Shown: piece after piece, positions 1 through 64,000 of the stretch | Layout: each line of letters begins with the position of its first letter | Numbering within the stretch: position 1 is the stretch's first letter | NCBI GenBank assembly: GCA_021774785.1 | Contig: JAJFIQ010000019.1 | Location: forward strand, 806,001-870,000 | DNA: 64,000 nucleotides | Direction: 5' to 3' | Origin: Emcibacter sp. | Lineage (GTDB): Bacteria; Pseudomonadota; Alphaproteobacteria; Sphingomonadales; Emcibacteraceae | Program-made: the position numbers and the translations under genes | Notes under the pieces: model-generated | What the model was told of the DNA's origin: nothing | The model's input: the letters and a program-made list of their open reading frames with translations, nothing else | Databases searched by the model: none

Positions 1-558
1 GATGTGCTCCATGCTGCAAAAAGAGACAAGATGTCTGTGACGGCAGGCGTTGCTGTATCTCATTTTTCCCTGAATGAATATGCCATCGAAGAATATCGCA
101 CCTTCACCAAAATATCACCCCCCCTCAGGTCCGAAGATGACAGGGTCGCGGTTTTGGAAGGGCTGAAAGACGGTACAATTGACGTCATTGTCAGCAGCCA
201 TGATCCGGAAGACCCGGAAAGCAAACGGGTTCCCTATGAGCTTGCGGAATCTGGTGTTATTGGGCTGGAAACCATGATGACCATATCTTTGGAGCTTTAT
301 CATAACAAGACTATGCCGCTACTGGATATTCTAGCAAAAATGACCTGTAATCCGGCACGAATTTTAGGGCTGGCCAGTGGGACACTTAAAGTAGACGCCC
401 CGGCTGATCTCTGCATCTTTGACACTGACGTCCCCTATAAAATAGACCCGGAAAAAATGGTGTCTCTTACCAAAAACACACCCTTTGACGGGCGGCCTGT
501 ACAGGGGCGGGTCCTGCGAACCATTGTTGGTGGCAAAACAGTATTTGAGTATAAATAA
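1..558 (+). CDS. pyrC: Dihydroorotase-like protein (PyrC family), C-terminal part
   Basis: The frame is open to the first base, so the gene starts upstream; about 185 codons of a roughly 430-residue family are visible. Family: cyclic amidohydrolases of de novo pyrimidine synthesis, interconverting carbamoyl-aspartate and dihydroorotate. Visible are ISPPLRS (the usual NPPLR substrate-loop region), SGVIGLET and a C-terminal strand set around GRVLRTIVGGKTVFEYK. Where active enzymes carry a (T/S)DHAPH metal motif, this protein has SSHDPED, so the catalytic Asp position is Ser. That is typical of non-catalytic PyrC'/PyrX partners of aspartate transcarbamoylase, and pyrB would be expected just upstream (inference). 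The stop overlaps the plsY start (TAATG), suggesting translational coupling. A second dihydroorotase lies at 46.4-47.7 kb. Confidence 0.85.
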   Translation, partial: DVLHAAKRDKMSVTAGVAVSHFSLNEYAIEEYRTFTKISPPLRSEDDRVAVLEGLKDGTIDVIVSSHDPEDPESKRVPYELAESGVIGLETMMTISLELYHNKTMPLLDILAKMTCNPARILGLASGTLKVDAPADLCIFDTDVPYKIDPEKMVSLTKNTPFDGRPVQGRVLRTIVGGKTVFEYK

Positions 559-1181
559 TGACGGTATTAATCAATGATATTGGCCTAAGCTTTTATGTGA
601 TGAGCCTTATAGGTGGCTACCTTCTCGGCTCTCTGCCCTTTGGTCTGATTTTAACACAACTGGCGGGGCTGGGTGATCTTCGCAAAATGGGCAGTGGCAA
701 TATTGGGGCTACCAATGTACTGAGAACAGGCAATAAACCATTGGCACTGGCAACATTGATTCTGGATAGTGGTAAAGGTGCTTTAGCTGTATTACTGGCT
801 TATATAATTTTTGGGGAGCCAAATCTGTTATATTATGCCGGCGGCGGCGCATTTTTGGGTCATCTCTATCCAGTTTTTCTGAAATTTAAAGGTGGAAAGG
901 GTGTAGCAACCTTCATGGGAACCCTTCTCGCCATATCCTGGCCATTGGGTCTTGGTTGCAGTCTGGCTTGGATTTTCACAATGATCATATTTCGTATTTC
1001 TTCACTATCGGCATTGATTGCATCGACTATGTCACCCTTATATGCTTATTTCATTTTTGAAAATTCCGAGCTTGCAATTTTTACGGGTATACTGTGTATT
1101 ATGATCTTCATCCGTCATACGGATAACATCAAGAGACTTCTTTCCGGTACTGAACCCAGAATAGGAAAAAAGTCTGAATAA
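558..1181 (+). CDS. plsY: Glycerol-3-phosphate acyltransferase PlsY
   Basis: Inner-membrane enzyme that transfers an acyl group from acyl-phosphate to glycerol-3-phosphate, the first step of phosphatidic acid synthesis. At 207 aa it has the usual length. The three family motifs are visible: GSGNIGATNVLR near residues 45-56, FKGGKGVATFMG near 110-121, and a C-terminal RHTDNIKRLLSGTEPRIG. Several hydrophobic spans separate them. The ATG overlaps the preceding stop by one base, and the next gene, dprA, starts 18 bp downstream; the plsY-dprA-topA order recurs in Alphaproteobacteria. Confidence 0.96.
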   Translation: MTVLINDIGLSFYVMSLIGGYLLGSLPFGLILTQLAGLGDLRKMGSGNIGATNVLRTGNKPLALATLILDSGKGALAVLLAYIIFGEPNLLYYAGGGAFLGHLYPVFLKFKGGKGVATFMGTLLAISWPLGLGCSLAWIFTMIIFRISSLSALIASTMSPLYAYFIFENSELAIFTGILCIMIFIRHTDNIKRLLSGTEPRIGKKSE

Positions 1182-1199
1182 TAAAATATCGGGGGAAAT

Positions 1200-2333
1200 A
1201 TGTCAGATCATTCAGGTAAAAAAGACCTAAGCCAAAATGAAAAAATGGCCCGTCTCCAGTTAATCAGAACTGAAAATGTCGGGCCAGTAACATTTCGACA
1301 TCTAATTTCCCGTTATAAAACTGCATTAAATGCGCTGGATGCCCTGCCCGAGCTTGCCCGCCGTGGCGGACGGAAAAGACCACTCTTTGCCGCCAAAAGA
1401 TCTGACATCGAAAAAGAAATTGAAGCATTAGCAAAAGTGGGTGGAACATTAATCGTGGGAGGCGATCACCTGTACCCCAATGCTTTAATGGCCATAGAGG
1501 ATGCGCCGCCCGTTATGATGGCACTGGGACACCCTCACTTGCTTGAAAGCAAGAACTTTGCAATTGTGGGGGCCAGAAATTGTTCTGCTGTTGGAACAGG
1601 GCTCGCCACGTCCCTTGCCCGTGAAATGGGTCAGGCCGGATATATTATTTCTTCCGGTATGGCACGCGGCATAGATACAGCAGTCCATCAGGGGGCAATT
1701 GAAACAGGAACTATTGCCGTGCTTGCCGGCGGTGCGGATGTCATATACCCCAAAGAAAATAGCAGACTATATGATACCATTATAAATACAGGTCTGATCC
1801 TGTCAGAAATGCCAATGGGAACCCAACCCACAGCCCGGCATTTTCCACGAAGAAACAGAATTATCTCTGGACTGGCGGCTGGACTGCTTGTTGTTGAGGC
1901 AACATATAAATCCGGGTCGCTGATAACGGCTCGTCTTGCCCTTGAACAGGGTCGGGAGGTTTTTGCTGTTCCCGGTTCCCCGATGGACCCAAGGGCTAAA
2001 GGCCCCAATGATTTGATTCGACAAGGAGCCGTACTGGTGGAGAATGCGAATAATATTCTTGAAGTTCTTCAAATAATGGATGAGCGAAGTATATCCGAAC
2101 CGCAATATGATCTTTTCAACAGCATTGCCTATCAGGAAATTTCCTTTGATGAAAAAGAACTTACGCTAATACGCGATGCCATACGTGATAAATTATCACA
2201 TACGCCTGTTCCCATTGATGACCTGATCAGAATGATGGAATTAACGCCACAGGAGGTGCAATCGGCACTACTAGAACTGGAATTAGCAGGAGAAATTAAC
2301 CGTTATCCCGGAAACAGGGTAGCTTTTTGTTAA
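1200..2333 (+). CDS. dprA: DNA-processing protein DprA (Smf)
   Basis: Cytoplasmic protein that loads RecA onto incoming single-stranded DNA during transformation. The 377-aa protein has an N-terminal helical region (about 15-75), a Rossmann-like core with IVGARNCSAVGTGLA, SGMARGIDTAVHQGA and FPRRNRIISGLA (about 120-225), and a C-terminal winged-helix domain (about 310-375, LIRMMELTPQEVQSALLELE). A GGGGGAA stretch lies just before the ATG. It is widespread in bacteria not known to be competent, so presence alone does not show transformability. Confidence 0.95.
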   Translation: MSDHSGKKDLSQNEKMARLQLIRTENVGPVTFRHLISRYKTALNALDALPELARRGGRKRPLFAAKRSDIEKEIEALAKVGGTLIVGGDHLYPNALMAIEDAPPVMMALGHPHLLESKNFAIVGARNCSAVGTGLATSLAREMGQAGYIISSGMARGIDTAVHQGAIETGTIAVLAGGADVIYPKENSRLYDTIINTGLILSEMPMGTQPTARHFPRRNRIISGLAAGLLVVEATYKSGSLITARLALEQGREVFAVPGSPMDPRAKGPNDLIRQGAVLVENANNILEVLQIMDERSISEPQYDLFNSIAYQEISFDEKELTLIRDAIRDKLSHTPVPIDDLIRMMELTPQEVQSALLELELAGEINRYPGNRVAFC

Positions 2334-2388
2334 ACAAAGAGGTAAAAGCCCTTAATTTTGAATATTTAATAATTATAGAAATTCACAG

Positions 2389-4956
2389 ATGAAAACGGTT
2401 GTAGTAGAATCACCGGCAAAAGCCAAAACCATCAACAAGTATCTGGGCAAAGACTATACTGTCCTTGCCAGTTTCGGTCATGTGCGTGACCTGCCATCGA
2501 AAAATGGCTCTGTTGACCCAGAGGCAGATTTTGCCATGGTATGGGAAGTCGACAGTGATAGTAAAAAACGCATAAAGGATATCGCTGACGCGACAAAGTC
2601 ATCTGATGAACTTATTCTCGCCACCGACCCTGACCGTGAGGGTGAGGCCATCTCATGGCATGTTTTGGAACTTCTGAAAGCCAAACGTGGCATCATGAAA
2701 GACGTAGCCGTCAAGCGGGTTGTATTTAATGAAATTACCAAACCCGCCATTCTGAAAGCCATGGATGACCCGCGTGATATTGATGAGCCACTTGTGGATG
2801 CTTATCTTGCGCGACGGGCGCTTGATTATCTTGTAGGCTTTAACCTGTCCCCTGTTTTATGGCGTAAACTTCCCGGGTCACGGTCTGCGGGACGGGTGCA
2901 ATCCGTGTCCCTGCGTTTGATATGTGACAGGGAACTGGAGATTGAACAATTCATCAGTGAAGAATATTGGACCGTCGAAGTTAATCTCGCTACTGAAGCA
3001 AAAGATAAATTTACCGCCCAGCTTCATCTTTTAAATGGTGAAAAATTAAAAAAATTCACGTTAACAAATGAAGCACAGGCGACGACAGCAAAAGAAATAA
3101 TTGAAAACAGCAACTTCACTATTTCCAATGTTATAAGCAAACCTGCCAAAAGATACCCTGCACCGCCCTTTACAACGTCTACGTTGCAACAGGAAGCTGC
3201 CCGAAAACTTGGTTTTAATGCCCAGCGCACTATGCGTTGTGCCCAGAAATTATATGAAGAAGGTCTCATTACCTATATGCGGACAGACGGCGTGAATATA
3301 GCGCAGGAGGCCATATATGGCTGCCGCGATGTTATTTCCGCTGAATATGGTGACAATTATGTCCCCGTAAAACCGCGCTTCTATAAAAACAAATCCAAGA
3401 ATGCGCAGGAAGCCCATGAGGCTGTCCGCCCCACTGATCTGAAACGTCTGCCCAAACAAATTCCCGCCAAACTGGACGAAGACCAGCGGCGACTGTATGA
3501 CCTTATCTGGAAACGAACTATTGCCAGCCAAATGGCAGAAGCAAATTTTGAACGTACTACGGCTGATATATCGTCTTCTGATGGCCAAACGGGACTGCGA
3601 GCAACTGGCTCTGTGCAGGTTTTTGATGGTTTTCTGAAACTTTATCAAGAAGGTCATGATGACGAGGAAACAAGCGGCACCGACAAACGCCTGCCTAAAC
3701 TGACCAAGGGTGAAAATGTCAATCAGAATAAAGTCGTTCCAAACCAGCATTTCACGCAACCGCCACCACGTTTTACCGAAGCCTCACTGGTTAAAACCAT
3801 GGAAGAGCTGGGTATCGGTCGCCCGTCCACCTATGCCTCTGTCCTGACCGTACTTCGAGATCGCAATTATGTGGTTATGGATAAAAACCGCTTTGTACCA
3901 GAAGATAAGGGCCGTCTGGTCACATCTTTCCTGCAAAATTATTTTGCCAAATATGTGGAATATGACTTTACCGCCAATATGGAAGAATTACTGGATAAGG
4001 TTTCTTACGGCGAAATTCCCTATAAAAAAGTTCTTGCCGATTTCTGGCGTGAATTCCATGAGGCTATAGAAGGAACAAAAGAACTGCGCGTATCCGAAGT
4101 ATTGGAACGGCTTAATCAGGTACTGGCTCCCTTTATTTTCCCTGATAAGGAAGATGGATCAAACGCCCGTGCTTGTCCAAAATGTGACGATGGTATTCTC
4201 AGCCTGAAAACCAGCCGCTATGGTGCCTTCGTTGGATGTTCCCATTACCCGGAATGTAAATACACCCGCAAAATGCATAATGGCAACGGCGACGGGGCAG
4301 ATGATAACGACAACCGCGTATTAGGCCTCGACCCTGAAACCGGTATGGAAGTTACCGTCCGTACTGGCCGCTTTGGCCCCTATATTCAATTGGGTGAACC
4401 TGTTGAGAAAGAAAAGCCAAAGCGCAGTTCTATTCCTAAAGGTATGGACGCAGCCTCAGTTAGTTTGGAAAAAGCGTTACAATTATTGGCCCTGCCGCGC
4501 ACAGTAGGCACACACCCCGAAGATGGCAAAGATATCAAGACTTCCATCGGTCGTTATGGTCCATATGTTGCCCATGCGGGCATTTTCGCTAGTCTGAAAG
4601 ACCCGGAAGATGTCTTTAACTTAGGGATTAATCACGCCGTTGAGCTTCTTGCGGAAGCGAAAAAGAAAAAAGGTGGCTCTGCGGAACCGCTGAAAGAATT
4701 GGGCAATCACCCTGACGATGGGGAACCGATCAGAGTTTTCGAAGGCCGCTATGGCCCTTACGTTAAACATAACAGAACCAACGCCACTATTCCAAAGGAT
4801 AAAGACCCTAAGTCTGTAACCCTGGAAGAAGCCGTGGAACTGATCAAGGCCCGTCTGGCAAAGGGCAAGAAGAAACCAGCCAAGAAGAAAGCTGCCCCTA
4901 AGAAGAAAGCTGCCCCTAAGAAAAAAGCAGCCGCCAAGAAAAAAGCCAAGACCTAA
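2389..4956 (+). CDS. topA: DNA topoisomerase I
   Basis: Type IA topoisomerase that relaxes negative supercoils by breaking and rejoining one strand. The 855-aa protein begins with the TOPRIM domain (VVESPAKAKTI; DPDREGEAISWH near residue 80). The catalytic Tyr lies in GLITYMRTDGVNI near residue 300. One four-cysteine zinc finger (CPKC ... GCSHYPEC) lies near 590-620. Three zinc-less repeats follow with GRFGPYIQ, GRYGPYVAH and GRYGPYVKH. The last 30 residues are a Lys/Ala/Pro tail (KKKAAPKKKAAPKKK), a non-specific DNA-binding tail common in Alphaproteobacteria. The next gene, rnr, starts 2 bp after the stop. Confidence 0.98.
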   Translation: MKTVVVESPAKAKTINKYLGKDYTVLASFGHVRDLPSKNGSVDPEADFAMVWEVDSDSKKRIKDIADATKSSDELILATDPDREGEAISWHVLELLKAKRGIMKDVAVKRVVFNEITKPAILKAMDDPRDIDEPLVDAYLARRALDYLVGFNLSPVLWRKLPGSRSAGRVQSVSLRLICDRELEIEQFISEEYWTVEVNLATEAKDKFTAQLHLLNGEKLKKFTLTNEAQATTAKEIIENSNFTISNVISKPAKRYPAPPFTTSTLQQEAARKLGFNAQRTMRCAQKLYEEGLITYMRTDGVNIAQEAIYGCRDVISAEYGDNYVPVKPRFYKNKSKNAQEAHEAVRPTDLKRLPKQIPAKLDEDQRRLYDLIWKRTIASQMAEANFERTTADISSSDGQTGLRATGSVQVFDGFLKLYQEGHDDEETSGTDKRLPKLTKGENVNQNKVVPNQHFTQPPPRFTEASLVKTMEELGIGRPSTYASVLTVLRDRNYVVMDKNRFVPEDKGRLVTSFLQNYFAKYVEYDFTANMEELLDKVSYGEIPYKKVLADFWREFHEAIEGTKELRVSEVLERLNQVLAPFIFPDKEDGSNARACPKCDDGILSLKTSRYGAFVGCSHYPECKYTRKMHNGNGDGADDNDNRVLGLDPETGMEVTVRTGRFGPYIQLGEPVEKEKPKRSSIPKGMDAASVSLEKALQLLALPRTVGTHPEDGKDIKTSIGRYGPYVAHAGIFASLKDPEDVFNLGINHAVELLAEAKKKKGGSAEPLKELGNHPDDGEPIRVFEGRYGPYVKHNRTNATIPKDKDPKSVTLEEAVELIKARLAKGKKKPAKKKAAPKKKAAPKKKAAAKKKAKT

Positions 4957-4958
4957 AG

Positions 4959-7208
4959 ATGGCTTCAAAAGCGAAACCGCCGTTTCCAACAAAGGATGAC
5001 ATTCTGGCCTTTGTTAAGGATAACCCGGGCAAGCTTTCAAAACGCGACATCGCCCGGGCTTTCCACATTCGTGGCGATAAGCGGATTATCTTAAAGAAAC
5101 TTCTTCGGGAAATGTCAGAGGAAGGACTATTGGACAAAGGCCATAAAGGCCGCGTCCATATGGGCGGTGACCTGCCCCCCGTTTGCGTTGTAGAGGTTAC
5201 GGGACTTGACAAGATGGGCGACTTAATGGCCCGACCTGTTAATTTAAAAAACGATGAAAGTCCCCCACCAATCACCATATTTGCCGAAGACAAACGCGGC
5301 AATCTTTCAGTGCATGATCAGGCATTGGTGCGGCTTACCCGTGACAGGGACGGTCGGGAAATTGCCTATGTAGCTCGTGTCATTCGGAAACTTGAGCGAA
5401 CATCCACTTTGGTCATGGGGGTATTCAACGAAGAAGATGATAATATTGCCCATGTAAACCCAACAGACAAGAAAAACCGCAATCAATATCTGATCGCCAA
5501 ATGCGATTGGAATGGGGCAAAGAATGGTGAATTGGTCCTCGTCGACGCAAAACAGAACAAAACATCCAAACGACATATGGGGCCAAAACGGGCCATTGTT
5601 AAAGAGTGCCTCGGAACATTAGACGAGCCAAAATCCATTAGTCTTATTGCCATTCATTCCCACGGCATTCTAACCGAGTTTTCTGAACCTGCATTGGGTG
5701 AAGCTGAAAAATCCATTGCACCGACTCTCGGTAGCAGGACAGATTTACGGGCCATCCCCATGATCACCGTCGATCCGGCAGATGCTCGTGATCATGACGA
5801 TGCCATATGGGCTGAAAAAGACACAGACCCCAAAAATGAGGGCGGCTGGCATGTGATGATTGCCATTGCTGATGTGGCCCATTATGTGGCGCCGGGATCT
5901 TCGCTGGAAAAAGACGCATGGGCAAGGGGAAATTCCACTTACTTCCCGGACAGGGTAGTCCCCATGCTGCCCGAGGCCCTATCCAACGGTCTGTGTTCCC
6001 TTAAGGAAGGGGAGGATCGCTATACCCTTGCCGTCCATATATGGTTTGACAAACGGGGTAAGAAAATACGTCACAAATTTGTCCGTGGGCTTATGCGCTC
6101 CGCAGCAGGGCTGTCCTATGAAGCGTTTCAAAGCGCCCATGAGGGTCAGGTAAGCGACAAGGCTGCACCATTGCTAGATACGGTTATTGAACCGCTTTAC
6201 GGTGCTTATGAATGCCTGAAAAAAGGCCGGGATTATCGGGAACCGCTTAATCTGGTTATGCCGGAACGGAAAATTATACTGGACGATAAGGGTAACGTCA
6301 CCGGCATACACCCCCGACAGGCACTGGATGCCCATAAACTGGTCGAAGAGTTCATGATACAGGCCAATGTTGCTGCGGCAGAGGAGTTGGAACAAAAAGG
6401 CTGGCCCTGTATTTACCGTATCCATGAACAACCCAGTGAAGAGAAGCTTAATGCTTTACGCGAATTTCTGGCAAGCTTTGGCTATAATTTCGCCAAGGGC
6501 ATGGTGCAACAACCTAAACTGTTCAACAATATCCTGCGCAAGGTCGAAGATACACCCCACGCAGAGGTTATCAACATCATTATCCTGAGAACCCAGTCAC
6601 AGGCCATATACAGTACTGATAACCTAGGCCATTTTGGTCTGTCCCTCGCCCGTTATGCCCATTTCACTTCACCAATCCGCCGCTATGCCGACCTGATGGT
6701 TCATCGTGCCTTGATTGGGGCTTTAAAGCTGGGAAATGATGGCCTAGCCAAACTTGATCGGGAGAAGCTAGTGGAAACGGCTGATCATATCAGCAAAACA
6801 GAACGTATCTCAATGATAGCAGAACGGGAATCCACAGATCGTTATGTCGCAGCATATATGGGGCAACATGTGGGCGAGGAATTCGATGCCAGAATTGCGG
6901 GCGTCAGCCGCGCCGGACTGTTTGTTGCCTTTGATGAAACTGGCGGGGATGGCTTCATCCCTGTGTCCTCAATGGTTGGTGACTATTTCCGCCATGATAA
7001 AGATTTACATATGCTGGAGGGAGAATATACCGGAATAACTTATCAGCTGGGAGATGCGGTAACAGTGCGTCTGAAGGAAGCCAACCGAATTACAGGCGGC
7101 TTGCTCTGTGAATTGATTGATGAAAAGTTGACTTCAAAATCAGGCCGTAAAAAACCTAAGGGCAGAGGCAGACGACAGGGCCGATCTTCAAGAAGACAGA
7201 AAAGATAG
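4959..7208 (+). CDS. rnr: Ribonuclease R (3'-5' exoribonuclease)
   Basis: Processive 3'-5' exoribonuclease of the RNB family that degrades structured RNA. The 749-aa order is: N-terminal winged helix (about 1-70), cold-shock domains (about 75-240), the RNB catalytic domain with acidic cluster DPADARDHDDAIW and the C-terminal FTSPIRRYADLMVHR motif, an S1 domain (about 640-715, GVSRAGLFVAFDETGGDGFIP) and an Arg/Lys-rich tail. The N-terminal helix-turn-helix and basic tail separate RNase R from RNase II. It follows topA with a 2-bp gap, an arrangement repeated in many Alphaproteobacteria. Confidence 0.97.
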   Translation: MASKAKPPFPTKDDILAFVKDNPGKLSKRDIARAFHIRGDKRIILKKLLREMSEEGLLDKGHKGRVHMGGDLPPVCVVEVTGLDKMGDLMARPVNLKNDESPPPITIFAEDKRGNLSVHDQALVRLTRDRDGREIAYVARVIRKLERTSTLVMGVFNEEDDNIAHVNPTDKKNRNQYLIAKCDWNGAKNGELVLVDAKQNKTSKRHMGPKRAIVKECLGTLDEPKSISLIAIHSHGILTEFSEPALGEAEKSIAPTLGSRTDLRAIPMITVDPADARDHDDAIWAEKDTDPKNEGGWHVMIAIADVAHYVAPGSSLEKDAWARGNSTYFPDRVVPMLPEALSNGLCSLKEGEDRYTLAVHIWFDKRGKKIRHKFVRGLMRSAAGLSYEAFQSAHEGQVSDKAAPLLDTVIEPLYGAYECLKKGRDYREPLNLVMPERKIILDDKGNVTGIHPRQALDAHKLVEEFMIQANVAAAEELEQKGWPCIYRIHEQPSEEKLNALREFLASFGYNFAKGMVQQPKLFNNILRKVEDTPHAEVINIIILRTQSQAIYSTDNLGHFGLSLARYAHFTSPIRRYADLMVHRALIGALKLGNDGLAKLDREKLVETADHISKTERISMIAERESTDRYVAAYMGQHVGEEFDARIAGVSRAGLFVAFDETGGDGFIPVSSMVGDYFRHDKDLHMLEGEYTGITYQLGDAVTVRLKEANRITGGLLCELIDEKLTSKSGRKKPKGRGRRQGRSSRRQKR

Positions 7209-7236
7209 AATTATCACTATTTTTCACGGCTTTTGC

Positions 7237-7264
7237 TTGACTTGAACGTTAATAGCTGTATTTT
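7237..7264 (+). promoter_or_regulatory. Sigma70-type promoter for rpmG
   Basis: TTGACT and TATTTT hexamers are separated by 16 bp and lie about 40 bp upstream of the rpmG start, in the gap after rnr. Both boxes are close to the housekeeping consensus. This implies that rpmG is transcribed independently of topA-rnr. Confidence 0.5.
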
Positions 7265-7305
7265 CCCATCACGTATTTTGGAATTTAAACATTGGAGCCA
7301 GCGAT

Positions 7306-7473
7306 ATGGCGAAACCTACCGTTGTAAAAATTAAACTCGTCAGCACAGCCGGCACTGGTTACTATTATGTAACAAAGAAAAACCCGCGCAATATTACGGA
7401 AAAAATGACTTTCCGCAAATATGATCCTGTTGCACGTAAACATGTGGAATTCAAGGAACATAAAATTAAATAA
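7306..7473 (+). CDS. rpmG: 50S ribosomal protein L33
   Basis: A 55-codon gene, too short for the ORF track. The translation begins [20 protein letters not shown] and ends EFKEHKIK. It matches the cysteine-free bacterial L33 type of Proteobacteria ([19 protein letters not shown]). L33 sits in the large ribosomal subunit near the E site. A good promoter precedes it and a strong hairpin terminator follows 25 bp downstream, so it appears monocistronic. Lacking the CxxC pairs of zinc-binding L33, it is the zinc-independent form. Confidence 0.96.
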
Positions 7474-7497
7474 TTTTATTTCCGCTGACAGTATTTT

Positions 7498-7530
7498 AAC
7501 GGTCTGTACCTTTGGTTCAGGCCGTTTTTT
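7498..7530 (+). terminator. Rho-independent terminator after rpmG
   Basis: AACGGTCTG pairs with CAGGCCGTT (nine pairs, one G-U). The stem is extended inside by ACC/GGT around a TTT loop, and six T residues follow. The T tract runs into the stop codon of the convergent pleD gene. Confidence 0.85.
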
Positions 7531-8902
7531 ATTGTTCGATGCTACATACCTGATTACGGCCATTTTCCTTGGCCTGATACAGGGCAAGATCAGCGGCTAC
7601 AAGTAATTTACTACTGGTGGAATTTTTATCACCTGCAAGGGCGATTCCGATACTTACTGTTACCTTGATCGGTTCTTCGGAGCTAGAAATTTCAAATGGC
7701 TCATTCGCAATAGACATGCGAAGTCTTTCCGCCACAAAATATGCATACTCAAGATTTGTTTCCGGCATAACGATAACAAATTCTTCACCACCAAAGCGGG
7801 CCGCAAGATCAATATTCCGTATGTCGTTGCTGATTCTGCGCGCAAATTCCTTTAACACCTCATCCCCTGCGGCATGACCATAGGTATCATTCACAAGTTT
7901 GAACTTATCAAGGTCCATCATCAGCAAAGATACCTTCTTACGTGAATCATTGCTTTTGGACATGATGTTATCCAAATGTGTCGACAGAAAGTGCCTATTA
8001 TATAATCCGGTTACGGCATCCGTCATGGCCATTTCAACGCTCTTCTGCATATTCTGGCGCAGACGATTAGCATATCGCTTTTGACGAATTTGAGACTTTG
8101 CACGCGCCAGAAGTTCGTTCCTGTCTATGGGACGTGATATATAATCCGTGGCTCCCAGTTCCATAGCTTTTACCAACTGTGTTGTATCCCCTTCATCTAC
8201 CAGAACTAGTATGGGAATTCGTCGTGTATTCTCTGCGGACCTTAACTGTGAACACAGCCGAAGACCATCAACGTCATTCATCCCCAAACTTACAATTATA
8301 AGGTCATAATCTTCAAGGTTTGACACGGTAACTTCACCGGATTCAGCATTATCCACATCAACTGTTGCCAAATCCTGCATATATCGACTGATTCTTTCAG
8401 CAACCCTGGCATAGTCTTCCACCAAGAGTACTTTCGCATCTGTGAGACTAATATTGCGGTTAAGGTCCGAGCCAATACTCATACCAAAGTCCTGGCCAGT
8501 GGTTTCGCGCATGCGAAGCTCATCCATCAGAACTTTTAGACGCACCAGTGACCGTACCCGGGCAAACAAGGGTAAATCCAATACTGGCTTGGTCAGAAAA
8601 TCATCCGCGCCGGCCTCAAGGCCCGCAACGCGGTCTTTTGGTTGATCAAGGGCCGTAACCATAATAACGGGAATATGTGCTGACTTTACATTGGACCTGA
8701 TACGACGACAGACTTCAAAACCATCCATTCCCGGCATCATAACATCCAGAAGAACAATATCAGGATGCTCTTTATCAATTATTTCCAGCGCATCTTCACC
8801 GTTCATGGCTGTCAAAACGTCAAAATATTCGCTGGAAAGTTTTGCTTCCAGTAATTTGACATTTTGAATTACATCATCAACAACAAGTACCCGTGCCGTC
8901 AT
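7529..8902 (-). CDS. pleD: Response regulator / diguanylate cyclase PleD
   Basis: 457 aa in the PleD order. The first receiver (about 1-120) has phospho-acceptor Asp in DIVLLDVMMPGMDGFEV. The second receiver (about 150-270) has the acceptor position replaced (DLIIVSLGMND), as in the adaptor receiver of Caulobacter PleD. The C-terminal GGDEF domain (about 290-457) carries the active site FGGEEF. The inhibitory I-site RxxD is preserved as RNID five residues upstream of the signature, so product inhibition by c-di-GMP is expected. It makes c-di-GMP in the cell-cycle and polar-development pathway. It follows divK with a 9-bp gap, the canonical divK-pleD operon. Confidence 0.96.
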   Translation of the reverse strand: MTARVLVVDDVIQNVKLLEAKLSSEYFDVLTAMNGEDALEIIDKEHPDIVLLDVMMPGMDGFEVCRRIRSNVKSAHIPVIMVTALDQPKDRVAGLEAGADDFLTKPVLDLPLFARVRSLVRLKVLMDELRMRETTGQDFGMSIGSDLNRNISLTDAKVLLVEDYARVAERISRYMQDLATVDVDNAESGEVTVSNLEDYDLIIVSLGMNDVDGLRLCSQLRSAENTRRIPILVLVDEGDTTQLVKAMELGATDYISRPIDRNELLARAKSQIRQKRYANRLRQNMQKSVEMAMTDAVTGLYNRHFLSTHLDNIMSKSNDSRKKVSLLMMDLDKFKLVNDTYGHAAGDEVLKEFARRISNDIRNIDLAARFGGEEFVIVMPETNLEYAYFVAERLRMSIANEPFEISSSEEPIKVTVSIGIALAGDKNSTSSKLLVAADLALYQAKENGRNQVCSIEQ

Positions 8903-8911
8903 AGTTAAGTG

Positions 8912-9277
8912 CTATCCCGCAAATTTTTTAACAGTTTCGATAAATTTTCCAACAGAAATAGGTTTAGCGATATAGGCTTCACAACCGCCTGCCCTAATTT
9001 TTTCTTCATCACCCTTCATCGCAAAGGCTGTTACCGCGATTATTGGAATGGAGGATAAATTTTCATCTTCTTTTATCCATTTTGTCACTTCAAGTCCAGA
9101 AACCTCCGGCAACTGAATATCCATCAAAATAAGATCTGGCATTTCTTCTCTTGCCAGCGCAAGGGCTTTCATCCCTTCCTGCGTCTGGATAGTATCATAC
9201 CCATGCGCATTCAGAAGATCACAAAAGAGCTTCATATTTAATTCATTGTCTTCTACGACGAGTATTTTCTTCCGCAT
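8912..9277 (-). CDS. divK: Single-domain response regulator DivK
   Basis: A 121-aa protein consisting only of a receiver domain: acidic pocket [12 protein letters not shown], phospho-acceptor in [16 protein letters not shown] near residue 53, Thr in IIAVTAF and Lys in YIAKPI. DivK relays DivJ/PleC kinase-phosphatase state to the CtrA pathway in Alphaproteobacteria. It has no output domain, and its place directly upstream of pleD supports the name over a generic CheY-like call. Confidence 0.93.
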
Positions 9278-9447
9278 ATAATTTTCCTGAACATTACTCA
9301 GTTAAAACTACCCCACTGAGACTAACACTTATAGCTTAGATAGATATTATGCTACAAATTTATTAGTATCTTATGAAAAAGCTGTTAACAGAATTACTGT
9401 AGTGTATATATTATGTCTAATTTCTTAATATAACGTTGGTTTTCGGC

Positions 9448-9729
9448 ATGAATTACGATCAGGCAGAGATACTTGGCCTTCAAGCCCTCTCCCATGTGGC
9501 ACAACATGAGGAAATATTGATGGCATATTTACGATTATCAGGCATAACCCCTGATGAATTAAAGGATTCCGCAGCAAATCCGGCAACATTAGGTAGTATT
9601 CTGGATTATTTCTTACAAAATGAAAAAAAACTGCTCTCATTTTGTGAAACTATGGAAATTGCACCGGACCAATTAAAAAAAGCCAGACAGTTACTTCCTG
9701 GTGGCGAAACAGTTCCCTACAGCACATAA
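9448..9729 (+). CDS. DUF3572 family protein
   Basis: A small acidic helical protein of 93 aa. The track starts it at a TTG (9436), but the ATG at 9448 (MNYDQAEILGLQALSHVAQ) fits the family start better. DUF3572 proteins are found next to divK/pleD in many Alphaproteobacteria, as here where the gene is divergent from divK. No catalytic motif is visible and the molecular role is unknown. It probably leads an operon with the HAD gene 23 bp downstream. Confidence 0.8.
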   Translation: MNYDQAEILGLQALSHVAQHEEILMAYLRLSGITPDELKDSAANPATLGSILDYFLQNEKKLLSFCETMEIAPDQLKKARQLLPGGETVPYST

Positions 9730-9752
9730 GATTTAAAAGGCTACGATCAAAT

Positions 9753-10400
9753 ATGAAATTTGCCCTTGAGCAACTGAAATCACTTTCTCTGGATAGTGAC
9801 CGTCCTGTCATCATTTCAGATGCAGATGAGGTAATCTTGCATTTTTCCGATATTTTGTCGGAATATCTGCTCGGTCAGGGGATGTATGTAAATTTTAAAA
9901 GTTACGCTCTGGAAGGAAATATTAAATATACTGATACTGATATACCCGTTGATAGTGATCTTTTTGGTGAAATAATTGAAGATTATTTTGAAAATTATGT
10001 TGAAAAACAGCCCTTGGTAAAAGACGTATCTAAACATCTGGAAAACTTATCCGAATTCTGTGATATCATTATTCTGACCAATATCCCCCATAGTTTTGCC
10101 GACCGCCGTCGTAAAAAACTCATTGATTCTGGTCTGAATTACCCCATGATTTCAAGTAGCGGCCCAAAAGGGCCCGTGATGAAAGCCATCAAAAGAATTA
10201 CCCGTGAAGAATTAATCTTCATTGACGATATTTCACAACATCATAAATCCGTGGCCAAATTCGTACCGGATACCCTGCGGATTCAGTATATTGCCAATGA
10301 TCATTTAAATAACATTGAAGAAAAATCAAAATATTGTCATCATAGATGCCGTGATTGGTCCCATATAGAACAGGTCATACGGGATTATCTGCAAAGGTAA
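9753..10400 (+). CDS. HAD-like hydrolase superfamily protein
   Basis: 215 aa. Motif I appears as ISDADEVIL near residue 21, motif II as IIILTNIP near 104, motif III Lys in GPKGPVMKAIKR, and motif IV as ELIFIDDISQHHKSV. The order and spacing suit a HAD phosphatase-like fold, although motif I (DADE) differs from the common DxDxT/V. The substrate cannot be assigned. It lies 23 bp after the DUF3572 gene and 4 bp before dinB, so the three are probably cotranscribed. Confidence 0.75.
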   Translation: MKFALEQLKSLSLDSDRPVIISDADEVILHFSDILSEYLLGQGMYVNFKSYALEGNIKYTDTDIPVDSDLFGEIIEDYFENYVEKQPLVKDVSKHLENLSEFCDIIILTNIPHSFADRRRKKLIDSGLNYPMISSSGPKGPVMKAIKRITREELIFIDDISQHHKSVAKFVPDTLRIQYIANDHLNNIEEKSKYCHHRCRDWSHIEQVIRDYLQR

Positions 10401-10404
10401 TAGA

Positions 10405-11664
10405 ATGACAGGATTTTGCCGCGACTGCTTATCTGATTTTGACGCCGTGACGGCGGATGAACGATGCCCTGCCTGCGGTAGCCCCAGAATTTTGAACCAC
10501 CCTGAATTAAGGGAATTAACACTCGCCCATATAGATTGTGACGCTTTTTATGCCAGTGTTGAAAAGCGGGACAAGCCAGAGTTGATCTCTAAACCCCTGA
10601 TAATTGGTGGCGGCAAACGAGGCGTTGTCTCCACCTGTTGCTATATCGCGCGCACGTTCGGTGTTCATTCCGCCATGCCCATGTTTCAAGCCAGAAAACT
10701 TTGCCCAGAGGCGGTTATTATTTCAGCAAATATGAATAAATATGCTGCCGTAAGCAAGCATATACGGGTAATTTTTAACAAGATGTCACCCAGTATTGAA
10801 CCTCTGTCTATTGATGAGGCCTTCATTGACCTATCGGGTACAGAAAAACTCCACGGGACATATCCTGCCAAAACAATCGCCCATGCTGTTCAACAAATCG
10901 AAGATGATATCGGAATTACTGTATCTGTGGGACTTAGCTATAATAAATTTTTGGCAAAACTTGCATCCGATTTTGATAAACCTCGGGGTTTTTCCATCAT
11001 TGGCCGCGCACAGGCAAAAGACGTTCTGGCCCCTCTGCCTATCTCAAAAATATGGGGTGTGGGAAAAGTCATGCAAAGGAAAATAAACCGCAATGGCATC
11101 ATCCAGATCGGGCAATTACAACATCTTGATAAAAAACATTTAATCCAAAAATATGGAATAATGGGGGAACGTCTATATCACTTCTCACGGGGGGAAGACA
11201 GCCGATATATCAATAGCAAAAGCAAGGTAAAAAGCATATCCAATGAGATCACCCTAAACAAAGACTTGTCCGGTTATGACGAACTGAAATTGCTGCTTTG
11301 GCCCCTTTGTGAAAAAGTCTCCGCACGGCTGAAAGATAAAATCAAAGCGGGAAATGTCATCACTTTAAAGTTGAAGACAACCTCTTTCCGGCAAATCACG
11401 CGTTCAACCACACTAGACAGCCCTACCCAAATGGCAGAAATGTTATTTGACGTTGGAAAACATATGCTAAAAGCCGAATGTGGGGGGCTTGAATATCGTC
11501 TGATTGGGATTGGCGTTTCCGGACTTTGCGGCATTGAACAGGCTGACCAGCCGGACCTTATTGATACGTGGCGCACGCAAAAAATTCAAACCGAACGATT
11601 AATGGATAATATTCGTGATAAATATGGTAAGGATGTCATAAAAAAAGGTCGTAACCTGTTGTAA
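10405..11664 (+). CDS. dinB: DNA polymerase IV (Y-family, translesion)
   Basis: Error-prone polymerase acting at stalled forks. The 419-aa protein has the Y-family catalytic core: LAHIDCDAFYASVEKRD (metal ligands), SIDEAFIDLSGTEKL (second acidic pair), VSVGLSYNKFLAKLASDFDKP, the thumb helix-hairpin-helix and the little-finger domain (about 290-400). Ahead of the polymerase is a 35-residue extension with CRDC ... CPAC (Cys 5, 8, 21, 24), a probable zinc ribbon, seen in an alphaproteobacterial DinB subgroup and absent from E. coli DinB. The C terminus lacks an obvious QLxLF beta-clamp motif. Confidence 0.93.
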   Translation: MTGFCRDCLSDFDAVTADERCPACGSPRILNHPELRELTLAHIDCDAFYASVEKRDKPELISKPLIIGGGKRGVVSTCCYIARTFGVHSAMPMFQARKLCPEAVIISANMNKYAAVSKHIRVIFNKMSPSIEPLSIDEAFIDLSGTEKLHGTYPAKTIAHAVQQIEDDIGITVSVGLSYNKFLAKLASDFDKPRGFSIIGRAQAKDVLAPLPISKIWGVGKVMQRKINRNGIIQIGQLQHLDKKHLIQKYGIMGERLYHFSRGEDSRYINSKSKVKSISNEITLNKDLSGYDELKLLLWPLCEKVSARLKDKIKAGNVITLKLKTTSFRQITRSTTLDSPTQMAEMLFDVGKHMLKAECGGLEYRLIGIGVSGLCGIEQADQPDLIDTWRTQKIQTERLMDNIRDKYGKDVIKKGRNLL

Positions 11665-11673
11665 GGGATAACC

Positions 11674-13251
11674 ATGATAAAATTCATTTCACTCGTAATA
11701 TTTTTAACTACCATACAAACGTCACAGGCCATAGAGGCCGAAGTGCCGGATAGAACAGACGGTGAAGGGCAATATAACCGACTGATACTCCGGGGCGGAT
11801 ATGTCATTGATGGCACCGGTGCCCCCCCTTTCGGCCCAGTCGATATTGTTATCGAAAAAGACAAAATTACCGAAATCAGGAATGTGGGAGCACCGGGTGT
11901 TGCCATTGCCCCTGATGGGCGGCCAAAAAAAGGTGACCGTGAAATTGATACTCACGGTAAATTTATTTTACCCGGGTTTATTGACCTTCATAGCCATATT
12001 CATTCTCTGGATAGTGAACAGGGGGTTTCACCTGACTATATTTTCAAGCTACAGCTTGGCCACGGTATTACGACCATTCGCAGTCTGGGTTCAGGCGGCG
12101 ACGAGCGTATCGTCGATTTTAAGAAACGCAGCGCCAAAAATGAAATCACAGCACCCCGTATTGTCGCTTATCCGATTTTTTACGGCATTAACAGTCCCGA
12201 AGCCGCCCGTAAACGGGTTAAAGAAATTAAGAAAAATGGCGGGGATGGCATTAAATTCTTTGGTTCACCCGCAGAAATACTATGGGCCGCACTGGATGAA
12301 GCAAAAAAACAAGGTCTGCAAACAACCATGCATCACGCCCAGCTTGATGTCACCCATGCCAATGTCTTGACAACCTCCGCCCATGGTCTGAACAGTATGG
12401 AACATTGGTATGGCCTACCGGAAGCCTTGTTTGAGGATAAAATCATACAGGACTACCCTACCGATTATATCTATAACAATGAACAGGATCGTTTCGGCCA
12501 GGCGGGTCGCCTTTGGAAGCAAGCAGCAAAACCGGGTAGTAAAAAGTGGAACGCGGTGATGGAAACCTTGCTGGCGAGAGATTTCGCCCTTGATCCCACT
12601 TTCACCATATATCTCGCAAGTCGGGACCTGATGCGCATGAGCAGGGCAATCTGGCATGATACCTATACCATGCCAGTCTTATGGAATTTTTACCGCCCGA
12701 ACCGGCATTCACATGGTTCTTTCTGGTATGATTGGACGACGCAGGATGAGCTGGAATGGAAAAATAACTATAATTTATGGATGCAATTCATCAATGACTA
12801 TAAGAACCGTGGTGGCAAGGTGGGGCTTGGTAGTGATACGGGATATATCTATAGCCTCTATGGTTTTGGTTATATTCAGGAAATGGAATTGATGCAGGAA
12901 GCAGGCTTCCATCCCCTGGAGGTCATAAGGGCCGCGACCCAGATCGGGGCACAGATCATAAAAAAGGATACGGAGGTCGGCACTATTCAGGTGGGCAAGA
13001 AAGCTGATTTTGTAATTGTAGACGAAAATCCGGTCCATAACCTGAAAGTCCTCTATGGCACGGGTGCCATAAAACTCAACGATGATACGGGCAAAGTTGA
13101 ACGGGTCGGCGGCGTGCGGTGGACGATCAAAGATGGCATCGTTTACGATGCTTTCAAGCTTAGGGCCGATGTGAAAAAAATGGTACGCGAAGCGAAGATA
13201 AAGGCGGGCATTTCCCTTGATAAACCCCTGAGCGTTTCTGATGTGAAATGA
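11674..13251 (+). CDS. Exported amidohydrolase-family metal-dependent hydrolase
   Basis: 525 aa. It begins with a signal peptide (MIKFISLVIFLTTIQTSQA) likely cleaved near residue 19, so it should act in the periplasm. The amidohydrolase core follows: metal-binding HxH in FILPGFIDLHSHIHS, later His residues in TTMHHAQLDVTHAN and SMEHWYG, and GLGSDTGYIYSLYG with the catalytic Asp. The C-terminal strand KKADFVIVDENP is typical of imidazolonepropionase-like members. The substrate is not deducible. It starts 9 bp after dinB and overlaps the next gene by 4 bp. Confidence 0.85.
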   Translation: MIKFISLVIFLTTIQTSQAIEAEVPDRTDGEGQYNRLILRGGYVIDGTGAPPFGPVDIVIEKDKITEIRNVGAPGVAIAPDGRPKKGDREIDTHGKFILPGFIDLHSHIHSLDSEQGVSPDYIFKLQLGHGITTIRSLGSGGDERIVDFKKRSAKNEITAPRIVAYPIFYGINSPEAARKRVKEIKKNGGDGIKFFGSPAEILWAALDEAKKQGLQTTMHHAQLDVTHANVLTTSAHGLNSMEHWYGLPEALFEDKIIQDYPTDYIYNNEQDRFGQAGRLWKQAAKPGSKKWNAVMETLLARDFALDPTFTIYLASRDLMRMSRAIWHDTYTMPVLWNFYRPNRHSHGSFWYDWTTQDELEWKNNYNLWMQFINDYKNRGGKVGLGSDTGYIYSLYGFGYIQEMELMQEAGFHPLEVIRAATQIGAQIIKKDTEVGTIQVGKKADFVIVDENPVHNLKVLYGTGAIKLNDDTGKVERVGGVRWTIKDGIVYDAFKLRADVKKMVREAKIKAGISLDKPLSVSDVK

Positions 13252-13601
13252 CACGGGAAGAATTTGACCACTATTGCAAAAGCCTGAAATCAGCGACCCA
13301 TGTTGTTCAATGGCGGGGGGCTTCGGTTTGGAAAATTGGCGGCAAGATTTTTGCCATACATCCTGACCTTGGTGAGGATCAGAAACATAAGCTTAGTTTT
13401 AAATGTTCTAACCTCAGTTACCAAATACTCTGTGAATTGCCGGGAATTGTCCCGGCCCCTTATCTTGCCCGCGCCAAATGGGTACAAATCCAAACGGCAG
13501 AGGCCATGAATCATGAGGATATATGCGACTATATAAAAACCGCTTATGATATCATCAGCAATAAACTTCCCCGTAATAAAAAATCAGAGCTGGGAATCTG
13601 A
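13248..13601 (+). CDS. MmcQ/YjbR family protein
   Basis: 117 aa, single small domain: TREEFDHYCKSLKSATHVVQWRGASVWKIGGKIFAI at the start, FKCSNLSYQILCELPGIVPAPYLARAKWVQI in the middle. These are the hallmarks of YjbR-type CyaY-like-fold proteins. The ATG overlaps the amidohydrolase stop (ATGA), so translation is coupled. A DNA-binding role was suggested from the structure of E. coli YjbR but is not established. Confidence 0.85.
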   Translation: MTREEFDHYCKSLKSATHVVQWRGASVWKIGGKIFAIHPDLGEDQKHKLSFKCSNLSYQILCELPGIVPAPYLARAKWVQIQTAEAMNHEDICDYIKTAYDIISNKLPRNKKSELGI

Positions 13602-13624
13602 TTCTCCCAATATTATTAATACGT

Positions 13625-13648
13625 TATGGTTAACAAATATTAACCATA
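13625..13648. repeat. Perfect 9-bp inverted repeat containing TTAACCAT half-sites
   Basis: TATGGTTAA, a 6-bp spacer (CAAATA), then TTAACCATA, lying between the YjbR-like gene and the GGDEF gene. Each arm contains TTAACCAT, which resembles a CtrA half-site, but the TTAA-to-TTAA spacing is 6 rather than the canonical 7. It may be an operator for the downstream GGDEF gene or a weak hairpin. Confidence 0.4.
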
Positions 13649-13665
13649 TGGGGTGACATTTTTAC

Positions 13666-13687
13666 CCTGCAAAGCAGGTAATTTTTT
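13666..13687 (+). terminator. Weak hairpin terminator after the dinB operon
   Basis: CCTGC-AAA-GCAGG followed by TAATTTTTT. The stem is only five pairs, so termination efficiency is uncertain, but the position 65 bp after the last operon gene is appropriate. Confidence 0.4.
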
Positions 13688-13798
13688 CCTTCAACGACAT
13701 AAAATCAATGTTTTTCCTTTAAAATCAATGACTTAATAATTGGCACGATGTTTGCTCTTATATTTCAGTGACGATATAACCAGAATATAGGAACTATT

Positions 13799-14488
13799 AT
13801 GAACATTTATACCAGTCCCATGAAACCGCAAGATACGGTACCCGCTAATGAAATTAATAAGTTAGCCGATGAACTGCTGATGAATTTCAAGGTATCGGGA
13901 AAAAACCTGTCGACCAAAAGCTGGGATATATTGGCAGAAATTCTGGATTTTGTTGTTGAAGCCGAGCAAACCATAGCAGAGCAAAGCGAACGTATCGAAA
14001 AACTTGAAGTCATGACGTCCACAGACCCCCTGACAGGTCTTTTAAACCGTCGGGGTATTATGCAGGAACTGGAAAATGCTGTTGCCACGGCTGAACGCCA
14101 TGGTGAACCGGCACTCTTTGTCTATATTGATCTGGATCGATTTAAACATATCAATGACACTTACGGTCATGCTGTAGGCGATGCAAAATTAAAATTTGTT
14201 GCAGAATCTTTAACATCTTCCATTCGTCAGACCGATTATGCCGCACGTCTGGGGGGCGATGAATTCGCCCTGCTTTTGAAACATTCTGAATTTGAAGGCG
14301 GCAAGCACCGCACCCGCTTCATCCAACAGCAGTTAAACTTTGCCAAATTCAGCCATAAACAGCATGTAATTCCGGTCCGGGCCAGCTTTGGAATTGCTGA
14401 AATATCACCCGGCATTAAATTAGACGACATCATTAAAATTGCTGACAGGCAAATGTATCGCAATAAGTCAGCCCGCGCCTATAGCTAG
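13799..14488 (+). CDS. GGDEF-domain diguanylate cyclase
   Basis: 229 aa. A short helical N-terminal part (about 15-75, ending in a coiled-coil-like EAEQTIAEQSERIEKLEV) precedes one GGDEF domain (TSTDPLTGLLNRRG to the C terminus). The active site is LGGDEF, and an I-site RxxD (RQTD) lies five residues upstream, so the enzyme should make c-di-GMP and be product-inhibited. There is no receiver, PAS or membrane segment, so its input is probably dimerisation through the coiled coil or a partner protein. It has its own upstream region and is the second cyclase in the window after PleD. Confidence 0.93.
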   Translation: MNIYTSPMKPQDTVPANEINKLADELLMNFKVSGKNLSTKSWDILAEILDFVVEAEQTIAEQSERIEKLEVMTSTDPLTGLLNRRGIMQELENAVATAERHGEPALFVYIDLDRFKHINDTYGHAVGDAKLKFVAESLTSSIRQTDYAARLGGDEFALLLKHSEFEGGKHRTRFIQQQLNFAKFSHKQHVIPVRASFGIAEISPGIKLDDIIKIADRQMYRNKSARAYS

Positions 14489-14571
14489 AGTTTTCTGATT
14501 GCTTCTTTTCTTCTTTTCTTTGTCAGTGTATTCTGTCATCAGACATTATGAAAAAGGAAAAGAATACGATT

Positions 14572-15042
14572 ATGAGTAATATGTACGAAGAAAACCTTGA
14601 AAAGCTGGGAATAGTGCTTCCCACGCCCGTACCGCCAGTGGCCAATTATGTTCCCTTTGTCCAGACAGGCAACCTGCTATCCATTTCCGGCCAGATTCCT
14701 GTAGATTCTGAAGGTATGTTTCCTTATATCGGTAAGGTTGGTGTGGAAATCAGCGAAGGAGACGCGGTTAAAGCCGCCCGCCTCTGTGCTATCAATATCA
14801 TAAGTCAGGCTAGAGTAGCCTGCGGCGGCGACCTGAGCCGCATTATTCGCATCGTAAAACTGGGGGCATTTGTCAATTGTATTAACAGTTTTGCGGGCCA
14901 GCCTACCATTATAAACGGGGCCAGTGATCTCATGGTTGATGTTTTTGGCCAAGCCGGAAAACATTCCCGTTCAGCAGTTGGAACAAACGCCCTACCCCTA
15001 AATGTTCCTGTTGAAATTGACGCCCTTATAGAAATTTCTTAA
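14572..15042 (+). CDS. RidA family protein (YjgF/Rid)
   Basis: The family hydrolyses reactive enamine/imine intermediates of PLP enzymes or has related deaminase roles. The track begins at 14548, but the ATG at 14572 (MSNMYEENLEKLGIVLPTPV) has a purine-rich AAGGAAAAG upstream and matches family length (156 aa). Visible are the ANYVPFVQTGNLLSISGQIP strand set and the C-terminal LPLNVPVEIDALIEI. The usual catalytic Arg region reads GKHSRSAVGTNALP. The next gene begins 1 bp after the stop. Confidence 0.9.
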   Translation: MSNMYEENLEKLGIVLPTPVPPVANYVPFVQTGNLLSISGQIPVDSEGMFPYIGKVGVEISEGDAVKAARLCAINIISQARVACGGDLSRIIRIVKLGAFVNCINSFAGQPTIINGASDLMVDVFGQAGKHSRSAVGTNALPLNVPVEIDALIEIS

Positions 15043-15043
15043 A

Positions 15044-15769
15044 GTGCAATATCAAAATTTGATAAATACTCCTTTTGCCCATCGTGGTCTTCATGGACCT
15101 AAAAGCGGCCATGTGGAAAACTCCCTTACGGCTTTTAAGGCAGCTAATGCCCGTGGTCATGGTTTTGAGCTTGATGTATTATTGAGCCACGATGGTAAGG
15201 CAATGGTATATCATGATGTCTCGCTCAACCGACTAACGGGGCGCTCGGGCGATATTGATGACTTTACGGCTCAACAACTGTCGGCCATTACCTTAACAGG
15301 GTCAGATGATGTCATTTTGACGCTGGAAAAGATATTAGATAATATTGACCAGAAATATCCTGTCCTGATAGAAATAAAAGGTGACCAAGGGCGGCCCGAT
15401 CAAATTGCACAGGCGGTATTTAAGGACATCTGCGACTATAACGGCCCTGTGGCCGTTATGTCTTTCTACCCCGGTATTATTTTATGGTTTCAAAAACATG
15501 CACCAAAAATACTGCGTGGCCTTGTTGCGACCAGTATAAATGACGGGGAAATGCCTGAGAAATATTTTTCTACACCAACACAGAAATCATATATTGATGA
15601 TCTGGCAGTTGATTTTATTGCATATGATATAAGGGCCTTACCCAATGAGGTCACAGAATATTGTCGAGGGAAGAATATCCCTGTGTTAACCTGGACGGTA
15701 CGTACAGAAGACTTGCAGCAAAAAGCACGTCTGTATACTGACAATAGCATCTATGAAAATCTGGATTGA
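15044..15769 (+). CDS. Glycerophosphodiester phosphodiesterase
   Basis: Hydrolyses glycerophosphodiesters to glycerol-3-phosphate and an alcohol. 241 aa, TIM-barrel GDPD domain with FAHRGLHG (catalytic HR), VENSLTAF, GFELDVLLSHDGK (metal ligands E, D) and MVYHDVSLNRLTG (catalytic H). GTG is used as the start; no ATG lies before the essential HRG motif. No signal peptide is seen, so it is probably cytoplasmic. It is tightly packed between ridA and the acyltransferase gene (1-bp overlap, TGATG). Confidence 0.93.
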   Translation: MQYQNLINTPFAHRGLHGPKSGHVENSLTAFKAANARGHGFELDVLLSHDGKAMVYHDVSLNRLTGRSGDIDDFTAQQLSAITLTGSDDVILTLEKILDNIDQKYPVLIEIKGDQGRPDQIAQAVFKDICDYNGPVAVMSFYPGIILWFQKHAPKILRGLVATSINDGEMPEKYFSTPTQKSYIDDLAVDFIAYDIRALPNEVTEYCRGKNIPVLTWTVRTEDLQQKARLYTDNSIYENLD

Positions 15770-16923
15770 TGAGCATATACCAACCCCAAATCATTACCAG
15801 CCTGTCCGAGGTTTCGGAAAAAGGCTGGAATGATTGCTGTTATAATGACAATACAGGTCATAATCCTTTTCTATCCTATCAATTCCTGAAGGCTTTGGAG
15901 GAAAGCGGCTGCGCCACCGCTAAAACCGGATGGCAGGCCCAGCATATTATCATTCACAAAGACAATATAATTGTTGGTGTAATGCCGCTTTATTTGAAAA
16001 GCCATTCCCATGGTGAATATGTCTTTGATCATCCCTGGGCTAACGCCTATCACAATGCGGGCGGGAAATATTATCCTAAACTACAATGTTCAACCCCCTT
16101 CACCCCTGTTACCGGGCGTAAGCTGATGACCCTTCCGAGTGAGAATGAAAAGGAAATATGTACTCTGCTGCTTGAGATGGCCATTGCATTAGCAAAAAAG
16201 TTTGAAATTTCATCCCTGCATGTAACCTTTGCTGAGGAACGTGAATGGGATTTAATGGCAAATCATGGTTTTCTGAAACGACTGGACCAACAATTCCATT
16301 GGCTAAATATGGAGTATGGCTGTTTTGATGACTTCCTGGCGGCTTTATCTTCCCGAAAAAGAAAAAATATCCGCAAGGAAAGAAAACAGGCTGTTGCTGA
16401 AGATATTGAAATCGAAGTATTGACGGGAAAAGACATTACCGAATATCACTGGGATAACTATTTTAAATTTTATCTAGATACGAGCAACCGAAAATGGGGG
16501 CAACCCTATTTAAACAGGATTTTTTTCTCGCTTCTCGGATCATATATGTCCGAGAAAGTCGTTTTAATTATGTGCAAGCGTCACAACAGATATATCGCAG
16601 GGGCGCTGAATCTTATTAGTGATGACACGTTATATGGCCGTTACTGGGGAGCAGTTGAAGACCATCGATACCTTCATTTTGAGGTATGCTACTATCAGGC
16701 CATCGACTATGCTATCAGACATGGCCTGAAAAAGGTTGAGGCCGGCGCACAGGGGGAACATAAACTGGCTCGCGGCTATCTGCCCACATCCACCTATAGC
16801 GCCCACTGGATCAACAATCCATCATTCCGCAATGCAATAGCTGATTATCTGATCCATGAAAGGGATGCCATCCTTCAGGATCAGGAAATCCTGACGTCCT
16901 TCGCCCCGTTTAAAAAAGACTAG
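15769..16923 (+). CDS. COG3146-type predicted N-acyltransferase (GNAT/FemAB-like)
   Basis: 384 aa from the ATG at 15769 (the track uses the preceding TTG). Signatures include HNPFLSYQFLKALEESG, the YVFDHPWANAYHNAGGKYYPKL segment, SSRKRKNIRKERKQA and GAQGEHKLARGYLP near the C terminus, matching the DUF482/COG3146 family of double-GNAT-fold proteins. The family has been named for a role in peptidoglycan or amide-bond formation, but the substrate is unproven. It is coupled to the GDPD gene upstream. Confidence 0.85.
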   Translation: MSIYQPQIITSLSEVSEKGWNDCCYNDNTGHNPFLSYQFLKALEESGCATAKTGWQAQHIIIHKDNIIVGVMPLYLKSHSHGEYVFDHPWANAYHNAGGKYYPKLQCSTPFTPVTGRKLMTLPSENEKEICTLLLEMAIALAKKFEISSLHVTFAEEREWDLMANHGFLKRLDQQFHWLNMEYGCFDDFLAALSSRKRKNIRKERKQAVAEDIEIEVLTGKDITEYHWDNYFKFYLDTSNRKWGQPYLNRIFFSLLGSYMSEKVVLIMCKRHNRYIAGALNLISDDTLYGRYWGAVEDHRYLHFEVCYYQAIDYAIRHGLKKVEAGAQGEHKLARGYLPTSTYSAHWINNPSFRNAIADYLIHERDAILQDQEILTSFAPFKKD

Positions 16924-16934
16924 GGCTGAGATAT

Positions 16935-17357
16935 TTAATTACTCGGCTTAGGTTTCTTTTCATATTCAACAAATTTGCTCAATCCGCAAAACCCACCTGT
17001 AGCAGAACCATGGGCATCAAAGACTGAGATTACATCATAATCACAAAGTTGGAAATGAGATACATTGTAACTAAAAGTTCCTTCAGAACCAAGACGGGAA
17101 CAGCGATGTTTCAGCGTATTCAAATATACTTTTTTCCCTTTCATGAAAAAAAGAATATTGTAATCATCAATAGCTCTGCTGGTATCTACATTTCTTAAAC
17201 TGAGGCATTTTTCAATTTTCCCGGTTTTCTCGTAGCTCATTAACGCTTTTTCAAGCCCAGCCTCATCTTTACCACTGGCATATAATGAAATAGGGGTAAA
17301 GGTTGCGGATAGAACAAAAGCAAGAGACGTTACAGAAGTAAGTATTTTTTTAAGCAT
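16935..17357 (-). CDS. Secreted DUF6491-like small protein, copy 1
   Basis: 140 aa. It has a Sec signal peptide (MLKKILTSVTSLAFVLSATFTPISLYA). The mature part has KTGKIEKCLSLRNVDTSRAIDDYNILFFMKGKKVYLNTLKHRCSRLG and ends with QLCDYDVISVFD and GFCGLSKFVEY. Four cysteines are conserved with the neighbouring paralogue and may form two disulfides in the periplasm. The layout resembles DUF6491; the assignment is from memory of the family. Start supported by AAGGAACAGG upstream. Function unknown. Confidence 0.75.
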   Translation of the reverse strand: MLKKILTSVTSLAFVLSATFTPISLYASGKDEAGLEKALMSYEKTGKIEKCLSLRNVDTSRAIDDYNILFFMKGKKVYLNTLKHRCSRLGSEGTFSYNVSHFQLCDYDVISVFDAHGSATGGFCGLSKFVEYEKKPKPSN

Positions 17358-17466
17358 TAGCCTGTTCCTTAAATATAACGTTTATACCCATAGTGACTAT
17401 ACTATATCTCACCTAAATTCCGAATGAACAAACCGTGACTACAGCGTGAAACCTTTTGATTTCCGC

Positions 17467-17868
17467 CTATTCTTTTTTGGGTTTCTTTTTATATTCTATG
17501 AATTTTCCTAAACCACAGGATGGTCCCTGAATATTACTGTTTGAATCAAATACTGTAATGATATCCACATTGCAGAGTTGGTTGATAGAAAGCCTGTAAC
17601 TAAACGACTTTTCAAACCCGAGACGCGAACAACGGTGAGGCAGTGTATTTAGGTAAGCTTTTTTACCCTTCATGATAAAAAGAATATTATAATCGTCAAT
17701 TACTCTGCTTGAATAGATGCGAGACAATTGAACACATCTTTCAATTTTCCCGGTTTTCTCGTATTTTTCCAGAGCTTTAGCCAATTTATCCTGATCATTA
17801 TCAGCAGCCATGCCAACAAGGGGCATGAAAGACAAACTTAGCGCTAAAATAAATAATTTTTTAAACAT
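17467..17868 (-). CDS. Secreted DUF6491-like small protein, copy 2
   Basis: 133 aa from the ATG at 17868, which has AGGAAGAG upstream; the track start is the adjacent TTG. Signal peptide MFKKLFILALSLSFMPLVGMA, then KTGKIERCVQLSRIYSSRVIDDYNILFIMKGKKAYLNTLPHRCSRLG and a C-terminal SCGLGKFIEYKKKPKKE. It is clearly a tandem paralogue of the next gene downstream, with cysteine positions and the central block shared. It lies about 110 bp upstream of that copy on the same strand. Function unknown. Confidence 0.75.
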   Translation of the reverse strand: MFKKLFILALSLSFMPLVGMAADNDQDKLAKALEKYEKTGKIERCVQLSRIYSSRVIDDYNILFIMKGKKAYLNTLPHRCSRLGFEKSFSYRLSINQLCNVDIITVFDSNSNIQGPSCGLGKFIEYKKKPKKE

Positions 17869-17969
17869 CAATCTCTTCCTTTAATGGTTTTATTGCCATT
17901 ACGGAAGATTATACAACTTCGCACATGAATTCCAAATGAACAGAAGCGTTAAAGTGGAATATTCAAAGA

Positions 17970-20285
17970 TTATTTCACATATTCTTTTGGCTTATCAGAA
18001 CTTTCATCGGTGATTTTCTTGATTGGTGCTGATGCTGGCTCAATATCGAATATCAATTTACTATCTTTTACCCGGACCAGAACCTCGCCACCGTCCACCA
18101 GTTTGCCAAACAGAAGTTCGTTTGCCAATGGTTTCTTGACATATTCCTGTATGGTTCTGGCAAGCGGGCGCGCACCATACAACGGGTCATAACCTTTTTC
18201 AGACAACCATGTTTTTGCCGCCGGCGTTAAACTAATATGCACCTTACGGTCTTCCAGCTGCATTTCCAGTTCCAGAACGAATTTTTCAACTACCTGCCCC
18301 ATAACCGCAAGTGACAAGTTTTTAAAGGGAACCGTGGCATCAAGCCGGTTTCTGAATTCAGGGGTGAAAAGCTTTTTAATGGCTTCTTCTGCATCGCCTT
18401 CACGGACGTTGGCACCAAAACCAATAGCCTCCTTGCTCATTTCCATGGCACCGGCATTGGTTGTCATTACAAGGATCACATTGCGGAAATCAATTTTCTT
18501 ACCGTTACTATCGGTTAACTTACCGTGGTCCATGACCTGTAACAGGATATTATAGATGTCAGGATGTGCTTTTTCTATCTCATCCAACAGTATGACACAA
18601 TGTGGCGACTGATCCACGGCATCGGTCAAAAGACCACCCTGATCATAACCCACATAACCGGGTGGCGCACCAATCAGACGGGAAACGGAATGCCGCTCCA
18701 TATATTCTGACATATCGAACCGGTGTAATTCCAGTCCCAAAAGGCTGGCCATTTGCTTGGTGACCTCAGTTTTACCGACACCCGTGGGGCCACAGAATAA
18801 ATAACAGCCAATGGGCTTGTCATCCTGCCGCAAACCAGCTCTGGACAGCCGTATGGCGTCTGTCAGCACCTCAATGGCCTTATCCTGACCATATATGACC
18901 CGTTTCAGGTCAGTATCAATGCTGGCGAGTATGGCCGTATCATCCTTGGATACAGATTTCGCCGGAATACGAGCAATTTTGGAAACCACCACTTCCACAT
19001 CCTCAACAGAAATTTCCTTTTTGCGCTTTTCTGGCGGCAGAAGCATCTGCGAGGCACCAACTTCGTCAATAACATCGATGGATTTATCCGGCTGTTTCCG
19101 GTCATTAATATGACGCGAGGACAAATCAACAGCAGCTTCAATAACATCGTCGCTGTATTTCACACCGTGATGTTCTTCAAAATATTTTCTGAGCCCCTTG
19201 AGAATTTCCTTGGTTTCAGGGATGGTTGGTTCCTTAATATCAATTTTCTGAAAACGTCTGAGCAACGCCCGATCTTTTTCAAAGTGGGAACGATATTCCT
19301 TGTAAGTGGTGGATCCAATGCAACGTATGGCTCCTGATGACAAGGCTGGCTTCAGCATGTTTGAGGCATCCATAGCACCGCCACTGGTTGCCCCTGCACC
19401 AATTATGGTATGAATCTCGTCAATGAACAGAATGGCTCCTTCATGCTGTTCCACTTCTGAAATGACCGCCTTCAGACGTTCTTCAAAATCTCCTCGGTAA
19501 CGGGTTCCGGCAAGCAATGTTCCCATATCAAGACAGAAAATAGTCGCATTCTGTAGAACTTCCGGAACTTTCTTCTTTATAATATGCAGGGCCAGGCCTT
19601 CGGCTATGGCTGTTTTACCAACGCCGGGATCACCAACATAAAGCGGGTTATTCTTTGATCGACGGCATAGTATCTGTATGGTGCGCTCAACTTCATGCTC
19701 ACGACCGATAAGACGATCAATCTTGCCCTCACGCGCCTTCTGGTTCAAGTCAACGCAATATTTCTCCAACGCTGTTTCTTCACGCTCTTCTTCTTCAAAG
19801 GCTTCTTCTGTCCCGGTGGTTCCTTCTTCCTTTTCGGTTTTGCCCGCTGACTTAGCTAGTCCATGGGAAACATAACTTACCGCATCGAGCCTACTCATAT
19901 CATATTGTTGTAAGAAATAAACCGCATGACTTTCCCGCTCCGAAAAGAGCGCAATAAGAACATTGGCACCGGTTACTTCTTCCCGTCCGGAACTTTGTAC
20001 ATGCAGAATTGATCTTTGGATAACCCGCTGAAAACCGGATGTGGGGCTTGCATCACCGCCCTGCTCTGTTTTAATATTTTCAAGTTCCAGATCCAAGTAT
20101 GCCTTAATCTCAGCGCGAAGTTGGCGTACATTAACGTCACATGCCCTAAGCACCGCAACCGCGTCCTTATCATCCAGCAGCCCAAATAATAAATGTTCTA
20201 AGGTGGCAAATTCATGCTTGCGCAGATTGGCCTCACCAACAGCACGGTGAAGTGTATGTTCAAGATTTGGAGAAAATGTAGGCAT
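17970..20285 (-). CDS. clpA: ATP-dependent Clp protease ATP-binding subunit ClpA
   Basis: AAA+ unfoldase that feeds substrates, including N-degron proteins delivered by ClpS, to ClpP. The start is the ATG at 20285 (MPTFSPNLEHTLHRAVGEA), preceded by AAAAGGAG; the track begins nine codons earlier. The roughly 771-aa protein has the Clp N domain (1-140), D1 with Walker A GDPGVGKTAIAEG and Walker B AILFIDEIH, and D2 with GPTGVGKTEVTKQ and CVILLDEIEKAHP. There is no ClpB-type coiled-coil insert. It starts 5 bp after the clpS stop, with the ribosome binding site inside clpS. Confidence 0.97.
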   Translation of the reverse strand: MPTFSPNLEHTLHRAVGEANLRKHEFATLEHLLFGLLDDKDAVAVLRACDVNVRQLRAEIKAYLDLELENIKTEQGGDASPTSGFQRVIQRSILHVQSSGREEVTGANVLIALFSERESHAVYFLQQYDMSRLDAVSYVSHGLAKSAGKTEKEEGTTGTEEAFEEEEREETALEKYCVDLNQKAREGKIDRLIGREHEVERTIQILCRRSKNNPLYVGDPGVGKTAIAEGLALHIIKKKVPEVLQNATIFCLDMGTLLAGTRYRGDFEERLKAVISEVEQHEGAILFIDEIHTIIGAGATSGGAMDASNMLKPALSSGAIRCIGSTTYKEYRSHFEKDRALLRRFQKIDIKEPTIPETKEILKGLRKYFEEHHGVKYSDDVIEAAVDLSSRHINDRKQPDKSIDVIDEVGASQMLLPPEKRKKEISVEDVEVVVSKIARIPAKSVSKDDTAILASIDTDLKRVIYGQDKAIEVLTDAIRLSRAGLRQDDKPIGCYLFCGPTGVGKTEVTKQMASLLGLELHRFDMSEYMERHSVSRLIGAPPGYVGYDQGGLLTDAVDQSPHCVILLDEIEKAHPDIYNILLQVMDHGKLTDSNGKKIDFRNVILVMTTNAGAMEMSKEAIGFGANVREGDAEEAIKKLFTPEFRNRLDATVPFKNLSLAVMGQVVEKFVLELEMQLEDRKVHISLTPAAKTWLSEKGYDPLYGARPLARTIQEYVKKPLANELLFGKLVDGGEVLVRVKDSKLIFDIEPASAPIKKITDESSDKPKEYVK

Positions 20286-20290
20286 GGTGG

Positions 20291-20617
20291 TTACTCCTTT
20301 TCCAAAGTACATTGCAGCGGATGATCATTGCGTCTTGCATTATCGATCACCTGCATTACCTTGGTTTCTGCTACTTCAAAACTATAAACGCCGCACAATC
20401 CGACCCCAGTTTGATGCACATTCAGCATAATCTGCACGGCTTCCTCTTCTGACTTTTGAAAATAGGTCAGAAGAATGTGAACAACGAAATCCATAGGGGT
20501 ATAATCGTCATTCAGCATAAGTACCTTATACATGGACGGTTTTTTGGTCTTGGGTCGGGTTTTGGTTAAAACACCGGTTTTACCCTTCCCTTCATCGTCC
20601 TTCTGATCTTTACTCAT
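20291..20617 (-). CDS. clpS: ClpS adaptor (N-end rule)
   Basis: 108 aa. A flexible Lys-rich N-terminal tail is followed by the ClpS core: [21 protein letters not shown] (substrate pocket strand and helix), [31 protein letters not shown] and [10 protein letters not shown]. ClpS binds the N domain of ClpA and delivers proteins with destabilising N-terminal residues. The 5-bp spacing to clpA is the normal operon arrangement. Confidence 0.97.
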
Positions 20618-20814
20618 TGACCTGCCATTATTCTATTTGAACTTCGTATTTATATTAAATAGAAAGTCCACAGCAGATTTAAAGGCATTAGTGGAAATTT
20701 GCTGTAATAATTACCGCTAACTAAGGTTTTTCTTAATATATTTTATTCTTCTAATCCTAATGTAGCGTTAAATTTCCAAAACTTCCAGTTGGAATGGCAA
20801 GATGTTCGAAATGC

Positions 20815-20842
20815 AAAAAAAAGCCCGGCATAAAAGCCGGGC
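20815..20842 (-). terminator. Rho-independent terminator after the phasin gene
   Basis: On the - strand, GCCCGGC, a 6-base loop, GCCGGGC, then eight T residues. It is a strong GC stem 42 bp past the phasin stop. The remaining 175 bp up to clpS hold no gene that I can see; they should contain the clpS promoter. Confidence 0.92.
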
Positions 20843-20883
20843 CTGATACTTGGCAGTATCATAAACAATCCTGTTGGCAATAA

Positions 20884-21405
20884 TTAGCCAACTAGGGGAA
20901 GATTGTATTTTGTAGCAACTTCTTCGTAGCGGGCTTTTATAGGCTCAACAACTTCATTTGCTGTGTTTGATGCCGCTTCGTTAACACGTGTCGCTTCAGC
21001 AACGAACTCTTCATAACGTGTTTTAAACATCGCTGCCTGAATTTCAAAAAACTCAGCAGGTGTTTTAGCAGCAAACAATGTTTTCGCATCAGTTACATTC
21101 TTTTCAACCGCTTTCTTGGCAGTTTCGATGAAGTCAACATTCACATTCTGCGCAACTTTAACAGCAGCTTCACTTGAAGCAACAATAGCTTCATAATTCG
21201 CTTTGCCGAATTCAGTAACCTTATCAAGGTTGTTTGTGGCTTCTTTAACAGCTTTCTCAACGTTATCCTGAGCAATTTTAACAGTTTCTTTAGCAGTCTT
21301 ATGTGCAGCTTTCACTGTTTTCTGTACTGTTTCTTCAACCGTTTTCTGAGCATCGACGAAAGTTTTCTCTGCGGTAGTCTTCTTTGCATTTGTAGCTTTG
21401 GTCAT
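20884..21405 (-). CDS. Phasin family protein (PHA granule-associated)
   Basis: The start is the ATG at 21405 (MTKATNAKKTTAEKTF), preceded by AAAAGGAT; the longer ORF in the track runs back into the promoter. The 173-aa protein is Ala/Lys/Glu-rich, amphipathic and largely helical with heptad-like spacing, and has AKTPAEFFEIQAAMFKTRYEEFVAEATRVNE, the classic phasin block. Phasins coat polyhydroxyalkanoate granules. No PHA synthase is in the window. The promoter is bracketed by two PhaR-like sites, which supports the assignment. Confidence 0.9.
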   Translation of the reverse strand: MTKATNAKKTTAEKTFVDAQKTVEETVQKTVKAAHKTAKETVKIAQDNVEKAVKEATNNLDKVTEFGKANYEAIVASSEAAVKVAQNVNVDFIETAKKAVEKNVTDAKTLFAAKTPAEFFEIQAAMFKTRYEEFVAEATRVNEAASNTANEVVEPIKARYEEVATKYNLPLVG

Positions 21406-21437
21406 AATGTTATCCTTTTCAACATAGTCCATATAAT

Positions 21438-21450
21438 TTGTGCGGCGCAA
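21438..21450. promoter_or_regulatory. PhaR-like operator, promoter-proximal
   Basis: TTGTGCGGCGCAA contains TGC-GGC-GCA, an inverted TGC-N3-GCA. It lies just downstream of the predicted phasin -10 box, where a bound repressor could block elongation. The published Paracoccus PhaR sites are CTGC-N3-GCAG and CTGC-N4-GCAG; the core matches but the outer C/G pair does not. Confidence 0.5.
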
Positions 21451-21467
21451 TATTAATTTACGCCCTA

Positions 21468-21495
21468 TATATAGGGGATATATTTGGAAAGTCAA
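21468..21495 (-). promoter_or_regulatory. Phasin promoter
   Basis: On the - strand, TTGACT, a 16-bp spacer and TATATA, about 55 bp upstream of the phasin ribosome binding site. Both boxes are near consensus, fitting a gene made in large amounts under storage conditions. Confidence 0.65.
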
Positions 21496-21502
21496 ACATT
21501 TT

Positions 21503-21515
21503 TTGTGCGGTGCAA
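21503..21515. promoter_or_regulatory. PhaR-like operator, promoter-distal
   Basis: TTGTGCGGTGCAA contains TGC-GGT-GCA and differs from the promoter-proximal copy at one base. It lies immediately upstream of the -35 box. The two sites are in the same orientation about 65 bp apart. Confidence 0.5.
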
Positions 21516-21522
21516 CAAAAAA

Positions 21523-21969
21523 TTACAGCAGTATGTCCCGGGCCTGATTAAGCTTGGATGCAAAATAATCCGATCCCCCTTGATCAGGGTGCAACTTAAG
21601 CATCATTTTATGATGAGCATCTTTAATTTCGGACGGGCGGGGATTTCCGAACAGCCCCAGAATCTCAAGGGCCTCTTCCCGGGTCATTGGTGTCGTATTT
21701 AGGGGGGGCTTATTAACAGAAACGTCTGGGCCGCCACTTACAAGAAAGCGCCACAGGCTTCCCTGAGCAGAAAGAAAGGACAGAACACCTAGAATACCAC
21801 TTACTGCCACATTACCTCTGACCAAAATCAGGAAGGCCAACAGCCCGAGTATAATAGCAAAGCCAAAACGGAATATACGATTCAGTTTTTCAGATTTTGA
21901 CTGCTTCATAAATCGTGAAATTACATAAAGTAAAAATACAAAACCAATTAATACGAGGATAAACGGCAT
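21523..21969 (-). CDS. Membrane-anchored J-domain protein
   Basis: 148 aa. Two hydrophobic N-terminal segments (about 2-20 and 33-65) are followed by a short linker and a C-terminal J domain (about 95-148: TREEALEILGLFG, KLHPDQGG with the essential HPD, SKLNQARDILL). The J domain is predicted to face the cytoplasm and stimulate DnaK locally, as in TIM14/DjlA-like proteins. It starts 8 bp after mipZ and is probably cotranscribed with it. Confidence 0.88.
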   Translation of the reverse strand: MPFILVLIGFVFLLYVISRFMKQSKSEKLNRIFRFGFAIILGLLAFLILVRGNVAVSGILGVLSFLSAQGSLWRFLVSGGPDVSVNKPPLNTTPMTREEALEILGLFGNPRPSEIKDAHHKMMLKLHPDQGGSDYFASKLNQARDILL

Positions 21970-21977
21970 TTCAATTC

Positions 21978-22835
21978 CTATTCCGCAGCAGCAATAGCGA
22001 CTTTGCTCCAGCCGGGAAGTTTCAGCGCTTCCATAAGGCGTCTGATTTCCTGTCGGGCAGCCACATGGGACATGGTCATTTTCTCATGGTTATTATTTTT
22101 AAAATCAACAAGTGTAAGGCCTTTTGGGAATAATTCACGATAAATGACCCGTTCCCCAAAGCCTGCAACATAGCGAAAAGCAACTCTTTTTTGCAATTGT
22201 GTCAAAACATCATGAACCCGTCGCGTATTCTTAGCATTGAGGGATGACGTCCGGTTTCGCATCACAACCCAATCAATCGTGCCACGGTCTTTCATGGCCC
22301 GTGCCTTTCGAGCTTCCCACACCATTTCACTATAAAGACTTAATTTTTCCACCTTATAGGAATCTGGATTGACTTTAGCCAGCAAATCAATATCAACAAA
22401 ACTGTCGTTTACCGGTGTAATTAATGTATCCGCAGAAATATGGGCTAATCTGGAAAGATTACTATCACTGCCGGGGCAGTCAATTAAAATAAATTCAGAT
22501 TTTGTTTTCAATTCATCAAGCAGTGCTGAAAAATTATCTTCATCCTGCTGTTCCATCTCCTGACTTGTACCATCTTCAGTACCCATAAGAACATGTGCGT
22601 CTGGCATGGTTAATTTCAAATTATGTTGATCTGCATATATCTGCCGATTTTCAATATAACGGGCAAGGGATTTCTGACGTGAATCAAGATCAATGATGGA
22701 AACAGAGCTGCCCCGTTCCAGCAGACTGACCACAATATGCATGGCGGATGTGGACTTACCTGATCCGCCCTTTTCATTACCAACCACAATAATATGTGTT
22801 TTACCCTTTTTCTTTTGCATCTTTTTTTGGCCCAT
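21978..22835 (-). CDS. mipZ: Division-plane positioning ATPase MipZ
   Basis: ParA/MinD-superfamily P-loop ATPase that forms a gradient from ParB at the poles and inhibits FtsZ in Alphaproteobacteria. The 285-aa protein has the deviant Walker A VVGNEKGGSGKSTSAMH, IIDLDSRQKSLARYIENR and FILIDCPGSDSNLSRLAH (Walker B). The segments SEMVWEARKARA and VMRNRTSSLNAKN distinguish MipZ from chromosomal ParA. GGGGAG lies 6 bp before the ATG. A poly-Lys segment near the N terminus (QKKMQKKKGK) is notable. Confidence 0.93.
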   Translation of the reverse strand: MGQKKMQKKKGKTHIIVVGNEKGGSGKSTSAMHIVVSLLERGSSVSIIDLDSRQKSLARYIENRQIYADQHNLKLTMPDAHVLMGTEDGTSQEMEQQDEDNFSALLDELKTKSEFILIDCPGSDSNLSRLAHISADTLITPVNDSFVDIDLLAKVNPDSYKVEKLSLYSEMVWEARKARAMKDRGTIDWVVMRNRTSSLNAKNTRRVHDVLTQLQKRVAFRYVAGFGERVIYRELFPKGLTLVDFKNNNHEKMTMSHVAARQEIRRLMEALKLPGWSKVAIAAAE

Positions 22836-22915
22836 TATTGCTCCCCATTTTTTTAAAAACCCATATTTTCAATTCTAATCTCTGGTTTTTTGCCGAACAA
22901 CTAATTATAAACTGA

Positions 22916-22941
22916 CCAGATCAATCAATACCAGATCAATC
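22916..22941. repeat. Direct repeat CCAGATCAATC in the mipZ/Bax-like divergent region
   Basis: Two exact 11-bp copies are separated by 4 bp (15-bp period). They lie 15-40 bp upstream of the Bax-like start. A period near 1.5 helical turns could suit two subunits of a regulator; this is a guess. Confidence 0.4.
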
Positions 22942-22955
22942 TGAGAATAAACGAA

Positions 22956-23912
22956 ATGTATAAACGCAACAACTATAACTCACTCAAAGACACTATTCTT
23001 ATCTTCATTGCAATAGTGTTTTTTATTGGTGGGCCAATTTGGCTGGCAAACTGGCAGGTAAAGGAAAGTGAACAATATCATTCCCCCATAGAAATGGTCA
23101 AAAATATTCAGTTGCCTGACGGAACAAGCGCCATAAAACTTCTTGCCTCATACGGTTTCGATATGCAGCAGATTCGAAAAAATAATGCGACTGTTCCAGA
23201 AATATATTTTTCCAATCTGCCTCGGGAATTAACCAGAATCAAGAATACCAGGTTAAAAAAGGAATTGTTTTTTTCTTCTCTACTACCCCCCATACTGAAA
23301 GTGAATGATACCATACGCCAAGACCGTCGAAAGCTTAAAAAAATAATCCTGAAACTCACTCTGGGTACAAATATCTCTGAACCGGATTACTACTGGCTGA
23401 CACAGAAGTTAGTGCAATATAAAGTTAAAGTTCGCGATGTTAGGGATTTTGTTACACGCACAGGGGAAATTCTTGATAAATTGCTGAACCGAATGAATAT
23501 CATTCCCCCCGAACTTGCCCTTGCTCAAGCGGCACAGGAAAGTGGCTGGGGCACATCAAGATTTGCCCAGCAGGGCAACGCACTTTACGGACAATGGACT
23601 TGGGGAAGTGGATGTGGCATGGTGCCCGCACAACGGGACAAGAGCAAAACACATCGCATGAAATGCTTTAAAACTATTATAGAAGCTGTTGATAGTTATA
23701 TGTTAAACCTGAATACGCACAATGCTTATCGTTCCTTGCGGAAAGAAAGGCGTGCCTTCCGGGATGATCAAATAATTAATGTAATTGCGCTGGTTGAAAC
23801 CCTCACCAGCTATTCTGAAGAAGGTCAGCATTATGTTGAGAAAATCAAAAATATAATTCGTATTAATAATCTGAACGATTTTAATAAAGCCCGACTAGAG
23901 ACGAGTGGATAA
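22956..23912 (+). CDS. Bax-like glucosaminidase-domain protein (GH73)
   Basis: 318 aa. A single N-terminal membrane span (about 12-30, ILIFIAIVFFIGGPIWLANW) anchors the protein, with the rest in the periplasm. The C-terminal half is a GH73-type peptidoglycan-hydrolase domain with ELALAQAAQESGWGTSRFAQQGNALYGQWTWG; the Glu in AQESG is the expected catalytic acid. The architecture matches E. coli Bax. It is divergent from mipZ, and panC follows 3 bp after its stop. Confidence 0.88.
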   Translation: MYKRNNYNSLKDTILIFIAIVFFIGGPIWLANWQVKESEQYHSPIEMVKNIQLPDGTSAIKLLASYGFDMQQIRKNNATVPEIYFSNLPRELTRIKNTRLKKELFFSSLLPPILKVNDTIRQDRRKLKKIILKLTLGTNISEPDYYWLTQKLVQYKVKVRDVRDFVTRTGEILDKLLNRMNIIPPELALAQAAQESGWGTSRFAQQGNALYGQWTWGSGCGMVPAQRDKSKTHRMKCFKTIIEAVDSYMLNLNTHNAYRSLRKERRAFRDDQIINVIALVETLTSYSEEGQHYVEKIKNIIRINNLNDFNKARLETSG

Positions 23913-23915
23913 AAT

Positions 23916-24797
23916 ATGAAGAAACCTTCCGTACAGATAGTTCGCACTAAAAAAGACCTTCGCACCCAGGTCACGGAATGGCACATGAGCGGACTGAAGG
24001 TTGGCATGGTCCCCACAATGGGTGCGCTTCATCACGGTCACTTATCCTTAATCAGGGAAATACAAAAGCATGTGGACAAAGTTGTGGTCAGCATCTTTGT
24101 TAATCCAAAACAATTTGGCCCCAATGAGGATTTCGATAAATACCCCCGGTCAGAAACCACAGATATTATAAAACTGAACGAGGTAAAAACTGACCTGCTT
24201 TATGCGCCGGATGTGGGGGAAATATACCCGGATGGTTTTTTAACCATTGTTTCGGTGGCCAAAATTACAGAAGGGCTTTGTGCGGCTAAGCGACCCGGAC
24301 ATTTTGACGGCGTAACGACTGTTGTCACAAAACTTCTCCTGCAATGCTTGCCTGATGTGGCACTTTTTGGTGAAAAGGACTTTCAGCAATATACAGTTTT
24401 GAAACAGATGGCTAAAGACCTGGATATCCCGACAGAGGTTATGTGTGGTAAATTAATAAGGGACGAAGATGGGCTGGCCACATCTTCCAGAAATATTTAT
24501 CTAAGCGCTGAAGAGAGGCAAATTGCCTTGGAAATTCCGAAAACCCTAAAACAGATAATCAGTGAAATTGAGGAAGGGAAACTACCGCTTCAGGAGGCAC
24601 TGGATAAAGGCAACCAACATCTGATAGATAGCGGGTTTAAGGAGGTACAATATTTAGAAATAAGGCAGTCTGATGATTTGGAACCACTGACCCAGACATT
24701 CACAGAAACATCACCAATTTTGGCACGGATACTTGTGGCTGCTGTTGTTGGGAAAACACGCCTGATTGATAACATGCCCATTAAAATCTATTTCTAG
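23916..24797 (+). CDS. panC: Pantothenate synthetase
   Basis: Joins pantoate and beta-alanine, with ATP, to make pantothenate for coenzyme A. The 293-aa protein has VPTMGALHHGHLSLI (HxGH nucleotidyl-transferase motif), FVNPKQFGPNEDFDKYPR, PGHFDGVTTVVTKLL, LFGEKDFQQYTVLKQM (KMSKS-like region) and DEDGLATSSRNIYLS. panB is not adjacent. The gene starts 3 bp after the Bax-like gene. Its stop overlaps that of the convergent DUF1489 gene. Confidence 0.97.
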   Translation: MKKPSVQIVRTKKDLRTQVTEWHMSGLKVGMVPTMGALHHGHLSLIREIQKHVDKVVVSIFVNPKQFGPNEDFDKYPRSETTDIIKLNEVKTDLLYAPDVGEIYPDGFLTIVSVAKITEGLCAAKRPGHFDGVTTVVTKLLLQCLPDVALFGEKDFQQYTVLKQMAKDLDIPTEVMCGKLIRDEDGLATSSRNIYLSAEERQIALEIPKTLKQIISEIEEGKLPLQEALDKGNQHLIDSGFKEVQYLEIRQSDDLEPLTQTFTETSPILARILVAAVVGKTRLIDNMPIKIYF

Positions 24798-25219
24798 ATC
24801 AGGCCCATTTCCCTTAGCTTTTCTGATAAATCCTGCGGCAGGTTATCCATCTTTTCCCCTGCCTTTATATCCCTTGGTGCATCCGTAGCTTCCAGATAAC
24901 GCCATCCCTGATGGGGGCGTCGTGGTTGGCCTTCCGTACGGATGAGCGTAGTGTCCATGATTATTTTACATTTCTTACCCGTATCACTTTCTATCTCATC
25001 CAGACCTATAATCCTTTGACGCACCTGTACAAAACCCTTGATTACCCAATATATTGACCCGCCTTTCAATATTTCCTTGGCACGTTTCGGGCGAAATCTG
25101 GTGATATGATAGTTATAGAGCGTGCCGTCCGGCAACAGGTTTTCCCTGCCCTTTCTGACCTCGATCAGATGTTCGACACTGTCTATGCCGACACATAGCT
25201 TTAATATATGTACTGTCAT
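24794..25219 (-). CDS. DUF1489 family protein
   Basis: 141 aa from the ATG at 25219 (MTVHILKLCVGIDSVEHL); the track start is the preceding TTG. Recognised by GTLYNYHITRFRPKRAKEILKGGSIYWVIKGFVQVRQRI and PRRPHQGWRYLEATDAPRD, which are characteristic of this alphaproteobacterial family of unknown function. It overlaps the mgtE stop by one base (TGATG), so it is translationally coupled to the magnesium transporter. Confidence 0.88.
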   Translation of the reverse strand: MTVHILKLCVGIDSVEHLIEVRKGRENLLPDGTLYNYHITRFRPKRAKEILKGGSIYWVIKGFVQVRQRIIGLDEIESDTGKKCKIIMDTTLIRTEGQPRRPHQGWRYLEATDAPRDIKAGEKMDNLPQDLSEKLREMGLI

Positions 25220-26616
25220 CAAATTAAAACAACTGATGCTAAACCCAAAAAGGCAAAGAAACCGATCACGTCGGTAATAGTGGTCACAAATATACTGCTG
25301 GCCAATGCTGGGTCAATATTTACCCTGTCCAGTCCTACGGGAATTAAAATACCCGCCAGTCCCGCCATCACCATATTAATGATCATAGCGGCGGCAATCA
25401 CGCCCCCAAGCAAAGGATTGTCAAAATACGCCAGTGATAGCAACCCGATAATAACAGCCAAGACCACGCCATTCAGTATAGCAATGGCAAATTCCTTACC
25501 GACCACCCTATGTACGTTGGACTCTGTCAGGTCTTTGGTGGCCAGAGAACGCACTGTGACGGTCATGGTCTGGGTTCCGGCATTGCCGCCCATACTAGCC
25601 ACAATAGGCATCAAAATGGCCAGAGCCACCATCTGTTCAATACTTCCGTCAAACATGGCAATCACCATAGATGCCAGAATAGCAGTTGCCAAATTAACCA
25701 ATAGCCAGACAATACGATTCTTCGAGGCCTCAAAAATGGATTCCGTAATATCGGTTTCCTGCACACCAGCCATGCGTAAAATATCTTCCTCTGCTTCCTC
25801 GTCAATCACATCCACTACGTCATCAACGGTAATCATACCTAGCAGGCGGCCATCTTCATCAACAACCCCCATAGAGGTCAGATCATATTGCCGAAACATA
25901 TAGGCAACTTCTTCCTGGTCTAAATCAACGGGCACGACTTTCGGGTCAGTATCCATGATCTCAGAAACCGGAACAGAGTCACGGGTACGAATTAACTGGC
26001 TCAGGGAGACAGTACCAATAGGATGATGAAGCGGGTCAACGATGAAGATTTCATAAAATTCCGGCGGCAGTTCTTCTTCCGTACGTAAAAACTGTATCAC
26101 CTGCCCCACTGTCCATGAGCCGGGAACTGTAATGATATTTTTCTGGACCATACGGCCCGCACTATCCTCGGGATAAGAAAGGCCTTCTTCTACAGCAAGT
26201 CTTTCTTCATCCGGCAAGGCGGCAATGATCCGGTTACGGTCCTCAAGGTCAATATCCTCAAGAATATCAACCGCATCATCACTTTCCAGTTGGCTAATGG
26301 CCTCGACCACATGGTCGGCATCCATTTCCTTGATAACCTGATCAAGAGCCGTGTCTTCAAGTTCTGTCAGAACTTCCGGATTTAGCTGTGATCCAAAATA
26401 AGACGTAAGGTCGTTACGCTCATCTTCCCGAAGTTGTTCAAAGATGATGGCGATATCTGAGGAATGTAGCGGAGCAAGCAGATAATCAAGCTGCTCATAA
26501 TTATTTTCTCTCAAAGCATGAGAAATTTCCTCAATCAGTTCCGATGTTACTTCAAAAACATCCTGAGGAATTGGGTTGCCGTTATTATCGTTGCCAAGAG
26601 GCTCGCTCTTTTTCAT
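25219..26616 (-). CDS. mgtE: Magnesium transporter MgtE
   Basis: 465 aa. The order is typical of MgtE: cytoplasmic N domain of acidic helical repeats (about 20-140, LAPLHSSDIAIIFEQL, LESDDAVDILEDID), a pair of CBS domains (about 140-260) sensing Mg2+, and five membrane helices (about 295-465) forming the dimeric Mg2+ channel. The GGNAGTQTMTV pore motif is present in SMGGNAGTQTMTVTVRSLA. It is the first gene of a unit with DUF1489 and lies 27 bp downstream of zapA on the same strand. Confidence 0.96.
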   Translation of the reverse strand: MKKSEPLGNDNNGNPIPQDVFEVTSELIEEISHALRENNYEQLDYLLAPLHSSDIAIIFEQLREDERNDLTSYFGSQLNPEVLTELEDTALDQVIKEMDADHVVEAISQLESDDAVDILEDIDLEDRNRIIAALPDEERLAVEEGLSYPEDSAGRMVQKNIITVPGSWTVGQVIQFLRTEEELPPEFYEIFIVDPLHHPIGTVSLSQLIRTRDSVPVSEIMDTDPKVVPVDLDQEEVAYMFRQYDLTSMGVVDEDGRLLGMITVDDVVDVIDEEAEEDILRMAGVQETDITESIFEASKNRIVWLLVNLATAILASMVIAMFDGSIEQMVALAILMPIVASMGGNAGTQTMTVTVRSLATKDLTESNVHRVVGKEFAIAILNGVVLAVIIGLLSLAYFDNPLLGGVIAAAMIINMVMAGLAGILIPVGLDRVNIDPALASSIFVTTITDVIGFFAFLGLASVVLI

Positions 26617-26643
26617 GGTGCCTACCCTTGAATGTCTTTGACC

Positions 26644-26964
26644 CTAGCCTTCAGCTTCCACTTGCCGGGTGATATCTTCTATACGTTTGATGGTATGGGC
26701 GAGTGTTTTTTCCATGCTGTCAACGCTGTCCTGGGCACCTTTCATGGCCATGGGTTTGCCATCACGGGCCTCATCTAATTCATCTGCCAACAAAATTGAC
26801 GTCATCAACAGTAGCCTTATGTCAGATACCGAGCCCATAGCTTTGGCAATTTGAGAGGCCTTGTCATTAACATAGTCGGCCAGCTTCGACAGACGTTCCC
26901 CTTCCCCATCCTGACAGGCAAGGTGATAATCCTGATTATTAAATTTCACAATAACATTAGCCAT
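26644..26964 (-). CDS. zapA: Cell-division protein ZapA
   Basis: 106 aa. The N-terminal domain VIVKFNNQDYHLACQDGEGERLSKLADYVNDKASQIAKAMG and the C-terminal coiled coil (SVDSMEKTLAHTIKRIEDITRQVEAE) are standard for ZapA, which bundles FtsZ filaments at mid-cell. It lies 20 bp after the DUF4164 gene. 6S RNA often follows zapA in Alphaproteobacteria, but only 27 bp separate it from mgtE here and I see no 6S gene. Confidence 0.93.
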   Translation of the reverse strand: MANVIVKFNNQDYHLACQDGEGERLSKLADYVNDKASQIAKAMGSVSDIRLLLMTSILLADELDEARDGKPMAMKGAQDSVDSMEKTLAHTIKRIEDITRQVEAEG

Positions 26965-26984
26965 GTTTTTTCCTCAACGCATTT

Positions 26985-27323
26985 TTAGTGCAAACTTTTC
27001 TGGGCAATGATCTGATCAAGGTCATGCAAGGTGTTTGTTAATTCTTTTTCTGCCGATTCGTTTGCATTTTCCAACCTTCTGCATTTTTCTTCCAATGCTT
27101 CATAGCCATTTTTCAGGCCGATACAATGTTTTTTCATTTCATCATGTTCACGGGCCATCTGTTTATTTTCTATTTCAAGCTGTTCGATATAGGTCGCCTG
27201 CTCACTGGTGCTTTCATGCCCCTGCGTTTCGCTATTGAGTATGGCTCTCTCCAGACGCGTTAAGGCCTCTTCTATTGCGGCTTCGGCCTGTTCTGCGCTC
27301 ATTGCTTTTTTGCTTTTGGGCAT
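26985..27323 (-). CDS. DUF4164-like coiled-coil protein
   Basis: 112 aa from the ATG at 27323 (MPKSKKAMSAEQAEAAIEEAL); the 21 earlier codons of the track ORF run into the upstream region. The protein is almost entirely charged helix with heptads (LEIENKQMAREHDEMKKH, EEKCRRLENANESAEKEL). Its position directly before zapA, and opposite tkt, matches the alphaproteobacterial DUF4164 genes, so a division-associated role is likely by context only. Confidence 0.75.
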   Translation of the reverse strand: MPKSKKAMSAEQAEAAIEEALTRLERAILNSETQGHESTSEQATYIEQLEIENKQMAREHDEMKKHCIGLKNGYEALEEKCRRLENANESAEKELTNTLHDLDQIIAQKSLH

Positions 27324-27437
27324 GATATCTCTATTCTTTGAATTTATTAAATTACCTATTTCTTTTTTCATAGGTGTAAGACACATTGTACAAAAAAAAT
27401 ATCACATTAGAAGTTAAAAAATTAAAAACAATTCAAA

Positions 27438-27708
27438 GGTCTCAAGTAGCGAAGCGGTAGACCAAACCATAAGGCCTCAAGTAGCGAAGCGATAGACCAA
27501 ACCATAAGGCCTCAAGTAGCGAAGCGATAGACCAAACCATAAGGCCTCAAGTAGCGAAGCGATAGACCAAACCATAAGGTCTCAAGTAGCGAAGCGGTAG
27601 ACCAAACCATAAGGTCTCAAGTAGCGAAGCGGTAGACCAAACCATAAGGTCTCAAGTAGCGAAGCGGTAGACCAAAACAAACGGTCTCAAGTAGCGAAGC
27701 GAAAGGTC
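27438..27708. repeat. Array of eight 35-bp tandem repeats
   Basis: Units start at 27438, 27473, 27508, 27543, 27578, 27613, 27648 and 27683, exactly 35 bp apart. Type A begins GGTCTCAAGTAGCGAAGCGG and continues TAGACCAAACCATAA. Type B (units 2-4) has GGCCT at the start and CGATAG in place of CGGTAG. Units 7 and 8 diverge at the 3' end. Each type A unit has a GGTCT/AGACC outer inverted repeat enclosing GCGAAGC, a known exceptionally stable DNA mini-hairpin. There are no unique spacers, so it is not a CRISPR array. It fills most of the 512-bp gap between the divergent DUF4164-zapA and tkt units. The remaining 127 bp before tkt hold a possible weak promoter (TTGACG) and nothing else I can name. 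Confidence 0.97.
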
Positions 27709-27835
27709 AAATATAAAAACCTTTTATTTCGCATAAAATAATATAAGCAGGTTGACGAAAGAGGCGCAAACGTTCATTGTGCCGCCGTTAACTGGGTAAT
27801 TTTTTCATCAATTTTATACAGCCGGTAAGAATATT

Positions 27836-29809
27836 ATGACAATTTCACTTTCCAGTATGGCAAATGCCATCCGCGCCTTGTCCATGGACGCCGTACAAGC
27901 AGCAAATTCAGGACACCCCGGAATGCCCATGGGCATGGCCGATGTGGCGACAGTACTTTATACCAAACATCTGAAATATGACCCTACATGGCCGGAATGG
28001 CCCAATCGGGATAGATTTATTCTGTCTGCGGGTCATGGGTCTATGTTGCTCTATTCATTGCTGTATTTGACGGGCTATAAAAACCCAACCATTGATGACA
28101 TTAAAAATTTCCGTCAATTGCATCAACCCTGCGCCGGACATCCCGAATTTGCCGAACTGGCTGGCGTTGAAATGACCACGGGTCCCTTGGGACAGGGTTT
28201 AGCCTCATCCGTAGGGTTTGCCTTGGCAGAAAGATTGTCCAATGCCCGTATGGGGGATGTGATCGATCATCATACCTATGTCATCTGCGGTGATGGCTGT
28301 TTGATGGAGGGAATCAGCCATGAAGCCATCTCCATGGCCGGACATTTGAACCTTGGCAAAATGATTGTACTTTGGGACGATAACGAGATTTGCATCGACG
28401 GCAGCACCAGTGCCACTGTTTCCGATGACCAGATTGCCCGTTTCAGTGCTTCTGGCTGGCATGTACAGGCCATTAATGGCCATGATGTAGAAGAAATTGA
28501 CGCCGCAATAGAAGCGGCGAAAAATGATGACCGACCATCCATGATTGCCTGCCGTACGACCATTGGTTACGGCGCTCCCAATAAACAGGGAACATCTGGC
28601 GTTCATGGTGCCCCATTGGGTGAGCAAGAAATTGAAGCTGTGCGCAAAATTCTCAATTGGCCCCACGCACCATTTGAAATTCCAGACGATATTCTTGCTG
28701 CATGGCGGGTCGCCGGAAAACAATCACAGGAACTTTCCGAAAATTGGAAATTAGCCTTTGATGGATTGGGTAATGAAGTCAAAGCAGACTTTAACCGTCG
28801 CCTGAATAAGGAACTTCCCACAAATCTTGAGGATATTGTAAACACCTATAAAAAGGATTTGGCCGAAAATCCGCAAAAAGTTGCCACACGCAAGGCTTCC
28901 CTGATGGCACTGAATGTCATTAATCCAGTTGTGCAGGAAACAATTGGTGGCTCTGCGGACCTTACCGGATCGAACCTGACCAAGAGTTCAGGTCAGAAAA
29001 CTATCACAGGAAGCGACTTTTCTGGTCGCTATATGTATTACGGTGTGCGTGAATTCGGCATGTCAGCCTTTATGAACGGACTTGCGCTACACGGGGAATA
29101 TATTCCTTACGGCGGCACTTTTATGGTTTTTACCGATTATTGCCGTTCTGCTATCCGCCTGAGTGCCCTTATGGAGCAGCGGGTAATTTATGTTATGACC
29201 CATGACAGTATTGGCCTTGGGGAAGATGGCCCGACCCATCAACCGGTTGAGCATCTTATGAGCTTGCGTGTTATGCCAAATGTAGCGGTCTACCGTCCGG
29301 CCGATGCAGTGGAAACCGCCGAAAGCTGGCTCGCTGCAATGCAAGACACAAAGCGGCCCAGTGTTTTGGCACTCACCCGACAGAGTACGGAGCCTGTACG
29401 TCTCACCCATACTGCTGAGAATATGGTTGCCAAGGGTGGTTATGAATTGCGCTGTTCTGATGGTGTGGCCAAGGTAACGATTATTGCCACTGGTTCAGAA
29501 GTCGAACTTGCCGTTGCCGCCCGCGATACCTTACAGGCTGACGGTATTCCGACCCGCGTGGTTTCCATGCCGTCAACCGACGTCTTTGATGATCAGCCAC
29601 AAGATTATAAAGATGAGATACTTGGCAATACTGACATTAATGTCTCCATCGAAGCCGGATCGTGCTTTGGCTGGGAACGTTATGTGGGTCGTGACGGTAT
29701 TATTATCGGTATGGATAGCTTTGGTGCCTCGGCCCCGGCTGAAGAATTATATGAACATTTTGGAATCACGGCAGATGCAATTGTCACTGCCGTAAAAAAC
29801 AGACTTTAA
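27836..29809 (+). CDS. tkt: Transketolase
   Basis: Thiamine-diphosphate enzyme that moves two-carbon ketol units between pentose-phosphate and glycolytic sugars. The 657-aa protein has [16 protein letters not shown], the ThDP motif [13 protein letters not shown] with downstream DDNEICIDG, the central pyrimidine domain ([37 protein letters not shown]) and the C-terminal [10 protein letters not shown] domain. It begins a run tkt-gap-pgk, the usual alphaproteobacterial order. Confidence 0.98.
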
Positions 29810-29834
29810 ATTTAAGAAAACGGAGAATACACCC

Positions 29835-30839
29835 ATGACTATTCGTGTTGCAATCAACGGTTTTGGCCGCATCGGGCGTTTGGCGCTTCGGGCTGTTTAT
29901 GAATCAGGCCGTGATGATATTGAAATTGTAGGTATTAATGACCTCGGTGCAGTGGATATGAACGCCTATCTTCTGAAACGGGATTCTGTCCATGGAACCT
30001 TTCCATTTGATGTGAATGTAGACGGCGATGTGATGAATTTGGGTCGCAACCCCATCAAAGTGACCGCAGAGCGTAACCCTGCTGACTTGCCGTGGGCTGA
30101 TCTTGGCGTTGACATTGTGTATGAATGTACCGGGTTCTTTGCCGACAAAGAAAAATCATCCGCCCATCTTGCGGCAGGTGCCAAAAAAGTTCTTATTTCT
30201 GCACCTGCTGGTGGCGTTGACAACACTGTCGTTTACGGCGTGAACCATGACACATTGACTGCTGACCATATTGTTGTTTCCAATGCATCATGCACAACAA
30301 ACTGTCTGGCCCCTGTTGCACAGGTGTTAAATGATACAGTTGGTATCGAAAAAGGTATTATGACTACTGTCCACGCCTATACCGGCGACCAACGGGTACT
30401 CGACACCCTGCACAGCGACCCTCGCCGTGCCCGTGCCTGTGGCCTGAGCATGATTCCAACATCAACTGGTGCCGCACGCGCCGTTGGTTTGGTTTTACCT
30501 GAATTGGCGGGTAAATTGGACGGCACGTCTGTTCGGGTGCCTACCCCCAATGTATCCATGATTGACCTGACGTTTGTTGCCAAAAGATCAACAACAGAAG
30601 CCGAAATCAATCAAGCTATTGAGGAAGCCTCTAATGGTCGTCTGAAAGGTGTGTTGGCTTATGTTACTGAGCCAACGGTATCTATCGACTTCAACCATGA
30701 TCCAGCAAGCTCCAGCTTTGATGCCTCACAGACATCAGTGCTGGATGGCAATCTGGTCCGTGTCTTGAGCTGGTATGATAACGAGTGGGGTTTCTCCAAC
30801 CGTATGTCTGATACAGCCAAGGTTATGGCTGGCCTCTAA
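29835..30839 (+). CDS. gap: Glyceraldehyde-3-phosphate dehydrogenase, type I
   Basis: 334 aa. It has NAD(P)-binding [15 protein letters not shown], the catalytic Cys in [15 protein letters not shown] near residue 154, the His in [14 protein letters not shown], and the C-terminal [12 protein letters not shown]. It interconverts glyceraldehyde-3-phosphate and 1,3-bisphosphoglycerate. It lies 25 bp after tkt and 1 bp before pgk, so the three enzymes are probably made from one mRNA. CGGAGAATACACCC before the ATG gives a good ribosome binding site. Confidence 0.98.
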
Positions 30840-30840
30840 T

Positions 30841-32037
30841 ATGGTACAATTCAAGAATATTGAAGATCTGGGCGCGCTTGATAACAAGCGCGTCCTTATT
30901 CGTGCTGACCTTAACGTTCCCATGAATGACGGGAATGTCACAGACGATACCCGCATCAGATCCGTAGCCCCGACCATCCTAGCATTAATGGACAAAGGCG
31001 CACAGGTCATCGTCATGTCCCATTTTGGCCGTCCTAAGGGCAAAATTGTCCCGGAAATGTCGCTGGAACAGTTGGCTCAGCCTTTAGCCAATGTGATCAA
31101 AAAAGCCGTGGTATTTGTCAATGACTGTTCCGGCGAAGTGATTACGGAAACATTGGATGCTATGGAGAGAGATACGGTTCTCCTTCTTGAAAATGTCCGC
31201 TTCCACGAGGGCGAAACAAATAATGATACGGATTTTGCACAGGCTTTGGCTGACAACGCAGACTTTTATGTCAATGAGGCTTTTTCCTGCTCTCACCGTG
31301 CCCATGCCTCGACCGAGGGTATTGCCCACCTGTTACCGTCCGCTGCCGGACTGTCACTGGACAAAGAACTAACCGCCCTGGAAAATGCGCTTGGAGACCC
31401 AAAACGAGCACTATGCGCCGTGGTTGGTGGCGCTAAAGTATCCAGCAAACTTGATGTACTGACCAATCTGGTCGAAAAGGTTGATCACCTGATCATTGGT
31501 GGCGGCATGGCTAATACTTTCCTTGCGGCGCAGGGGGTCAATGTGGGCGCATCATTATGCGAACACGACCTTGCCGATACAGCCCGTGCCATCCTGAGCA
31601 AAGCTGCTAAGCAGAATTGTACGATTCATTTACCGACTGATCTGGTGGTGGCAAAGGAATTCAAAGCAGGTGCGGAATGCCGCACGATTGGCCTTGATGA
31701 TGTGGCAGCCGATGAAATGATATTGGATGTTGGTCCAGCGTCCGTGAATGGCCTTGTCCATATGCTGACAAGTTGCAAAACACTGATCTGGAACGGCCCC
31801 ATGGGCGCATTCGAGATTGAACCCTTTGATGCGGCAACCGTGGCCCTTGCCAAAGCAGCCGGAAAGCTGACGGAGAACGGTACTCTTATATCCGTTGCGG
31901 GCGGTGGCGATACCGTCGCGGCCCTCAATCATGCGGGTGTTGCGGATCAGTTTTCCCATATCTCCACCGCTGGCGGTGCCTTCCTCGAATGGATGGAAGG
32001 CAAGGAACTGCCAGGTGTGAAAGTGCTTGAAAAATAA
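30841..32037 (+). CDS. pgk: Phosphoglycerate kinase
   Basis: The start is the ATG at 30841 ([20 protein letters not shown]), one base after the gap stop; the longer track ORF reads back into gap. The 398-aa protein has [29 protein letters not shown], the hinge region and nucleotide motifs [13 protein letters not shown] and [11 protein letters not shown]. It transfers phosphate from 1,3-bisphosphoglycerate to ADP. The fba gene that often follows is absent; thiE is next. Confidence 0.98.
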
Positions 32038-32046
32038 AAATTTCGT

Positions 32047-32070
32047 TACCCCGGACCACAATCCGGGGTA
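32047..32070. terminator. Perfect 9-bp palindrome after pgk, probable terminator or repeat element
   Basis: TACCCCGGA, a 6-base loop, then TCCGGGGTA, 9 bp past the pgk stop. No strong T tract follows on the + strand, so it may be an mRNA-stabilising hairpin or one of the dispersed palindromes of Alphaproteobacteria rather than an intrinsic terminator. Confidence 0.5.
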
Positions 32071-32097
32071 CATCTTTGTATCAATAACAACATCTGA

Positions 32098-32126
32098 TTG
32101 TTTAAGGGTATAATCCTATATATAAA
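32098..32126 (+). promoter_or_regulatory. Possible promoter for thiE
   Basis: TTGTTT and TATAAA are separated by 17 bp, between the pgk palindrome and the thiE start. It is plausible but unproven. No THI-box riboswitch is recognisable in the short leader. Confidence 0.35.
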
Positions 32127-32154
32127 TGGATCCCGGCTCGGAGGCCGGTATGAC
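32127..32154. repeat. Alphaproteobacterial extragenic palindrome
   Basis: TGGATCCCGGCTCGGAGGCC-GGTATGAC reads on the - strand as GTCATACCGG...CCGGGATCCA. This resembles the dispersed GTCAT-CCGG...CCGGGATCCA palindromes scattered between genes in many Alphaproteobacteria. Only one copy is evident in the window. It sits directly upstream of thiE. Confidence 0.55.
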
Positions 32155-32176
32155 GATATGAATGATGAGAAATTTT

Positions 32177-32800
32177 ATGGCCCAGACACAACTCTATATT
32201 ATTACCCCCCCAACCTTTAATCTAGATGACTTTGCCGGTCAATTACAGCAAGCATTAAGCGGCGGGGATGTGGCCAGTGTACAGTTGCGTCTGAAAGATG
32301 TTACCGACGAAGAAATAATCACAGCAGCTAAAGTCCTGAAGCCCATTTGTCATGCCAAGAACGTGGCCTTTATCATTAATGACCGACCGGATATTGCCCG
32401 TAAAGTCGGCGCGGACGGAGTTCATGTGGGACAGGATGATATGTCATATAAGGATGCCCGTGAAATAGTCGGTGATGATTGCATCGTCGGTGTCACAGCA
32501 AAGAACAGCCGTCATTTGTCCATGGTCGCCGCCGAACAAGGAGCCAGTTATGTAGCCTTTGGTGCCTTTTTCCCCACAGACACAAAAGAGACTTCAGTAA
32601 CAGCGGAATTAAGCCTAATTACATGGTGGGTCGAGCTGTTTGAGGTTCCCTGTGTCGCCATTGGCGGCATCACTGTGGATAATGCCAAGCCATTGATAGA
32701 TTCCGGTGCAGATTTCATTGCGGTCAGTGCGGGCATATGGAAACATGCCCAAGGCCCCAAAGTCGCCGTTCAGGAATTCAATGCGCTGTTCGAAACTTAA
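32177..32800 (+). CDS. thiE: Thiamine-phosphate synthase
   Basis: Condenses HMP-pyrophosphate with the thiazole phosphate to give thiamine phosphate. I choose the ATG at 32177 (MAQTQLYIITPPTFNLDDF) because the TIM-barrel begins there; the track includes five more codons. The 207-aa protein has VQLRLKDV, FIINDRPDIARKVGADGVHVGQDDM, GASYVAFGAFFPTDTKET, VAIGGITVDNAKPLIDSGADFIAVSAGIW. No other thi genes are nearby. Its stop overlaps that of the convergent gene. Confidence 0.9.
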   Translation: MAQTQLYIITPPTFNLDDFAGQLQQALSGGDVASVQLRLKDVTDEEIITAAKVLKPICHAKNVAFIINDRPDIARKVGADGVHVGQDDMSYKDAREIVGDDCIVGVTAKNSRHLSMVAAEQGASYVAFGAFFPTDTKETSVTAELSLITWWVELFEVPCVAIGGITVDNAKPLIDSGADFIAVSAGIWKHAQGPKVAVQEFNALFET

Positions 32801-33684
32801 AATGCCCGCTGATCTGGGACTCTACGTTGTGTGATCCTTTTTTGACTTTTATAGACCGCGACATTCTGCGATTTTTTTCGCCACAATATACCCCCGATAG
32901 GTATAGAGAATAATGCGAGCCATAATGAACCGCTGAACAAACTATTCCCCGTATTTTCTTTAACGTCCAGACCTGTGACGTAGCCCTCATACAATAGTGT
33001 TGCATCGACAAAGATATAATCACCTTTCCCGCCTAGTTCAAATTCAAGCAGCCCAGTATAAGCCAGATCCTGCACCGTTGCCAAATCAAGTTGTTTCCGC
33101 CCTATCTCAAACAGGCCGTCATAGCCATCCATGTATGTTTCCAGAACGGATTCGGTTATGCGGAAATGCTGTCTTGTACGGTGATTATCCCCAATATCAC
33201 GGTAGGCCCCAAGGTTGACACTTTTCTGTCCTAAATTTTCTCTGGTTACTTCCCGTCTGCGTATGGTGGTGCCATAAAATATATTCCGACCAATGGTCAG
33301 TTCCACGACCTCTTCCTCATTGGTCATATGAATAGTTCTTTTAGCGATATAATAGTGATCCGTCTGCCCAGACACCCTCTTATTGCGTAAGGCAATGCCA
33401 TCGTGGCGATTGACCTTTCCGGTATCTTCCATACTATTTGGACCCGGCGTCCGGACCCATTCTTTATCATCTTGAAATCTAAAATTAATGATTACTTTTG
33501 AGAGTACAAATTGGTCACCCATGGGTAACTTGCTACGAAGATCAAATTGTCCATGATATTTCTGTGTCGGGGAGATCAGTATATCCTGATTATCCAGTCG
33601 TAATTCACCAGACAATATTGTTGCTACAGCCACATTCGACCAAAGCCACATCACTGTAAAAACTAATAAAAACCGGACTGTCAC
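32797..33684 (-). CDS. Unrecognised exported protein with C-terminal membrane anchor
   Basis: I do not recognise the family. A GTG at 33684 with AAAAGGAAAAAAT upstream is preferred; it gives a clean signal peptide (VTVRFLLVFTVMWLWSNVAVA). An ATG at 33723 without a ribosome binding site would add 13 residues. The mature part (about 230 residues) is beta-rich and charged: SGELRLDNQDILISPTQ, FRFQDDKEWVRTPGPN, NEEEVVELTIGRNIFYGTTI. It ends with one membrane span (LFSGSLWLALFSIPIGGILW) and a basic tail. The tripartite end (hydrophilic spacer, span, basic tail) resembles protein-sorting anchors, but no PEP or VPxxP box is seen. It is convergent with thiE. Confidence 0.7.
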   Translation of the reverse strand: MTVRFLLVFTVMWLWSNVAVATILSGELRLDNQDILISPTQKYHGQFDLRSKLPMGDQFVLSKVIINFRFQDDKEWVRTPGPNSMEDTGKVNRHDGIALRNKRVSGQTDHYYIAKRTIHMTNEEEVVELTIGRNIFYGTTIRRREVTRENLGQKSVNLGAYRDIGDNHRTRQHFRITESVLETYMDGYDGLFEIGRKQLDLATVQDLAYTGLLEFELGGKGDYIFVDATLLYEGYVTGLDVKENTGNSLFSGSLWLALFSIPIGGILWRKKSQNVAVYKSQKRITQRRVPDQRAF

Positions 33685-33795
33685 ATTTTTTCCTTTTACG
33701 GTCCAACAATACATACTGGACATTCAGAGTTTATTAAGAAATAGGAAGATTTTTATCCATTTGCATACTCAAGCGCAGAACCCTATAAAAGAAAA

Positions 33796-34230
33796 ATGAC
33801 AGACATTAAAATAGCCAAAATTACCGCAGAAAAAGATCTTGAAAAATGCATCCACATCCGCACTGTTGTTTTTGTTGATGAACAGAATGTCCCGGTGGAT
33901 GAAGAGATCGACGGCCTGGATCACGAAGCTGTTCATTATCTGTTATCTGTGGATGGGGAAGCGATCGCTACGGCACGCGTTCGTTATCTTAATGAAATCG
34001 CAAAAATAGAGCGAGTGGCTGTTCTAAAAAAACTCAGAGGCCATGCTATCGGGCGGAAGTTGATGAAATTTATCGTGGCAGACATACAAAAAAATTCCGC
34101 AATAAAGACCATAAAACTAGGCGCACAGATACAGGCTATTGAATTCTATGAAAAACTGAATTTTGAAAGCTATGGCGACGAATATCTCGACGCCGCCATC
34201 AGGCACATATGGATGAAACGGGAAATATAA
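33796..34230 (+). CDS. GNAT family N-acetyltransferase
   Basis: 144 aa. The GNAT core is clear: HIRTVVFVDEQNVPVDEEIDGLDHEAVHYL, then VRYLNEIAKIERVAVLKKLRGHAIGRKLM (acetyl-CoA pyrophosphate loop) and EFYEKLNFESYGDEYLDAAIRHIWM. The first segment is typical of YjcF/ElaA-like members, whose substrates are unknown. It appears to be a single-gene unit, convergent with the DUF4870 gene. Confidence 0.9.
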   Translation: MTDIKIAKITAEKDLEKCIHIRTVVFVDEQNVPVDEEIDGLDHEAVHYLLSVDGEAIATARVRYLNEIAKIERVAVLKKLRGHAIGRKLMKFIVADIQKNSAIKTIKLGAQIQAIEFYEKLNFESYGDEYLDAAIRHIWMKREI

Positions 34231-34233
34231 TGA

Positions 34234-34569
34234 TCAGATTTTAATCTGACCAATCCATTTTTCCGCAAGGTCACCCGCAATGGGAAGTTTATATTGCTCG
34301 CCCTGAAACCCCTTAACCATCAACAAAACCCATAGCACCAATGCCACAACTCCCAGAATAGGTATTAAAGGGATTCCAACAAGGCTTATGGACAAAGCAA
34401 TATTTAACACATTGAAACCGCCAAAGACAATAATAGACTGCATAGCATGAAAGCGAACTTCCTTGTTTTCTTTTTCAACCAAAAGAAAAACTAATCCTGA
34501 TAACCAGCCAAAAACGTAACATAGGCCCGACGCAACATGTTTTTCTAATCCCGTGGATGTTTTACTCAT
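34234..34569 (-). CDS. DUF4870 / Tic20-like small membrane protein
   Basis: 111 aa. Membrane segments (about 12-30, 43-65 and 67-92) flank the conserved NKEVRFHAMQSIIVFGGFN, which marks the DUF4870 family. The family is integral to the membrane with no assigned function. GGGAAAAAAATG at the start is a reasonable ribosome binding site. It stands alone between two + strand genes. Confidence 0.88.
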   Translation of the reverse strand: MSKTSTGLEKHVASGLCYVFGWLSGLVFLLVEKENKEVRFHAMQSIIVFGGFNVLNIALSISLVGIPLIPILGVVALVLWVLLMVKGFQGEQYKLPIAGDLAEKWIGQIKI

Positions 34570-34638
34570 TTTTTTCCCTCTATTTTTGATATAAAAAACT
34601 ATACAATAAATTTTTATGGACTTCCAGTAGGCTATTTT

Positions 34639-35322
34639 ATGATGAACAAGCTGCCCATATTATATAGCTTCCGCCGCTGCCCCTACGCCATGCGCTCGCG
34701 GATTGGACTCATCTATGCCAAAATCGGTTGCGAAATACGAGAAGTTGTTCTGAGCGATAAGCCGATTGAGATGACCAGCATTTCAACCAAAGCAACGGTA
34801 CCAGTATTGGTTCTGCCTGAGGGGCAGGTCATTGACGAAAGTTATGACATCATCAAATGGGCAATTGGTCAGAATGATCTTGAGGGCTGGCAGGAATTTA
34901 TCCCTCAAACAGATGAGCTTGTAAAAGAAAATGACGGATCGTTTAAATTGGCGTTGGATAAATATAAATATGCATCACGCTTCCCTGAACATTCCCCAGA
35001 GACCTACCGCGATAAGGGTGAGGTTTTCCTTAAAAAACTGGATCACAAATTACAGGATTCTGCTTTTCTGCTAGGCGACCGCAAAACCATTGCCGACATA
35101 ACTATTTTTCCTTTCATCCGGCAATTCGCCCATGTGGATAAGGAATGGTTTTTCAACACCCGCTATATACGTCTCCAGCAGTGGCTATTATCACAACTGA
35201 ATGGTGATATATTTAAAGTAGTTATGAAAAAATACCCCGTCTGGCATGCAGGCGATAAACCGTTATATTTTCCTGACCTGCATCAAGGTTTTTATTCCCC
35301 TCTTGGCGCACCCTATAATTAA
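34639..35322 (+). CDS. Glutathione S-transferase-like protein
   Basis: 227 aa. The N-terminal thioredoxin-fold domain has LYSFRRCPYAMRSRIGL (CPYA active-site-like motif), TVPVLVLPEGQVIDESYDII (cis-Pro and glutathione-binding E-S) and an all-helical C-terminal domain (about 90-210, LGDRKTIADITIFPFIRQFAH). It is glutaredoxin-2-like in layout. The cysteine of the CPYA motif suggests thiol-transferase or omega/beta-like chemistry rather than classic Tyr/Ser GST. Substrate unknown. Confidence 0.88.
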   Translation: MMNKLPILYSFRRCPYAMRSRIGLIYAKIGCEIREVVLSDKPIEMTSISTKATVPVLVLPEGQVIDESYDIIKWAIGQNDLEGWQEFIPQTDELVKENDGSFKLALDKYKYASRFPEHSPETYRDKGEVFLKKLDHKLQDSAFLLGDRKTIADITIFPFIRQFAHVDKEWFFNTRYIRLQQWLLSQLNGDIFKVVMKKYPVWHAGDKPLYFPDLHQGFYSPLGAPYN

Positions 35323-35352
35323 TGCTACACTGAATTTCTCCGGAGAATAAAA

Positions 35353-35763
35353 ATGAATGCACTCAGTCAGGATAAAGTCGAATTCGTAATCTCAATAGCA
35401 CGCGAGGTTGGTGAATCTTCACTTGCAATTATTGGTGAAGAACTGGCAGAAAATAGTGAGCCACAACATTATTCCGAACTATCAATGGCAGCAAAGGCTG
35501 ATAATTCCGATGTTGAGGAATTTGCCGGTGATTCTGCCTATCAGGAACTGGTATCCGTTATCAATGGTATGAATGTAGAAGAACGTAGCGAGCTTGTCGC
35601 TTTGATGTGGCTTGGACGGGGGACTTATTCCGGTACCGAATGGGCGAGTGCGGTTTCAGATGCCCGCGATGCCAGCAATGACCATACTGCAGAATATTTG
35701 ATGCGTGCGCCAATGCTTCCTGATTATCTAGCCGAGGGCTTGGCTATGATTGCAGAAGATTAA
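35353..35763 (+). CDS. DUF3775 family protein
   Basis: 136 aa, acidic and helical. Recognised by VEFVISIAREVGES at the start and VEERSELVALMWLGRGTY with AEYLMRAPMLPDYLAEGLAMI at the end, which mark DUF3775. No catalytic residues are evident. GGAGAATAAAA precedes the ATG. It lies 30 bp after the GST gene and may be cotranscribed. Its stop is 4 bp from that of the convergent GNAT gene. Confidence 0.85.
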   Translation: MNALSQDKVEFVISIAREVGESSLAIIGEELAENSEPQHYSELSMAAKADNSDVEEFAGDSAYQELVSVINGMNVEERSELVALMWLGRGTYSGTEWASAVSDARDASNDHTAEYLMRAPMLPDYLAEGLAMIAED

Positions 35764-35767
35764 ATCA

Positions 35768-36244
35768 TCATTTCCCTGTTAACTGTTTAAGGGCTGGCCT
35801 ATCCAAACGATATCCGGTCCAATCCTCTTGTGCTTTTGCCCCAAGTGATTCATAAAATTTAATGCTGGGTGTGTTCCAGTCCAACACGGCCCAGTCCAGA
35901 CGACCACATCCCTCTTCATATGCCTTATCTGCCAGATGAAGGATTAAAGCCTTACCCAGACCACTGCCTCTGTTTTCCCTGTATACATAGAGGTCCTCAA
36001 GATATATTCCCGAACGTCCCAGAAATGTTGAGAAAGTATAGAAGTAAAGTGCAAAACCCGATGGTCTACCGTTAATTTCTCCAATGATAACGTGGGCCAC
36101 AGGATTGTTACCAAACAATGATTCTTTGAGTGTCTCCTCAGTGGCCACTACTTCATGCAATAATTTCTCATATTCAGCCAACGCTTTGATAAAAGTAAGT
36201 ATCAAAGGCACATCTTTCACTTTAGCTGAGCGGATAGATAACAT
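35768..36244 (-). CDS. GNAT family N-acetyltransferase, diamine-acetyltransferase type
   Basis: 158 aa. MLSIRSAKVKDVPLILTFIKALAEYEKL at the start, GIYLEDLYVYRENRGSGLGKALILHLA (acetyl-CoA loop) and WAVLDWNTPSIKFYESLGAKAQEDWTGYRL are the spermidine/spermine acetyltransferase-like signatures. The actual amine substrate cannot be read from the sequence. It overlaps the nfeD stop by one base, giving a three-gene unit SPFH-nfeD-GNAT. Confidence 0.92.
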   Translation of the reverse strand: MLSIRSAKVKDVPLILTFIKALAEYEKLLHEVVATEETLKESLFGNNPVAHVIIGEINGRPSGFALYFYTFSTFLGRSGIYLEDLYVYRENRGSGLGKALILHLADKAYEEGCGRLDWAVLDWNTPSIKFYESLGAKAQEDWTGYRLDRPALKQLTGK

Positions 36245-36696
36245 TATACCTTCTCCACAACCAGAATAGTGACATTGACGCCGACAACCTTAACCTTGTC
36301 ATTTTCATTGGCCTCAAAATCCCCTTCGACACTCCAGTTGCTGTCACCGATACGGATTTTTCCTTTACCGTTTTCCATATCGCGGATCAGATTATAAGTT
36401 TTACCCACATATTGATGCCCCCTTTGATTTAATGTCACATCGTCCGTTTCGATAGGGTTTTTCTTCAAGAAACTACGCCCAGCAAAAACACTGATAAGAC
36501 TTAAAATTGAGAAAATGATAAACTGATTTTCCCACCCAAGGTCAGGCAGAAACAAGACGGTCCCACCAACGATAGCAGCAGCAATGGCCATCCATAGAAA
36601 GACAATACCCGGTGCCATCATCTCTAAACCCAGCAAGACCAGTGCGATAATAAACCATGTCCAGTGATTCAATGTTAATTCTTCCAGAAATCCCAT
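36244..36696 (-). CDS. NfeD family membrane protein
   Basis: 150 aa. Hydrophobic N-terminal half (about 12-75: WTWFIIALVLLGLEMMAPGIVFLWMAIAAAIVGG, FIIFSILSLISVFAG) followed by an OB-fold domain (about 85-150, RGHQYVGKTYNLIRDMENGKGKIRIGDSNWSV). This short NfeD form pairs with an SPFH protein encoded 62 bp upstream and is thought to help assemble it in membrane microdomains. Confidence 0.93.
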   Translation of the reverse strand: MGFLEELTLNHWTWFIIALVLLGLEMMAPGIVFLWMAIAAAIVGGTVLFLPDLGWENQFIIFSILSLISVFAGRSFLKKNPIETDDVTLNQRGHQYVGKTYNLIRDMENGKGKIRIGDSNWSVEGDFEANENDKVKVVGVNVTILVVEKV

Positions 36697-36758
36697 GTCA
36701 TACTCCTTAATTATTGAGGGGGATAATTCCCCCTCCCTTTATTAATTACCAGACCGTA

Positions 36759-37712
36759 TTAATTACCTGACCGTGGTACAGAACCGGATACACCCTTCGG
36801 TGCCTTACTGATGTCTTTAAGCATATCCGTCATACCACCCAGGGCTCCAATCACGCCGCTGGCTTCAAGGGGCATAAAGACAAGTTTCTCATTTGGTGAG
36901 TTGGCAAATTGGCCCAAGGTTTCCACATATTTCTGGGCCACGAAATAATTAATGGCCTGTGGATCACCTTTTGCTATGGCGTCTGATACCATGGATGTTG
37001 CCTTGGCCTCGGCTTCCGCTTCCCGTTCCCGCGCTTCCGCATCCCGGAAAGCCGATTCACGGCGGCCTTCGGCTTCAAGAATGGCACCCTGCTTCTCACC
37101 TTCCGCCCGTAAAATCTCTGCCTGACGATAGCCTTCCGCGTCCAGAATATTAGCGCGTTTCTCGCGCTCGGCCTTCATTTGTCGTGCCATGGCATCTACG
37201 ATATCCCTTGGCGGTTCAATATCTTTAATTTCAATACGGGTAATTTTAATTCCCCATGGCTGAGTGGCATCATCCACCACATTCAACAAACGGCCATTAA
37301 TGCTGTCCCGTTGCGACAATAGCTCGTCCAAATCCATTGAACCCATCACCGTTCTCAGGTTGGTCATAGTCAGATTAAGGATCGCCAGGATCATATCATT
37401 GACTTCATATGTGGCCTTCGCCGCATCAAGAACCTGAAAGAAAACAACACCATCCGCCCGCACCATGGCGTTATCTTTAGTGATAACCTCCTGTGATGGC
37501 ACATCAAGCACCCGTTCCATCATGCTCACTTTTGAGCCAACACGGTCTATGAAAGGAATGATTATGTGAAATCCCGGTTGAAGCGTTTTTGTGTAACGCC
37601 CAAGACGCTGAATAGTATAGGTGTAACCCTGCTGTACCGTAAGTGACCCCATAAATAAAATAATGACAACAACGATAACGATTGCAAAAACAAATATGCT
37701 AAATGTATCCAT
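36759..37712 (-). CDS. SPFH/Band 7 protein (stomatin/paraslipin, QmcA-like)
   Basis: 317 aa. An N-terminal membrane anchor (about 3-24) is followed by the SPFH domain (GYTYTIQRLGRYTKTLQPGFHIIIPFIDRVGSKVSMMERVLDVPSQEVITKDN) and a long Ala/Glu/Arg coiled coil (about 185-250, AEREKRANILDAEGYRQAEILRAEGEKQGAILEAEGRRESA). It oligomerises into membrane rings and is associated with FtsH-type quality control. The adjacent nfeD gene supports the QmcA/paraslipin assignment. Confidence 0.95.
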   Translation of the reverse strand: MDTFSIFVFAIVIVVVIILFMGSLTVQQGYTYTIQRLGRYTKTLQPGFHIIIPFIDRVGSKVSMMERVLDVPSQEVITKDNAMVRADGVVFFQVLDAAKATYEVNDMILAILNLTMTNLRTVMGSMDLDELLSQRDSINGRLLNVVDDATQPWGIKITRIEIKDIEPPRDIVDAMARQMKAEREKRANILDAEGYRQAEILRAEGEKQGAILEAEGRRESAFRDAEAREREAEAEAKATSMVSDAIAKGDPQAINYFVAQKYVETLGQFANSPNEKLVFMPLEASGVIGALGGMTDMLKDISKAPKGVSGSVPRSGN

Positions 37713-37813
37713 TTTCTATTCCCTTCTTATATAAATTTGATGAATGATATTGACTGTAACGGAACATACACGTCATGGGAAGTGGACAGTGGTGAGTATA
37801 ATCCACTTAAATG

Positions 37814-37863
37814 AAAACCCCCCAAAAATAAGTACAATAAATATACTATTTTCAGGGGGTTTT
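37814..37863. terminator. Long symmetric hairpin between lipoprotein and SPFH genes
   Basis: AAAACCCCC pairs with GGGGGTTTT, and inside it AAAAT-AGTA pairs with TACT-ATTTT with one bulged A and a small internal loop, giving about 18 base pairs over 50 bases. The A/T flanks make it a possible bidirectional terminator for the upstream lipoprotein gene. I see no gene in the rest of this 253-bp gap. Confidence 0.5.
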
Positions 37864-37965
37864 AAGGTATCTAAGCGGCCCCGGTTGCATCATGCACAAA
37901 TGTGGGGAGGGGAATGTTCCAAAATACACCGGGACCACTTAAAACTCATATTCATTACTCACTGC

Positions 37966-38442
37966 TCAGGTCACTATCTTCCATGTGCCGTCTGGTTGAC
38001 GACAAGCTTTACCGTAAGCTTCTTCAGTTTTTCCACCGACGGTGATTGTTTGTTGATATTCCCGGCAATATGATCCCGTTTTATCCTGATAAGCCGGTTG
38101 AGGTTGATAACTACCAGAATTGCCTGAATCCGGATTATACCATGTTGATGTCTGGCCAGAGGAATATGTTTCCAAAGCAAGTTGACGATTGCGTTCCATG
38201 GCCCTGCGGTCTGCATCATCCATTGATCTACCAATACTGCTACCGATAGCGGCTCCCGCCATGGTACCAGCTGCTACGGCAAAGAAATGTGTCGTACCAT
38301 CGCCATTATCACCTATGGCTGACCCAATTGCTGCCCCGCCTATGGCACCAAGCATGGTTCCAAAACCCTGTTTTGATCCCGGCTCACATGCGGTGAGTGT
38401 TAAAGCTCCCGCCAGAATTATTGCAATTTTCGTCGTTTTCAT
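37966..38442 (-). CDS. Glycine-zipper lipoprotein (17-kDa surface antigen-like)
   Basis: The start is the ATG at 38442 (MKTTKIAIILAGALTLTACEPG); the track ORF extends much further upstream. The 158-aa protein has a lipobox (LTLTAC, Cys near residue 19), then a glycine-zipper region GTMLGAIGGAAIGSAIG and AAGTMAGAAIGSSIGRSM. A C-terminal small domain with YCREYQQTITVGGKTEEAYGKACRQPDGTWKIV follows, the signature of the rickettsial 17-kDa antigen/SmpA-like group. It is expected in the outer membrane. Confidence 0.92.
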   Translation of the reverse strand: MKTTKIAIILAGALTLTACEPGSKQGFGTMLGAIGGAAIGSAIGDNGDGTTHFFAVAAGTMAGAAIGSSIGRSMDDADRRAMERNRQLALETYSSGQTSTWYNPDSGNSGSYQPQPAYQDKTGSYCREYQQTITVGGKTEEAYGKACRQPDGTWKIVT

Positions 38443-38530
38443 GTCACTACCTGCTCTCTTGTTATGGGAGTAGAATAGTCGAGGTAACCTGAACCATTCC
38501 TGAACGAAGAATTCAGTTTCGAAAATAATT

Positions 38531-39907
38531 CTATACCCGTGCCGCAGGCAGGGAAAGTCGGGCCAATAATCCGTGGGGTTCGTTATCCAAAAGGCTGATT
38601 TCCCCACCATATAATCCAGACAAATCTTTTACGATCGACAGCCCAAGCCCGGTTCCAGGCGTATTTTCATCCAAACGCTCCCCGCGCATAAATACGGTAT
38701 CCCGGACCTCTTTTCCAATGCCCGGGCCATCATCTGCCACCTGGACCATAATTTCATCCCCGTCCCGTTGGCATGCTATCGTCACCTTGCTGGTCGACCA
38801 TTTTGCGGCATTTTCAATAAGATTCCCTACCATTTCTTCAAAATCCTGTCGTTCGCCTCTGAAAAATAATGGCGACTGCTCTTTTACAGGCAACATAGTG
38901 AACTTTTTATTTTTATGGATTTTACCCATAACACGACATAAATCATTCAATACCGGCAGTATCTCTGTACGACTGGTAATGACTTTTGTGCTGGCGGCTA
39001 CCCTTGCGCGACGCAAATAATGATCCACCTGCCGCCGCATCATATCCGATTGTCGCGCAACCACATCCGATAGTTGGCCTTTATGTAATTCCGATTCAGT
39101 GGAAAGCACTGCCAACGGTGTTTTCAGAGCATGGGCCAAATTCCCCACTTGCGTACGGGACCGCTCAATAACCTGATTATTATGATCCAGAAGCGCATTC
39201 ATTTCATCGGCTAATGGTTGAATTTCAGTCGGAAAGTCTTCGGGTAGATGTGCATCCTTTCCCGTACGAATTTTAAGCAGGGACCGGCGAATATTTCTCA
39301 GAGGCTTCAAACCCAGATATACCTGCAAAAAAGACGCCGTAATCAAACCAAAGCCAAGGGCACTAAGAGAATAAATTAGGATATTGTCAAAACGATCAAG
39401 CTGTTCTTTAATTTCCGTCCTGTCAATGGCTACACTGAAACGATATATGGTTTCATCCCCGGGAATGATTATATCCCTTTCCACTTTCCTCAGTTGCTGA
39501 TCTTCAGGACCAGTTACAATAGTATAAAGGGTCTGGAAAGCTGAACTTTTATAGTCATATTCCAAGGTTTGATCCCATAACGACCTTGATCGGAAGGGTT
39601 CATTTTCCCTAGCCGAAATTTGCCAATACCACCCGGAATAAGGCTGTTCAAATCTGGGGTCTGCCATGGTACGATACAGACTAACCTGACCATTGGAATT
39701 GCTACTACTGAAACCGATTAAATTCTCCAGTAGGCCGTTTAGCCGTTCATCAAAATTATTTTCAATAGTTTCCTTGAAGGTGAGCGACAGCAAATAACCA
39801 CCAAACATCAGGGCAAAAAGTGTCCAGACAGCAGAAAAGGACATCAGCCGAAACCATAACGACCTGTTGCCCTTGTTATTTTGAGTTTTGTTCTGACGCG
39901 TTAACAA
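38531..39907 (-). CDS. Sensor histidine kinase (PhoQ/EnvZ-like)
   Basis: 458 aa. Two membrane spans (about 25-45 and 175-198) flank a periplasmic domain of about 130 residues. A HAMP-like linker, then the H-box GNLAHALKTPLAVLSTE (phospho-His), N-box NLIENAAKWS, G1 VADDGPGIG and G2 GTGLGLSIVKDL follow. The start is probably a TTG at 39907, overlapping the response-regulator gene by 32 bp; the first ATG (about 39844) would remove the basic N-terminal segment. It phosphorylates the regulator encoded just upstream. The signal is unknown. Confidence 0.93.
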   Translation of the reverse strand: MLTRQNKTQNNKGNRSLWFRLMSFSAVWTLFALMFGGYLLSLTFKETIENNFDERLNGLLENLIGFSSSNSNGQVSLYRTMADPRFEQPYSGWYWQISARENEPFRSRSLWDQTLEYDYKSSAFQTLYTIVTGPEDQQLRKVERDIIIPGDETIYRFSVAIDRTEIKEQLDRFDNILIYSLSALGFGLITASFLQVYLGLKPLRNIRRSLLKIRTGKDAHLPEDFPTEIQPLADEMNALLDHNNQVIERSRTQVGNLAHALKTPLAVLSTESELHKGQLSDVVARQSDMMRRQVDHYLRRARVAASTKVITSRTEILPVLNDLCRVMGKIHKNKKFTMLPVKEQSPLFFRGERQDFEEMVGNLIENAAKWSTSKVTIACQRDGDEIMVQVADDGPGIGKEVRDTVFMRGERLDENTPGTGLGLSIVKDLSGLYGGEISLLDNEPHGLLARLSLPAARV

Positions 39908-40553
39908 GCTGGTATCCCAATCCCCGAACCGTATTTATAATATTTACGCCCAATTTCTTTCTGACCCTTGTAACGAAAACTTCAATGGTGTTTGAATCGC
40001 GATCAAAATCCTGATCATAGATATGTTCCGTTAGCTCAGTCCGTGAAATAATTTTTTCAGGATGATGCATCAGATAAGCCAGTAACTTATATTCCTGTGC
40101 AGTCAGTCGTACAGGCATGCCATCCACTGACACCTTGCTTGTATTGGTATTCAGGGTAACAAGGCCACAATTAAGTTCCGGCGATGCCTGCCCTGCTGCG
40201 CGTCTTATCAAGGCTCGCACCCGTGCCAGAACTTCTTCAGTCTTGAAGGGCTTGGTCACATAATCATCCGCCCCGGCATCAAGCCCGGCAACCTTTTCAG
40301 ACCAACCATCCCTGGCTGTCAGTATAAGTACAGGTGTCGAAATTTCAGCTTGACGCCATTTGGTAAGAACACTGATGCCGTCCATAATGGGCAAGCCCAG
40401 ATCAAGGACAATGGCATCATAACTTTCCGTCTCTCCCAGGAAATGACCATCCTCCCCATCAGCAGAAACATCAACCGCATAACCGTCCCCTTCCAGTACA
40501 GTTTTCATCTGACGAGACAGGTCAGGGTCATCTTCAACCAACAGCAATCGCAT
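39876..40553 (-). CDS. OmpR/PhoP-family response regulator
   Basis: 225 aa. The receiver domain (1-115) has LLVEDDPDL and phospho-acceptor Asp in AIVLDLGLPIMDGI near residue 51; the C-terminal winged-helix domain (about 125-220) has VRLTAQEYKLLAYLMHHPEKIISRTELTEHIYDQDFDRDSNTIEVFVTRVRKKLG. The Arg/Asp-rich loop and neighbours suit the PhoP subgroup. It overlaps the PepSY gene start-to-stop (TAATG) and the kinase gene by 32 bp, so all three are coupled. Confidence 0.96.
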   Translation of the reverse strand: MRLLLVEDDPDLSRQMKTVLEGDGYAVDVSADGEDGHFLGETESYDAIVLDLGLPIMDGISVLTKWRQAEISTPVLILTARDGWSEKVAGLDAGADDYVTKPFKTEEVLARVRALIRRAAGQASPELNCGLVTLNTNTSKVSVDGMPVRLTAQEYKLLAYLMHHPEKIISRTELTEHIYDQDFDRDSNTIEVFVTRVRKKLGVNIINTVRGLGYQLVNASEQNSK

Positions 40554-41002
40554 TATTTATTTCCCTTCACACCAACAATTTTGGCATTGCCTGCATTTAT
40601 TTTTAGTTCCAACAATTTGCCATCTTTTCTGAGTACCTTAACCTTATAAAAATAGGGCGTATTATTCCTTTTTGGTTCCAAAAGTCTGACATCGACAATT
40701 TTTCCCGGAAAGCTTTGTTTAACCCGCTTGCGAATTACACCCAGTGACACTATACGCCCCGACTTAAGGGCATCACGCGCCGTGTTTTGACGGTAATAAG
40801 GTCGTCTGTTTGGATCCGTGCGGGTAGCAGGCCGTACCAGGCTATCACGTGTAGGCTGTTTTTTTTCCTGAAAGGCAATATATCTTTTAAAGGCTTTTCT
40901 TTCCGGGGACTTATTTTGCGGATCAGCAAAAGCAGTGGCCCCTGTTGCCATAAAAAACAGTCCAAAAAGTCCACAGATAATAAGTCTATAATATTTATTC
41001 AT
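40553..41002 (-). CDS. Exported PepSY-domain protein
   Basis: 149 aa. A signal peptide (MNKYYRLIICGLFGLFFMATGATAFA) precedes a basic Pro/Arg-rich linker and a C-terminal PepSY domain (about 85-149: GRIVSLGVIRKRVKQSFPGKIVDVRLLE, YFYKVKVLRKDGKLLELKINAGNAKIV). It is the first gene of a unit with the response regulator and histidine kinase. PepSY proteins beside two-component genes are common and may modulate the sensor in the periplasm (inference from context). Confidence 0.88.
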   Translation of the reverse strand: MNKYYRLIICGLFGLFFMATGATAFADPQNKSPERKAFKRYIAFQEKKQPTRDSLVRPATRTDPNRRPYYRQNTARDALKSGRIVSLGVIRKRVKQSFPGKIVDVRLLEPKRNNTPYFYKVKVLRKDGKLLELKINAGNAKIVGVKGNK

Positions 41003-41053
41003 GGCTTAAACTTAACGCATCCCTGCTGAATAGAAGATGAATATTCATGCAAA

Positions 41054-42091
41054 TTACTTTTCTGATACCCCAAGTCTTTCCTGTATTACGCTGTTTGTCG
41101 TTGTATATCCACCTGCCATTTTCCGGTCAGGAAAGGCGTATTTAAAGGCGGCACGCGCCATGACAGCAGCCTCATAAAAGCCGGTCAGGATTAACTTTAT
41201 TTTACCGGGATAAGTACAAACATCACCAATGGCATAAATACCTTTTTGTGTGGTTTCAAAGGTTTCATGTTTCACTTCAACATGTTTTTTATGAAGGTTA
41301 AGACCCCATTCTGCAATTGGCCCCAGTTTAACCTTTAGCCCCATGAAGGGTAGCATATAATCGCATTCAATATTTACCACGTCACCTTTCAGGGTCGTAA
41401 CCTCCACATTGGAAAGTTGACCATTATCTCCCGTGAGGTCGGTGACATTGCCATATTGCACATCCAGTGCATTGTCCTCTGCCAGCTCAAGCACCTGCTG
41501 GGCAGTATCATAAGCACCACGGAATTCTTCCCGTCTATGGACCAATGTAACTTTTTCCGCAATGGGTGACAGATTTATAGCCCAGTCAAGAGCAGAATCC
41601 CCACCACCAACAATGACAAGTTTCTTGTCCCTATATTTTTCCATTTTGTGAACGGCATAATCAAAGGATTTTTCTTCAAATTCAGCGCGATTTTTAAAGG
41701 GAGGTTTTTTGGGAACGAAACTACCCGCCCCCACAGCAACAACTATAATCGGGGCCTCAATCATGGTTCCCAGCGTGGTCGAAACCCGCCAATTACCATT
41801 CTCCTGTTTTTCAAGAGTCTCGGCCTGCTGAGCCAGATGAAAGGTGGGATCAAACGGGCTTGCCTGTTTCATCAGGTCATCCACCAGTTCTTTACCTGTT
41901 ACAGAAGGACGTGAAGGAATATCATAGATAGGTTTTTCGGGATAAAGTTCTATACATTGCCCCCCGGGGCGGTCCAGATTATCAATCAAATGACACTTTA
42001 ACCCCAATAATCCGGCCTCAAATACCGCAAACAGGCCCACTGGCCCTGTTCCGATAATGATCATGTCTGTGGTGATAATTTTATGCTCCAT
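41054..42091 (-). CDS. Ferredoxin/flavodoxin--NADP reductase, thioredoxin-reductase-like
   Basis: 345 aa. FAD-binding IIGTGPVGLFAVFEAGLLG at the N terminus, GGQCIELYPEKPIYDIPSRP, the NADPH motif VIVGGGDSALDWAINL near the middle and GIYAIGDVCTYPGKIKLI near the C terminus. The CxxC pair of true thioredoxin reductases is missing, and the C-terminal extension (AYTTTNSVIQERLG region) is of the YumC-type ferredoxin-NADP reductase. It supplies reduced ferredoxin or related carriers in the cytoplasm. It is a single gene. Confidence 0.93.
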   Translation of the reverse strand: MEHKIITTDMIIIGTGPVGLFAVFEAGLLGLKCHLIDNLDRPGGQCIELYPEKPIYDIPSRPSVTGKELVDDLMKQASPFDPTFHLAQQAETLEKQENGNWRVSTTLGTMIEAPIIVVAVGAGSFVPKKPPFKNRAEFEEKSFDYAVHKMEKYRDKKLVIVGGGDSALDWAINLSPIAEKVTLVHRREEFRGAYDTAQQVLELAEDNALDVQYGNVTDLTGDNGQLSNVEVTTLKGDVVNIECDYMLPFMGLKVKLGPIAEWGLNLHKKHVEVKHETFETTQKGIYAIGDVCTYPGKIKLILTGFYEAAVMARAAFKYAFPDRKMAGGYTTTNSVIQERLGVSEK

Positions 42092-42171
42092 ATCCCATAT
42101 TCCATTTTTTTATTTAATATACTAAATCATAAACTTTAAAATACTCATACCAAATTGCCAATTCCCAATAA

Positions 42172-42273
42172 CTATGTAACCATTAGTAGATATGAACATG
42201 CAATCAAAAAAACAAAAAACATGAAAAGAATGGCCAGAATAACGTAAGTGAACTTTTCACGGCGCATAATCAT
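42172..42273 (-). CDS. Candidate small single-span membrane protein (33 aa)
   Basis: A short ORF not in the track: MIMRREKFTYVILAILFM, then FFVFLIACSYLLMVT and a TAG stop. A basic N terminus followed by about 23 hydrophobic residues is the normal pattern of bacterial small membrane proteins with N-in orientation. The ribosome binding site is weak (GGGTATTTT), and AT-rich DNA can generate hydrophobic ORFs by chance, so this remains a candidate. A sequence-unrelated ORF of the same size and design is at 50390-50491. Confidence 0.35.
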   Translation of the reverse strand: MIMRREKFTYVILAILFMFFVFLIACSYLLMVT

Positions 42274-42318
42274 AAAATACCCGAATCTGGCATAGCTTAC
42301 AGGTATATATATTATAGC

Positions 42319-42456
42319 ATGGCAATCCAGTTAACCCGGGAACTCAAGCCCAAACTCAAATATGAGATATTGAGAAAATATCTAGAGATTGCTGAAATGT
42401 ATAAGCCCTATATGCAAAGGGCACTAAACTTCCATAAACAACAGAGATTCTACTGA
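42319..42456 (+). CDS. Candidate small amphipathic helical protein (45 aa)
   Basis: A short ORF not in the track: MAIQLTRELKPKLKYEILRK, then YLEIAEMYKPYMQRALNFHK and a TGA stop. The composition is protein-like (charged, helical, no rare residues), and it is divergent from the 33-aa candidate. No clear ribosome binding site is seen. Function unknown. Confidence 0.35.
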   Translation: MAIQLTRELKPKLKYEILRKYLEIAEMYKPYMQRALNFHKQQRFY

Positions 42457-42661
42457 CCATTGCAGCCCAATAAAAATGTGCGTCATTCGATTTCGGTTAT
42501 TATCGTTAATATCGACCCTTTCTTCTGGTTATTCTTAACCTGTTGCAATCTTTGCTATTTTATTGAGTTGTTTTAAAGTAGTTTACAGAAACCCATGAGC
42601 CGCTATCTTGCATAGCCCTAAACAACAATAAACAGATGAGCATATAGAGATTATATAAAAG

Positions 42662-43807
42662 ATGGATAATTCTTCTTTCAAGGACTTTAGCACGCTGGTC
42701 AAAGACGTGTGGGAGCATGGTGTATATGGCATAGATATCGGTAAAATTATCGTGGCCCTGCTGATTTTCTTTTTCTTCCTGCTGATACGCCGCCTGTTCA
42801 GTAAGATTATCATAAACCGACTTAAGGCGCTTACCCGTAAAACAAAAAATGATATGGATGATCAGGTAATAGATGCGCTGGAACACCCGTTACGATTCAT
42901 CCCCGTTGTTATTGGTGTTTTCCTCGCCACCGAAATCCTTGTTCTCACAGATGGGTTGCAACAGGGTGCCTATAATCTGAATCGCTCTTTAATCACATTT
43001 AACATTTTCTGGATTCTTTTTAAGATGGTTGGGCCATTGAGCCGATCATTCTCAGGCTTAAAGGGAATTTTTACCGATAGCATGATCTCGTGGTTGATTA
43101 AGGCAATGCGTGCTTTGGTTTTCTTCCTTGGGGCGGCGGCTATTCTGGAAATTTGGGGGATTGAGGTGGCACCGCTGATTGCCGGTCTGGGTCTGTTCGG
43201 GGTTGCGGTGGCCCTTGGTGCGCAGGATGTATTTAAAAACCTGATTGCCGGATTATTTATCATAGGCGAAAAAAGATTTCATCCCGGTGACTGGGTTCGT
43301 GTGGATGGCATTGTTGAAGGGACCGTTGAAGACATCGGCTTTCGCACCACAACAATCCGCCGTTTTGATAAGGCGCCGGTTTTTGTCCCCAACGCTAAGC
43401 TCGCCGATAATGCGGTGGTCAATTTTACCCGCATGACCCATCGTCGCATATATTGGAAGATTGGGCTGGTTTATGACACGACTATTGAACAGCTTCGGGA
43501 TGTGCGAGAAAGAATAGAATCCTATATTCTGACCAATGATGATTTCGCGAATCCATCGGAAGTAGCAACTTTTGTTCGTATCGATAGCTTTAATGATAGC
43601 TCTATCGACCTGATGCTCTATTGTTTTACCAAAACAACAGATTGGGGAGAATGGCTGGAAATAAAAGAAACCTTTGCCCTTGAAATCAAGGATATTGTTC
43701 AAAAAGCCGGTAGCAGTTTTGCTTTCCCCAGCCAATCCATTTATCTGGAAACAATGCCGGGCGGAGCCGAAAATTTTCCCCTGCCCGATGAAACTCAAAA
43801 TAAATAA
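42662..43807 (+). CDS. Mechanosensitive ion channel, MscS family
   Basis: 381 aa. Four to five N-terminal membrane helices (about 25-185) end in the pore-lining TM3 segment GLFGVAVALGAQDVFKNLIAGLFI, followed by the beta domain (HPGDWVRVDGIVEGTVEDIGFRTTTIRRFDKAPVFVPNAKL) and the cytoplasmic alpha/beta vestibule. It opens on hypo-osmotic shock to release solutes. The number of extra N-terminal helices puts it in the medium-sized MscS group. It appears to be its own unit. Confidence 0.95.
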   Translation: MDNSSFKDFSTLVKDVWEHGVYGIDIGKIIVALLIFFFFLLIRRLFSKIIINRLKALTRKTKNDMDDQVIDALEHPLRFIPVVIGVFLATEILVLTDGLQQGAYNLNRSLITFNIFWILFKMVGPLSRSFSGLKGIFTDSMISWLIKAMRALVFFLGAAAILEIWGIEVAPLIAGLGLFGVAVALGAQDVFKNLIAGLFIIGEKRFHPGDWVRVDGIVEGTVEDIGFRTTTIRRFDKAPVFVPNAKLADNAVVNFTRMTHRRIYWKIGLVYDTTIEQLRDVRERIESYILTNDDFANPSEVATFVRIDSFNDSSIDLMLYCFTKTTDWGEWLEIKETFALEIKDIVQKAGSSFAFPSQSIYLETMPGGAENFPLPDETQNK

Positions 43808-43854
43808 TTACTATATTAATAGAATGACAAGGATTTACGATATAGTCTTCGCCT

Positions 43855-44481
43855 ATGAATATGATAGCTCAAAAGAAATATGCCCCTGCAACCGACCGTA
43901 ACAGGGAACCAATATTAGCAGTCCTTAAGGACTGCATCCCGGATCATGGTACTATACTGGAACTAGCCAGCGGTAGCGGCCAGCATGCAATTTATTTTGT
44001 CGATCAGATGCCCGGTCATTACTGGCAGCCCAGTGATCCCGATGAAGAGAGCCGAAATAGCATCAGTGCATGGTGGTGGGAAGTACAATTGAATAATATT
44101 CTGCCTCCATTGAACATTAATGCCCAAGATGACATCTGGGACATAGAGAATGTAGAAATTCCCCAGCCAGTCACCTCTATAGTTTGTATTAATATGGTTC
44201 ATATCTCACCCTGGGAATCAACGGTTGGCTTGATTAAGGGTGCCTCCCGTATTCTTCCCAAAGATGGTATTTTATATCTTTATGGCCCCTATAAAGTAGA
44301 CGGCAAACATACGGCACCCAGCAATGAATTATTTGATATCAAACTGCGGTCGCAAAACCCGGAATGGGGTATTCGGGAATTAAATGATGTCATAAAGCTT
44401 GCCCATGAAAATGATCTGAGCCTTGTCAAAACTGTCGATATGCCCGCTAATAATCTTTCGATTATCTTTAAAGGTAACTAA
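43855..44481 (+). CDS. DUF938 family SAM-dependent methyltransferase
   Basis: 208 aa. Motifs: KYAPATDRNREPILAVLKD, SAM-binding ILELASGSGQHAIYFVDQMP, WQPSDPDEESRNSISAW, INMVHISPWESTVGLIKGASRIL and YGPYKVDGKHTAPSNELFD. These define DUF938, a predicted class I methyltransferase of unknown substrate. Two ATGs (43855, 43861) are possible; neither has a strong ribosome binding site. Its last 14 bp overlap the convergent DUF1624 gene. Confidence 0.92.
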   Translation: MNMIAQKKYAPATDRNREPILAVLKDCIPDHGTILELASGSGQHAIYFVDQMPGHYWQPSDPDEESRNSISAWWWEVQLNNILPPLNINAQDDIWDIENVEIPQPVTSIVCINMVHISPWESTVGLIKGASRILPKDGILYLYGPYKVDGKHTAPSNELFDIKLRSQNPEWGIRELNDVIKLAHENDLSLVKTVDMPANNLSIIFKGN

Positions 44482-45634
44482 GCCACCAGTATTTCCGGCG
44501 GTTCTTTATATCCGCAAACCATTTACAGACCGGATAAAGTGTCACCACCAAAACAAACCAAACAATCCATACTACCGGCAGGCTAAAGCCATACTCTGCT
44601 GGAAAAGCGAAAGGGTCTTTCATTAGTGCCTGCCAGCCGAGTCCTTGATATTCGGAAGCTGCCAGCGCAGCGACATGAATAACATAAATATGCACCACAT
44701 AATAGAAGAAGGGCACCTGCCCAAAGGTGACCATCCAATTGACAAAAAGTCCGCGCCATTTTTCAGCATAAGACAGCATGATGAGACCAGGCCCCAGCGT
44801 TATCAATAGATAAAGCAAGGAAGGTGGATATTTAGTGACATTGATAAAAGCAAAGAAATTCCACAATGTTTCTTTCTGGCTAACCCAAACATTTGGATCG
44901 CCATAAAAATTAATCACCCGCAAAATAATGAACATGATGATAGCAGCAACACCAAAACCGATAAGTAACTGTTGCCGTTTATTCGCATCCATCTTGTACA
45001 GGACAGCCATTAAATAACCCAGCGGCATAACCCCTATCCACGGTATAACGGGATAGGCAATAAAGGCAGGAAAACCAAGATCAAGGGTATATACCGTATT
45101 ATGTAAACCATGCCATAATGGCCCGGCACCATTCACTGAGCCGGGGAGCGGGAATAAACCGAAATCAAGTAAATTATGGCCAAAGACAACAATGACAGCA
45201 AAAGAGGCAATAAACCATGTGGGTGTCCAGACAAGGGCCGACATCACAACCAGTGAAACGCCAATAGCCCATATGACCTGCAAAATGAAAAGACTGGTTA
45301 TGGGTTGAAATGTCCATCCAAAAGTAATCACAGTGAACTCAATGAATATCAACCACACACCGCGTGTAAAAAGAAACCTGCTTAATTCTGCTGTTGTTCG
45401 TCGCGCTGCCATCATACCAGCACTTAATCCCGCGAGTAAAACAAAAATCGGGGCGCAAAAATGGGTGATCCACCGCGTCATAAACAAGGCCCCATTGGTT
45501 TGCTCCAAATCCAAAGGGTCAAAACGAACATTCCAGAAATAATCACGCACATGGTCAAGTGCCATAATCACCATGACCAATCCACGCAGGAAATCTATTG
45601 AACTTAACCGATATGAGTTATCTGCTTGCGGCAT
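44468..45634 (-). CDS. DUF1624 / acyltransferase-like multispan membrane protein
   Basis: 388 aa with about ten membrane helices. The N-terminal RLSSIDFLRGLVMVIMALDHVRDYFWN is the hallmark of the heparan-alpha-glucosaminide N-acetyltransferase-like group, with conserved Asp-His after TM1. The next helices have FMTRWITHFCAPIFVLLAGLSA. The family probably acylates sugars or other small molecules across the inner membrane. A candidate operator lies just upstream of its start. Confidence 0.9.
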   Translation of the reverse strand: MPQADNSYRLSSIDFLRGLVMVIMALDHVRDYFWNVRFDPLDLEQTNGALFMTRWITHFCAPIFVLLAGLSAGMMAARRTTAELSRFLFTRGVWLIFIEFTVITFGWTFQPITSLFILQVIWAIGVSLVVMSALVWTPTWFIASFAVIVVFGHNLLDFGLFPLPGSVNGAGPLWHGLHNTVYTLDLGFPAFIAYPVIPWIGVMPLGYLMAVLYKMDANKRQQLLIGFGVAAIIMFIILRVINFYGDPNVWVSQKETLWNFFAFINVTKYPPSLLYLLITLGPGLIMLSYAEKWRGLFVNWMVTFGQVPFFYYVVHIYVIHVAALAASEYQGLGWQALMKDPFAFPAEYGFSLPVVWIVWFVLVVTLYPVCKWFADIKNRRKYWWLSYL

Positions 45635-45670
45635 GATTTTAACTCCATAGTTTATATATTAACTATACCC

Positions 45671-45691
45671 TTACGGTAATATCTTCCGTAA
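45671..45691. promoter_or_regulatory. Inverted repeat upstream of the DUF1624 gene
   Basis: TTACGG, nine bases, CCGTAA, centred about 47 bp upstream of the DUF1624 start. A possible repressor operator, with no other support. Confidence 0.25.
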
Positions 45692-45815
45692 CCAATAATG
45701 ATATAAGCTTATTTTAGGGTACGCCCTCTTTGTATTTTTTAATTAATTTACATATTATACAATTTCAGGTGGAAAGTATTTAATAATTTTCCCGACCACA
45801 AAACACCTACAACGG

Positions 45816-46352
45816 TTATTTTTTTGAGGCTTCCCATTGGTCAATGGGATGAAGCGGGCCGACAGGACACTGGTGTTCTTTGGTGGGAATACCAGTCATG
45901 CGGGTAAAAAGGTTATGAAAAGCACGCATTTCGCACCCCGGAGTACTAATGAGCGCAGCAATAAAAAAAGCACTGCCAAGATGTGAAAACAGATACAATT
46001 CCCAAGCCCAGATAGTACGTGCCAGAATGTATGTTCCTACAGCACCCAATATGAAATAGCCATATGCCACAAGAATGAGGATTATAACACCACTCACAAT
46101 TGCCGGACGCTTGCCCCAGGCGCGGGAATAGCCAATATTTATGACATAACTGATCAGAAAAAACCCCGGCAACATGCCGTTCCAGATTAACGGGCGAATG
46201 CCATATTCAGTGAAAAGGTCAGCCCGAACGTCCCAAAGTCCAACAACATACCAGATACAAGCACTACCAAAACCAAGCCGAACAAGCCGCCCTACGGGTC
46301 CAGGTTTCGGCAGAGTTCCACATTCCTCAAGTTTTAGGTCTGTTGTTGTCAT
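45816..46352 (-). CDS. Unrecognised multispan membrane protein with Cys-containing tail
   Basis: 178 aa; family not recognised. Four hydrophobic segments (about 22-42, 53-75, 83-108 and 118-138) are followed by a hydrophilic tail with STPGCEMRAFHNLFTRMTG and EHQCPVGPLHPIDQWE. The tail, with its two Cys and several His, looks conserved rather than random and could bind a metal or cofactor, but that is inference. The start has AGAAGTGTGCC before the ATG. It lies between two unrelated genes, 55 bp after the dihydroorotase on the same strand. Confidence 0.7.
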   Translation of the reverse strand: MTTTDLKLEECGTLPKPGPVGRLVRLGFGSACIWYVVGLWDVRADLFTEYGIRPLIWNGMLPGFFLISYVINIGYSRAWGKRPAIVSGVIILILVAYGYFILGAVGTYILARTIWAWELYLFSHLGSAFFIAALISTPGCEMRAFHNLFTRMTGIPTKEHQCPVGPLHPIDQWEASKK

Positions 46353-46407
46353 GGCACACTTCTTGTTACAATCAAGGGCGTCAGATTCATTCAGCTTTCA
46401 AATAATA

Positions 46408-47736
46408 TCAACCGTTCAAAGTATCCTGAAAACGGATTGGCTGGCCGGTGGCCTCATCGGCCAGTTCGCCGTCCCACATAACCTTTTTGCCACGTATGAA
46501 TGTTCCCACTGGCTTACCAACAAGTTGCTTGCCGGTGAAAGGACTCCAGCCGCATTTGCTTTGCAGCCAATCTTCCTCGATTGTCCATTTTCGCTTCAGG
46601 TCAACAATGGTCAGGTCTGCATCATAGCCAACGGCTAGCCTGCCTTTACCCGCAATATTGAACAACCGTGCCGGCCCGGCACTGGTCAGGTCCACCAGCC
46701 GTTCCATGGATAGCATACCCTTATTGACTTGATCCAGCATCAAGGGCAGCAAGGTTTGCACCCCCGGCATGCCGGATGGACTTTTGGGATAAGGCAGGGC
46801 TTTCATTTCCTTTTCATGAGGCGCATGGTCAGAGCCCAAAACATCAACGATTCCGACGCTTAAAGCCTTCCACAGGCCAATGCGTTCATTTTCACCACGG
46901 ATCGGTGGGTTCATCTGAGCATAACTGCCTAACTCCGTATAACAATCCGGTCCAGAAAGGGTCAAATGCTGTGGTGTAACTTCCACTGAAGCCACATCCT
47001 TATAGGCCGCAAGCAAGGCCATTTCATTCTCTGTAGTGACATGAAGCACATGAATTCTGCGCCCCGTACGTCGGGCCAGTTCCAAAATACGGTCTGTCGC
47101 CTTATATGCACTTTCCGCGTCCCGCCATACGGGGTGTAGCTCAACCCCGCCCACTTCTGCCAGATGTTTTCGTTCGTTGAGCCTGTATTCATCTTCCGCG
47201 TGAATGGCTATTCTTCGGGTGCCGTTTGACAAAATATCTGCCAGCGTTTGATCGTCGGCGACCAGAAGGTCACCCGTGGATGACCCCATAAAAATTTTAA
47301 TACCACAACATCCGGGCAATCTTTCCAGTTTATGGAGATTTTTGGCATTCCTCTTTGATGCCCCCATATAAAAGGCGAAATCACACCACATGCGATTGGT
47401 GCCTCTTTTTACCTTGTCTTTCAACGCCTTTGCCGTGGTTGTAGACGGTTTTGTATTTGGCATCTCAAAAACGGCCGTAACACCCCCCATAACAGCCGCC
47501 CGGCTACCGCTTTCCAGATCTTCCTTGGCCTCTGCCCCCGGCTCCCGGAAATGAACCTGCGTATCAATCACTCCTGGCATAAGATGTAACCCACGCGCAT
47601 CAATAGTCTCTACGGCATCAACCTCATCAAGATGTCCGATGGCAACGACAATATCATCCTTGATCGCAACATCGGTCGCTTCTGTACCATTATGTGAGAC
47701 ACAAATCGCATTTTTGATCAGAATATCGATGGCCAC
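46408..47736 (-). CDS. pyrC: Dihydroorotase
   Basis: Third step of pyrimidine synthesis. The 442-aa protein has the class I DHOase order: PGVIDTQVHFREPGAEAKEDL, FEMPNTKPSTTT, the metal-bridging Lys region IKIFMGSSTGDLL, HAEDE, HVLHVTTENEM and the intact GSDHAPHEKEMK near the C terminus. The first metal motif reads QVH instead of the canonical HxH, a substitution I associate with one alphaproteobacterial dihydroorotase subfamily. This is likely the catalytic enzyme, with the gene at window start the inactive partner. It is divergent from wecB. Confidence 0.92.
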   Translation of the reverse strand: MAIDILIKNAICVSHNGTEATDVAIKDDIVVAIGHLDEVDAVETIDARGLHLMPGVIDTQVHFREPGAEAKEDLESGSRAAVMGGVTAVFEMPNTKPSTTTAKALKDKVKRGTNRMWCDFAFYMGASKRNAKNLHKLERLPGCCGIKIFMGSSTGDLLVADDQTLADILSNGTRRIAIHAEDEYRLNERKHLAEVGGVELHPVWRDAESAYKATDRILELARRTGRRIHVLHVTTENEMALLAAYKDVASVEVTPQHLTLSGPDCYTELGSYAQMNPPIRGENERIGLWKALSVGIVDVLGSDHAPHEKEMKALPYPKSPSGMPGVQTLLPLMLDQVNKGMLSMERLVDLTSAGPARLFNIAGKGRLAVGYDADLTIVDLKRKWTIEEDWLQSKCGWSPFTGKQLVGKPVGTFIRGKKVMWDGELADEATGQPIRFQDTLNG

Positions 47737-47762
47737 TAGAATCGCTCCCTTTTTTAAGTTAT

Positions 47763-47778
47763 GGTTATGAGAATAACC
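47763..47778. promoter_or_regulatory. Hairpin-type inverted repeat between dihydroorotase and wecB
   Basis: GGTTAT-GAGA-ATAACC, a perfect 6-bp inverted repeat with a 4-bp spacer, in the 109-bp divergent gap. It may be an operator for one of the two genes; nothing else supports it. Confidence 0.3.
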
Positions 47779-47845
47779 TCATTTGAATAAATCAACAAGA
47801 AATTCCTTGAGGTAATAAAGTGTTAGGGTAGAGGGAAAAAATTAT

Positions 47846-48988
47846 ATGGGTCATGATAACAAAGCCTTGTTTTGTTGTGGTTCACGACCAGAGCTTATTA
47901 AAATCTATCCCGTCTACCGCCAATTACAAACGACCACAAAAATCACCCCATTGTTGTGCAATACAGGTCAACACAGGGATCTTATGCCCCCTCACCTTGA
48001 TAGCCTTGGAATAACGCCGGACTTTCAATTAAATGTCATGCGCAAAGAACAATGCCTGGATCAGCTTATGGCCCAGCTCTTCGCACAATTACCTAGTGCC
48101 TTTGACAACGCTCGCCCAGATATTGTTATCATTCAGGGTGATACGGCTAGTGCGCTGGCAAGTGCCATCCTTGCCTATAAAAAAAACTTACCTATAGCCC
48201 ATATTGAGGCGGGCCTTAGAACCCATGACAAATCATCCCCCTTCCCGGAGGAAATTTATCGGCAAAATATTACTACACTTGCTAAATGGCATTTCTGTCC
48301 CACTGAAAAAGCTCGGCAAAATTTGCTTAACGAAAATATTGCCGAAGAAAATATCTTTGTTACCGGCAATACATCAGTTGATATGGTTAAAAATACTTAT
48401 AAAGAATTAAATGGAGAAATATTTGATCTGCCCCTTCTGCGGCAAGATAAAACAAAACCTTACTTCCTGATTACCCTTCACCGCCGGGAAAGTCAGGGAG
48501 CACCACTTATGAGGATCACAAACAGTCTCCTGAATTTTGCAAAAAATAACCCGGAATTTCATTTCATTTTTCCTCTGCATCCTAATCCCGCCACATCACA
48601 AATGATAAAAGACCAGCTTGGCACCCAAAAAAATTTCTCCCTCATTACTCCATTGCCCTATCCGCAATTTGTCCGCCTTATGGCTGATGCCTTTGCCATC
48701 ATAACAGATTCTGGCGGTATTCAGGAAGAAGCTCCTTCGCTCAATACACCGGTCATAGTGGTGCGCAATAATACAGAACGGTCCGAGGGGATAGAAAGCG
48801 GATGCCTTCGCCTTGCAGGAACCAAAAAGGATACCATATTACAGGAACTGAACTTGCTAATTAACGACAAGGCGCATTATAAAAGAATGCAACAAGCTCA
48901 TAACCCATTCGGTGATGGCCAGGCAGCAAACAGAATAACGGCCCATCTGATAGATATAATAGAAAAAACCCATGCAAAGCCAATTTGA
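47846..48988 (+). CDS. wecB: UDP-N-acetylglucosamine 2-epimerase (non-hydrolysing)
   Basis: Interconverts UDP-GlcNAc and UDP-ManNAc for polysaccharide or glycan synthesis. The 380-aa GT-B-like protein has CGSRPELIKIYPVYRQL, NTGQHRDLMPPHLDSLGI, IIQGDTASALASAIL, HIEAGLRTHDKSSPFPEEIYRQ, LITLHRRESQG and ITDSGGIQEEAPSLNTPVIVVRNNTERSEGIESG. It has the active-site acid pattern of the bacterial enzyme. No other polysaccharide genes are near, so the pathway served is not evident. GAGGG precedes the ATG. Confidence 0.95.
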   Translation: MGHDNKALFCCGSRPELIKIYPVYRQLQTTTKITPLLCNTGQHRDLMPPHLDSLGITPDFQLNVMRKEQCLDQLMAQLFAQLPSAFDNARPDIVIIQGDTASALASAILAYKKNLPIAHIEAGLRTHDKSSPFPEEIYRQNITTLAKWHFCPTEKARQNLLNENIAEENIFVTGNTSVDMVKNTYKELNGEIFDLPLLRQDKTKPYFLITLHRRESQGAPLMRITNSLLNFAKNNPEFHFIFPLHPNPATSQMIKDQLGTQKNFSLITPLPYPQFVRLMADAFAIITDSGGIQEEAPSLNTPVIVVRNNTERSEGIESGCLRLAGTKKDTILQELNLLINDKAHYKRMQQAHNPFGDGQAANRITAHLIDIIEKTHAKPI

Positions 48989-49793
48989 CCCCATCCCCTT
49001 AAACCATAGAGCCGTGATCACTATTTCTGGCACAGACAGAAAGAATTTTCTTCAAGGCTTGATTACCAACAACATTGAAAAAATATCGCAGCAAGAGGCC
49101 TTATATGCTGCCCTGCTCTCACCACAGGGTAAATATCTCCACGATTTCTTTATCTCGGAGTCGGGTGATACGCTCTTTCTCGATTGTGAAAGAGAAAGGC
49201 TGCCAGACCTTTTCCGACGGCTGATGATGTATAAACTTAGGGCAGATGTAGAAATTACAGATTGTTCAGATAACTATAGCATCCTCGCCACATCAAATAT
49301 GTCCAACGCTGCTCTTGTTTCTTGCCCAGACCCCCGACTTTCAGAAATGGGATTCCGGTCTATCCATGATGTATATGAGCATAAGGCAAGTGACCAATAT
49401 AATATGCTCCGCCTTATCCATGGATTACCGGAAGGGTCACGGGACTTTGATATAGACAGAACATTGATCCTTGAAGGCAATCTGGAACAATTAAACGGTG
49501 TTGACTTCGACAAAGGCTGTTATGTGGGACAAGAGGTCACCGCCCGCATGAAACATCGCGCCAACCTGAAAAAACGCCTGCTCCCCATTAAGGTTGATGG
49601 CCCTCTTCCCGAACGCGGAACAGTAATCACCGATGAAAATGGCAAAAAGATTGGCGATATCAGGTCCGGGCAAGATAATATGGCCATTGGCTATTTCCGG
49701 CTGGCCCAAATGGAATTTGACAAGACTTATGCCTGTGGCAATGCCATCGTTACGCCTTGGCAACCGGACTGGCTAATGAAGGAAGAAATATGA
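48972..49793 (+). CDS. ygfZ: Folate-dependent Fe-S protein YgfZ (GcvT-like)
   Basis: 273 aa. Signature KGCYVGQEVTARMKHR near residue 180 marks the YgfZ family, which uses tetrahydrofolate to help assemble or repair [4Fe-4S] clusters. The N-terminal GcvT-like fold (AVITISGTDRKNFLQGLITNNI, ALLSPQGKYLHDFFIS) is clear. It overlaps the wecB 3' end by 17 bp, which suggests translational coupling although the functions are unrelated. The tag gene overlaps its stop (ATGA). Confidence 0.95.
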   Translation: MQSQFDPIPLNHRAVITISGTDRKNFLQGLITNNIEKISQQEALYAALLSPQGKYLHDFFISESGDTLFLDCERERLPDLFRRLMMYKLRADVEITDCSDNYSILATSNMSNAALVSCPDPRLSEMGFRSIHDVYEHKASDQYNMLRLIHGLPEGSRDFDIDRTLILEGNLEQLNGVDFDKGCYVGQEVTARMKHRANLKKRLLPIKVDGPLPERGTVITDENGKKIGDIRSGQDNMAIGYFRLAQMEFDKTYACGNAIVTPWQPDWLMKEEI

Positions 49794-50371
49794 GTGATAA
49801 AATACGCTGTAGCTGGCCGGGTAAAGACCCGCTTTATGTAACTTATCATGATGAAGAATGGGGGGAGCCAGTTTATGACTCACAACAGCTTTTTGAAAAA
49901 CTCATTCTGGACGGCTTTCAGGCAGGTCTGTCATGGATCACCATTCTGCGCCGTAAAGAAGGCTTTCTAAAAGCTTTTGAAAATTTTGACCCTGAAAAAA
50001 TTGCCCGTTACGGCGACAAAGATATTGAGCGTCTGATGAATGACAAAGCCATTATTCGCAACCGCCTGAAAATTCTGTCTACCATTACCAATGCACAGGT
50101 TTATCTGAATATGGAAAAAGAAAACCAAGGCGGTTTTTCAGAATTTCTATGGAGCTTTACCGGCGGCAAAACACTACAGAATGAATGGCAAAGCATAGAC
50201 AAGCTTCCTGCTGCCACCGCAGAGTCAGAGGCTATGAGTAAAGCCTTGAAAAAGAAAGGATTCAAATTTTGTGGCCCGACAATATGCTACGCCTTCATGC
50301 AAGCCGTAGGCATAGTGAACGACCATAACAGCAGTTGCTTCCGACATGCTGAATTAAAGGTAAACTTATAA
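49790..50371 (+). CDS. tag: DNA-3-methyladenine glycosylase I
   Basis: Removes 3-methyladenine from alkylated DNA (base-excision repair). The start is the ATG at 49790 (MSDKIRCSWPGKDPLYVTYH), preceded by AAGGAAG; the track extends 11 codons upstream into ygfZ. The 193-aa protein has the zinc ligands CSWPGKDPLYVTYHDEEWG (N-terminal Cys and His) and HNSSCFRH (C-terminal His and Cys), plus the HhH region LSWITILRRKEGFLKAF. Translation is coupled to ygfZ (ATGA). Confidence 0.96.
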   Translation: MSDKIRCSWPGKDPLYVTYHDEEWGEPVYDSQQLFEKLILDGFQAGLSWITILRRKEGFLKAFENFDPEKIARYGDKDIERLMNDKAIIRNRLKILSTITNAQVYLNMEKENQGGFSEFLWSFTGGKTLQNEWQSIDKLPAATAESEAMSKALKKKGFKFCGPTICYAFMQAVGIVNDHNSSCFRHAELKVNL

Positions 50372-50389
50372 GTTAGGAACGCGTACTTT

Positions 50390-50491
50390 TTATACCACAA
50401 GAAATAAAAATATACCGCAGGTCAAAATACCAAATACTACAGCCTTGAGGAATTGCTTATGAACATCTGTTCTTTCAATTTGATACCGCAT
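50390..50491 (-). CDS. Candidate small single-span membrane protein (33 aa)
   Basis: A short ORF not in the track: MRYQIERTDVHKQFLKAVVF, then GILTCGIFLFLVV and TAA. A good GGAGAG ribosome binding site lies five bases before the ATG, stronger than for the other small ORFs. The charged N terminus followed by about 18 hydrophobic residues predicts an N-in membrane helix. It lies downstream of the rodA operon but beyond that operon's terminator, so it would need its own promoter. Function unknown. The rest of the gap holds only the terminator. Confidence 0.45.
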   Translation of the reverse strand: MRYQIERTDVHKQFLKAVVFGILTCGIFLFLVV

Positions 50492-50551
50492 TTTTCTCTC
50501 CGCGCCCTGTACTAGGGCTTATAAACTCTTTCTGAGTTACTATTATCCGAC

Positions 50552-50578
50552 AAAAAAGGAGGCCGTATTCACCTCCTT
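50552..50578 (-). terminator. Rho-independent terminator of the mre-mrdA-rodA operon
   Basis: On the - strand, AAGGAGG, a nine-base loop, CCTCCTT and a run of T. It lies about 95 bp after the rodA stop, as expected for the end of the five-gene elongasome operon. Confidence 0.85.
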
Positions 50579-50673
50579 CGAGTCGATATTATTTAAAAGC
50601 AGTATAATATAATTTAGTCAAAAAAGCAATCACACAAAAAGACTAGTCCCTAGTTCTTTTAGCCTGTTTTTGC

Positions 50674-51819
50674 TTAGGCAAATGCCCCACCGCGAGAGAT
50701 TGTCGTATCCCTATGGATTGCCACACAAAGCACAAATCCAATCCCCACAAGCAGGGTCAACATGGCCGAACCGCCATAAGATACCAATGGTAACGGCACC
50801 CCAACCACAGGAACCATTCCAAGATTCATCGCCATATTTATGAACATATAGAGGAAAAATGTGACCGCTATTCCCAATGACAATAAACGGCCAAACTGGC
50901 TTCTGACACTCATACTGACGATTAAGGCATAAGCCATTAAAATAATATACAGCCCCAATAGGCCAAGCCCCCCCATCAGGCCAAATTCTTCCGCGAGTAC
51001 CGTAAAAATAAAGTCCGTATGTTTTTCCGGCAGGAAATTCAACTGACTCTGACTTCCCTGAATAAAGCCCTTGCCATAGATACCGCCGGAACCAACTGCA
51101 ATTTTGGCCTGTATACTATGATAGCCCGCCCCAAGCGGGTCTCTTTCAGGATTAAGAAAGGTCAATACTCTATTCTGTTGATAGGGTTTCATATAGTTCC
51201 ATGCACTGAAAGCGGCCGGTATCATGGCAATGAACCCAACCACAAAAATCCACAAGCGCACACCGCCACAGTATAAAATAGAAATACCGCCGATAATAAT
51301 CAACAGAGCCGTACCGAGGTCCGGCTGCATAAGTACCAGAGCCACCGGTGCCCCTATCAGGAAGACTGGCATAATCAACCGTGTATATTGCCCCGTCTCT
51401 TCCTTCGCCAAACAATGATAATAACGAGCCAGTGCCATAACCAGTGCAATTTTCATCAATTCAGACGGTTGAAGGTTCATGAAACCCAGATTGATCCACC
51501 GGGTTGCGCCCATACCTGTCTGTCCCATTACACTCACAACAACCAGCAGCATTAAAGAAATAAAGTAAAACGGATAGGCAAGAAACATCCAGACCCGAAT
51601 ATCGATCAGGGCAATCACCACCATGCCGACCATGCCAATAACAAAGCGGATTACCTGCTTCTTAGCCCAAGGGTCCACTGCCCCCCCTGCCACAGAATAA
51701 AGTAGCGCAAATCCGATAATGGCAATCATGACAACAACCGCTATTATCAATAAATTCAATTCCGATAATTTCTGGAATAAGGATTTTGAACGGCGTCGCC
51801 CTTGCAATCTCATCGCCAT
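50674..51819 (-). CDS. rodA: Rod-shape glycosyltransferase RodA (SEDS)
   Basis: Polymerises lipid II into peptidoglycan strands together with PBP2 during elongation. The 381-aa SEDS protein has ten membrane helices and the family blocks GATRWINLGFMNLQPSELMKIALVMALARYYH, QPDLGTALLIIIGG, GIYGKGFIQGSQSQLNFLPEKHTDFIFTVLAEEFGLMGGLGLL and VPLPLVSYGGSAMLT. It overlaps the mrdA stop by one base. The Gly-Lys-Gly and HTDF motifs identify RodA over FtsW. Confidence 0.96.
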   Translation of the reverse strand: MAMRLQGRRRSKSLFQKLSELNLLIIAVVVMIAIIGFALLYSVAGGAVDPWAKKQVIRFVIGMVGMVVIALIDIRVWMFLAYPFYFISLMLLVVVSVMGQTGMGATRWINLGFMNLQPSELMKIALVMALARYYHCLAKEETGQYTRLIMPVFLIGAPVALVLMQPDLGTALLIIIGGISILYCGGVRLWIFVVGFIAMIPAAFSAWNYMKPYQQNRVLTFLNPERDPLGAGYHSIQAKIAVGSGGIYGKGFIQGSQSQLNFLPEKHTDFIFTVLAEEFGLMGGLGLLGLYIILMAYALIVSMSVRSQFGRLLSLGIAVTFFLYMFINMAMNLGMVPVVGVPLPLVSYGGSAMLTLLVGIGFVLCVAIHRDTTISRGGAFA

Positions 51820-53636
51820 CAGACTTCGTCCTTGGCAAACATAAACTCAAGGACATCTTTGGCTATGGGGGCCGCTTTTTTCGCACCACCACCGCCATGT
51901 TCCACAATTACACTTACGGCATATCGGGGGTTTTCCAAAGGGCCATATCCAACAAAAAGGGCATGATCCCTCTCAATCCACGGTTTTTCCTCATTTTTGC
52001 GAACTCTGTCATCGCGTTCACTCTGTGTAATTCGGCGCACCTGTGCAGACCCTGTTTTACCACCAAAAGACATACCCTTCTTTCTCATTCGTTGAGCAAA
52101 GGCGACTCCTATTGGATCATTGATCACCGCATCCATCCCCTTCAGAATAATTTCCATATTCCGTCGACTATAGGGAATAACTTCAGGCGAAATATCAGCC
52201 ACATCAACATCGTCAAATAATATTTTAGGTGTCACCGCCTTGCCACCGTTTACCAAACGTGCGGTCATCACACAAAGCTGCAAAGGCGTGACAAGGACAT
52301 CACCCTGTCCAATACCCACATTAGCCGTGTCCCCTCCCTGCCAACGCACACCGCGCGTTGCCATTTTCCAACCCTTGGACGGATTGAGGCCCTTTTTCTC
52401 ACCGGGAATGTCAATGTCAAATTTTTTACCCAAACCAAATCGTTCGGCCATTTCGTGTATCTTGTCGATACCAACCCGTCCGGCGACCTCATAAAAATAG
52501 ACATCACAAGAACCTGCTATAGCTTCTACCATGCTCACATGACCATGACCCTGGCGTTTCCAGCAATATTTGGTCGTATTACCAATCTCATATTTACTGT
52601 TACAGAATATTTTCTCTTGGCTATCTATGACACCGGCCTCCAAAGCCGCCAATGCCACAATCATTTTAAAAGTTGATCCCGGCGGATATTCCCCCTGAAC
52701 AGTTTTATTTATCAATGGTTTACGGGCATCGTTCAACAGGACATCATATTTTTTCTGGCTAATTCCCAGATTAAAATCATTAGGGTCAAATGCGGGGGTA
52801 GAGGTCAGGGCAAGAATCTCGCCTGAATGAACATCCATCACCACCACAGCAGCACTTTCATCACGTACCCGGTCGGCGGTAAATTTCTGAATACCCCGGT
52901 CAATGGTCAGGTTTAACGTATCGCCGGATACACTGTCATTGCGCGATAATTCCCGGATCACCCGGCCCATGACATTAACTTCTACCCGACTGTTCCCTGC
53001 CTTGCCGCGAAGTCTCTGGTCCAGAATACGTTCCATGCCATTCTTACCAATCTTGAATCCGGGGAGCTCCAATAGTGGATCCTCACCTATCTCCCGTTCA
53101 TTGACCGAACTGACATAGCCCACAATATGAGCCAACAAATCCTTTTCCGGATAATAGCGAGTGATCCCCATATCCGGCTGAATGCCGGGCAAATCAGGGA
53201 TATTGATATTCACACGGGAAAATGTTTCCCAATCCAGATTTTCTGCCACGATGACAGGTAGAAATGCCCTTTGCCGTCCTGCCGCCCGGAGAATTCTTCT
53301 CTTCTGACGTTCGGAAACAGGTAATATTTTATTCAGAGCTTCCAGTGTTTCCTCTACATTATCCGTCTGTTCTGGAATGATATTTACCCGATAATCTGTC
53401 CGGTTAATGGCAAGCCCATGACCATTACGATCGAGTATTTTTCCTCTCTCCGGTGCCAATAGACGCAAGCTGATACGGTTCTTATCAGCAAGAAGTTTAT
53501 ATTGATCCTGCCCGACAACCTGTAGAAAATACATGCGCCCGATCAAACCAGATGTAAGTATGAGCATACCACCTGAAATCAGCCCCGCACGGCGGGTAAA
53601 TAATTTGTATTTCTGATCATCAGGAGACGTCGCCAT
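51819..53636 (-). CDS. mrdA: Penicillin-binding protein 2
   Basis: Elongation-specific transpeptidase partnering RodA. The 605-aa protein has one N-terminal membrane span (about 17-38), a PBP dimerisation domain and the transpeptidase with SxxK in YPPGSTFKMIVALAALEAG, SxD in GSCDVYFYEVAG, and KTGS in SFGGKTGSAQVRRI. The penicillin-binding fold is intact. It is four bases after mreD and overlaps rodA by one base, so mreB-C-D-mrdA-rodA form one operon on the - strand. Confidence 0.97.
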   Translation of the reverse strand: MATSPDDQKYKLFTRRAGLISGGMLILTSGLIGRMYFLQVVGQDQYKLLADKNRISLRLLAPERGKILDRNGHGLAINRTDYRVNIIPEQTDNVEETLEALNKILPVSERQKRRILRAAGRQRAFLPVIVAENLDWETFSRVNINIPDLPGIQPDMGITRYYPEKDLLAHIVGYVSSVNEREIGEDPLLELPGFKIGKNGMERILDQRLRGKAGNSRVEVNVMGRVIRELSRNDSVSGDTLNLTIDRGIQKFTADRVRDESAAVVVMDVHSGEILALTSTPAFDPNDFNLGISQKKYDVLLNDARKPLINKTVQGEYPPGSTFKMIVALAALEAGVIDSQEKIFCNSKYEIGNTTKYCWKRQGHGHVSMVEAIAGSCDVYFYEVAGRVGIDKIHEMAERFGLGKKFDIDIPGEKKGLNPSKGWKMATRGVRWQGGDTANVGIGQGDVLVTPLQLCVMTARLVNGGKAVTPKILFDDVDVADISPEVIPYSRRNMEIILKGMDAVINDPIGVAFAQRMRKKGMSFGGKTGSAQVRRITQSERDDRVRKNEEKPWIERDHALFVGYGPLENPRYAVSVIVEHGGGGAKKAAPIAKDVLEFMFAKDEV

Positions 53637-53640
53637 TATC

Positions 53641-54156
53641 TCACCTATTCTCGGTCACAAGCATATTGCGTACCCACCCAAGGAGTAAAACCACCACGGG
53701 GAAGACCGCAATGGTGAATATGCTTTGCCCTAAAGCATTCCATAAGTTCTGAGTTTCTTTTATATAAACAGATGCCGTCGCCCATGTCGCCAGACCAAAT
53801 ACCAACGCCACCATAATAAAAACCAGCCAGTTAAACAGAAATTCCCGCTCAAGAAACCGGCTACTCTGCCGAACAACGAATATACGGACAATCAGCAACA
53901 GCAATGCCATCATTCCCAATGGGCCACCGCTTATTATATCCTGCAATAGCCCCAGTAAAAACACGGCACTAACCGGCATAAGGCGTGGTTTGAAAATACA
54001 CCAGTAATATACCGCTGCCAACGATAAATATGGGAATAAATTATCGAGGAAGAACAGTCTATATTGGAGCTGCATTACTAGTATAAGCACTAGTGTACTC
54101 ACGAAGGGTAAAATACCTCTAAAACCAATTTCTGATTTACTTTCCAAGCCCATCAT
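53641..54156 (-). CDS. mreD: Rod-shape protein MreD
   Basis: 171 aa, a small inner-membrane protein with five to six hydrophobic spans, no catalytic motif. Identified by the family segments YLSLAAVYYWCIFKPRLMPVSAVFLLGLLQDIISGGPLGMMAL and by its place between mreC and mrdA. It overlaps the mreC stop by one base. Confidence 0.93.
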   Translation of the reverse strand: MMGLESKSEIGFRGILPFVSTLVLILVMQLQYRLFFLDNLFPYLSLAAVYYWCIFKPRLMPVSAVFLLGLLQDIISGGPLGMMALLLLIVRIFVVRQSSRFLEREFLFNWLVFIMVALVFGLATWATASVYIKETQNLWNALGQSIFTIAVFPVVVLLLGWVRNMLVTENR

Positions 54157-54995
54157 CAGTTTGGTTCCTTGGTCGTGTTTTCTTGGTTCTCAACTACCGG
54201 ACTGCGAATAATCTCATAACCTACAATACTGACGTAATTCAGATTATATAATTTCGCTGATAATTTGATCCTTATACCTTCTGCGGTTATTTCCACCACC
54301 TGTCCCACAGGCAGGTCGGGGGGAAATACCATCCCATATCCAGAGGTCAGGATAAGATCCCCAATGGCAAGTTTTTTATCAAAAGGCAGAAAGGCAAGTA
54401 TTGGGTAGGGTGAGTTATCTCCTTCAAGAATCATGTTAATACCCCCTGCGGCCAGTTTAACGGGTATACGACTGTTTATATCTGTGGCCAGCAACACACG
54501 GGATGAAGAAGATCCTAAATTAATTGTTCTGCCTACGATGCCGTCCTCGTTAATGACCGCATAGCCTTTTTCAACGCCGTCATTAGTCCCACGATTAATC
54601 AATACACTTTTAAAAAAAGGACTGTCACTGTCAGAAACCACCCTCGCAGCAGCAATGGTATTCACTTGCCCCTCACCAACATTCAGCAGCTTCTTAAGGC
54701 GTTGATTATCAATGGCCAGTTGAGACGCTTTGATTTGAGCCAGTTTCAAAACTTCATTTTCTGATATGAGGCGTTTATTTTCTGAAAAGACGATAGCCAC
54801 CTGTCTGGTCCATTCCATAAAATCGCCAGCCGCTTCAAAGGGACGAGACGCAATATCCAGTATAGGAACAAAAATATCAGATGTTTTTGAGCTGATATCA
54901 TCCACTACAGAAGTATTTTTACTGCCGAATATTAACAGTGCAAGAGCCAACGTAATGAAGAAGCCAGAGGAAAACCTGTGTCTTAACTCCTTCAT
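54156..54995 (-). CDS. mreC: Rod-shape protein MreC
   Basis: 279 aa. One N-terminal membrane span (about 10-26) precedes a coiled coil (about 65-110, SENKRLISENEVLKLAQIKASQLAIDNQRLKKLLN) and a two-lobed periplasmic beta domain with AARVVSDSDSPFFKSVLINRGTNDGVEKGYAVIN and GYGMVFPPDLPVGQVVEI. It links MreB and PBP2/RodA. It lies 37 bp downstream of mreB on the - strand. Confidence 0.95.
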   Translation of the reverse strand: MKELRHRFSSGFFITLALALLIFGSKNTSVVDDISSKTSDIFVPILDIASRPFEAAGDFMEWTRQVAIVFSENKRLISENEVLKLAQIKASQLAIDNQRLKKLLNVGEGQVNTIAAARVVSDSDSPFFKSVLINRGTNDGVEKGYAVINEDGIVGRTINLGSSSSRVLLATDINSRIPVKLAAGGINMILEGDNSPYPILAFLPFDKKLAIGDLILTSGYGMVFPPDLPVGQVVEITAEGIRIKLSAKLYNLNYVSIVGYEIIRSPVVENQENTTKEPN

Positions 54996-55032
54996 ATTTT
55001 AACCTCACATAATTTGATACGGAAAACTGACC

Positions 55033-56073
<1,041 letters not shown>

Positions 56074-56251
56074 TTATCGCCTATCACTTAATCTTAACCC
56101 GATTGTTTCAGGGTCATTAACCTTAATTCCCGCCGCTTATATATCGTTTGTATTAACATACTACTGCGAAAGCAATTTTTTTGTGGAGAATCTGAAGCCT
56201 TTTATGCTTTTTCCGCTATATTCATAGAAAATCGAAAAATAGGGGCAAATT

Positions 56252-57010
56252 ATGTTCACATGGCTGCAAGAAAAAATAGCAGATTTTATCCTACATTATT
56301 TGCATAAACCCGTCTGGCGGTATGAAACTTTTTCCGTAACCAGTCCGCAAATTCTTGAAAGCTTTCTGATGCCGGGCGATGTTCTGCTGGTGGAGGGAAA
56401 TCAGCGTGTTAGCAGCATCATAAAGTTTCTTACCCAATCCACTTGGTCCCATGCCACCATATATATCGGCAGTCATGGTACAAAAAATGCGGATGGCGAA
56501 AAATTATGCCTAATCGAAGCCGAAGCAGACGGCGGGGTTAAAGCCGCCCCTCTTACCAAATACAAACGCTTCAACACCCGCATTTGCCGACCCGTAAGCC
56601 TGAGTTCCGATGAAGTGAAACAGGTAATAGACTATGCCATTGGCAGAATCGGCCATCAATATGATATGAAGAACATCATCGACCTTGGTCGCTATCTGTT
56701 TCCTTATCCGCCCGTGCCGATCTTCATGCGTCGACGCATGCTCGCGCTCGGTAGCGGCGACCCCACACGCGCCATCTGTTCAACCCTGATTGCACAGGCT
56801 TTCCAATCGGTTCACTATCCCATATTACCCGAAGTTACCAAAGAGTGTGTAGAGACCAGTCAGGCCAGATATATCGAAAAAGAAATCTACCATATTCGCC
56901 ATCACAGCCTCTTCACCCCAAGGGATTTTGACCTGTCACCATATTTTTCAGTGGTAAAACCAACATTGGAATCTGACTTTGACCATAAATCCCTACATTG
57001 GGATCATTGA
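56252..57010 (+). CDS. YiiX/YebB-like NlpC/P60-superfamily hydrolase
   Basis: 252 aa. A permuted papain-fold domain: MPGDVLLVEGNQRVSSIIKFLTQSTWSHATIYIG (His of the dyad near 70) and a C-terminal TRAICSTLIAQAFQSVHYP with the likely catalytic Cys (residue about 175). Also KNIIDLGRYLFPYPPVPIFMRRRM. No signal peptide, so the location is uncertain. The YiiX/YebB group are presumed amidases or lipid/peptide hydrolases without a known substrate. It is divergent from mreB, and its last 7 bp overlap leuA. Confidence 0.85.
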   Translation: MFTWLQEKIADFILHYLHKPVWRYETFSVTSPQILESFLMPGDVLLVEGNQRVSSIIKFLTQSTWSHATIYIGSHGTKNADGEKLCLIEAEADGGVKAAPLTKYKRFNTRICRPVSLSSDEVKQVIDYAIGRIGHQYDMKNIIDLGRYLFPYPPVPIFMRRRMLALGSGDPTRAICSTLIAQAFQSVHYPILPEVTKECVETSQARYIEKEIYHIRHHSLFTPRDFDLSPYFSVVKPTLESDFDHKSLHWDH

Positions 57011-58551
57011 TCAGCCATTGCTTCTGGTGCTGTTTTTTCCCGTTTCACCCTGAGCTTGTTGAGGGCGTTGATATAGGCCTTTACGGATGCCACCAATGTA
57101 TCCACATGGGCACCATGACCATTGACCGTTTTGCCATCCTCTTCCAATCGCACCGTTACCTCTGCCTGTGCATCGGTTCCACGCGTTACCGCATGAACCT
57201 GATATAATTCCAAATGCGGGCTGCCACCCAACAATCCGCGCAAGGCTTTGAAGGAAGCGTCCACAGGGCCATTTCCCTGACTGGTAACGGTCATATTCTC
57301 ACCGTCCACCTCCAACCCAAATGTGGCACTACTGGCCTGCCAACTGTCACAGATAAAGGACCAACTGGTGAGCTTCATATACTCATTATCCCGTTGGTCT
57401 TCGTCCACAATAGCGATAATATCATCATCATAAAGGGTCTTTTTCACATCGGCCAAGTCCTTGAAACGGGTGAATGCACTCATAAATTCATTGTCGCCCA
57501 GTTCGTAGCCCATTTCTTTCAACTTTTCCCGAAAGGCGTGACGACCGGAATGTTTGCCCATCACCAGTTCGGATTTCTTCAAGCCAACAGATTCAGGAGT
57601 CATAATTTCATATGTTTCCGCATTCTTCAGCATACCATCCTGATGGATACCGCTTTCATGGGCAAATGCATTGGCCCCCACAATGGCCTTGTTATGCTGT
57701 ACATCCAAACCCGTTACCGTTGACACCAGTTTTGATGTTCTAATGATATTTTTGGTATTGATAGCCGTATGGTAGGGCATCGCGTCCTGTCGGGTTCGGA
57801 ACGCCATAACGATTTCTTCCAGAGCAGCATTACCAGCCCGCTCGCCAATACCATTAATGGTACATTCGATCTGACGCGCCCCGCCCTGCACAGCTGCGAT
57901 GGAGTTAGACACAGCCAGACCCAAATCATTATGACAATGTGTGGAGAAGATGGCCTTATTCGAATTGGGAACATTTTCAATAATCTTCTGCATGATGATG
58001 CGATATTCATCTGGTGTGGTATAACCCACTGTATCCGGCACATTAATGGTCGTTGCACCGGCCTTTATGGCGACCTCTATGCTGCGGTACAAGAAATCCA
58101 TTTCTGTGCGCGTGCCATCTTCACAGGACCATTCCACATCATCACACAAGTTCCGAGCATAACTGACACTATCAGCAATGCGGTCAATCACCTCATCCGG
58201 CGTCATTTGCAGCTTATGCTCCATATGAAGCGGACTTGTGGAAATAAAAGTATGAATACGGGGGCGAACCGCCTTTTTCAAGGCCTCTGCCGCCCGATCA
58301 ATATCTTTGTGGGATGCCCGGGCCAGCGAGCAGACGATTGTTTCTTTCAACAATTGCGCCACTTGGGATACAGCCTCGAAATCGCCGTTGGAGGCGATGG
58401 CAAAGCCAGCCTCGATCACATCAACGCCTAAATTCTCCAGCGCCTCCGCCACGCGCAATTTTTCACCCAGTGTCATGGAGCAGCCCGGCGACTGTTCTCC
58501 GTCACGCAATGTGGTATCAAAAATGATAACCCTGTTTTTATCTATGGTCAT
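57004..58551 (-). CDS. leuA: 2-isopropylmalate synthase
   Basis: First committed step of leucine synthesis: acetyl-CoA plus 2-oxoisovalerate. The 515-aa protein has FDTTLRDGEQSPGCSMTL (metal and substrate motif), FSTHCHNDLGLAVSNSIAA, TINGIGERAGNAALEEIVMAF and a C-terminal leucine-binding regulatory domain (about 385-500), so feedback inhibition by leucine is expected. The upstream leader ORF suggests an additional attenuation control. leuC/D/B are not in this window. Confidence 0.97.
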   Translation of the reverse strand: MTIDKNRVIIFDTTLRDGEQSPGCSMTLGEKLRVAEALENLGVDVIEAGFAIASNGDFEAVSQVAQLLKETIVCSLARASHKDIDRAAEALKKAVRPRIHTFISTSPLHMEHKLQMTPDEVIDRIADSVSYARNLCDDVEWSCEDGTRTEMDFLYRSIEVAIKAGATTINVPDTVGYTTPDEYRIIMQKIIENVPNSNKAIFSTHCHNDLGLAVSNSIAAVQGGARQIECTINGIGERAGNAALEEIVMAFRTRQDAMPYHTAINTKNIIRTSKLVSTVTGLDVQHNKAIVGANAFAHESGIHQDGMLKNAETYEIMTPESVGLKKSELVMGKHSGRHAFREKLKEMGYELGDNEFMSAFTRFKDLADVKKTLYDDDIIAIVDEDQRDNEYMKLTSWSFICDSWQASSATFGLEVDGENMTVTSQGNGPVDASFKALRGLLGGSPHLELYQVHAVTRGTDAQAEVTVRLEEDGKTVNGHGAHVDTLVASVKAYINALNKLRVKREKTAPEAMADQ

Positions 58552-58619
58552 GTACTTAGCCTTAACTTTTGAATTGAATATAACATATTTCCCGGTCAGG
58601 GACCGAATTTTGGTTTTCT

Positions 58620-58668
58620 CCCCTGCACGTCCGCCAGTTAATGGCTTTTAATTCTAAGACGTCAGGGG
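58620..58668 (-). promoter_or_regulatory. Candidate leuA attenuator hairpin
   Basis: On the - strand, CCCCTGACGTC pairs with GACGTGCAGGGG (one bulged G). It starts inside the stop region of the leader ORF and encloses a smaller GCCA/TGGC hairpin. GCAGGG can instead pair with CCCTG about 20 bases further on (58597-58601), so two structures compete for the same segment. No T tract follows, so the mechanism could be weak termination or control of leuA translation. Confidence 0.45.
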
Positions 58669-58796
58669 CGACTAAGTCGACCGAGTAGAAGGGATAAAAG
58701 AAGGAGTGATGCAAATGGCAACATAACAGCACCAGCAAATTTTCTGCCCGTGTTCATAATATTTTGCAATATACTATCTGTCTGTTTCATGCTCAT
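58662..58796 (-). CDS. leuA leader peptide (Leu-codon-rich)
   Basis: A 44-codon ORF too short for the track. It runs from the ATG at 58796 (MSMKQTDSILQNIMNTGRKF) to the TGA in CGC-CCC-TGA-CGT. Codons 31-38 are CTC CTT CTT TTA TCC CTT CTA CTC, seven Leu codons in eight, ten Leu overall. Placement 111 bp upstream of the leucine-synthesis gene leuA fits ribosome stalling at low leucyl-tRNA, as in leader peptides of amino-acid operons. The true start may be a later ATG (M14 or M25), which would give a more usual leader length. Confidence 0.55.
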   Translation of the reverse strand: MSMKQTDSILQNIMNTGRKFAGAVMLPFASLLLLSLLLGRLSRP

Positions 58797-58823
58797 TCTT
58801 GCATAATGTTTCAATTATCAGCC

Positions 58824-58852
58824 CTTATAGACAATTTTATTTGCCCTGTGAA
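58824..58852 (-). promoter_or_regulatory. Candidate promoter for the leuA leader transcript
   Basis: On the - strand, TTCACA, 17 bp, TATAAG, about 28 bp upstream of the leader ORF ATG. Spacing is ideal and both hexamers are moderate matches. Confidence 0.4.
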
Positions 58853-58886
58853 CCGAAAAAATGACAGATTATAAAATTGGTTGTTT

Positions 58887-60548
58887 TTATTTGCTGAGAC
58901 GTAGATTCGAAAGATCATTTGCAATAGTCTCGAACGCACCCGACAGTTCAGAAGATGATGGTGCGTGGAAATATTTTCCACTATCTGTTGCGCAGCCTCT
59001 ATATAGGTTTTGAAGACTGGCATTTGTGGCACCACTGCCAAAAGTGATTGTATAGACTGTTATTCCCGCGCCCCGCATGCCAGCACAAACGAATGCCAAA
59101 CGTTGGTTAATAGCAGCGGTCGATGCCGTCCGTGTTTTGGCCCCTGCAAGACGGCCTTTGTCCCGTCTGCCATAGCCAGAATAATCCCCCACATAATAAC
59201 GGCCAATACCGGGGCCATTAGTGGCATCAAAAGATCTTGGCCCATTATTTTCATCATCCATGTCCCACCGGCTTCGGGAACAACCACGAGAACATTCCCC
59301 ATCTCCGTCATCATCAAAGGTATCACGATCATCACGAGAGGAATTTCGCCCATCGTAATTGGCATGTTTTCCTCTGGAATTGATGATCCAGTTTTCACCA
59401 TCCGTCATCAAAATGGTTGCCTTAATCATCTGATCATCATTATAAGGAACGGGGTTAAAAAATGGCGAGCCGGTATGAAGCATTCGCCATCCCCAAATCA
59501 TACCTATATTAGCAATTGTGCCACCACGGTTATATGAATAATAAAGGTTATCAATGTAATTCGTCAGCGTATTTTTGTCGTTGGTAAAACCCAGAACGGG
59601 AGCAGGACAATTAATGTTGGGACCAGCATCACTGGACCCTTCCCCAACCCCCCCTTGAAGTTGATAGTTTGGCGCAGGCCAATTCTCACCATTAGGCCCT
59701 TTCAGATCGGAGAGGCTATAGAAATGATTATCGTAATGCGGTCGCCAAAGGAATGGTTTCCAATCCTGACCATTATGCTCAACACTTACATCAAAGGCAG
59801 ACCCGTCAAGAGCAGCATTTGTTGCTCTTGCCTCTACACAGCCACTCCATTTTTCAAGATCATTGGGATCATATGTATAGCTGGCCGGCACACCGCTCAT
59901 ATCCAGATAACTGCTATCAAGCAGACCGCCAATATTGACAGTTGTAACATATGGCACAACCGCTACGGACAATTGATCAGAACTCGTTTCGTTGCCAAAC
60001 AGGGAATTAACCAGCGTGGTGGATGCGTCTTTAAGCGCTGTCATTCGGGAGAAACTGCCTGCGGAACTTCTCATCGAACCTGTGGAATCCAGTACCATAA
60101 CAAGCTGCAGACCAGTTGTCTTGCTCGTGGCTTCAGCAGTTACCTGAATAGGAATAGTATCAAATCCAAAAATTGACATGAATGTAGCAGGAATAGATCC
60201 AGATGCTGATACGGTTAAGGTCTTCTGCACGGTATCAACTTCGGCAATAACCAATGAACCAACGGTACCCCCCATAAAATTTGCCGCAAAATTATTATCG
60301 AAAAAAGACTGAATTTCCGTATCTCTCGTCGTTGAGTGAAAAGCCTTCCCACCCGCCAGTGCTGCGGAATCAAGGGCCCCGGACAATTGTGCACGATATA
60401 AATACGCCCTGGACATATCGACGCCGATTCCCAAAATTCCGATAAGGGGGATCAACAAAAATATGGTTTTGATGAGAATTACACCATCCTCATCCTTGCC
60501 TAGCCGGGTTAGGAGTCCTGACATCCTCTGCCAAAGAAATGAAATCAC
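58887..60548 (-). CDS. TadG-like pilus protein with von Willebrand A domain
   Basis: 553 aa. The N terminus has the TadE/TadG-type helix DEDGVILIKTIFLLIPLIGILGIGVDMSRAYLYRAQLSGALDSAALAGG. It is followed by a vWA domain with the MIDAS motif LVMVLDSTGSMRSSAGSFSRM. An acidic Asp/Asn/Arg-rich insert (DTFDDDGDGECSRGCSRSRWDMDDENNG) sits in the middle. The start is a GTG with GGAG six bases upstream. It is divergent from two tadE-like genes. The full tad locus (ATPase, secretin) is not present here, so these are orphan pseudopilin-type genes. Confidence 0.9.
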   Translation of the reverse strand: MISFLWQRMSGLLTRLGKDEDGVILIKTIFLLIPLIGILGIGVDMSRAYLYRAQLSGALDSAALAGGKAFHSTTRDTEIQSFFDNNFAANFMGGTVGSLVIAEVDTVQKTLTVSASGSIPATFMSIFGFDTIPIQVTAEATSKTTGLQLVMVLDSTGSMRSSAGSFSRMTALKDASTTLVNSLFGNETSSDQLSVAVVPYVTTVNIGGLLDSSYLDMSGVPASYTYDPNDLEKWSGCVEARATNAALDGSAFDVSVEHNGQDWKPFLWRPHYDNHFYSLSDLKGPNGENWPAPNYQLQGGVGEGSSDAGPNINCPAPVLGFTNDKNTLTNYIDNLYYSYNRGGTIANIGMIWGWRMLHTGSPFFNPVPYNDDQMIKATILMTDGENWIINSRGKHANYDGRNSSRDDRDTFDDDGDGECSRGCSRSRWDMDDENNGPRSFDATNGPGIGRYYVGDYSGYGRRDKGRLAGAKTRTASTAAINQRLAFVCAGMRGAGITVYTITFGSGATNASLQNLYRGCATDSGKYFHAPSSSELSGAFETIANDLSNLRLSK

Positions 60549-60756
60549 CCTTTTCTCCAGTATTATTCACAAATATATAAATAAGAGCATATTTTACATG
60601 CTGTGGTTTAAAGAACAATTAATCAATCAATCAATTCGGTTAAAATTATCAATTAAATTTGAATAAAAAATACGAAACTTATTAAGATATATTTAAAGTT
60701 TATTTCTATATATTATGTATATGGTAATTTGGTTTGAATACATCAGGCGCAAGCTA

Positions 60757-61389
60757 ATGTTAAATAAGCTCGTATTTATTGTTCTAAAAATATTTAGAAT
60801 AATATGGCGACGTGAAGAGGGGGCGGCAGCAGTTGAATATGCTATCGTTCTGCCAATTTTTCTGACTCTGACATTTGGCGGTTTTGAACTGGGGCGTATC
60901 TATATGGTGAACGCTGCCCTTGAAGGTGCCGTTGCAAAAGCAACCCGAACGGCTATGACCGGTGATGTACCTATCACTTACAGCAACCGCTCTGATTACA
61001 TATCCCATATCGTAACTTCCAACCTTGAAGACGCGGGCGTTACATCAGGTGTCACAATTTCAATGCAGGTTTATGCTTCATTCTCAGATATTGGTGAACC
61101 AGAGCCCTACGTCGATGCAAATGGCAATTCACAGTATGACTCAGGCGAGTGCTATTCTGACATAAATGATAATACATTTTGGGATGAGGATATGGGGTCA
61201 TCTGGCACAGGGGGCGAAGAAAATATTATGGTTATGACCGTTGATGTAAACCTCCCCTATATGACCGGTTTTATGAAATCCATTATGGGCGGTCGTAATG
61301 GGACAAACCTTACCTCCACTACCGCAATAAGGAATGAACCATTCGGTGGTGTTGCGTGGGAACCAAGTACCAATGTGATCTGCTCTTAA
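60757..61389 (+). CDS. TadE-like pseudopilin protein with EF-hand-like loop
   Basis: 210 aa from the ATG at 60757 (MLNKLVFIVLKIFRIIWRREEG); the track begins 14 codons earlier without a ribosome binding site. The EEGAAAVEYAIVLPIFLTLTFGGFELGRIYMV helix is the TadE pattern. A loop near 130-150, VDANGNSQYDSGECYSDINDN, looks like a Ca2+-binding repeat (DxNxD). It precedes a second tadE-like gene and is divergent from tadG. About 200 bp of AT-rich promoter DNA separates it from tadG. Confidence 0.88.
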   Translation: MLNKLVFIVLKIFRIIWRREEGAAAVEYAIVLPIFLTLTFGGFELGRIYMVNAALEGAVAKATRTAMTGDVPITYSNRSDYISHIVTSNLEDAGVTSGVTISMQVYASFSDIGEPEPYVDANGNSQYDSGECYSDINDNTFWDEDMGSSGTGGEENIMVMTVDVNLPYMTGFMKSIMGGRNGTNLTSTTAIRNEPFGGVAWEPSTNVICS

Positions 61390-61408
61390 GCGATTGGATA
61401 AAACAAGA

Positions 61409-62020
61409 ATGTTTATGAAAATTTTGAAATTTTTCCGAACAATAAAACGATGTTCCAGTGGCGTAATTACGATAGAATTAGCCCTTGTCACACCGGTAAT
61501 AATAATGATGATCCTCGCCAGTGCTGATATCGTATCGTATCTTATTGCCAACCAGAAGATATCAAGAGCGGCATATACAATTTCCAATCTGGTCACACAG
61601 ATGGATGAAGGTTTAACGGAATCACAACTTTCGGATATGATGTTATCCTTGGGCGAAGTCAGCAAACCTTTGGACCTGTCAATGGACGGCAAGGCAACCG
61701 TAACGGCCATAATTGGCATTGGAACTGATGGTTCTGCTCCTGACAGTTATGAAGTTGCCTGGCAGAGATGTTATGGTTCTATTAACAGCACAAACGGCTT
61801 TGGAAGTGCAGGATCTATTGTTAATGCGTCTGAAATTCCAGATAATATGATTGTCATGACATCTCAGGTTTTAGTGGTAACGGATGTAATTTACAATTTT
61901 ACCCCAATTGTTGGTTTCATTACTATTAATGATCAAATAGAATATCAATCGTATTTCAGACCACGCCGTGGCTCTATTGAAAATATTATCAGTGATGTTC
62001 AAACAACTTCTACCTGCTGA
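61409..62020 (+). CDS. TadE-like pseudopilin protein
   Basis: 203 aa from the ATG at 61409 (MFMKILKFFRTIKRCSSGVI) with GGAT nine bases upstream; the track uses a TTG five codons earlier. One N-terminal helix, SSGVITIELALVTPVIIMMILASADIVSYLIANQ, then a periplasmic domain. It lies 19 bp after the first tadE-like gene, so the two are one unit. The Glu of ITIELAL is at the expected position for pilus-type packing. Confidence 0.85.
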   Translation: MFMKILKFFRTIKRCSSGVITIELALVTPVIIMMILASADIVSYLIANQKISRAAYTISNLVTQMDEGLTESQLSDMMLSLGEVSKPLDLSMDGKATVTAIIGIGTDGSAPDSYEVAWQRCYGSINSTNGFGSAGSIVNASEIPDNMIVMTSQVLVVTDVIYNFTPIVGFITINDQIEYQSYFRPRRGSIENIISDVQTTSTC

Positions 62021-62022
62021 TT

Positions 62023-62472
62023 TTACACCTTCTTGTCCCACCCGCCCTGCTCTGTCTGCTGCCAGTAGGTAAGGTCATGGGCCGCCTCTTTATATTTTTT
62101 CCAACGAACCCTTGCAGCAGTGACAGCCTCTTGATCCATGCCATCGAACATTTCCAGACAGCGGTCATATTTACCAATCTCGTCAGATTCAACACTATCA
62201 ACCAAAACAAGTATCTTAGCCCCGGCTGGATTTTCATCACCTGTAGTCAGGTATATTGGCTGCTGGTCAGGAAATTTCTCATTCATAGTGCCGTGGGGCA
62301 GAAAACTTTGCTTATTAAAATCCCAAAGGGCTTCATTAAGTTCCGCCATGCGATCATCTGATCCCACCTTGATAACAGTCTTAAAACCTGCACCATGCAC
62401 TTTTTCAAGCAGCTTGGGCAAAGCGCTCGTTAAAGGCAAGTGCAACAGGTGATAAAAGCTGACATCTGTCAT
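62023..62472 (-). CDS. holC: DNA polymerase III chi subunit
   Basis: 149 aa. The ATG at 62472 overlaps no start signal of note; the track begins at a TTG one codon earlier. It has the chi pattern: VSFYHLLHLPLTSALPKLLEKVHGAGFKTVIKVGSDDRMAELNEALW and FLPHGTMNEKFPDQQPIYLTTGDENPAGAKILVLVD. Chi binds SSB and links it to the clamp loader. It lies 5 bp after pepA, the usual pepA-holC pair of proteobacteria. Confidence 0.95.
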   Translation of the reverse strand: MTDVSFYHLLHLPLTSALPKLLEKVHGAGFKTVIKVGSDDRMAELNEALWDFNKQSFLPHGTMNEKFPDQQPIYLTTGDENPAGAKILVLVDSVESDEIGKYDRCLEMFDGMDQEAVTAARVRWKKYKEAAHDLTYWQQTEQGGWDKKV

Positions 62473-62477
62473 CAAAT

Positions 62478-63971
62478 CTAATCTTCGTAATTGTTACGTA
62501 CCAATTGATCCAGAAGGCGCACCCCATATCCGGTGGCACCGCGATCCGCCACGTCTGAGCTTTCGGTTTTCCATGCTGTTCCGGCAATATCAATATGAAC
62601 CCACGGCACATCATTGGCAAAACGTTGCAGGAATTGCGCGGCGGTAATGCTGCCACCATATTTACCGCCAATATTTTTCATATCGGCAATCTTGGAATCA
62701 ACCATCTTGTCAAAACCCTTGCTGAGCGGCATGCGCCATACCAGTTCATCAACTTCTTGTCCGGCCTTGGTCAAATTTTCACAAAGTTCATCATTGTTGG
62801 AAAATATTCCGGCAAACTCCTGCCCCAATGCTATCATCATCGCTCCGGTTAACGTGGCGAGATCAATCATAAATTTGGGCTTGAAACGGTCTTGAGTATA
62901 CCATAGGGCATCTGCAAGAACCAGCCGCCCCTCTGCATCCGTATTAATCACTTCAATGGTCTGTCCAGACATGCTTGTCACCACATCACCGGGACGTTGT
63001 GCTGTACTGGATGGCATATTTTCCACAAGGCCAACAACCCCGATGGCATTTACCTTTGCATTGCGTCCGGCCAATGCCTTCATGGCACCAACAACCGCCG
63101 CAGAACCGCCCATATCAAATTTCATATCTTCCATACCGGCTCCCGGTTTCAAGGAGATACCACCCGTATCAAAAGTAACACCCTTACCGACAAAGGCCAC
63201 CGGTTGCTCATCATCATTATCCGAGCCATTCCAATGCATGATCACCAGTAATGATTCACACGCACTGCCCTGCCCGACTCCCAGCAAGGAGCCCATGCCC
63301 AATTCTTCCATTTCATCTTCGGCCAAGATTTCCACATCTATTCCAAGGGTGGATAGCTCCTTGATTTTCTCAGCATAGCTTTCAGGATAAATCACATTGC
63401 CCGGCTCCGTCACCAGATTACGGGCAAATTGAACGCCATCTGCAACAGCGTCCAGTTCCGCAAAAAGCTTTTGCGCGTTTGCTGCCGAAGTGGACATCAT
63501 GGAAACACTAATCACAGATGGTTTTTTATTATCTTCTTCTTTTGTGAAATATTTATCAAACCGGTAGCGACGCAGACGAATGCCATATGCCATATGTGCC
63601 GCAAATTCCGCACCTGAAATATTAGATTCTTTTGGTGTATCCGCCGCAATAGAAATGCTCTCATCACCGGAGGAAATCAGCTTGCTCATTATCTTGCCGC
63701 CAGTTTTCTGCAACTTAACTTCATCAAGCTTGGCTTCTTCCCCAAGCCCGATAACAAGCACACGATTAATTTCCAGATTTACCGGTGCGACAAGGTCAAT
63801 GATCTGGCCGAACTTTCCTTCGAAATGTCCAACTTCCATGGCACGACTGATCAGTCCTTCGGTTTCCTTGTCAATTTTCTGCGCGGAGGCCGATAATTTC
63901 CGATCTTCATAAGCAAAAATGATGTGAGCGTCGGAAGTGGGAAGACTGTTTTTGATAAATTTTATATTCAT
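62478..63971 (-). CDS. pepA: Leucyl aminopeptidase (cytosol aminopeptidase)
   Basis: Removes N-terminal residues from peptides with two metal ions. The start is the ATG at 63971 (MNIKFIKNSLPTSDAHIIFA), preceded by GAGGC; the track adds seven upstream codons. The 497-aa protein has FVGKGVTFDTGGISLKPGAGMEDMKFDMGG and NTDAEGRLVLADAL, the metal-binding motifs of M17 peptidases. Followed by holC; its own upstream neighbour is beyond the window. Confidence 0.97.
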   Translation of the reverse strand: MNIKFIKNSLPTSDAHIIFAYEDRKLSASAQKIDKETEGLISRAMEVGHFEGKFGQIIDLVAPVNLEINRVLVIGLGEEAKLDEVKLQKTGGKIMSKLISSGDESISIAADTPKESNISGAEFAAHMAYGIRLRRYRFDKYFTKEEDNKKPSVISVSMMSTSAANAQKLFAELDAVADGVQFARNLVTEPGNVIYPESYAEKIKELSTLGIDVEILAEDEMEELGMGSLLGVGQGSACESLLVIMHWNGSDNDDEQPVAFVGKGVTFDTGGISLKPGAGMEDMKFDMGGSAAVVGAMKALAGRNAKVNAIGVVGLVENMPSSTAQRPGDVVTSMSGQTIEVINTDAEGRLVLADALWYTQDRFKPKFMIDLATLTGAMMIALGQEFAGIFSNNDELCENLTKAGQEVDELVWRMPLSKGFDKMVDSKIADMKNIGGKYGGSITAAQFLQRFANDVPWVHIDIAGTAWKTESSDVADRGATGYGVRLLDQLVRNNYED

Positions 63972-64000
63972 TATTGCCTCAATTATGTCCAAATATCTTT

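Follow-up and report, generated by a model that had tools for sequence, protein, structure and literature searches.

The region upstream of leuA in the window (the whole 64,000-nucleotide stretch of Emcibacter sp. DNA analyzed in this study) contains a leucine-rich leader peptide gene whose end is embedded in a conserved RNA element, and comparison across genomes, together with folding of the leader, suggests that this element probably serves as a cis-acting leucine sensor of leuA, working by leader-peptide attenuation at translation initiation. Judging by the genomes searched, such a leucine-codon device before leuA is far more widespread than a sequence-only reading of the window could see. 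The features of the locus, all on the minus strand, are as follows, with the evidence for each in parentheses.

57004 to 58551, minus strand: leuA, 2-isopropylmalate synthase, the putatively regulated gene (ORF; homologues approximately 90% identical in relatives)
58554 to 58563, minus strand: leuA Shine-Dalgarno (SD) AAGG plus GGCUAAGU, the 3' strand of helix P1 (covariation; folding)
58590 to 58602, minus strand: small genus-level hairpin P4, UCCC..GGGA (compensatory variants seen by eye in congeners)
58620 to 58632, minus strand: 3' strand of hairpin P2, GGACGUGCAGGGG (pair counts; minimum free energy fold)
58657 to 58668, minus strand: 5' strand of P2, CCCCUGACGUCU (pair counts; minimum free energy fold)
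58662 to 58679, minus strand: core CGACTTA-NNN-GCCCCTGA, leader stop codon included (invariant or nearly invariant columns; class-wide pattern)
58670 to 58677, minus strand: 5' strand of P1, ACUUAGUC, with the leuA ribosome-binding site (RBS) as partner (pair probability of approximately 0.6 in the free RNA; class-wide covariation of the NNN segment)
58662 to 58796, minus strand: leader peptide ORF (translation; homologous ORFs before leuA in relatives)
58683 to 58706, minus strand: putative regulatory Leu run, seven Leu codons in eight, LLLLSLLL (translation; in-frame Leu enrichment in 166 loci)
58824 to 58852, minus strand: promoter of the leader transcript, TTCACA-N17-TATAAG (direct reading; complete motif present in 11 of 13 congeners)

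The leader locus and its leucine codons

The 335-nt intergenic space upstream of leuA holds the promoter and the leader ORF, followed by 110 nt between the leader stop and the leuA ATG. On its upstream side leuA has as neighbor a Tad-pilus-like gene that stops at 58887, and the region directly upstream of the leader (58887-62020) consists of Tad-pilus-like genes (VWA/TadG-like plus two TadE-like ORFs). The promoter that had been proposed from the window is present, with TTCACA at 58852-58847 and TATAAG at 58829-58824 separated by a 17-nt spacer. Translation likewise confirmed the 44-codon ORF noted earlier upstream of leuA, with its seven Leu codons in eight; it reads MSMKQTDSILQNIMNTGRKFAGAVMLPFASLLLLSLLLGRLSRP followed by stop (44 aa from the ATG at 58796), has the C-terminal end PFASLLLLSLLLGRLSRP (short form LLLLSLLLGRLSRP) before the stop, and closes with the codons CTC GGT CGA CTT AGT CGC CCC TGA. 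Because relatives have Met before [KR]QT, sequence comparison suggests that the ATG at 58790 (42 aa) is a more likely start than that at 58796. An AT-rich box, GGGAAATATGTTATATTC at 58593-58575 (minus strand), lies downstream of P4, is common to the sister genus and reads GGAAATATGATANAATATT in relatives; it could be a -10-like second leuA promoter, which would bypass the leader.

In 166 loci selected solely by the core, Leu enrichment is limited to the reading frame, with the 12 codons before the core containing 4.35 Leu codons in frame versus 0.48 and 1.11 out of frame. In 73% of these loci CGA directly follows a Leu codon.

Distribution of the element in Alphaproteobacteria

Near home, the comparison covered the sequence before leuA in 60 relatives. 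All readable leuA upstream regions in the genus contain a Leu-rich leader, with GRL[SI]RP and stop as its end, at -106 to -132, while in the sister genus the leader lies at -139 to -145 and encodes a different peptide with an identical end. Leaders from other families of the order end in GRLIGP, GRLISP or RLSCP before the stop and keep the nucleotides CGACTTA and GCCCYTNA. The element is missing in one family (L040-L044 and L046), where leuA directly follows an ilvN/H-like ACT-domain gene. Relatives had been named earlier as the place to look for conserved Leu codons, and a Leu-rich leader is kept in the genus, in the family and across the class.

At class level, the pattern CGACTWANNNGCCCYTNA was found in 63 of 385 genomes (51 genera), a pattern scan of named genomes returned at least 120 matches, and LeuA is encoded downstream in 178 of 219 pattern sites (all fetched loci). 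A covariance model, R1, built from 75 sequences, identified the element in 108 of 387 alphaproteobacterial genomes and 84 of 264 genera (E<=0.001), with a single copy in the window's own genome. The best 30 class-level R1 matches all have leuA downstream (30/30), and the strong matches that were inspected are without exception located before leuA. Among named genomes, the element is followed by leuA in, for example, Asaia, Gluconobacter, Gluconacetobacter, Komagataeibacter, Acetobacter, Acidomonas, Thalassospira and Caulobacter, in addition to many Rhodospirillales MAGs, and Emcibacter relatives are also among the named matches.

Outside the class, a draw of 399 genomes from the phylum yielded only weak R1 matches, which were taken as chance, compared to 73 matches inside the class. 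Random-looking pattern matches in unrelated phyla, where leuA is not downstream, were also taken as chance, as were the actinobacterial R1 matches: among 101 genomes of the Streptomyces phylum the best E was approximately 1e-3, and none of the five loci read lay near leuA. One contig labelled Candidatus Marinimicrobia (locus L219) contains an element of alphaproteobacterial type with leuA and is probably mis-binned.

The element precedes both the ordinary LeuA and a distantly related LeuA type starting KYRPF..DLPDRQWPS (L049, L050, L094, L240 and L252), which argues that it follows function and not mere neighborhood. These sequences suggest that the element stayed with leucine synthesis when the enzyme was changed or newly acquired.

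The conserved core and the P2 hairpin

The CCCCTGA of the core forms with TTCAGGGG the 11-bp hairpin P2, whose strands in the window are CCCCTGACGTC and GACGTGCAGGGG and whose first strand contains the leader stop codon (CCCCUGACGUC with GACGUGCAGGGG). Pairing at the leader stop was the first of two pairings proposed from the window, and it is conserved across the class: P2 is paired in 90.4% of 825 cells, versus 87.7% when shuffled and at most 54.5% when slid, and it does better than every shuffle and slide in both pairing and covariation; its covariation score (0.178) is higher than in any of the 500 shuffles, and four pairs show changes on both sides. In the free window leader the probability of P2 is near 1 (ViennaRNA). 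The second proposed pairing, of CAGGG with CCCTG (58601-58597), is possible on paper but was rejected, since class-wide it does not exceed shuffles (mean z -0.04, cluster t -2.4); at genus level, this CCCTG sits in P4, a small hairpin of its own. A further candidate, GGTCGACTTAGTCGCC as a small hairpin, was dropped, its complement being missing in many relatives.

Large, Hyphomicrobiales-like genomes replace CGA with another Leu codon (ends GLLLLIGP and LLLLTCP before the stop), so the strict core is CTTA-NNN-GCCCCTGA. At loci L229, L236, L239, L240 and L252 the CCCCTGA is changed to CCCCTGG (or CCCTTGG) and the leader extends past the hairpin base, indicating that in some families the place of the stop codon is less strict than the hairpin.

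Pairing with the leuA ribosome-binding site

The helix between CGACTTANNNG and the leuA ribosome-binding region is a part of the element that the sequence-only reading overlooked. In the window this helix, P1, joins 58677-58670 with 58561-58554, overlaps the SD AAGG and, in the folding model, would bury GGCTAAGT, part of the leuA SD region. Such matches were first noticed by eye in several species, where NNN fits a segment close to the leuA Shine-Dalgarno, as at locus L055 with GACTTACGCG and CGCGTAAGTC. P1 was then assessed by comparing how well a species' own NNN and the NNN of others fit its own downstream region. The own NNN ranked at a mean percentile of 0.65 (0.62 over 75 clusters, z 3.5), while reversed and complemented controls were at chance. 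In addition, the full P1 duplex beats dinucleotide shuffles (cluster t 3.9-4.3), whereas control segments do not. The distance of P1 from the start codon varies widely among copies, and only 29-32% of copies individually pass a 5% shuffle test. With approximately 30% passing on their own, P1 is, on these comparisons, real in part of the family, weak or absent in many copies and a candidate helix elsewhere in the family.

Modeled ribosomes were placed on the window leader with the A-site codon, 15 nt behind it and 11 nt ahead of it covered (ViennaRNA). The leuA RBS is 0.41 unpaired in the free leader and 0.89 unpaired when the A site is on CTA or CTC, the two Leu codons that close the run (58688-58683), with P2 intact and P1 lost. 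A ribosome at the leader stop codon melts P2 and leaves the RBS 0.62 unpaired, and the RBS stays closed for stalls at TTA or CTT (58697-58689) or at the CTT of CGACTT. Folding with a stalled ribosome, suggested earlier as a check on attenuation, therefore agrees with it at the final two codons of the Leu run but not at the earlier ones. In silico, and for the window, the RBS is paired in the free leader and opened by a stalled ribosome. Class-wide, modeled ribosomes produced small gains in RBS accessibility; since a control footprint further upstream gained similarly, these gains are not used as support.

Transcription or translation

A T tract directly follows P2 in only 2% of copies, simple terminators occur in 3% of copies class-wide, and the leader region of the window has no intrinsic terminator on the minus strand. 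A T tract had already been remarked on as missing in the window; there is no U tract there, and almost none in the family. These counts bear on the alternative that the leader acts on transcription, with an untranslated or unstalled leader letting Rho or an unrecognized terminator act before leuA and stalling preventing this. Proteobacterial amino-acid leader-peptide attenuators act on transcription in most cases. Rho-dependent versions have been proposed for terminator-less actinobacterial cys leaders (Seliverstov et al. 2005, PMC1262725). However, 98% of copies have no U tract after P2 and 97% have no simple terminator, the alternative pairing fails against shuffles, and action on transcription leaves the covariation of NNN with the RBS region unaccounted for. 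With almost no copy containing a U tract, transcription termination is unlikely, and the transcriptional alternative as a whole is considered rather unlikely. In the leader-peptide attenuation originally proposed, the Leu leader and the first pairing find strong support in their class-wide conservation, whereas classic transcription attenuation, with neither terminator nor U tract and with a GCAGGG-CCCTG pairing that fails, is not supported. Translational control, which had been offered as a fallback, fits better than transcription attenuation; CGACTTANNNG pairs and covaries with the leuA RBS region in part of the family.

It is also conceivable, although improbable, that a regulatory protein or a small RNA binds the core and P2 and that the Leu codons only tune translation of the leader. 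The CGACTTA (or CTTA) and GCCCCTGA are constrained far beyond codon or pairing needs, and the same idea has been raised for actinobacterial LEU elements (PMC1262725). However, in-frame Leu enrichment requires translation, the partner-specific covariation of NNN favors a helix in cis, and there is no known candidate factor. A related and rather speculative reading is that the near-invariant CTTANNNGCCCCTGA core may be an ancient element dedicated to leucine starvation, older than the class and with a role beyond base pairing; its outline would be common to the actinobacterial LEU element, and the fixed CTT codon and P2 could set the stall geometry or be read by a trans factor. Finally, it is very hard to sustain that the leader ORF does not regulate leuA and instead makes a small protein that is functional in its own right: the tail of the window peptide is hydrophobic, and the peptide matches Pfam PF22571 weakly and below threshold (18.1 bits versus a cut-off of 27), but protein-family searches assigned the leader peptide to no family, N-terminal parts are unconserved between families, the amino acids at NNN vary freely, conservation is at nucleotide level and leuA adjoins in nearly all cases.

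Proposed mechanism

Under attenuation at translation initiation, the reading preferred here, a ribosome supplied with sufficient leucine would complete the leader and depart, P2 and P1 would form, and the leuA RBS would be buried. With charged tRNA-Leu in short supply, the ribosome would wait on the last Leu codons and cover the 5' strand of P1; P2 would stay folded and the leuA RBS would be free. The invariance of CGACTTA or CTTA exceeds the demands of a variable partner, which this mechanism does not account for. Because P1 is absent or weak in many copies, the mechanism is regarded as likely and not as established.

If the proposal is true, a large part of the Alphaproteobacteria would control the committed step of leucine synthesis by one unlisted RNA element, which would sense charged tRNA-Leu and act on translation instead of via a terminator. 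In addition, the element provides a curatable RNA family (a model and more than 160 loci), accounts for an otherwise unannotated small ORF, and offers a clean natural collection in which the control of a start site by the position of a ribosome upstream of it can be studied.

Comparison with known systems

No leuA leader of the same kind in Alphaproteobacteria was found in the searchable literature, and Rfam 15 gave no match at gathering score over the window and none to Leu_leader (RF00512) at E up to 10 over the region. Rfam 15 lists no family for the alphaproteobacterial leuA element. Leu_leader, the enterobacterial leuL attenuator, has, like it, a Leu-rich leader peptide ahead of leuA, and competing RNA structures of the kind proposed here. 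Leu_leader acts through a Rho-independent terminator, and none was seen before leuA of the window. Translational attenuation of the erm (ermC) type is similar in that stalling of a ribosome on a short ORF makes the RBS of the gene behind it accessible, but there the signal is a drug-stalled ribosome and not amino-acid starvation, and the RNAs are unrelated. In Alphaproteobacteria themselves, attenuators of ilvIH (acetolactate synthase) were reportedly predicted by Vitreschak et al. in 2004, and leuA is not known to be described there. These ilvIH attenuators occur in the same class and also involve leader peptides for branched-chain amino acids, but they belong to a different gene and are transcription attenuators. 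PMC1273637 refers to an ilvB leader peptide from the 2004 study.

One Streptomyces leuA leader contains CTTCTCCTTAGCTGCC (CTTAGCTGCC), similar to the alphaproteobacterial core CTTANNNGCC, but it lacks the CCCCTGA hairpin. This Streptomyces leader (L228), located approximately 288-250 nt upstream of the leuA RDGNQ codons, reads MRFGLLLLSCRGEGL followed by stop. The LEU element upstream of actinobacterial leuA is a Leu-codon leader without a terminator and is described as a pseudoknot with a base stem between Leu codons and SD (Seliverstov et al. 2005, PMC1262725). Pairing of Leu codons with the downstream region in Alphaproteobacteria gave a class-wide cluster t of 3.6 (5.6 with the core) but was not seen in the window (z -1.39). 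The LEU element is the nearest described system, having in common with the alphaproteobacterial element a Leu-codon leader before leuA, the absence of a terminator and the logic of masking the leuA Shine-Dalgarno by a long-range pairing, which is a proposal in both cases (PMC1262725).
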